DNA from: an uncultured Mycoplasmatales bacterium
Lineage (GTDB): Bacteria; Bacillota_I; Bacilli_A; Mycoplasmatales; Mycoplasmoidaceae
Assembly (NCBI GenBank): GCA_949422915.1
Contig: CASPLF010000006.1
Location: 1-34,920, forward strand
Length of the DNA: 34,920 nucleotides
Reading direction: 5' to 3'
The notes under the pieces were generated by a model. It ran no database searches. It was not told the DNA's origin and was given only the letters and a program-made list of their open reading frames with translations. Below, piece by piece: positions 1 to 34,920 of the stretch (the stretch's first letter is position 1; each line of letters begins with the position of its first letter). The translations under genes and the position numbers were made by a program.

Positions 1-147
1 GTACACATTAATGTTGATGCTAATACTTTAAATAATTTCTTTGTCATAATTCTTATTACTTTAATGTTTCTTGTTAATTATTATAGCATGTTTTGAAAAA
101 TATTTAAAAATGTAAAAAAGTTAATAGCAAACTTCCTAGGAATATAA
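1..147 (+). CDS. C-terminal tail of a membrane protein (5' end outside window)
   Basis: An open frame runs from the first base to a TAA at 145-147, giving 48 residues with one TGA-encoded Trp. The piece has a hydrophobic stretch (FFVIILITLMFLVNYY) followed by a basic, probably cytoplasmic tail with several Lys residues. It looks like the last transmembrane helix of a longer protein that starts left of the window. The family cannot be told from this fragment. Since it borders decayed DNA, it could itself be part of a broken gene. Confidence 0.45.
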
Positions 148-171
148 AAAAGTACGTAGTTGGACTTGAAA

Positions 172-1013
172 TTATTTCTTTAATAAAAAATAAGTTGAAA
201 TTTTTTCGGAATTATCGCAAGCTTTATTAAATAATATATCAAAAATTGTAGCTGCTATTCTGGGAATAATTACACCAGTTAATATGCAATTATGTCTGAT
301 TACAGAGACCTGCTCTGTTCAATATTTAACATCATTACCTGGACATCGCTGTTTTGTTAATGCATCTATTCTTTTTGATAGACGAGCTGCTTCCAATTCT
401 TTTTTTGCTTTTGATATATATGAAAATTCATTATCATTAAGAGGATCAATGAATTCATTTGCTAACTTTCTATTGCTTCTTGCATTTTATCTATTTCACG
501 TGTCAAATTAACTAGCCATTCTGCAATAACTTTACCAGCATAATTAGCAAGAGATGGTGATCCAGTAATTGTTGCAAAGCTAAGTAAGGAAATGCCTATA
601 TCACTCCCAAAAAGAGCTCAAAAAGCCGCTGATCCATAGTCAGAGAAACCGAATCCATAAAAAAGAGTCATTAACGCTTGTGTTAAATGGATTTAAGAAT
701 TCATTTTTATGGTTGTTAAGTTCATCATCACTACAAAGTAAATTTTTGATATATTTTTTCATAAAATTTTCAATGTTTTTCATCTCTTATAGATTTAGGA
801 ATGTCAGCAACTTTGTTTGATGCGTCTTCTTTTGCGCTATATGTGCTATGTAGATGTTGTAAAATTTTGCATATTTAGTAAAATTGTCATCTTTAAAAAT
901 AGAAATTAATTCAGAGGCTAATTGTTTATTTTAGTCATTTTCATTAACGATATACCGTAAATAAATTTCATGTTATTTAATGTTTGATGATCAGCACTTA
1001 TTTTCATTCCCAT
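172..1013 (-). pseudogene. Frameshifted remnant of an unknown protein-coding gene
   Basis: The minus strand carries successive protein-like stretches in different frames, none of which stays open. Reading from an ATG at 1011-1013, one sees a stretch starting MGMKISADHQTLNNMKF, then pieces containing LRYIVNEND followed by an in-frame TAA, QLASELISIFKDDNFTKYAK, KEDASNKVADIPKSIRDEKH, LCSDDELNNHKNEF, a glycine-rich hydrophobic piece (FGFSDYGSAAFWALFGSD), and AKKELEAARLSKRIDAL. The last frame ends at TAA 172-174. At least four frame changes and one nonsense codon separate them. The pieces have normal mollicute codon use, including TGA Trp, so this was a real gene of roughly 270-280 codons with a hydrophobic segment in the middle or C-terminal half. 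I do not recognise the family. The open plus-strand frame at 284-511 is only its antisense shadow. Confidence 0.6.
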
Positions 1014-1020
1014 AACAACT

Positions 1021-1260
1021 AAAAGATGATATGTTAAAGTTCCTGTATTCTCGTTTAACAAAATTCATGGATTAGATGCGTATTTATCCCCTGAAATGAA
1101 GTCAACTGGAGAAGCAATTGGATATGATTCTACATTAAACCGTGCATTTTATAAAGCATTACAAGCTAGTGGAATGAAGATCCAAAATTATGGAACGGTG
1201 TTTGCTACTATTAAAATTGTATTTGTTTTTGACATTAACTTATTTTCCTTTATTAAATAA
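1021..1260 (+). pseudogene. carB: Fossil of carB (carbamoyl-phosphate synthase large subunit), C-terminal part
   Basis: The plus-strand frame from about 1021 to the TAA at 1258-1260 encodes [19 protein letters not shown], then [33 protein letters not shown] and NYGTVFATI. This is the conserved region at the end of the fourth large domain of CarB, where the family has [20 protein letters not shown], with the AF-KA and GTV- segments after it. Only about 65 of over 1000 codons remain. There is no start codon or ribosome-binding site, and the reading after GTVFATI becomes non-homologous low-complexity sequence. The fragment ends 2 nt before the uvrA stop on the other strand. CarB makes carbamoyl phosphate from bicarbonate, glutamine-derived ammonia and ATP for pyrimidines and arginine; this copy cannot do so. 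It suggests the lineage once had, or briefly acquired, the gene. Confidence 0.75.
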
Positions 1261-1262
1261 TA

Positions 1263-4085
1263 TTATAAAATCTTCTTCAAATACTTAGCAGTATAAGAAA
1301 TATCGTCATGTTGAGCCACTTGTTCAGGTGTACCGGTGGCGATTATTTTTCCTCCACCTTCTCCACCTTCTGGGCCTAGATCAATAATATGATCGGCACA
1401 CTTAATCAAATCTAAATTGTGCTCAATTACAATTACTGTACTACCCCCGTCTACAATTCTATCTAATACATTAATTAAATTTGCAATATCATGTGTATGT
1501 AATCCTGTTGTTGGTTCATCAAGAATTAATATAGTGTTCTTGCTTGCTTTACGTTGTAAGAACTTAGCTAATTTAATTCTTTGAGCCTCACCACCTGATA
1601 ACCTATCAGAAGGCGTACCTAATTTTAAATAGCCTAATCCCACATCATTCATTAATTGAAGTTTTCTAAAAATATTAGGAATATTCTTAAAGAATTCCAT
1701 AGCCTCTACTACAGACATTTCTAATACATCATAAATCGATTTGCCTTTATATTTAATTTGTAATGTTTCTTCGTTGTATCTCTTACCATTACATTCATCA
1801 CATGTGATATATACATCAGGTAAGAAATGCATTTCAATCCTAATAATTCCATCACCTCAACATTTTTCACAACGTCCACCAGGAACATTAAATGAGAATC
1901 TTCCCTTAGTGTATCCACGAGCTTTTGCTTCAGGAACTGATGCAAACAATTCTCTAATATCATCAAATACACCAACATATGTTGCTGGGTTACTTCTTGG
2001 TGTTCTACCAATTGGTTCTTGACTTACTAAAATTAGCTTATCAAGACTTTGAGCACCAACTATACTCTTAATCTTTGGTGCACTAACAAATGGGTTAAAT
2101 AATAATTTTTGAATATTTTTGGCAAACACTCCGTTAATTAATGAAGACTTACCACTGCCTGATACTCCTGTAACACAAATTAATTTTCCTAAAGGAAAAG
2201 TAACATCTACATTATGAAGGTTGTTAAATGTAGCGCCCTTCATAATTATTTTTTGTCCGCTTCCTGATCTTCTAGATTTTGGAACAGGGATAAATTTTTC
2301 ACCAGATAAATATTTTCCGGTTAAAGAATCTTTATTATTAATAATTTCTTGTGGAGTACCAACAGCTACAATCTTACCACCATATTGTCCAGCACCCGGA
2401 CCAACATCAATAATGTAGTCTGATTGCATCATAGTGTCTGTATCGTGTTCTACGACTAATAATGTATTTCCTAAATCTCTCATTTTCTTAAGAGTATCTA
2501 TTAACATGTCATTATCTTTTTGGTGTAAACCAATAGATGGTTCATCTAAAACATATAAGACGCCAGTTAATGAACTACCTATTTGAGTAGCTAATCTAAT
2601 TCTTTGTGCTTCTCCACCTGATAATGTGCCAGCAGATCTACTTAATGTTAAATATCCTAATCCAACATTATCTAAGAATGTTAAACGATCAATAATTTCT
2701 TTTAAACCTAATTTGGCAATCTTCTTTTGATTTTCAGTTAATTCAAGATTTAAAAAGAAATCAATTAATCTCTTAATAGATAAATTAGTTAAATCAATAA
2801 TTGATTTACCATTAATCTTAACACATAATGCTGCTTTTGATAATCTTTGTCCATGACATTCAGAACAAGTTTTTTCAGCCATATATTTTGAATAATATTG
2901 TCTTGCTGTTTCGCTTGTAGTTTCTAAGTGTCTACGCTTCACTAATGTTAGCACACCTTCAGCGTAATCAAATTTGCTATAAACATTACCACTTGAAGAT
3001 TTAATAGTAATGTCAATTGGTTCTTTAGAACCATACATTACAATATCCATTTCTTTTTTAGTGAATTCATTTAATGGTTTTGTTTTAGAAATTTTGTAAT
3101 GTTTAAGTAATTGATCAAATTTTAATCAATCTAACGAAGTTGTATTAACGGTATTTTTAAAATAATCTAATCCACCTTCATTAATGCTTAATGATGGGTC
3201 AGGAATCATTTTATTTTCATCTGGTTCATATGTAAATCCTAAACCATGACATTTAGGGCATGCACCAACCGGTGAATTAAAAGAAAACAATCTTGGTTCT
3301 AATTCAGGAATATTAAATCCACAAACCTTACATGCATGAGATTGAGAATATAAAGTTTCTTTATTATTTACTAAAACAACAACCTTATTTTCTCCGTGCT
3401 TCAAAGCTGTTTCAACAGCTTCATTAATCCTGCTTCTTGTGTCACTATCTTTATTACCAATAATACGGTCAATGACAATATCAATGTAATGGAATTTATT
3501 TTTTTCTAATTCTATCTTATCATCTAATGAATAAACTTCTCCATCAACTCTAACTCTTAAAAAACCTTCAGCCTTTAATTTATCTAGCTCATTTTTAAAA
3601 GTACCTTTTTGTTTGTAAGCAATTGGTGATAATATTTGAAGTTTATCGCCTTCTTCAAACGAATCTCAAATTTTATTAACTATTTGTTTAATAGTTAAAG
3701 TTTCAATCTTACCATGACCATTAGGACAATATGGTTCACCAATTCTCGCAAACAACACTCTTAAATAGTCATAGATTTCTGTAATAGTACCAACAGTAGA
3801 TCTTGGATTATTAGAAGTTGATTTTTGATCAACTGCAATTGCAGGAGATAATCCTTCGATTGAATCAACATCAGGTTTTTCATTACCACCTAAAAATTGT
3901 CTAGCATAACTAGATAATGATTCAAGATAACGTCTTTGACCTTCTGAATATATAGTGTCAAAAGCTAGTGATGATTTTCCACTACCACTTAAACCTGTAA
4001 TAACCACAAGTTTGTTCTTAGGGATATCAACACTAACATTCTTTAGGTTGTTTTCTCTAGCACCATGGACTGAGATAAAGTCCAT
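1263..4085 (-). CDS. uvrA: UvrA, excinuclease ABC damage-recognition ATPase
   Basis: UvrA dimers with UvrB find bulky DNA lesions in nucleotide excision repair. The frame encodes 940 residues, normal for the family, with several TGA-encoded Trp. Visible parts, in order: start GARENNLKN, first Walker [10 protein letters not shown] (about 31-39), the RVRVDGE segment, a zinc module (CKVC then CPKC around the [12 protein letters not shown] motif), ABC signature LSGGEAQR with LDEPSIGLH, second Walker [11 protein letters not shown], a second zinc module (CEKC and CDEC), and a second signature LSGGEAQR with LDEPTTGLH. All nucleotide and zinc ligands look intact. The start at 4085 is chosen because AAAGGA lies 8-9 nt upstream; an in-frame ATG at 4106 would add seven residues but has no such site. 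It follows a small membrane protein gene, 32 nt apart, probably co-transcribed. Confidence 0.97.
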
Positions 4086-4117
4086 AGTTTTATTTCCTTT
4101 AAACATAATTGTTTTTT

Positions 4118-4465
4118 TTATTTACCTGATCTAGAAGATTTATTAGACTTCTTTTTTGTTTTGTTTTCTTTTTTATGAGTTATTTTTGAAGGTTTGTCCT
4201 TCTTAATATAGTCATATGCAAATGGCGTTCTATTATTTACATATTTTTCTAATAAATCTGTATATTTTGTTAGTTTACTAACAGCATCAAATGTTGGCAT
4301 TAACATTTCTGATTTATAAGTTAAGTCTTCAACTAAATAATCAGCTTTCTTTGCTACTATACCAATTCTTCTGTACGCATTAATAGCGTATAGTAAAACA
4401 ACAATTAGTAAAACTAATGCTACAATACCTAATGTTATTAATGCAATTTGATATGATTCAGACAT
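4118..4465 (-). CDS. Small single-pass membrane protein with basic tail
   Basis: The 115-residue protein has an N-terminal transmembrane helix at about residues 8-28 ([20 protein letters not shown]), a middle segment with weak coiled-coil character ([17 protein letters not shown]), and a very basic C-terminus of about 25 residues rich in Lys and Ser. The arrangement recalls the small DUF948/YtxG-like or YtxH-like anchor proteins of Firmicutes, but I see no diagnostic motif and do not assign it. It begins the operon with uvrA and starts divergently from the sirtuin gene across only 24 nt. A -10 box sits almost on top of its ATG, suggesting a leaderless mRNA. Confidence 0.8.
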
Positions 4466-4489
4466 AATTTAATTATATTAAATAAAGAT
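4466..4489. promoter_or_regulatory. 24-nt divergent promoter between small membrane protein gene and sirtuin
   Basis: On the minus strand TATAAT (plus-strand 4472-4477) is followed after about 7 nt by the ATG at 4465. On the plus strand TATATT (4474-4479) is followed after 10 nt by the ATG at 4490. The two -10 boxes overlap. Neither gene has a Shine-Dalgarno sequence, so both messages probably begin at or within a few bases of the start codon. Positions are read by eye; transcription starts are inferred. Confidence 0.5.
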
Positions 4490-5215
4490 ATGGATTTTGA
4501 AAAAGCAAAAAATTTGATTTTAAATAGTAAGCACTTAGTAGTTTTTACAGGAGCTGGAGTCTCTGTTGAAAGTGGAATTCCGCCTTTTACTGGCGCTGGC
4601 GGTTTATGAACACAATATGATCCAAAGTTTATAGAATTAGATTATTTTTTTTATAATCCAGAAAGTTCATGAAATGAAATCTATAAAATATTTTATCAAT
4701 TCATGGATAAAGCAAAACCAAATTTTGCTCATACAGAAATTGGTAGATTATCAAAAGAAAAAATTGTAAAAGCAGTAATTACTCAAAACATTGATAATCT
4801 TCATCAAGAAGGTGGAGCAGATAATGTTATTGAATTTCATGGAACAACTAAAACATTAATATGTCCTAAGTGTCATAAAAAATTTAAAGCTACAAATGAT
4901 TTGCTTTCATCTATTCCTCCTAAATGTACAAAATGTAATGCTATTTTAAAACCTAATTTTGTATTTTATGGAGAAGGAATAAACCCAGAAGTTCAAGACA
5001 AAGCATTTGATGAATTAGTAAGAGCAGATGTTTTATTAATTATAGGAACAAGTGGACAAGTAATGCCGGCCAATAGCCTTCCTTATCTTGCTAAACAAGA
5101 AAGAAAAGATTTGATAATTATTGAAGTTAATCCAACTAAATCTACATTTACAGATGCAATTGTAGATTATTATTTTCCTATTAAAGCAACAGAGTTTTTT
5201 AAAGGAATTAAATAA
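4490..5215 (+). CDS. Sir2-family NAD-dependent protein deacylase (sirtuin)
   Basis: Sirtuins remove acetyl or other acyl groups from lysine using NAD. The 241-residue length is usual for bacterial CobB-type proteins. The Rossmann start is FTGAGVSVESGIP at residues 19-31, QNID at 99-102, the catalytic His at 117 (EFHG), a four-Cys zinc site at 125, 128, 146 and 149, then IIGTSGQVMPA and IIEVNP for NAD binding. All these are in place. The odd point is residue 34: where the family has Phe-Arg after GIP-, this protein has Phe-Thr (PPFTGAGGLW). Trp40 and others are TGA codons. The start ATG has no ribosome-binding site but lies just after a -10 box. It is a single-gene unit, convergent with rplA. 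Confidence 0.93.
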
Positions 5216-5241
5216 AAAAATAGAGATTACTCTCTATTTTT
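5216..5241. terminator. Bidirectional hairpin terminator between sirtuin and rplA
   Basis: AAAAATAGAGA (5216-5226) and TCTCTATTTTT (5231-5241) form a perfect 11-bp stem with a 4-nt loop, flanked by A and T runs, so it can act in both directions. It starts directly after the sirtuin stop, and its right arm contains the rplA stop codon (5234-5236). Confidence 0.75.
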
Positions 5242-5914
5242 CAAATGCTACTTTAATTGAAGGACCCATTGTAGAAGATAAGTATATCTTTTGAATGTAA
5301 TCACCTTTTACAGTTGATGGTCTCTTAGATTTAATGAAACTTACTAATGCATCAATGTTTTCAACAATCTTTTCATTAGCAGCAGATGCTTTACCAACTG
5401 TCATATGAATGTTTCCATATGTGTCTGTACGGTAATTCATTTTACCTTTTTTGAATTCCTTAACAGCATCTAATGGTTTAGGTGTAACTGTTCCTAATTT
5501 AGGGTTTGGCATTAAACCTTTTGGGCCTAAGATCTTACCTAATTTAGATAATTCAGGCATAAATTTTGGAGTAGTGATAATTACATCAAAATCTAATCAA
5601 CCATTTTTAATGTCAGCAATTTTATCACTTTCACCAAAATAATCTGCACCAGCTGCTTCGGCTTGTTCTTTAGTTACATCACTAGAGATTAATAATACTC
5701 TCTTAGATTTACCAAAGTAATGAGGAAGAGCAATTGTACCTCTTAATTGTTGTTCAGCTTTTGTTGTATCAAGATTTAATTTGATAACAATATCAATTGA
5801 TGAATCAAATTTAGTTGTAGAAGTTTTTTTTGCTAAAGCAACAGCTTCTTCAACAGGATAGATTTTCTTATTATCTACAAGTGTCTTTACACTTTTAAAT
5901 TTTTTACCTGCCAT
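5234..5914 (-). CDS. rplA: 50S ribosomal protein L1
   Basis: L1 binds 23S rRNA at the L1 stalk and helps move deacylated tRNA out of the E site; in many bacteria it also represses its own operon. The 226-residue product has the family hallmarks: an N-terminal part with EAVALAKKTSTTKFD, the hinge-proximal LSKLGKILGPKGLMPNPKLGTV, and the end region YRTDTYGNIHMTVGKAS. One Trp is TGA-encoded near 5595, in the segment DFDVIITTPKF. The start codon overlaps the rplK stop by one base (TAATG), and a strong GGAGG precedes it, so translation is probably coupled. The stop lies inside a bidirectional terminator. Confidence 0.98.
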
Positions 5915-6369
5915 TATTGCTTACCTCCATTTTTCTTAGGTGTAAGATCTACATCTTTAATCTTAATACCCATTTGTTTTGCAGTTCCCGCAATCATTCT
6001 TAATGCCATTTCTTCGTCATATGCATTTAGATCTGGCATTTTGTATCTTGCAATTTCTAAAGCTTGTTCTTTAGTAATTGTTGCAACTGTATCAGTTAAT
6101 TGGTTTTTACCTGCTGTTTGAATTTTAGCAGCTTTCTTTAACATAACAGATGCTGGGGTAGTTTTAATGATAAAAGTAAAAGATTTATCAGAAAAAGCAG
6201 TAATAACACATGGTACTACTTCTCCCATACGATCTCTAGTTTGATCATTGAATTGTTTAGTGAATTCAGCCATATTAATACCAATAGACGCTAATGCTGG
6301 TCCTGGTTTAGCTTGTCCACCAATCAGTTGAATCTTGGCGATTCTCTTTATTTCTTTTTTTGCAGCCAC
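5914..6369 (-). CDS. rplK: 50S ribosomal protein L11
   Basis: L11 forms the base of the GTPase-associated centre with 23S rRNA. The 151-residue product opens with the basic stretch [20 protein letters not shown] followed by [15 protein letters not shown], the well-conserved L11 N-terminal domain, and has the C-terminal RNA-binding domain with [13 protein letters not shown]-type sequence near residues 125-137. It is about ten residues longer than usual because of extensions at both ends. The start codon is GTG (6367-6369), preceded at 7 nt by AAAGGAG. It is the first gene of the rplK-rplA operon and has a roughly 80-nt leader with a predicted hairpin. Confidence 0.98.
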
Positions 6370-6397
6370 AAGTAACTCCTTTCTTTTTAGTTCTCTA

Positions 6398-6428
6398 CGT
6401 GGTATATTGGTCTATTGACCTTCCACAC
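6398..6428 (-). promoter_or_regulatory. Hairpin in rplK-rplA leader, possible L1 autoregulatory site
   Basis: The leader contains two nested complementary pairs on the plus strand: GTGG (6399-6402) with CCAC (6423-6426), and GGTC (6409-6412) with GACC (6417-6420) around the loop TATT. An asymmetric internal loop separates the helices. In many bacteria L1 binds a small two-helix structure with an internal loop ahead of rplK, resembling its 23S rRNA site. Position and shape fit that idea, but I cannot match the bases to a consensus here. It is one of few GC-richer spots in any intergenic region of the window. Confidence 0.35.
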
Positions 6429-6447
6429 GCTACATTTGTAATAGTCA

Positions 6448-6453
6448 TTATAT
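6448..6453 (-). promoter_or_regulatory. -10 box of the rplK-rplA promoter
   Basis: TATAAT on the minus strand, about 80 nt ahead of the rplK start. A -35 element is not clear; a TTTATA sits at about 6471-6476. Unlike most promoters in this window, it produces a real leader. Confidence 0.5.
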
Positions 6454-6487
6454 ATATTTTTAGATTTTTTTATAAAAAATTATTTGA

Positions 6488-6498
6488 TGTGTTATATT
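6488..6498 (+). promoter_or_regulatory. Extended -10 promoter of the PAP2-like gene
   Basis: TGT directly ahead of TATATT (6493-6498) looks like an extended -10. The expected start near 6505 is two bases from the ATG at 6507, so the mRNA should be leaderless. Confidence 0.4.
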
Positions 6499-6506
6499 AA
6501 GTGTTA

Positions 6507-7631
6507 ATGATTAAAACATTCTGTTCTGAAAATACTAACAAAATAATTAAATTACATAATTTATTTTTTGGTGGAATCATATTTACATTAGGAATGGTAA
6601 TGATGCAAAATATGCAGTTTTCATTCCAAGGATGGATTCAGTCTATGTATAGGTTGTTTGGTTTTAAATTTTGGGACTTAAGTATCCCATCTATTGATTA
6701 CCATATTCCTGTAATTCCTTTCTTTTACATAATTTATGGATTCGCTATTGCTACATGAACAATATTCCCTATTTTTATATATTTGGTATATGGTTCTAAG
6801 AGATTTGCAAGATTTCTAACATGTTGCATGTACACATATATATTTGCATTTTTAATTGCTATATGCACACCATGTGATATAACAAACGTTCAAATTCATG
6901 CATTAGAACAAATTAAAGATAAAACAGGTTACTTATTTGAACAATCGCGTCAGTTGATTGAAAAGAGTGTAAAATTTAATGCCTTCCCTTCTAATCATTG
7001 TTTAGATCAATTTAACCTAATGTTTGGTGTTGTTTTATTTAACTTTTTTGATAAGACTAATAAAAAAGATTCAAACAAAATCATAACTTGTAAGATTATT
7101 TGAACTTTACTGATTTCAATTTTTACAGGATTAGTTGTTGCTTCTACTTTTATTATGAAAATGCACTTTTTTGTGGATTGAATTCCTTCGTTAATAATTT
7201 CATTAAGCGTGTTTGTAATAATGTATTTCATAAAAACAGATCCAGTTACAAGGTTTTTTTATAAACTAATGAATAGTTTCCAATATTGTTTTTGATATGT
7301 TGGGCAAGATGAAGTAAAAGCTGATATTTTTAATTGGGCCAAGATTCATCAAGATCCTGTAAAAATTAATACATTATCAAAAAAGCAGATTAAAAAGCAC
7401 TTTATTATTACCGATATTGCTATTTTTTCTATGTATTTGTTCATAACCTTTGTGTTAAATTACTGCTTAGTAATATTAGAAGGCTATGTAACAAACAATA
7501 AATTCTTTAATTTCTTAATGTTAAGAATGGTAATTCATGTTTCTTTAATTGCTTATGTAGTTTTTATCATGTATTTATTCCATACAATTTATAAAAAACA
7601 ACAAGAAAAACAAATAACCCCCCCCAACTAA
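6507..7631 (+). CDS. Polytopic membrane protein, PAP2-phosphatase-like
   Basis: The 374-residue protein has about six hydrophobic segments. Two spaced motifs recall the PAP2/phosphatidic acid phosphatase fold: FPSNH at about 160-164, in the place of the family PSGH, and MKMHFFVDW at about 218-226, in the place of the H-x3-D motif. The first family motif (K-x6-RP) is not evident, so activity on a lipid phosphate is uncertain; a divergent or related lipid phosphotransferase is equally possible. The C-terminal part, after WAKIHQDPVKIN, is hydrophobic and unassigned. The ATG at 6507 is preferred to a GTG at 6501 because of promoter spacing. Trp is coded by both TGA and TGG (TGG at 6633, 6672 and 7335). 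The last codons include a run of eight C. The ABC permease gene follows after 62 nt with its own promoter. Confidence 0.72.
7618..7625 (+). repeat. C8 homopolymer in the 3' end of the PAP2-like gene
   Basis: Eight consecutive C occupy codons ACC CCC CCC just before the final Asn and stop. In such an AT-rich window this tract stands out. Slippage by one base either way would only swap the last two residues for a short different tail: minus one gives PTNPKLMY, plus one gives PQLIQN. Confidence 0.7.
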
Positions 7632-7679
7632 TCCAAAATTAATGTATTAATTATTAATATATATTAATAAATCTATACA

Positions 7680-7685
7680 TATAAT
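7680..7685 (+). promoter_or_regulatory. -10 box of the ABC permease gene
   Basis: TATAAT ends 8 nt before the ATG at 7694, so the transcript is probably leaderless. A 20-bp perfect AT-only palindrome lies just upstream at 7651-7670, overlapping where a -35 would be. Confidence 0.5.
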
Positions 7686-7693
7686 AAAAAAAT

Positions 7694-10600
7694 ATGTGGA
7701 ATCTGCTAAAGAATACTTTTAGGTCCTTAGCAAAAAATAAGGTTTCAATAATTGGGTTAACATTCCTTATCTTTTTATCAGTAGGAATGTTTACAGTATT
7801 ACAAAGTACATCAACCAATATTGATTCAACCTATGAAATGATATCAAAACAAGGAAATCAACATGATTTTACTGTTTCTGAACACTATAACACTGGTAAT
7901 ATAACCCAGCAACCTGGTGATCAACAAGGTGGACACTATGGTCTTTCTTCAGATGGTGAACAAGTTTATTGACCAGATCAAACCGCTTCTGGAAGCACAT
8001 ATACTAAAACTTATTACTTTCATCTATATGCAGATGCTAGTGATGATTCGTTAGTTGGAACGTTTTACAACCAACATAAAGATGAAACATCTGGTGTGGC
8101 ACATGATTTAATTTATCGTTCATACACAATCACTAACAACAACCATCTTACGTATATGGATGGAGCAAGCGGTACTCCTCCAAAATCTACCAAGACTGTA
8201 GAACAAATTTCACAAGAATTAAGAGGCACCGAAGGAAATAGCGACTCGAAAGATATTACTGCGTATTTTGCTTCATGAAGTAATGACTTATTAAATTATT
8301 TAGAACAAGAAAACAGTCCTCTTAACCAGTATTTAACGTCTGATGATATGAAAGATGAAGTGTATTTTAGAAACTATTCATCTTTAAATATCAATAACTC
8401 AACGGATGGTGTTTTCTATGATGTTGTTTTATCTCAACCGGAAGACGAAACTCACCCATATGATACTATTGTTGATCGTGAAATACTATTTGACGATAGT
8501 GATTTTAACTACATTGGTTGACATAACTTTGCTGATAGTGAATGAAAACCTTATCAAAATCGTTCTGGTTTATCCATAAAAGAAATTTTATCTCATGAGC
8601 TTTTACAATGAAATGATGTTGTAAACAACATAGATGAACAAGACATTGTAAGAGATCAAATAGAATTATTATCTAAGGGTTCTGTAAGTACAGAAGATAA
8701 ACCAGCAACATTTATTAATGAAGTTATTGAACTTAATAATGTGTTATTAGCTAATCCTGATAATTTCAGTGCTGCTAAAGATAAATATGATGCTCTATAC
8801 GATGAAAAATGAATAAACAACGATGTAATTGATAAAAAATATTCTTATGTTGTTTCATATGAACAAAGTTCAATTCCTTTTACATGATTAATTGATGATT
8901 GAACAAGTAGATTCACTATTTGTGCACCTCAATACATGCAATCTCATAATCTAATGCCTTTAGATATCCATAGTTTATTATCTAAAGATAAAGATTATTT
9001 AGATTGAGCACAAACTCATACAGATATTTCAAACGAAAGAACTAGATTTATTGCTTGAATGAATTCATTAAAGCAGTCAGTAATTGACGAAAAACTTTCT
9101 TCTTGAGAAAATGAATATCCAAATAATTTAATTAAAATTGCAGGTGCTACACCTTCATTTATTTTGTCTGCTGGTATTACAGGTGATTATGTATATCCTG
9201 TTGTATCAATTAGCAGACCAATCCCAAATACAGAAAAAGAATGTGTTGTATTTGGTAACAAATCTTTTTATGAAAGAATTCATGCATCATTTTTAGGTAA
9301 TGAAGAAGAAAAATATGTAGTAGGTAAATTCTATAATCCTAAAAATGGTGAAAAAATATTAAATGAAATTAATGCTAAATGTAAAACAATAATGTCTTGA
9401 CCAGAAAACATTAACGCTGCTTACATGGCTACAGATTTATCGTGTACATTAAATGCAGCAGCATTTAGAATATCTTACATTCCTCAGTTGGTAAGTAAGA
9501 TTGATGTTATCACGTATTTATTAACAATCTTTGTAATTACAATATCTTTAGTTATTTCAGTAATTATTGTTAGAAGATATGTTTCAAATAGTAGAACAAC
9601 TATTGGTGTTATTCAAGCTAATGGTGTTAAAAAGTGAAACATCGCATTATCTTTAACTCCATTTGCTTTAATTCCTTCGTTAATTGGTGGTATTAGTGGA
9701 TATTTGTTAGGAACGTTCTTACAAAAACCAGCAATCGGATTATTTTCTAACTTCTGAACATTACCAACAGGCGTCCTTGCGTTTTCTTGATTGTCTATAT
9801 TTGTTTCGGTATTATTACCATTCTTATTATTTGTTGGTGTAAGTGTTTTCTCTACATATCTTTTGTTAAGAGAAAAAACAACAGATTTAATGAAGAGTGG
9901 TAGTGAATACAAATTTAGCCAAATAGCTAAACTTGTTAAAAAACCATTTAAAAGAGCAGGTGTTATTTCAAGATTTAGAGTATCAATTGCATTTAGTTCT
10001 ATTTGAAAGTTATTTATTTTATCAATAATGAGTTCATTAATAATGTCATCATTAACTTTTGGTTTTACCATCAATGGCAAATTTGACCAAGCCATTACTA
10101 AAACGTTAGATACAAAGAATTATTCATACTCTGTTGATTTATATACTCCAACAGAACAAGGTGGGCAATACATCCCTGTTGATGGAGAACATCTTGGGTT
10201 AACTGGATGACAAACATCAGCAAGTAATGCTGAAACAAATTTTTTCCCTAACTTGTTGTATAAAAGTGGTTTTGTAAGTAATGATAGTTCTTGAAACTAC
10301 ATTGATAGAGATAATTGTGATACTAGTTTGTATACAAAAACCTATTACACAACTACTTTTACTTCTGTTTCGCTAGCTCACTTGCATCCATTAAATACCG
10401 GTTGAATATGTGAGCCGTTTGAATATGAAGGTAATTCATATGCAAATATGTTTGTTCCGTTTATGAGTGATGCTGTTGGACAAAAAACAGACTTAAACTA
10501 TATGAAGAATAGATATACAACAAAGTTAACGCTTAACTATGTTATTGGTTTGTTTTCATTAGTTTCAAATCCATGAAGCATTACAGCTTCATTAATGCCT

Positions 10601-12280
10601 GAAAATTTAAAAAATATTTGTAACACAAAATATGAAGCAATTATTAATGAAATAGGTAATTTATGTTACACAAACAAAGATTGATCAACTTATCAAAAAT
10701 ACTTTGCTCGTGTGGGCGATACTGAACCTTATGAATATAAAATTACCGATAAAACAATTGATTACACCGGAATGGCATTAGATCACGATTTTTTGGCCTT
10801 GATTAATAAAATTTATCAATCACCTGAATTGTTGCCATCAGCTCAAGAAGATTATGAAATGGTTTACAATGCTGTTCCGTTAACAAACGAAGAAGAAACA
10901 TACACTTACGTAAATGGTGATGTTGTTTCTACAACAAACGGTAGTAAGCCATCAAACATCAAAGTTTTAGGTGTTTACAACAACAGTACGTTTGTAAATT
11001 TAATTGATGAAAATAATAATGATTTAGCTTCATTAATTAATTATGAAAACGTTGAACCAGATGCCACAGAATTCCCGATGTTAATTAATCAAACAGTTGC
11101 TAAAAAATACAACTACCATGTTGGTACTGAATTATCTCTTTCAATTACAAACACTTCAAATAGATTTACTAAAGTAATTAAAAATGATGATTCAAAGACT
11201 ATCTATAAATTTAAAGTTGTTGGTGTGGTTAAATCATGTGAAGATGATGAATTTTATATCGATCAACAAATTGCTAACTGAACATTAGGTTTGAAATCTA
11301 AATATAGAGAAGGTTTAGATAATTCAACATATTGTTTAAACAATAACTATATTGATTATTCTAAAGCAATCCATAGTACATTCTCAGTTGATGACGGTTT
11401 AAAAACATCAGCAAGTTTAATAGATGCTGTTAAAGGTGATTCAAACAATAAAAATTCATTACAAACAGTGGCAGGAACAGATGATGGATACAACATCATC
11501 CCTTATGGTTTTAATGGTTATTTTACAAAAGATCCTAATGGAAGCAAGGGATTAGTTGGTGGTATATCAAATTATTCCCCATCTGGTATTTGATGCCCAA
11601 GTGCTACATTAAGTTCAAATACAACATTAGATCTTGTCAAATATGGAGCAAACTTAGAATTAGCTAATGAACTTTCAGGAATTAATGATGAAAGCATTAA
11701 AGAAGCCTATGATAAGTGACAAAGTTCACAGAGCAAAACAGACCACGAACAATTTACTAATCTTGCAAATGGTTTGTTAAAACAAATTTCAGCAATTTTT
11801 GGTGATTCATGTTATGTCTCATTAGTTACAAACGCAATGGACAAAAACGCTAAAGCGTCTGTTTATGGAAAAATGGCCGAAACTGTTACAAGTGTTGAAA
11901 TGATTGTATTAGTAATTATTGTTATGATGGTATTCTTTATTGTATTGTTGATGTCATCAATCATTATTGCTGATTGTAAAAAATTAGCAGCTATATTAAG
12001 TTCTTTAGGATATACAGACATGGAGAACGCTCTATCATTTATGGCAATTTATATTCCAGTAATTTTATTAGGTTTAGCAATTGGTATCCCACTAACTCTC
12101 GGGTTTGCTACCATGTTCCAGACAGCAATACTGAACGGAATAGGGTTGTTAGTTGATACGACAACTAAATGGTATTGATTCGTATCAAGTGCATGTATTG
12201 TTTCAGCAGAATTAATATTATCGATTGTCTTTAGTTGAATATCATTAAGAAAAACATCATTAGTAAGCATGATTAAATAG
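7694..12280 (+). CDS. Giant FtsX/MacB-type ABC transporter permease with two extracellular domains
   Basis: The frame is open for 1528 residues once TGA is read as Trp. The layout is a duplicated half: transmembrane helix 1 at about 17-38, a roughly 560-residue hydrophilic domain, a three-helix FtsX core at about 600-745 (ITISLVISVIIVRRYVSNSR, then GVIQANGVKKW), another helix at about 772-790, a second hydrophilic domain of about 600 residues, and a second FtsX core at about 1400-1528 (LVIIVMMVFFIVLLM, ILSSLGYTDMENA). The sequences TIGVIQANGVKK and LAAILSSLGYTD match the coupling-helix region that contacts the ATPase. Such permeases move or shear lipids, lipoproteins or peptides at the outer membrane face rather than importing solutes. 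The equivalent in M. genitalium is MG468. Its ATPase follows 7 nt downstream. The substrate is unknown. Confidence 0.88.
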
Positions 12281-12287
12281 GAGAAAT

Positions 12288-13631
12288 ATGAAAAATAAAA
12301 TTAATAAAAAAATAATTACTTATAAAAATAAAACTGATTTCTATAAAAATCAAGTTTTATCTTTTGACAAAGAAATTGATGTTTTAAATAAACAAATTGA
12401 TCCTAATAACCTTAACGAAAAAAGAAACTATAAAGAAAAGCGTAAAGCTATTAAAAAATTAAATAAGATTTCTACTAAAAGAAATCGTGCTAACGCTTAT
12501 GAAATCAAATATAGATATTTGTATCAATTGCAAATCTTGCTTGAACAATACCATACTAGCAAACCAAACGATATTGTTTATCACAACTATTTAGAATATA
12601 TAGAATCTACTAATAATGGTGATGCTATACCATACAATCCACTTAAGATTTTCCATATAAATAGATGAACGAAAAAATTAAATAAAAAGATTTTAAAACT
12701 TGCTTATTACAAAAATGTTAAATTACCTAAGCAAAAAAACTTTGCCAAGAAAAAACTTGTTAAATATCAAATTAAAACTACTCAAGAAGACATTCAGTCA
12801 TTACAAAGTTATATTAATGATACTAAAGTAAGTTTTTATTCTATATTTCATGCAAGAATGGTTACTAAATTAGATAAACTATCAAAAAACCACGGAATTA
12901 AGAAAATGAGTTCAGAATATGTTATTGATCTTAAAGATGTAACTAAATATTACAATAATGGTTTATTGGCTACTAAAGTATTAAAAGGTGTTGATTTACA
13001 AATTAAATATGGTGAATTTGTTGTTATTTTAGGTCCATCAGGTAGTGGTAAAACTACATTGTTAAATATTATTTCTGGAATGGATACAGCAACATACGGA
13101 AGAACTATTGTATGTAATCAAAATTTAATTAATTATGATATTCCAAAATTAACTGAATTTAGAAGAAAGAAAATTGGTTATGTATTTCAACAATATGGGT
13201 TGTTGCCAAACTTAACTATTAGAGAGAATGTTGAAATAGGTGAAAACTTACAAAACAAAAAATCTAAAAAAATTGATATAGATGATTTATTAAAAACTAT
13301 TGGAATTTTTGAGCACCGTAACAAATTCCCAAGCGAATTGTCTGGTGGTCAACAACAACGTGTGTCAATCGCTAGAAGTATTGCTAAAAACCCTGATATT
13401 ATTTTCGGTGATGAACCTACTGGTGCCATTGATGAAGAAATGTCTAAACAAGTAATGCAATTGTTTTTAGATGTTAACAAAACATATCACACAACAATTA
13501 TCATTGTTACTCACAACCCTATTTTTGCTGATTTAGCAACTATGGTTATTAAGGTTAATGGTGGTAAAATTGCTAATATAATTAGAAATAAACATCGTAA
13601 ATCAGTTAACGAATTAAATTGAACTAAATAA
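12288..13631 (+). CDS. ABC ATPase (MacB/LolD type) with long basic N-terminal extension
   Basis: The 447-residue protein pairs with the permease just upstream (7-nt gap, AGGAGA site). Residues 207-447 form a complete ATPase: Walker A GPSGSGKTT (249-257), Q-loop VFQQYGLLPNLT, signature LSGGQQQR (about 351-358), Walker B IIFGDEPTGAID (about 371-382), and the H-loop VTHN. The DEPTGAID sequence and overall length place it with the MacB/LolD/FtsE class. Residues 1-206 are a separate, strongly basic, probably coiled-coil region (for example FDKEIDVLNKQIDPNN and YKEKRKAIKKLNKIS) with no nucleotide motif. Internal ATGs at 12858 and 12906 could yield an ATPase alone, but neither has a good ribosome-binding site. 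Cytoplasmic. MG467 would be the M. genitalium counterpart. Confidence 0.9.
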
Positions 13632-13632
13632 T

Positions 13633-14733
13633 ATGAAAAAAGTTTTGATTATCACTTATTCTCCAGATCATACATTTGGTGGAACCGAAGTTTATGCTGA
13701 GAAGTTAATTAAGATATTTAAAGAATTAAAATGAGATGTAACCGAATATTCATTAGATCTACGAAATTCTTTTATTAAAATGACTAAGCCTGATCATAAA
13801 GTTATTTGTCCTAAACTTCCTGTAAGCGAATCGTGTGGATTAATTAATTTATTTCGTTTAAAGAAAGCCAAGAAGGAATTAAATGATCTAAAGAAAAAAT
13901 ATAAATTTAATTTAATTATTAATAATTTAGGAGATGGTTTCAAATGAGAATACATTCCAAAGAATGAAATTTTAATTCAACATTTTTGTACAAATTATTA
14001 CCGAAAAATTACATTATTCAAAAATAATTTCTTTGCATCAATAGGGAGATTTTTAATATATATATTAACAGGCCTTGTTGATGTTATGCAATATCATCAA
14101 AATGTTGTGTTTTTTACAAACAAAGATCAAGAAGAAGCTAATAAAGTCTATAGTAAAAAGTTTAATAGTCATAACATTAATTTAAGTACATTGAACTATA
14201 AAGAAATTAATGCAATTAATAAACAAACACGCCAACAAAAGCTTGTATATGTTGGGCGTATTGAAAATTCACAAAAAAATATGAAATATTTTTCAAAGGT
14301 TGCTAGATATCTTGAATATCCCGTTGATGTTTACGGACGTGGAAAATATACAAGAAAAATTGCTACAAAGAAAAACATTAATTATTGTGGTGTTCTTAAA
14401 AGAGAGAAACTATTTAGTACAATTTCAAGTTATACTGCTACACTACTTTTATCAAAATATGAAGGATTCCCTTATACTGGCATTGAATCATTAACGGCCG
14501 GTACTCCATTAATTTCTTCAGATACATATTGTTCAGCTAAGTTATTAACAAAAGAAAAAGGTTTGTTAGTAGATATTAAACAATCTCCAAAGAAATGTGC
14601 AGAACAAATAAATAGCTTTTTGAAAAAAACCGATATCGAAACTATGTCAAAAAAATGCACAAACTTCGCTCTTAAAAATCTTACCAATAAAATTTTTGAA
14701 AATAAATGAAAAGAAATAATTAAGAATTATTAA
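13633..14733 (+). CDS. GT4-type (GT-B fold) glycosyltransferase
   Basis: The 366-residue protein has the two-lobed GT-B layout. The N-terminus MKKVLIITYSPDHTFGGTEV carries the family Gly-Gly-x-Glu loop. The second domain begins at about 205 with LVYVGRIENSQKNMKYF and contains SKYEGFPYTGIESL at 274-287, whose EGFP and following Glu285 form the E-x7-E motif that binds the nucleotide-sugar donor. It has no signal peptide or membrane helix of note, so it likely works on the inner membrane face. It starts one base after the ABC ATPase stop (TAA T ATG), so it may be carried by the same transcript. Its stop overlaps the stop of the facing GT2 gene. Acceptor unknown; glycolipid or exopolysaccharide synthesis is the natural guess. 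Confidence 0.88.
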
Positions 14734-15725
14734 TTCTTACTTTTCTTTAATTCTTTTTTAAAAAATATTTTAAAAAGGGGTGTTAAAATTTTCTTTCACC
14801 AGCTTTTATTTTTTGCACTGATGGGGTATCCTGTTTTTTGAAGAACATTAAAAGCTTCAATTTTATTTTTTTCAAATATTTTTTTGCTATTTGTATCCCT
14901 TGGATGTCTAAAGAAAATAAAATAACCAATTGGCGCGAATAAACAACCTGAAATAGCTTCTTGATATTTAGGATTATTTAAATACCCTTCTTTCTTAAAC
15001 AATTCTAACAAACCATCTGTTTGTTTCATAACATGTTGTAAAACCGTATATTCTGTTCCTTCAAATTTACTAGTAGAATTTTTTCTTCTTAAATAAACAT
15101 AAAAATTAGCATTTACTGTTTTAAATTTTTTTGCTTTTAAAAAAACATATGGCATAATTCCTAAATCTTCAAACACTCTTGAAACTTTATCATTAAAAGA
15201 AATGTTTAATTTATTTCAATATGATTTTCTAATAAAACATCCTCAACATAAACAAATGTTTTTTTCAACATATTCAATGTTGTTAGTTTTAGAATTAAAA
15301 GAACTTGTTGGAAAAAAGTTATATTTAATTATTGGGCATTCACTAAATACAACCTTAGTCTTACCAACAACCATATCATAATTTTTGCCCTCTAATGAAT
15401 CAACAAATTTTTTACATGTAGTTTTAAACATTCAATCATCTGAATCCAAAAAGAACATGTATTCACCGTGACAAAGTTTAATTAATAAATTTCTATTAGT
15501 TGCAATTCCTTTATTAACTTTGTTACGATAAATTCTTATTCTCTTATCTCTATTAGCATATTCTTTAAGAATATCGTATGTAGAATCTTTAGAACAATCA
15601 TCAAGACAAACAATTTCAATATCATAAAAAGTTTGTTTAATTACGCTATTTAAACATTTTCTTATATATTTCTCACTGTTGTAAGTAGGAATTAATATAG
15701 AAATCTTAGGTTTGTTACTTGTCAT
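14730..15725 (-). CDS. GT2-family glycosyltransferase
   Basis: The 331-residue GT-A enzyme shows SILIPTYNSEKYIRKCLNSV at the start, DDCSKDST at about 41-48, RNKVNKGIATNRN, and LDSDD at 93-97, the metal-binding DxD. A second part begins with GCFIRKSYW and RVFEDLGIMPYV, as in the GT2 proteins of lipooligosaccharide and capsule loci. The C-terminus is basic and ends KKELKKSKN, suitable for binding acidic membrane. Six or more Trp are TGA-coded. Its start lies 11 nt inside the end of the hydrolase gene, suggesting translational coupling. Its stop overlaps that of the GT4 gene by two bases. It shares layout with the GT2 at 20372-21382 and is probably its paralogue. Confidence 0.9.
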
Positions 15726-16578
15726 GTTTCAAAACAATTTTTCAAATCTCTTGTTGAGAAGTTGGATCAATCATTAAAAAATGATCCCCTTCACTAAAAA
15801 TCTCAATACTATTGTTTTTTAATTTATAGCCTGTTAGTTTATCTATAGTGTTTTTGTTTTTTTGATAATAAAAATCTTTTTTTGATGTGATTAGTGTAAT
15901 ATGTGGCATTGCATCAACTTCATAGTGATTTAATATAAATTTTCTAGCTTTAGACATACTAAACCATGAAGCAAGATTAATTTTAGTGCTTTGCTTGTTT
16001 TGTTGTGCCCTCATTTTTCACATTCTTAAAAAAACAGCATTATTGGTTAAATTATGTATTCCATGTGGAATAGAATATGTATCGATATTAGTTAATAATG
16101 TAAATACATATTTACATGCTAACTTAAAAGTATTATCAGTATTTTTTTCTTCATTAGTTCTTTTTGGATTTTTAATTTTAAATGGAGGATTTAACAAAAT
16201 ATATTGATTAGTTTCTGAGAAATATTTTTTACAATATAAAGAAGCTAAATTAGCACCAAATGATTCACCAAAGAAAATAATTTTTTTATTTGCTTCCTTG
16301 GCCTTAATTTGATCTACTATTTCATGAATTATTCTTACATAGTAATATGGGTGTCTGCTTGGTTTAATCTTGCATGAACCATGACCTGGTAAATCAATTG
16401 AAATAAAAGTTGAATGCTTGAAATTTGGAATGTTATAAAACTTTATAAGTTCTTTAGTGCCACATGCAATGTTTAAATGAATAATAATATTTTTTGCATT
16501 TTCAAAGTTTCCACAATAAATAGCAGGAATTAAACCTTTAGATGTTTTAAAATCTAAATTTTTAAAAGTTATTGCCAT
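15715..16578 (-). CDS. Alpha/beta-hydrolase fold protein, lipase/esterase-like
   Basis: The 287-residue protein has the classical fold elements in order: oxyanion-region HLNIACGTKEL (about 34-44), IDLPGHGSC (61-69), nucleophile elbow FGESFGAN with Ser106, an acid in LITSKKDFYY (Asp235), and EGDHFL with His266. A full triad is thus visible. Family members cleave esters or thioesters, and in mollicutes many act on lipids; the substrate here is unknown. It is the middle gene of a three-gene operon: its ATG overlaps the stop of the flippase-like gene (TAATG), and its end overlaps the GT2 start by 11 nt. Sandwiched between a membrane protein of the LPG-synthase type and a glycosyltransferase, a role in trimming or recycling membrane lipid is plausible. 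Confidence 0.85.
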
Positions 16579-17750
16579 TATCCAACCGCCTTTTTTGTTT
16601 TTTTAATAAATTTAAACTGTAAATAACACAAGAAGCTGAATGCTGGTATTCCTAATAATGTTGGGATATATGCAGAAAACATTCTAAACACTAAAATTGA
16701 ATCTTTTACTAAAGGTTCTATTTCATCTGGTTGTAATTGATTGTTAATATGTCCACTAATTAAAATAGTTTCTTTTAAAGCAACGTCTAATGCCATTTGA
16801 CTGCCAGGAATTGGAAACATTTTACAAGCAGTCACAGCAACATTAGCACAATTGAAAATTCCTCAGAATGGTAAACCAACATTGTCTGGAGCAACTCATT
16901 GAAGAGAAACATACATAGCACCATATGTTCATATTTCACCAACAAAGAAAATTAAAGAAATAATAATTGTGTATTTTCAATGTTTAATCATTTCAATTGA
17001 TTCTTTCTTAGCTTTTTGTTCTTTTAAATATTTTTGTTTTACTTCTTCGTTTGTGTGATATTGAAGATGTAATAATTTTTTAACATTATTAAAACTTAAA
17101 GATAAAGCATAAGTGAAATGAGAAGAAAAAGATGTTAAAAAGAAAAATCCTAAAATAAATCAATCCAAAGCAAATCCCACAACCATTAATCAATAGAATG
17201 ATAAAGCAGTAGCATCAGTTTTATAATTTGAAAAATCTGCAGCTATAAAACAAAAAGATGGTAATGTTACTAACATTTGAATCATTTGATAAACCAAACC
17301 GTTAGTTGCAACAATACAATAAGCTCTTGAATTTTCTACATTGTGAGATTTTATTCAATAAATAGAAAATGGGTCAGATACTAAATTAGCAGGAGTAATG
17401 TTCTGTAAGAAAATTAATGTGAAACACATTGAAAGTGTATCATATCATTTAACTTTAATACCCATTTCTATCAATCTAACAGTAGCACTAACAGATGCAA
17501 TAATGGGTTTAACAAGTAAGAAAAATATTAAGAACACCAACAAACCTGGTCTAGTTGATGTTGCACGACTTACTCTTTTACCAAAGTTGGCAAAATCAAC
17601 ATCTAATATCTTTCAAATAGTTAGAGAAATCAACACAATAGTAATGATAAAACCTAAAGAAATAATCAAAATTCTTTTGTTTGTTAAGAATTTAGTATTA
17701 GCCTTATCTTGAATTGTTTTACCTTTTTTAAGGTTAGTGTTTTTTTTCAT
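16578..17750 (-). CDS. Flippase-like membrane protein (LPG-synthase TM / YbhN-AglD family)
   Basis: The 390-residue protein has about seven or eight hydrophobic segments. Two motifs support the family: NITPANLVSDPFSIYWIKS at about 117-135, matching the TP-G--G-EP-R---L-K region, and MFPIPGSQMALDVAL at about 311-325, matching the PTPGG-G--E-AL region. These are shared by the membrane half of lysylphosphatidylglycerol synthase (MprF) and the YbhN/AglD proteins linked to polyprenyl or lipid glycosylation. No C-terminal aminoacyl-transferase domain is present, so it should not make lysyl-PG itself. A charged loop (KYLKEQKAKKESIEMIKH, about 249-266) faces the cytoplasm. It heads an operon with the hydrolase and GT2, and starts 50 nt from the divergent secA gene. 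Trp codons are TGA. Confidence 0.8.
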
Positions 17751-17800
17751 TACTATGATTTATTTTTATTATTATATTTATAATATAAAATAATTGTTAT
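17751..17800. promoter_or_regulatory. 50-nt divergent promoter between flippase-like operon and secA
   Basis: TATAAT on the plus strand at 17779-17784 lies 16 nt before the secA ATG, and TATAAT on the minus strand at 17771-17776 lies 20 nt before the other ATG. The boxes almost touch, so the two polymerases would compete. Neither gene has a ribosome-binding site, and both leaders would be about 10 nt. Confidence 0.55.
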
Positions 17801-20371
17801 ATGTTAAGTCCAAGAACTAGTGTTTTTGCTCCAAGAAGAAGAATATTAAAAAAAGCGAAATTATTAGCTACAAAAGTTGAAAGCTATGTTGATCATTTTA
17901 GAAAGATGCCTAATGCGCAATTATCTAATATGACTAACGTTTTTATCAAACGTTTAGAAAAAGGCGAAACATTAGATGATATCTTACCAGAAGCATTTGC
18001 TGTTGCTAGAGAAGCAATTTACCGTGTAACTGGAATGTTTGCTTTTAAAGTGCAAATTATTGGTGCTATTGTTGCACATCAAGGTGATTTTGCTGAAATG
18101 TATACTGGTGAAGGTAAAACATTAACTGTTGTTATTGTTTCATATTTAAACGCTTTATCTAAACAAGGTGTACATGTTGTTACTGTAAATGAATATTTAG
18201 TTGAACGTGATGCTAGATTCTGTGCACAATGTTTAAATCCATTAGGAATCACTGTTGGATACAACTTAGCTTCATTCAGACCTGAAGAAAAAAAGAAAAT
18301 GTATGCGTGCGATATCACTTATACAACTAACTCTGAATTAGGATTTGATTATCTTCGTGATAACATGGTGAGAAAATACGAAGAAAAAGTTATTCGTGGA
18401 TTAAACTTTGCTATTATCGATGAAGCAGACTCTGTATTAATCGATGAAGCTAGAACTCCATTAATCATTTCTGGTCAACCTAAAAAAGATGTTTCGATGT
18501 ATGTTGAAGTTGATGAATTCGTTAAAACTTTATCAAAAAACGATTACAAAATTGAACCTGAATCAAATGCTATTTCATTAACTGATTCTGGTGTTGCTAA
18601 AACAAATGAACATTATCGCATTAAAAATTTGTTTGATTTTGCAAACTCAGAATTACTACATAAAATTAAAAATGCCATGACTGCAAACTTTGTTTTCCAA
18701 AATGGTGTTGAATACGTTGTTAAAGAAAATAAAATTTTACTAGTTGATCACTTTACAGGTCGTATTCTAGAAGGACGTAGCTATAACGCTGGTTTACAAC
18801 AAGCTATTCAAGCAAAAGAATATGTTAAAATTGAACCAGAAAACATTACAGTTGCAACTATTACATATCAATCGTTCTTCCGTTTATATAAAAAGATTTG
18901 TGGTTTATCAGGTACAGCTTTAACTGAAGAAGAAGAATTCTTAAAAATTTATAACATGGTTGTTGTTCCTATTCCAACAAATAAACCTGTTATCAGAAAA
19001 GACTTAAATGATTATGTTTTCTCTAACAAACCAAGTAAATGAAAACACGTTGTAGCTGAAATTGAAAAAATTCATGCAACTGGTCAACCTATTCTGGTTG
19101 GTACAGCTTCTGTAGAAGATTCAGAAGATTTATCTCATTATTTAAGAAATAAAGGATTAAAATTTGAGTTATTAAATGCTAAGAACAACGCACGTGAAGC
19201 TGAAATTGTAAAAAACGCTGGTCAAAGAGGCGCTATTACAATTTCTACTAACATGGCTGGTCGTGGTACAGATATTAAGTTAGGAGAAGGAATTGCTGAA
19301 CTTGGTGGTTTATATGTTATTGGTACAGAACACAACGAATCAAGACGTATTGATAACCAATTAAGAGGACGTTCTGGTAGACAAGGTGACCCGGGTATCA
19401 CTAGATTTTTTATCTCATTGGATGATATGTTGTTCAAACGTTTTGCAACAGAAAAACAAGATAAGGCAAACGTTAAAGTAGAAGATGATGAATATTATGA
19501 TTCATGATTCTTTACAAAACTATTAAATTCTACTCAAAAGAAAGTTGAAGGATTAAATTTTGATACTCGTAAAAACCTAATTGATTACGATAGTGTTTTA
19601 ACTAACCAAAGGGAATTAGTTTATACACAACGTAACCAAATTCTTTTAGGAAAAGAAAATTCAGACATTATTAAAGGAATGGTTAAAGTTGTAGCATACG
19701 ATTTAGCTAGAATGTTTAAAAATCCTGATAATGAAGTTCACATTAATGCTAACAGAGTTGCTGAAGCAATTAATAAAAGTATATTTAATGCTCCTATTAT
19801 TACTTATCACTTTTTCGAAAACAAAACAATTGAACAAGGTGAAAAAATCATTTTTGAAATTCTTTGATTAAGTGTTCAAAATAGAATTAAATTATTAAAA
19901 CCAGAAGCTGCTCAAAACATTCTAAGAGACTTAATGATTCAATGTTTAGACTATCAATGAACTAGTCACCTAGACAGAATTATTAAAATTCGTGAAGGTG
20001 TTCAATTGCGTTCTTTAGAACAACGTTCTCCATTAAATATTTATGTTGAAGAAGCAGATTGAAACTTTAATGAAATGAAAAAGAATATTGCTCATCAAGT
20101 AATTGTTTCATTACACAGAATCTTTATTCCTAAAGTAAATGAAGAATTAAGAAAAGAATTAGAAAAGATTCTGCCAAAACTAAATTTAACTTCTGAGGCT
20201 TTAGTTGAAAATCCAAAAGTTGATGATATCAAAATTGAAGAGGTTTTCAATAGTAAACCTGATCTTAAAATTAATACTAACCCTAAATTGCCTACTGATA
20301 AACATAAAGGTGATGCAAAACAAGAATTATTAAAGAAAATGAACGAACAAAAAAAGAAGCAATCAAAATAA
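17801..20371 (+). CDS. secA: SecA, preprotein translocase ATPase
   Basis: SecA drives secreted and lipoprotein precursors through SecYEG. The 856-residue frame has the normal order: [12 protein letters not shown] Walker A (about 100-111), [10 protein letters not shown], the DEAD-like [20 protein letters not shown], the preprotein cross-linking region, [11 protein letters not shown], the second helicase half with [11 protein letters not shown], and [18 protein letters not shown]. The C-terminus is a Lys-rich tail ([19 protein letters not shown]) without the zinc-binding Cys residues of many bacterial SecA proteins, as is usual in mollicutes. Trp are TGA codons, for example at 19039 and 19505. 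Its stop (TAA) abuts the stop of the facing GT2 gene with no spacer. Confidence 0.98.
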
Positions 20372-21382
20372 TTACTTCTTTGTTTGTTTTATACTTTTTG
20401 TTTGTCTTCAATAAGAAAACGTTTGTGGTATCGTTTCAAATTTCTTTCATCAAGAGTTGTGATAAATATCTAAAGGGATGTCATATTTAATATGCAACAT
20501 TTGCATATATTCATATTTAATTTTTTGTTTTTGTATTTTTGTTTGTTTGTTATTAAATTTAATTTTATATTTTGAAATAAAAGAACCAGCACCAATAGAT
20601 ATTGCGGAAAATATTGCTCTTAATTTTTTATCGTCTTTTAAGAAACCTTTTTTCTTAGATAAATCTAATAAATAATCTACTTGTAACAACATGTCTCTTA
20701 GAGTATCAATCTTGCCTTTTTTAATTGATGATAATTTACCGGTATTTACTTTGTAATAGTAATAACCTATTTTAGGAATTGGCATAAATTTTTTAGTGCA
20801 CAAGACAACATAAGGCATAAATCCTAAATCTTCACAAGTGCGTGCATATGGACAAAAAGTTTTATTTAAAGATAGAAAATATTTTCTATTAATAAAATAT
20901 CCTCATGGAACAAATAGATTTTTTTCAGTAAATGTAATAGGAGTAGTGTTTTTATTAAAGTTATTTGAACAAATGTTATGGAACTGAATATTACCTTTTG
21001 AACCAAAGCGAACCATTGATTTAAATGGTGCTACATCACATTTAATCCCGCTACCATTTGCTCTTTTGACAAATTCTTCACAAATTTTTAAATCTAATTG
21101 ATCATCATCATCCAGAAATGTAAAATATTCTCCTCTACTATTTTTGATAAGTACATTTCTATTCATGGAAATGCCTAAATTAATCTTGTTATTAATTAAT
21201 TTAATTCTGCTGTCTTTTTTTATATATTGTTTAATGATTTTTGCAGTATTGTCACTACTACAATCATTAACGCAAACGATTTCAATGTTTTTAAAAGTCT
21301 GATTAATTGCGCTGTCCAAAGCTCTTTTAATTGTTTTTTCAGCATTATATGATGCAATTAATATTGAAATCTTTGGAATCAT
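20372..21382 (-). CDS. Second GT2-family glycosyltransferase
   Basis: The 336-residue protein has ISILIASYNAEKTIKRALDS at the N-terminus, NDCSSDNT at about 39-46, NLGISMNRN, and LDDDD at 90-94 as the metal-binding motif. A second half starts with GYFINRKYF and TCEDLGFMPYVVL, matching the RVFEDLGIMPYV region of the GT2 at 14730-15725, and the two share length, domain order and a basic tail. They are therefore probable paralogues with different acceptors. This gene stands alone between secA and uvrB, convergent with the first and divergent from the second across 25 nt. The conserved secA-uvrB neighbourhood of relatives suggests that it was inserted there. No membrane helix is clear. Confidence 0.9.
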
Positions 21383-21407
21383 AATATAGTAATATTATTA
21401 TATAGAT
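21383..21407. promoter_or_regulatory. 25-nt divergent promoter between GT2 gene and uvrB
   Basis: The minus strand has TATAAT at 21397-21402, about 15 nt before the GT2 ATG. The plus strand has TATTAT at about 21393-21398, 9 nt before the uvrB ATG. The boxes overlap. Leaders would be zero to eight bases, and neither side has a Shine-Dalgarno sequence. Confidence 0.45.
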
Positions 21408-23387
21408 ATGGATAGTTTTAAACTTACTACAGATAAAACTCCAAAAGGTGATCAACCAAACGCCATTAAACAACTTACTAATAACATTAAAAAAGGAATT
21501 AAATCCCAAGTGTTATTAGGAGCAACTGGTACTGGTAAAACTTTTACTATTGCTAATGTAATTAAAAATACCCAAAAAAATACTTTAGTTATTGTTCATA
21601 ACAAAACATTGGCAGCTCAACTATATTCTGAATTTAAAGAATTATTTAAAGATAACAAAGTAGAATATTTTGTTTCGTATTTCGATTTTTATCAACCTGA
21701 AGCTTATATTCCTAGAACTGATACATATATTGAAAAATCTGCTCAACAAAATCAAGAAATTGAAATGTTAAGACTTTCTACGATCAATTCTTTAGCCACT
21801 GAAAAAAGAGTTATAGTGGTTGCTTCTGTTGCATCCATTTATGCATCAGTAGCTCCTGAAGATTTTAATGTTTTTAGAATAATTCTTACTAAAGATCAAC
21901 AGATGAATATGAAACAATTCACTTATGATCTTGTAAGATTACAATATCATAGAAACAACATTGATTTGTCTCCTGGTACATTTAGAAAAAAGGGAGATGT
22001 AATAGAAATAGCCCCTGGTTATGCTGATAACTATTATTTAAGAATTTCATTCTTTGGTGACCAAATTGAAGATATTGCAAAGATAGATGTTTTAACTGGA
22101 ACTGTTATAGAAAAGCTAAAAATCTGCGTTATTGCTCCAGCTAACGAATACATCATGAACCATGATCGTATGGAAGAATCAGTTAAAAGAATTAAAGATG
22201 AGTTAGTTGAAACTGAAAAGAAATTTAGATTAGAAAATAAATTACTTGAAGCTCAAAGAATTCACGAAAGAACTTTAAGAGATGTAGAATCTATTCAAGA
22301 ATTAGGATATTGCCCTGGCATTGAAAATTATTCAAGACACCTTGAATTAAGAAAAGAAGGCCAAACTCCTTACACTTTGTTCGATTATTTCAAAAATGAT
22401 TGATTATTAGTTGTAGATGAATCTCATATGACTATCCCACAGGTTCGTGGTATGTATAACACTGACAGATCTAGAAAAGAGACACTAGTTAAATATGGTT
22501 TTAGATTACCATCTGCATTAGATAATAGACCTTTAAATTTTAAGGAGTTTAATGATAAACTAGATAATGTTATTTATGTATCTGCTACTCCTAATGACTA
22601 TGAAATTGAAAAATCTCATAATTGCATAGTCGAACAAATTGTTAGACCTACAGGTCTATTAGATCCTAAAATTGAAATTCATTCATCTAAATATCAAATA
22701 GATGACTTGGTTATAGAACTACAAAAACAAGTTAAGAAAAAAGAAAGAACTTTCATTACCGTCTTAACTATTAAGATGGCAGAAAGTCTTACTGAATATT
22801 TACAAAAACAAAAGTTTAAAGTTGCATATTTACATAACGAATTAAAAACTTTAGATCGTGCTAAAATCATTAATGATTTAAGACGTGGTAAATATGATGT
22901 TTTAGTAGGAATTAACTTACTACGTGAAGGTTTAGATGTTCCTGAAGTATCATTGGTTGCTATTATCGATGCAGATAAACCTGGTTTCTTTAGAAATGAA
23001 AAAGCTCTTCTACAAACATTTGGTCGTGCAGCAAGAAATGCTAATGGTAGAGTAATTCTATATGCCGACACAACAACAGATGCTATGAGAATTGCAATTG
23101 ATGAAACTAATAGACGTAGAAAAATTCAAGAAGAGTTTAATAAAAAGCATCATATTATTCCAAAAACAATTGTTAAACCAATCTTTGAAGATCTTAAATC
23201 TAAAGATGATCAAAAAGCTGTGGAAGCTATTTTCCATGCTAGAAATAAACCTAATACTGAAAAAGCAACTAAAGCTATTAATGTATTAAAGAAAGAAATG
23301 TTAGAAGCTGCAAAAAATCAAGAATATGAACGTGCAGCTTATCTAAGAGATTTAATGATTGACCTTCAAGAACAAATTAAAAAATAA
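21408..23387 (+). CDS. uvrB: UvrB, excinuclease ABC helicase-like subunit
   Basis: UvrB receives damaged DNA from UvrA, verifies the lesion and recruits UvrC for incision. The 659-residue product has Walker [12 protein letters not shown] (about 38-48), the beta-hairpin region around [34 protein letters not shown], Walker [18 protein letters not shown], the motif V/VI region [19 protein letters not shown] and QTFGRAARN, and a C-terminal UVR helix pair ([20 protein letters not shown]) that contacts UvrC. Everything is intact. One Trp before LLVVDESH is a TGA codon. Its stop TAA abuts the tatD stop on the other strand. A repair partner, uvrA, lies 17 kb away at 1263-4085. Confidence 0.98.
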
Positions 23388-24149
23388 TTATTTTAAATTA
23401 AAAAATTTAATAGAGTTATTGAGTATTGTTGTTCTTAATTCTTCCTCTGAAATATTTAATTCTTTTTGAATTGCTATGAATGTTTGTTTTACGTAGTAAG
23501 GCATGCAATCTTGACCTCTGTATGGAACAGGAGCTAAATATGGTGAATCGGTTTCAATTAATAATTTATCAATTGGAATTAAGTGAAGTAATTGTCTTAG
23601 TTCATCGCTCTTTTTAAAAGTAATGATTCCTGATATTGAAATATAACAACCAATTGATAAATAATTTAATAAATCTTGTTTGTTACCAGTGAAACAATGA
23701 ATTAATATTTTTAAACCAGATGCATATTTTTTTAATATATCGAATGTATCTTCCCCTGCGTCTCTTGTGTGAACTATTAATGGAAGATTAAGTTTTTTTG
23801 CTAAATTAATATGATTGATAAAAGATTTAATTTGTTTTTCTCTATCATATGGAATAAAGTGATAGTCTAATCCGGTTTCGCCAATGCCTACTACTTTATT
23901 AGATTTAGCTAACGATTCAATTTCTTTAACCTCTTTATATATATCATTAACATCAGACGGATGGATACCAATTATTGCATAACAATTCTTATATTTGTTT
24001 GCTTGCTGAACACAAATTCTAGAAGTTTCAAGATCAACACCGACATTGTTTATAATAACTTCTTGTTTATCACATTCAGTTATTATTTCATTTGCTTTTT
24101 CTAGTAGTGGTGAACAACACAAATGGCAATGAGTATCGTAAAACTTCAT
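23388..24149 (-). CDS. tatD: TatD-family metal-dependent hydrolase (DNase)
   Basis: TatD proteins are TIM-barrel metallohydrolases with 3'-5' exonuclease activity. The 253-residue protein keeps all metal-binding motifs: YDTHCHL at residues 4-10 (the H-x-H pair), GIGETGLDY, PLIVHTRDAGED, ILIHCFTG and LIETDSPYLAPVPYRGQ. It is the last gene of the serS-tmk-holB-mnmE-tatD operon; its ATG comes one base after the mnmE stop. M. genitalium MG009 is the positional counterpart. It ends flush against uvrB. Confidence 0.96.
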   Translation of the reverse strand: MKFYDTHCHLCCSPLLEKANEIITECDKQEVIINNVGVDLETSRICVQQANKYKNCYAIIGIHPSDVNDIYKEVKEIESLAKSNKVVGIGETGLDYHFIPYDREKQIKSFINHINLAKKLNLPLIVHTRDAGEDTFDILKKYASGLKILIHCFTGNKQDLLNYLSIGCYISISGIITFKKSDELRQLLHLIPIDKLLIETDSPYLAPVPYRGQDCMPYYVKQTFIAIQKELNISEEELRTTILNNSIKFFNLK

Positions 24150-24150
24150 A

Positions 24151-25476
24151 TTATTTACCTACACAAAATTTATTAAATAATTCATCAACAAATGATAAAT
24201 CATTTGAAAGACCCAAAATAGTCACAAGAATATCAATACATTCTTTTAAATCAGTAGTTAATAATTCTGTATTGATGTTTTTATCATATATTTGTTTAGC
24301 GTTCATCAAATGATTTAGTGCTTTAGATAGTAAAGCAACTGATTCTTGTGATTGAAGAAGAATCTTACTTGTAAGATCCAATGTATTGATGTTTTTATAA
24401 GAAGATAAATATTCAATTAATTCATTAATTTGTTTTTTCTTTGCTGATATTTTGATCCCATTAATTTTGTTTTTGTTGGCAACATCAGTTTTATTTAATA
24501 CAGTTATGTTTTGTTTCTTAGAAACAAGTTTTAATAGTTGTTTATCTTGTTTATCCAATAACTTAGAATTATCTAAAACAAGTATCACAAGATCTGCTTT
24601 ATTAATTGAATCTTTTGATTTCTTAATACCAATAGATTCAATTTTACTCTTTGTGTTTCTAATACCTGCTGTATCAACAAAAATATATTTTATTCCATTG
24701 ATAATGCATGAAGATTCAATTGCATCTCTTGTAGTTCCTGGAATGTTTGTAACTATTGCTTTGTCTTCTTTTAACAAAGCATTTAATAAAGATGATTTTC
24801 CTACATTAGGTTTACCAACAATTGCTACTTTAATACCATCTTTAATATTTAAAACATTAGATGAATCAGAAATAATTCTTTGAAATGTTTTAATTGAATC
24901 ATTAAAAATTTTATTAATTTGCTCTTTAGATACATCAGGAGTAGAATCATATTCTGGGTAATCAATCGATACTTCAACTTGACCTAAAATTTTAAATATT
25001 TCATCTCTTGTCTTTTTTAAAACTTTATTAGTTTTATCACTTAATCCGTTAAGAGCAACATCAATGGCCAAATCACTTGATGAATTAATTAAATTATTAA
25101 TTGCTTCTGATTGAATTAAAGAGATTTTACCATTTAAAAAAGCACGTTTAGTAAATTCACCTCTTTTGGCTAATGAACATCCTGATTTAATTAATGAATC
25201 AATAATTTTATTAACTACATATAAACTACCATGACAGTTAATTTCAATTAAATCTTCTCCTGTATAAGATTTTGGACAAACAAATTTATTAAGTAATACT
25301 TCATCAATTTTTTGTTTACCGTTATAAATATCAACTTTTTGAATTGTATAGCCTTTCTTTTCAATTCTAGGCCTACAAATCTTTTGCAAACACTCAAAAG
25401 CTTTATCACCAGAAACCCTGATAATATGTATTGCTGATTTAAAATTTGGTGTCGATAAAGCTACAATTGTTTTCAT
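24151..25476 (-). CDS. mnmE: MnmE, tRNA wobble-uridine modification GTPase
   Basis: MnmE with MnmG places carboxymethylaminomethyl groups on U34 of some tRNAs, using a folate one-carbon donor. The 441-residue protein has the N-terminal folate-binding domain starting MKTIVALSTP, with DEVLLNKFVCPKSYTGEDLI and NCHGS, a helical domain, and an inserted G domain: GKPNVGKSSLLN (G1), GTTRD (G2), DTAGI (G3), NKTD (G4). It ends in CVGK, the C-x-GK tail whose Cys is a family hallmark. No TGA is used. The ATG overlaps the holB stop by one base. A folate cyclo-ligase encoded at 32446-32985 feeds the same cofactor pool. Confidence 0.97.
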   Translation of the reverse strand: MKTIVALSTPNFKSAIHIIRVSGDKAFECLQKICRPRIEKKGYTIQKVDIYNGKQKIDEVLLNKFVCPKSYTGEDLIEINCHGSLYVVNKIIDSLIKSGCSLAKRGEFTKRAFLNGKISLIQSEAINNLINSSSDLAIDVALNGLSDKTNKVLKKTRDEIFKILGQVEVSIDYPEYDSTPDVSKEQINKIFNDSIKTFQRIISDSSNVLNIKDGIKVAIVGKPNVGKSSLLNALLKEDKAIVTNIPGTTRDAIESSCIINGIKYIFVDTAGIRNTKSKIESIGIKKSKDSINKADLVILVLDNSKLLDKQDKQLLKLVSKKQNITVLNKTDVANKNKINGIKISAKKKQINELIEYLSSYKNINTLDLTSKILLQSQESVALLSKALNHLMNAKQIYDKNINTELLTTDLKECIDILVTILGLSNDLSFVDELFNKFCVGK

Positions 25477-26285
25477 TATTTGATGGTATTTAATATTTTA
25501 TTAAAAAATAAAACTTTATTCGGATTAAATTTGATTAAGTTTTGTAATTTGTTTAATTCAATAACCATATTCGGATAAAACTTAATCAAAATTAATAAAA
25601 TTTTGTTAATCTTGCTGTATGAAAATTTTTTAAATTCATCACACATGTCCTTCATTAATTTAAGATTAGATTCATATTCAGATAAGTTAGAAACAAATTC
25701 ATAATTCTTTTGTAATTCTTTGTTTTGTAAATCTAAGTCTAATTCATTAATTAAGCAATATGTTTCACATGCTTTAATTAATTTGTCATCTTTAATCTTA
25801 TATTTATTGATAACATCATTAAATTTGTCTTCAGATGGATGCACATAATACAATTGACATCGACTTTTAATTGTTTCAAGAATTGAATTAGGAGATTTTG
25901 TAACAAAAATTGCATATGTATTTTTAGGAGGTTCTTCTAAAAATTTAAGTAATGAGTTTGCGGCTTGTGCAGTAATATTCTCAACACCATAAATTACATA
26001 GAACTTTTGGTTTGTTTTTTCCACACCTGTATATGAAAAAGAATTTTTAATGTTTAAAATATCTTCTTTTTTTATAGCTTCTTGAAAACCATTGATCTGA
26101 ATAATATCGCAATATTGTCATGAGTCAATTTTTTTACTATAAACTTGTTTATCTTCTTCTGATAAATTATTTAATACAATCGACTTGATATATTCTTTAA
26201 GTAAAGAATCAATATCTGCTTTTGTTGTGACACAAAATATCACAGCATGTGGTTTTATATGAGATTGGATAAAATAATCAAACAT
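25476..26285 (-). CDS. holB: DNA polymerase III delta' subunit-like clamp-loader protein
   Basis: The 269-residue protein has the clamp-loader features FYVIYGVENITAQAANSLLKFLEEPP, with NSLLKFLEEPP the sensor and Walker B-like region, and SRCQ with the arginine-finger-type SRC motif. No Walker A is seen, consistent with the delta' stator, which does not hydrolyse ATP. It is shorter than the E. coli subunit, as mollicute versions generally are, and the C-terminal collar is compact. The first 85 residues include one TGA Trp, so the true start is the ATG at 26283-26285, overlapping the tmk stop as TAATG. It is the middle gene of a coupled operon, in the same order as MG007 between tmk and mnmE. 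Confidence 0.9.
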
Positions 26286-26934
26286 TATCTATCTCCTATT
26301 CTTTTAAGAACAACATCTAAAGTGTCTTGATGAACTTTATCAATATTATTTTCTGCATTTATAGCAATAATTCTATCACCATATTTTTGAGCAATTAATT
26401 TGTAACCTTCATACACTTTTTTATGCATATCAAGAGTTTCACGATCTAATCTATTAACATCTCTGTTTTTGTTAGCTTGAATTCTTGCCAATCCTTTTTC
26501 TGGTTCAATCATTAATAAAATCGTGAAATCAGGCATAGTATTTAAAATAGCAAATTTATTAATTTCTCAAATATTTTCCATACCAATATTTCTAGCATAT
26601 CCTTGATAAACTAATGATGAATCAATATAACGATCACAAAGAATTATTTTCCCAGATTCTAGATTAGGAATAATAAAATCTTTTACATGTTGAGCACGAG
26701 AAGCTGCAAACAACAAAGCTTCTGTACGATCAGAAATTTTGTAGTTTATTTTATTTAATAAAATATTTCTAATATCTTCAGCAATAATGTTGTTCTTACC
26801 ACCAGGTTCTCTTGTTAACACTACATTTTCTTGACCAAACTTCTTTTGTAAATCTTGATATATTAAATTAATGATTGTGGTCTTACCACAGCCATCTGGG
26901 CCTTCAAATGTAATGAATATACCCTTCTTAGACA

Positions 26935-26935
<1 letters not shown>
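26285..26935 (-). CDS. tmk: Thymidylate kinase
   Basis: Tmk phosphorylates dTMP to dTDP. The 216-residue product shows [11 protein letters not shown] at about 9-19 (P-loop), LTREPGG, and [16 protein letters not shown] (DR-Y motif and LID approach), all typical. One Trp codon at about 26564-26566 is TGA. Start and stop both overlap neighbours as TAATG (serS upstream, holB downstream), so the operon is translated in a chain. Same order as MG006. Confidence 0.97.
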
Positions 26936-28206
<1,271 letters not shown>

Positions 28207-28251
28207 AATATTAGTTATTATATATATAATAACTTTTATAAATAATATAGT
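28207..28251. promoter_or_regulatory. 45-nt divergent promoter between serS operon and plus-strand operon
   Basis: Minus-strand TATAAT at 28217-28222 stands about 10 nt before the serS ATG. Plus-strand TATAAA at 28237-28242 stands 9 nt before the ATG at 28252. No leader capable of forming a T-box riboswitch fits here, although serS genes in other Firmicutes often have one. Confidence 0.5.
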
Positions 28252-28581
28252 ATGGGAAAATCTAAAATCACTTTGGAATTAGAAGATGAAATTATTGCAA
28301 AAATTAAAGAAATAATGGAAAAAAATAATAACAGTCCATTAGGATCTATGAAGAAATTTAATAATATTGAAGAGTTTCTTGCAACTGTTATTACTTCTCA
28401 AATCCAAAACGCAGGTAAAATGGAAAAAATGTCTGAGAAATTGAAAGAAAGTATTCAAAAACTTTCTCAAAGTTTAGGAGACATGGGAATAAACCCAGAT
28501 GATTTTAATGAAATATTTGGTGACAGTGAAAAACCAAAAGAAAACACTGAAACAAAGCCAGACAAAAATAATAAAAATTAA
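28252..28581 (+). CDS. Small protein with ribbon-helix-helix-like N-terminus
   Basis: The 109-residue protein begins KITLELEDEIIAKIKEIMEK and continues with NNIEEFLATVITSQIQN. This strand-helix-loop-helix pattern, with a short alternating strand before two amphipathic helices, resembles the ribbon-helix-helix fold of Arc/MetJ-type regulators. The rest is an amphipathic helix (MEKMSEKLKESIQKLSQSL) and a disordered, charged tail rich in Lys, Glu and Asn. No family is certain. It opens the plus-strand operon that continues with the GT2-like gene 2 nt downstream. A transcription factor or adaptor role is only a guess from pattern. Confidence 0.75.
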   Translation: MGKSKITLELEDEIIAKIKEIMEKNNNSPLGSMKKFNNIEEFLATVITSQIQNAGKMEKMSEKLKESIQKLSQSLGDMGINPDDFNEIFGDSEKPKENTETKPDKNNKN

Positions 28582-28583
28582 TA

Positions 28584-29546
28584 ATGAAATTATCTTTTAT
28601 ATATCACGTTAATAGCAACTGAGAAACGTTAGAAAAATCTATAAACTCTATCTTTAATCAAACTAATAAAAATTTTGAGTTAATTTTTGTTTATGACGAC
28701 CCAAACAATAATGTTGTAAATGAAGTATTGAAATTTAAATTTGATAAAATTAAGAATTTTAAATTTATTTCTACCAACCAAAAAATTGGTCACTCATGAT
28801 CTTTTAATACAGGATTAGATCTAGCACAAGGTGATTATGTTTACTACTTAGGTAGTAACGTTACTATAGACAAAGATTTTGTTAAAAATATTTTAAATTT
28901 AATTGAAAAAAATAAAGATTGTGATTTTATTGTTTTAGATAATAGAGAAAACAAAATTTCAACAAAAACATTTAATAAAGTAGGGATAGATTTATTTTCT
29001 GTATTAACTCCATCAATTAAAAACAAAATTTATAATGTTAAATTTTTAAGAAAAAATAAGATTCATTTCGAATTATTTAAATACTACCCTTTAACTCATT
29101 TATTAAAATGTGTAGACTGTATGAAACAAGTTGTTTGATACAACAACCCTAATTTAGTTACATTTGCTGATAACAAGAAATTTTCTTACAACTTATACAA
29201 TATCTTTGAACAATCAACTTATTTAATTGAAAATAAAGATAAGTTTAATTTCTTAAAAAATAACAAAGACAATAACAACTGCTTTGAATATATGATTATC
29301 CATTCAATTCTTTACTCATTCTTATACAAAATACATCAATCTTATTGAAAACCAACATCTTATTTTTCATCTAAAATTATTGGCAAAGCTTTACACACAT
29401 CAAATATTTGACTAACCAAATATATTCCTAATTGAAGAGACAATCCAGTTATTACAAATAACTTGTTTAAACAATCTAAAAATTTAAACAACTATTTCAA
29501 GAACTTTAAATTCAAATTGATATATATCCACGATTTCTTTAAATAA
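28584..29546 (+). CDS. GT2-like protein lacking the usual DxD motif
   Basis: The 320-residue protein has the GT-A start (KLSFIYHVNSNWETLEKSIN), followed by IFNQTNKNFELIFVYDDP, and HSWSFNTGLDLAQGDYVYYL, which matches the NRN-G---A-GEY--FLDSDD region of GT2 enzymes. The metal-binding LDSDD is replaced by LGSN at residues 89-92, so the first and third acidic residues are gone. The C-terminal half is unusually rich in Asn, Lys, Tyr and Phe and has no recognised domain. It may bind rather than transfer a sugar, or use another residue. It starts 2 nt after the small protein at 28252 and overlaps the RDD gene by one base (TAATG). Trp are TGA. Confidence 0.8.
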
Positions 29547-30283
29547 TGAATATATCAAACCCAACTAACAATAAAACTAGATATTTTTTAGCAGCAGCTT
29601 GAACAAGACTTTTTGCTCGTGTTCTTGATTTAGTATTTTTATTTTTAATTTTATTTTTATTATTATTTGTTGTGTTTGCAATTGGCAATAACGATTTTTT
29701 GCATGACAAAGAATTCTTTAACAACACACCAGCGTGAAAATACTTTATCTTCTCTTTATTTTCGTGTGCTTTAATCTTTAGTTACTTCGTTTGTTTGCCA
29801 TTTATTTGGAATGGTAAAACAATAGGTTGTTGAATTTGTAAAATCTGTGTTGTCAACACTCATATTTTTGACACAAAATTTATTGGATTAATCAAGAGAG
29901 AGATTTTTTTATCTGAATCATTTGCTGCTATTTCATTAATTTTAGGAATTACATTAGTTTCATTAGGAGACACCAATGCAGGCTTATTACTTAAAGCGAT
30001 GGCACAAGGTGAACACAATGCTTTTTCTGATGCTACTGTAGTATTTGAAGCATTATATTATGTATCAGGTATTATGTTGTTTGTATGTATTTTATGAATG
30101 TTTGTAAGAAATAAAAAAAGATGTTTGCAAGATATTGTTAGCGACACTGTCACTATTAAACTTAATACACAAAGCGATACAACTAATAGCAAAACTAATG
30201 CTAAAATAAAGGCTTCTACTAAGAATTACAAGTTACCAGGAGAAGTAGAATCAATTGATTTAGGAGAAATAAGCGAAGAATAA
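29546..30283 (+). CDS. RDD-family membrane protein
   Basis: The 245-residue protein begins with [17 protein letters not shown], where the conserved Arg and Asp of the RDD family are visible (R-x2-AR-x2-D), and later NGKTIGCWICKI, the family GKT-G motif, and LQDIVSDT, the last Asp motif. Three to five membrane segments are present: about 25-46, 67-86, 131-150 and 182-200. The end (about 215-245) is hydrophilic and polar. RDD proteins are little understood; some are linked to sodium/proton exchange. It is cotranscribed with pcrA, whose ATG follows one base after the stop. One Trp (29807) uses TGG and the others TGA. Confidence 0.85.
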
Positions 30284-30284
30284 T

Positions 30285-32444
30285 ATGCTTGATCTTTCTA
30301 ATCTAAATGAAAATCAAAAAAAAGCTGTTACTATTGGCAATGGACCTGTAATCGTTGTGGCAGGTGCAGGAACCGGTAAAACAAGAGTTTTAACAACCAG
30401 AATTGCATATTTAATTGAAAACAATTTATTTAACCCAGATTCTATTTTAGCAATTACATTTACGAATAAAGCTGCTAATGAAATGAAAGAACGTGTAAAT
30501 GTGTTAGTTAAAAATACATGACTTTCATGAATCGGTACATATCACTCAATTTGTTTAAGAATTCTTAAGGAAGATATTGAACATTTGAATAGAAGTAAAA
30601 ACTTTGGCATTATAGATGATGAAGATCAAATGTCTTTAATTAAAGAAATCTACAAACAATTTAAAGTAACTAAAGAAATTTGCTCAACCATTAAACCAAA
30701 AAAAGCTCTTCAATTAATAGAAATAATAAAATTTGAAAATATTGATATTAATAATTTTGCACAATTATCTGCTTTAATGAAAACAGCATACATATATGTA
30801 CCTGAAGAAATAAAAGCTATTAGACTAATTTTTACTGAATATCAAAGAAAGTTAATAACAAATAATTTGCTTGATTTTAATGATCTGTTAATTTACACTA
30901 ATAAACTTTTATCTAGTAATAAAGAAATAAGAAATAAATGACAAAACAGATTTTCTTACATATTAGTAGATGAGTTCCAAGATACTAATGAAATTCAATT
31001 CAACATTCTAAGAATGTTAATTAACCAAAAACATAAAAATATTTTTGTAGTTGGTGATCCTGATCAATCAATTTACAAATGACGTGGTGCATATGAATGA
31101 ATATTCAAAGATTTTAGAGAACAATTCCCAGAAGCTAAATTAGTTATTTTAGATACTAATTATCGTTCAACTAAAAATATTCTTAATGGATCAAATAAAT
31201 TAATTTCTAATAACTTTGATCGTATTAAGAAAAATTTAATTACAAATAATGAACAAGGACAGTTAATTAATTATTTTTATGGAGACAACCAACGAGATGA
31301 AGGTGAGTTTGTAAGTAAAAAAATAATAGAACTTGTTAAAAATGGTGCTAAATATTCTGATATTGCAATTCTGTATAGGAGTAATTATTTATCAAGATTC
31401 TGTGAAGATGCATTGATGATTAATAATATTCCTTACAAGATATTTGGTGGTATTAGATTTTACCAAAGAAAAGAAATTAAAGACCTAATTGCTTATTTAA
31501 AATTAATGATTGGACAAGACGAAATATCTTTAAAAAGAATTATCAATGTGCCTACACGTGGTATTGGTGAAACAACAATTAGTAAAATTGATAATTATTC
31601 AGCTAAAACAGGCTTGTGTTTTTTTGATTGTTTAAATTTACAAGATCAAGATTGAAATTGAAAGCAATGTAACAAATTTTATCAAACAATTATTGATTTA
31701 AGAAAAGAAATAAAAGATAAACCTGTATCTGAAGTCTTAAACAAAATTATTCAATTAACCAATTACGATGAATATCTTAAATCCTTAGATTTAGAAGATA
31801 AAAGAGAAAATATTAACGAATTAATAAATTCAATTAAAATTATGGAGTGTTCAAAAGAACTTACAATTGAAAGTTATTTAGATGAAATTAGTTTATATAC
31901 AGATACTTCTGAACAAAATAATTTAAAAGAAAATTTTGTTTCATTGATGACAGTGCATGTTGCTAAAGGATTAGAATTCCCTATTGTATTTTTAGTAGGT
32001 TTTTCAAATAATATATTCCCACCAGCTAAATCAACAGATTATCAAGAAGAAAGAAGAATAGCTTATGTCGCTATGACAAGAGCAAGACAACAACTATATA
32101 TTACATATTCAGATGGATACACTTTTTCTGGTGCTACAGGTCCGTCTATGTTTTTAAAAGAAATTGGATATGAAAATATGATAAAAATTGAACAAGAGTT
32201 TAAATCTATTAGTAGTGCAGATTTAGATTGATATGATTCTAAAAAACAAAATAATGATTTCTCAAATATGTATGAACAGAAAAATATTAATTTTGTGATT
32301 GGAGATGTGATTTCTCACACTACATTTGGCCAAGGAGTAGTAACAAATGTTGAAAAAGATTATTTAACTGTTGCATTTAAAGCTCCATATGGTATAAAAA
32401 CATTAATGAAAAACCACAAGAGTATTAAAAGAATAAAGAATTAA
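30285..32444 (+). CDS. pcrA: PcrA/UvrD-type DNA helicase
   Basis: PcrA is a 3'-5' superfamily 1A helicase that unwinds DNA for repair and replication-fork clearance, displacing UvrB complexes and RNA polymerase. The 719-residue frame includes the Q-motif LNENQKKAV, Walker [14 protein letters not shown] (about 24-36), [14 protein letters not shown] (motif Ia), [21 protein letters not shown] (motif II), [13 protein letters not shown] (motif III), DTNYRST (motif IV), a [11 protein letters not shown] motif V region, and [12 protein letters not shown] (motif VI). The tail ([20 protein letters not shown]) is the conserved Tudor-like end of PcrA. Order pcrA-cyclo-ligase-ymdB matches MG244-MG246. The next ATG comes one base after its stop. 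Confidence 0.98.
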
Positions 32445-32445
32445 T

Positions 32446-32985
32446 ATGATTAAAACCAACAAAGAAATAAGAACAGAATTATTAAGAAAAAGATGAAAAT
32501 TATCTAAAGATAAAAAGAAAATGTTAGATAAAAAAATTTTTAATCTACTTATAAAAGAATTTGAAAAATGCAAAAAAGATAAATTTATTGGGATGTATTG
32601 ACCAATTGAAAATGAAGTGGATACTATCGAACCAATTAAATGATTATTAAAAAATAAATACCATGTTTGTATACCAAAAATTAAAGATGGTACAATGTAT
32701 TTTACTGAAATTACTTCAACAGATTTTGAGTTTGAATGTTGACATTCAATGAAACAAACAAAACATAATAATGTTGTTTTTCCTACAAACATTCAGTTAA
32801 TTATTGTTCCTATGATTGGTTTTAATAAGCAAAGATATAGAATGGGATATGGATTAAATTGATATAACAATTTCTTAAAATTTAATCCTTTACCAACAAT
32901 TGGTATAGCTTATCAATTTCAACAAACTGAAGAAATTATATTAACTGAAAAAGATATTAAATTAGATAGAATTATTACAGAGTAA
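32446..32985 (+). CDS. 5-formyltetrahydrofolate cyclo-ligase family protein
   Basis: The enzyme converts 5-formyl-THF to 5,10-methenyl-THF with ATP. The 179-residue length is typical. Recognised motifs are IGMYWPIENEVDT (the Y-P---E-DT loop), CIPKI, and VPMIGFNKQRYRMGYGLNWYNNFL, which is the family P--AFD--G-R-GYG-GYYD region. Here the last residues GLNWY depart from the usual GGYYD: an Asn and a TGA-coded Trp replace Gly and Tyr. Catalysis may still be possible but this is a divergence worth noting. The gene is one base after pcrA and 5 nt before ymdB. Confidence 0.88.
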
Positions 32986-32990
32986 TAAAA

Positions 32991-33779
32991 ATGAAAATCT
33001 TATTTATTGGTGACATATTCGGAGAAAAAGGGAAAGAAGCAATTAAGAATGAATTGCCTATTTTAAAACAACAAAATAATATTGATATTGTTATTGCTAA
33101 TGCTGAAAATTGTACTAAAGGAAGATCATTATCTTTAGCAGACTATAAATTATTATGTAGTTATGGAGTAGATTATTTTACTTTTGGAAATCATACTTAT
33201 TATTTAGAGGAAATTAAAGAAGTGTTGAAAAACAAAAACACTATAAGACCTCTAAATTTAAAATTAGAATCTCCATATTACTCATGAGGTAATGGAACTA
33301 TTACATTCACTTATAACAATAAAAATATTAGGATTACAAACTTACTAGGTTCTACAGTATATTGTCATGATATCCAAACAAATCCGTTTATTGAATTAGA
33401 AAAATTATTATCTATAGATAATTCTGATATTCATGTTATAGATTTTCACACAGAAACTACAAGTGAAAAAAATGCATTTCTACAACACTTTGCTGGTAAA
33501 GTTAGTGCAATTTTAGGTACACATACACATATTCAAAGTGCTGATGAAAGAATTTATAAAAATACAGCTTATATAACAGATACTGGTATGACTGGACCAT
33601 CTGAAGGTGTTATTGGAGCTAATCCAGAAAGTATTATTAATATGTTTAGAGGTCAATCTCCAAGATTTAGGTTATTAGAAGATACTTCTAAATATCAATT
33701 AAACGGAATTATTATTGAATTTGATAATAAAACAAATGAACCAATTAATTTAAAAAGGATATTTATTAGAGAGAAGTAG
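32991..33779 (+). CDS. ymdB: YmdB-family metallophosphoesterase (cyclic nucleotide phosphodiesterase-like)
   Basis: The 262-residue protein has the binuclear metal motifs: FIGDIFGEKGKEA (D at about 8), NAENCTKGRSLS (about 37-48), FGNHTYY, IDFHTETTSEKNAF, GTHTHIQSADERI, and ITDTGMTGPSEGVIG. These match the TIGR00282 family, studied in Bacillus subtilis as YmdB, a 2',3'-cyclic nucleotide or cAMP phosphodiesterase that affects biofilm and motility decisions; MG246 is the M. genitalium copy. The physiological substrate in a mollicute is unknown. The stop codon TAG at 33777-33779 shares two bases with the 5' end of tRNA-Trp. Confidence 0.93.
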
Positions 33780-33851
33780 GGGTTTAGTTTAATGGTAAAA
33801 CCAAAGTCTCCAAAACTTTTAATGTGAGTTCGATTCTTACAACCCCTGCCA
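33778..33851 (+). tRNA. tRNA-Trp (anticodon CCA)
   Basis: A full cloverleaf folds: acceptor AGGGGTT (33778-33784) with AACCCCT (33841-33847), D stem GTTT/AAAC, anticodon stem AAAGT/ACTTT around loop CTCCAAA (anticodon CCA at 33110-equivalent positions 33810-33812 in this window), T stem GTGAG/CTTAC with loop TTCGATT, discriminator G and encoded CCA at 33849-33851. The AGGGG start and CTCCAAA loop are the bacterial tRNA-Trp pattern. It reads UGG only. Since the genome uses UGA as Trp heavily, a second tRNA-Trp with anticodon UCA must exist elsewhere. Its first two bases belong to the ymdB stop, so it needs processing from the ymdB transcript. Confidence 0.93.
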
Positions 33852-33858
33852 ATAAATT

Positions 33859-33885
33859 AAAAAAGAGTGAATCCCACTCTTTTTT
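33859..33885. terminator. Bidirectional hairpin terminator between tRNA-Trp and dnaN
   Basis: AAAAAAGAGTG (33859-33869) and CACTCTTTTTT (33875-33885) form an 11-bp stem with a 5-nt loop, flanked by a T run on the plus side and an A run read from the minus side. It can end both the pcrA-ymdB-tRNA transcript and the dnaN transcript. The dnaN stop begins at its last base. Confidence 0.85.
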
Positions 33886-34920
33886 TAATTATTACCACAA
33901 GGTGAAATTAATGTAATAAAATTCTTATCATTAACTTCTTTAATTAAAATCGGACCACGCTCATTTATAAAATGAAATTCAATTTTATCAGTTTCAATTT
34001 CTTTTAATAAATCTAATAAATATTTAATATTTAAAATAATTTGAATATTACTTCCTTTATAACCTTCGATATTTATTTTTTCATAACAACTTCCTAATTC
34101 AATAGATTTAAAATTTAAATTTAATTCTTTATCATTAATAATCATTTGAACAGTTGGTTTTTTAGAATTATCAGATGAAAGTAATACTAATCCTCTATTA
34201 ATTGAATCTATCATTTCTTTCTTAGAAGTTGTAAAGCTGTAAGGATAAGTATTTTGTAAAATCTTATACGGAGATGAATGATATTTACCATCTAATAATC
34301 TTGTAGAAATAATTGTGTCGTTTATTTCGAATAAAATATTATTTTGATCTAAATAAAAATTACAATCACTTTTACTTTCCTTTAAAAGAGAATTAATTAA
34401 TTTAACAACTTTTAAAGAAAGGGTAATATCAAATTTATCATTAGTAAAATCTTCTTGTAAATAACTTAAATGGTAAGAGTCAGTTGATAATACTTCAATT
34501 TTATTATCTAATCTACTTGAATTTAAATTAATACCTGTAAAAATATTTGTTTGATCTGAACTTTCTAAAACAGTAAATGAAGTTTTATTCGTAATTTTAT
34601 TAAATAACTGTTTACTAATAGTAATTTTATTTTTATTTTCAAAAGAGAAATTAATTACAGGATAGCTATAACTTTCTAATACATTTAAATCTAATGTAAA
34701 TTTATCAGTAGATATATGAACAATAGAATTATCAACTAGATTAAATGTAATTTTATCTTCATTTATTTTTAAAATAATATTAAATAATAAATTAGTTTTG
34801 ATTAATATACTTCCAGTTGAAGAAATAGAAATATTATTTTTAATAGTTGTTTTAGATGATATTAATTGATTACTACAAATAAACTCTATATTATCTTCAT
34901 TAACATTAATTAATAAATTT
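33885..34920 (-). CDS. dnaN: DNA polymerase III beta subunit, sliding clamp (5' end outside window)
   Basis: The frame gives 344 residues to the stop TAA at 33885-33887, against about 370-380 for the full clamp, so only about 30-35 N-terminal residues are missing. Readable features are a first-domain segment ISSTGSILIKTNLLFNIILK, SYPVINFS, FENKNKITISKQLFNKI, RLLDGKYHSSPYKIL (compare RLIDGKFPDY in other clamps), and the very end EVNDKNFITLISPCGNN, where other clamps have PMR or equivalent. No TGA Trp. The clamp tethers polymerase III to DNA. Its place near the window edge, transcribed leftwards, puts dnaA and oriC just to the right. Confidence 0.94.
   Translation of the reverse strand, partial: NLLINVNEDNIEFICSNQLISSKTTIKNNISISSTGSILIKTNLLFNIILKINEDKITFNLVDNSIVHISTDKFTLDLNVLESYSYPVINFSFENKNKITISKQLFNKITNKTSFTVLESSDQTNIFTGINLNSSRLDNKIEVLSTDSYHLSYLQEDFTNDKFDITLSLKVVKLINSLLKESKSDCNFYLDQNNILFEINDTIISTRLLDGKYHSSPYKILQNTYPYSFTTSKKEMIDSINRGLVLLSSDNSKKPTVQMIINDKELNLNFKSIELGSCYEKINIEGYKGSNIQIILNIKYLLDLLKEIETDKIEFHFINERGPILIKEVNDKNFITLISPCGNN

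Follow-up and report, generated by a model that had tools for sequence, protein, structure and literature searches.

Genes at the locus

The window, by which we mean the whole analysed stretch of 34,920 nucleotides, is contig C6 of a 724-kb genome (designated G000) that is 91% complete and in which TGA is read as Trp. The nearest named relative of G000 is an 'uncultured Mycoplasmatota bacterium' MAG, and a scan of the genomes' contigs gave the near relative G035 as sole match. ORFs were called with table 4 (TGA=W), and the features considered here are as follows.

6507..7631, plus strand: PAP2-family membrane phosphatase (PF01569, E=3.8e-9)
7694..12280, plus strand: FtsX-like permease with a large ectodomain, 1528 aa (PF02687), upstream of GT4; neighbour kept in the six-species clade described below
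12288..13631, plus strand: MacB-like ABC ATPase (PF00005, E=1e-34), upstream of GT4; neighbour kept in the same clade
13633..14733, plus strand: GT4 family glycosyltransferase (GT-B), 366 aa (PF00534, E=1.9e-15), third gene after the FtsX and MacB-like ABC genes
14730..15725, minus strand: GT2 family glycosyltransferase (GT-A), 331 aa from ATG (PF00535, E=5.1e-41)
15715..16578, minus strand: alpha/beta hydrolase (Hydrolase_4, monoacylglycerol-lipase-like), 287 aa (PF12146, E=1.6e-10)
16578..17750, minus strand: LPG_synthase_TM/YbhN-type lipid flippase-like membrane protein, 390 aa (PF03706, E=6.6e-14)
20372..21382, minus strand: second GT2, a paralogue of the cluster GT2, located beyond secA (PF00535, E=2.7e-32)

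The flippase, hydrolase and GT2 genes form a single minus-strand run, coupled by overlaps of 1 nt (base 16578, flippase/hydrolase) and 11 nt (15715-15725, hydrolase/GT2), as had been described in a sequence-only reading of this DNA, whose placement and naming of the four central genes also agree with our coordinates and Pfam families. For GT2, an alternative upstream start is the TTG at 15770. GT4 lies on the plus strand within the FtsX-MacB ABC run, where the MacB-like ATPase gene ends at 13631 and GT4 starts 1 nt later, and it is convergent with GT2 with an overlap of 4 nt. Since GT4 is on the opposite strand and converges on GT2, the set consists of two convergent transcription units rather than a four-gene operon. 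The PAP2 phosphatase is a possible source of diacylglycerol, and a PAP2 gene is found within a similar cluster (L049) of G033. The second GT2, retained in G035 and G029, could possibly provide a further sugar step. An NCBIfam scan of five proteins gave no match above cut-off. A defence role was checked with PADLOC and ruled out.

Properties of the encoded proteins

The hydrolase carries the intact triad that had been read from its sequence, consisting of S106 (in GESFG), D235 and H266. Its motif is G-E-S-[FW]-G, and among 23-26 homologues the serine and histidine are invariant while the acid is D or E. Compared with the PDB, the family profile is closest to monoglyceride lipase structures (~2e-8, residues 62-283), the best matches for the core being human and bacterial monoacylglycerol lipases (MGLL, PDB 3pe6 and others). 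With these enzymes it has the Hydrolase_4 fold and the Ser-Asp-His triad in common (with Glu as the acid in some homologues), the relation being a distant one. AlphaFold models from two-sequence alignments were poor, with a mean pLDDT of 44 for the hydrolase and 36 for the flippase. A simple hydropathy scan found neither a signal nor a TM segment in the hydrolase, which should therefore act in the cytosol; this also makes trimming on the outer face unlikely, and speaks against the earlier proposal that it trims or recycles the translocated product. Its recurrent partners, namely GT2, UDP-galactopyranose mutase (GLF) and DAG kinase, suggest cytosolic acylglycerol metabolism.

In GT2, the motifs DD, DSDD, CWG/PWG and FED are conserved, which bears out the DxD previously noted, and the same type of scan found no TM segment. 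The C-terminus is basic and aromatic (SWWKKILTPLFKIFFKK), of a conserved SWWKK type, and the hydrophobic moment of this segment ranks 20 of 314 in the G000 protein and first in that of G011. GT4 has a conserved EGFPYTGIE motif (E-x7-E). Mycoplasmas are known to synthesise glycolipids with GT2 enzymes such as MG517 (PMC3849446, PMC6506492), which binds the membrane via a C-terminal amphipathic helix (PMC6506492). Compared by description, MG517 of M. genitalium and MPN483 of M. pneumoniae are, like the cluster GT2, soluble GT-A enzymes of ~330-340 aa with a DxD and an acidic base motif; the cluster enzyme has the GT-A family, DxD, E/D base and lack of TM helices of this type, and a basic aromatic C-terminus where a membrane-binding helix is proposed for the two mycoplasma enzymes. 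Unlike in the cluster, a linked hydrolase or flippase is not described in the consulted parts of the two papers (PMC3849446, PMC6506492). In mycoplasmas, being without TM helices is a criterion that separates glycolipid GT2s from polysaccharide synthases (PMC11658790); as TM helices mark the latter, we count their absence from GT2 in favour of a glycolipid role. The multiple TM helices of a mycoplasma homopolysaccharide synthase are accordingly missing from GT2.

The flippase shows five hydrophobic segments over threshold in the hydropathy scan, and invariant P/G motif columns across 21 homologues. A Pfam scan returned PF03706 only and no aminoacyl-transfer domain, in line with the earlier description, and the protein ends after the TM region. 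As such, it has the flippase TM domain (PF03706) in common with MprF, but the aminoacyl-tRNA transferase domain of MprF is missing. A profile search against PDB sequences found nothing meaningful. PF03706 is present in 118 of the 298 genomes of the order, so that a flippase by itself is unremarkable. Flippases also occur in genera without a cluster-type hydrolase, and some of their loci have no nearby GT and adjoin gltX or ribosomal genes. In five species (Pfam was run on one) the flippase adjoins an NTP_transferase gene of the UDP-sugar type.

Conservation and distribution

The block FtsX-MacB-GT4, converging on GT2-hydrolase-flippase beside secA, was identified in G000, G035, G011, G029, G023 and G032, being split over contigs in the last of these. 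That the order and orientation of the four genes are kept in five other species shows that they are not chance ORFs. In the secA tree the six species form one clade, with one change of state. Across this clade secA identity goes down to about 71-72%. That of the flippase, hydrolase, GT2 and GT4 goes down to 32-41% in G023 with the order intact, which indicates that the arrangement is maintained and not merely recent.

The sample of the genus comprises 36 genomes, mostly draft MAGs, in which absences may be gaps. Scores for the hydrolase family are bimodal, with true members at 250 bits or more and the rest below 40. The hydrolase and flippase families are each found in 26 of the 36 genomes, 25 of which carry both, with nine carrying neither and one each carrying a single one (Fisher 1e-6, kinship ignored). 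A trait-correlation test of the two on the secA tree, underpowered for its few independent pairs, showed no significance. Therefore, the raw Fisher p is not evidence by itself, and the co-occurrence is largely shared descent. GT4 is the least conserved partner, present in 12 of the 36 genomes against 26 for the hydrolase and 26 for the flippase. The four-gene module that had been proposed thus holds as a linkage fixed in the six-species clade, but not for GT4 as part of the operon or as an equally widespread member. GLF, a recurrent partner in relatives that the sequence-only reading missed, is found in 21 of the 36 genomes. It was not found in G000 (91% complete) or its sister G035, and DAG kinase was not detected in any block species, the same 91% complete genome included.

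A cis-prenyltransferase (PF01255) was detected in all six block species, which fits a pathway in which GT2 and GT4 would use undecaprenyl phosphate as the carrier of an oligosaccharide destined for a secreted glycan or for the glycosylation of proteins, and the YbhN-type protein would be an AglD-like carrier flippase; the flippase family is moreover named AglD2/YbhN in COG0392 (PMC12713373, Table 2). However, of the 25 genomes of the genus that carry the hydrolase as well as the flippase, 11 gave no PF01255 match, which makes a polyprenyl-linked route less likely. Furthermore, no polyprenyl-phosphate sugar-phosphotransferase or oligosaccharyltransferase is among the scanned cluster genes, and the DAG kinase and lipase-like partners point to glycerolipids. 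We consider this route highly improbable.

Recurrent neighbourhoods and gene fusions

The recurrent PARTNERSHIPS, that is, the linkage of the hydrolase to GT, GLF and flippase genes together with gene fusions, is our strongest result. It was suggested earlier to look for co-occurrence in related genomes, and the linkage of lipid and sugar genes does recur across species and genera. The 41 hydrolase-family loci span six genera (g1, g18, g22, g23, g24 and g25). At 29 of them a direct neighbour is GT2, GT4, GLF or flippase, and seven further loci directly adjoin a DAGK_cat gene; the exceptions are G004, G013, one of two G272 copies and two loci cut by a contig end. We also made binomial estimates of how often such adjacency would arise by chance; these presuppose independence and serve for description only.

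With HYD for hydrolase and FLIP for flippase, the arrangements include GT2-HYD-GLF-FLIP in a single strand run (G237), HYD-GLF-FLIP (G226 and G275), HYD-GLF with FLIP and two GT2 (G265 and G272), and FLIP-HYD with GT2 (G269). More extended versions are GLF...GT2-GT2-HYD-GT4...FLIP in G140, GalE-GLF-GT2-GT2-HYD-GT2-FLIP in G019 (GalE and GLF by Pfam), and GT4-HYD-PAP2-GT2-FLIP in G033. Gene fusions are classic evidence of a shared pathway. In G277 a single ORF encodes an in-frame FLIP-GLF fusion (flippase residues 9-380, GLF 380-762). Seven genomes from other families encode a protein of 940-1008 aa with PF03706 as its C-terminal part. Four of these seven long proteins have an N-terminal phosphoglucomutase/phosphomannomutase domain I, and at least one also has PGM domains II-IV.

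Not all loci are of this kind. In seven species of one clade, HYD is directly followed by DAGK_cat beside secA, without GTs (Pfam was run on three of the seven, all seven were assigned by position, and the secA tree includes six of them), and G019 and G033 carry a flippase alone at their secA locus. Both observations would suit a generic membrane homeostasis, with the YbhN-like protein as a bulk-phospholipid scramblase, the hydrolase as a recycler of phospholipids or acylglycerols, and the GTs doing separate jobs. The flippase domain of MprF is indeed promiscuous toward lipid head groups, which would equally suit a glycolipid cargo, and YbhN has been proposed for bulk lipid (PMC11980842). Against this stand the two kinds of fusion (FLIP-GLF and PGM-like-FLIP) and the fact that, in other genera, hydrolase and flippase are repeatedly linked to GT2 and GLF, which leaves this explanation rather improbable.

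The richness in GLF, GalE and GT2 of the relatives' clusters also brings to mind a lipoglycan or capsule variant, in which the product of the enzymes would be a longer glycan anchored to DAG, for example a lipogalactan, and the flippase would export the lipid-anchored oligosaccharide. M. mycoides has a poly-Galf galactan, modelled as DAG-anchored, in addition to Gal-DAG (PMC6609329), and its pathway resembles the present clusters in coupling a UDP-Galf supply (GalE, GLF) to GT2 enzymes (PMC6609329, PMC11658790). However, the homopolysaccharide synthases of mycoplasmas are GT2 enzymes of the TM-embedded kind (PMC11658790), and neither a multi-TM GT2 synthase nor a polymerase or a polysaccharide exporter is among the cluster genes. 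The M. mycoides pathway differs in its TM-embedded GT2 synthase, and the consulted parts of both sources (PMC6609329, PMC11658790) do not describe a YbhN-type flippase or a hydrolase. A longer glycan therefore seems unlikely to us, though it deserves some weight.

Relation to known operons

Two operons outside the mollicutes resemble the cluster. The hexSDF operon of C. difficile encodes the glycosyltransferase HexS, the deacetylase HexD and the MprF-like flippase HexF (PMC10128005, PMC11898633), and gpgSDF of P. aeruginosa encodes the GT4 GpgS, the deacetylase GpgD and the YbhN/AglD2-like GpgF (PMC12713373). For both, glycolipid products were shown by lipidomics while the flippase step is unproven (PMC10128005, PMC11898633, PMC12713373), and in C. 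difficile the flippase gene is dispensable for product formation (PMC10128005). Like hexSDF, the cluster has a three-gene operon of a GT, a hydrolytic tailoring enzyme and an MprF/YbhN-type flippase, with a glycolipid product that is demonstrated for hexSDF and predicted from the genes here. The differences are that the tailoring enzyme of hexSDF is a polysaccharide deacetylase and that of the cluster an MGL-like alpha/beta hydrolase, that HexS has been called a monogalactosyldiacylglycerol synthase where the cluster has GT2 and a separate GT4, and that no two-component regulator was seen at the cluster. With gpgSDF it shares a GT4, a hydrolytic tailoring enzyme and a flippase gene of the COG0392/PF03706 type, whereas gpgSDF uses phosphatidylglycerol as acceptor, has a deacetylase in place of the lipase-like hydrolase, and has no GT2. 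Thus, an operon glycosyltransferase (GT2, PF00535) and an MprF/YbhN-type flippase without aminoacyl domain are both present, but a Pfam scan of the cluster found an alpha/beta hydrolase instead of a polysaccharide/COG3233 deacetylase domain. Although it would work in a similar manner, the cluster therefore falls outside the hexSDF/gpgSDF type proper, and we regard it as a new variant. The earlier remark that no described mollicute system with this gene set was known agrees with our partial literature search, although hexSDF and gpgSDF show that similar operons exist elsewhere. In that search, mollicutes with glycosyltransferase, flippase and glycolipid gave no match, which is weak evidence of novelty.

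A putative module for glycolipid assembly and transport

The families and catalytic motifs of the proteins, the overlaps and fusions of their genes, and a linkage that is both conserved and recurrent lead us to regard the cluster as probably a glyco(glycero)lipid assembly-and-transport module, in which substrates, step order, flip direction and the role of the hydrolase are our inference. Weighing against this reading are the lack of GLF and DAG kinase matches in G000, the limited spread of GT4, the flippases that have no nearby GT or occur in genera lacking the hydrolase, the shared descent behind most of the hydrolase-flippase co-occurrence, the modest rank of the C-terminal segment in the G000 GT2, and the dispensability of the C. 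difficile flippase gene. The soluble GT2 may be held at the membrane via its basic aromatic C-terminus, where it would take a hexose from a UDP-sugar donor and attach it to an acceptor of the (di)acylglycerol type in the inner leaflet. Sugars would be added or varied by GT4 and perhaps also by the second GT2, and the YbhN/MprF-type protein would equilibrate the completed glycolipid or export it to the outer leaflet. As suggested by its MGL similarity and its GT2 and DAG kinase partners, the cytosolic hydrolase could set the acylglycerol acceptor pool, or deacylate unwanted (lyso)glycolipid before export. This partly supports the pathway first put forward, of sugar addition to a lipid followed by translocation, its lipid acceptor, sugar and enzyme activities being predictions from sequence. 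GLF being a recurrent partner, the sugar in many relatives is probably galactofuranose; in the G000 lineage, where GLF was not found, glucose or galactopyranose is more likely.

More tentatively, and with some doubt on our side, these genes could constitute a hitherto undescribed mollicute machine for glycolipid assembly and flipping, in which GLF or phosphoglucomutase would supply the sugar nucleotide to a soluble GT2, with an MGL-like lipase and the YbhN-type flippase as further parts, sometimes physically fused. In it the lipase would edit or recycle the acylglycerol anchor and the flippase would be the missing mycoplasma glycolipid transporter. In wall-less bacteria glycolipids are essential membrane parts, MG517 being an essential gene (PMC6506492), and our partial literature search found no account of how mollicute glycolipids are transferred to the outer leaflet. 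The GT2-lipase-flippase(-GLF) set and the sugar-supply fusions provide named candidate genes, in several genera, for this surface transport, and extend the hexSDF/gpgSDF pattern by a variant in which a lipase would do the tailoring.

Fusions of the flippase

In three species the PF03706 flippase ORF continues in frame into glutamyl-tRNA synthetase (gltX), whereas in two other relatives, G010 and G031, flippase and gltX stand side by side yet as distinct genes.

Flippase-gltX ORFs, by locus
L043:818-3562, in frame, about 910 aa
L048:3465-6206, in frame, about 910 aa
L054:2301-4889, in frame, truncated by the contig end

In LysX-type proteins a flippase is paired with a synthetase. These ORFs resemble that pairing, with the difference that the synthetase here is GluRS. 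A further partner occurs at locus L142 (8580-10874) of genome G277, where a single in-frame 764-aa ORF joins the flippase to UDP-galactopyranose mutase (PF03275) with no stop codon at the junction, as seen in one MAG that is 60% complete. Elsewhere in the order, seven loci from other families (L067:8027-10942, L065, L070, L072, L073, L076 and L077) encode 940-1008-aa proteins with PF03706 at the C-terminal end, and four of these proteins carry an N-terminal, often degenerate, phosphoglucomutase/phosphomannomutase match.

Glycosyltransferases and cis-prenyltransferase

Within the clade, GT4 is linked to MacB and to the gene for a 1528-aa FtsX-like permease with a very large ectodomain (window 7694-12280), and the functional partner of GT4 may be this FtsX-MacB ABC system rather than the lipid genes. 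The cis-prenyltransferase of the window's genome (G000) and its near relative G035 is possibly an altered enzyme, its PF01255 match being split within one ORF, with profile positions 132-153 missing.

Cis-prenyltransferase ORFs, PF01255 in two pieces
G000:C17:2821-3429
G035:C28:3476-4084

Glycosyltransferase genes, varying among close species, lie on either side of secA (window 17801-21382; equivalents in loci L033/L035). A GT2 paralogue lies beside it at 20372-21382, and species G011 and G029 carry one or two other GT2 genes; the secA surroundings are a spot of glycosyltransferase turnover. A third, diverged GT2 gene (28584-29546; PF00535, E=1.8e-17) adjoins what we take to be an RDD-like membrane protein gene (29546-30283).
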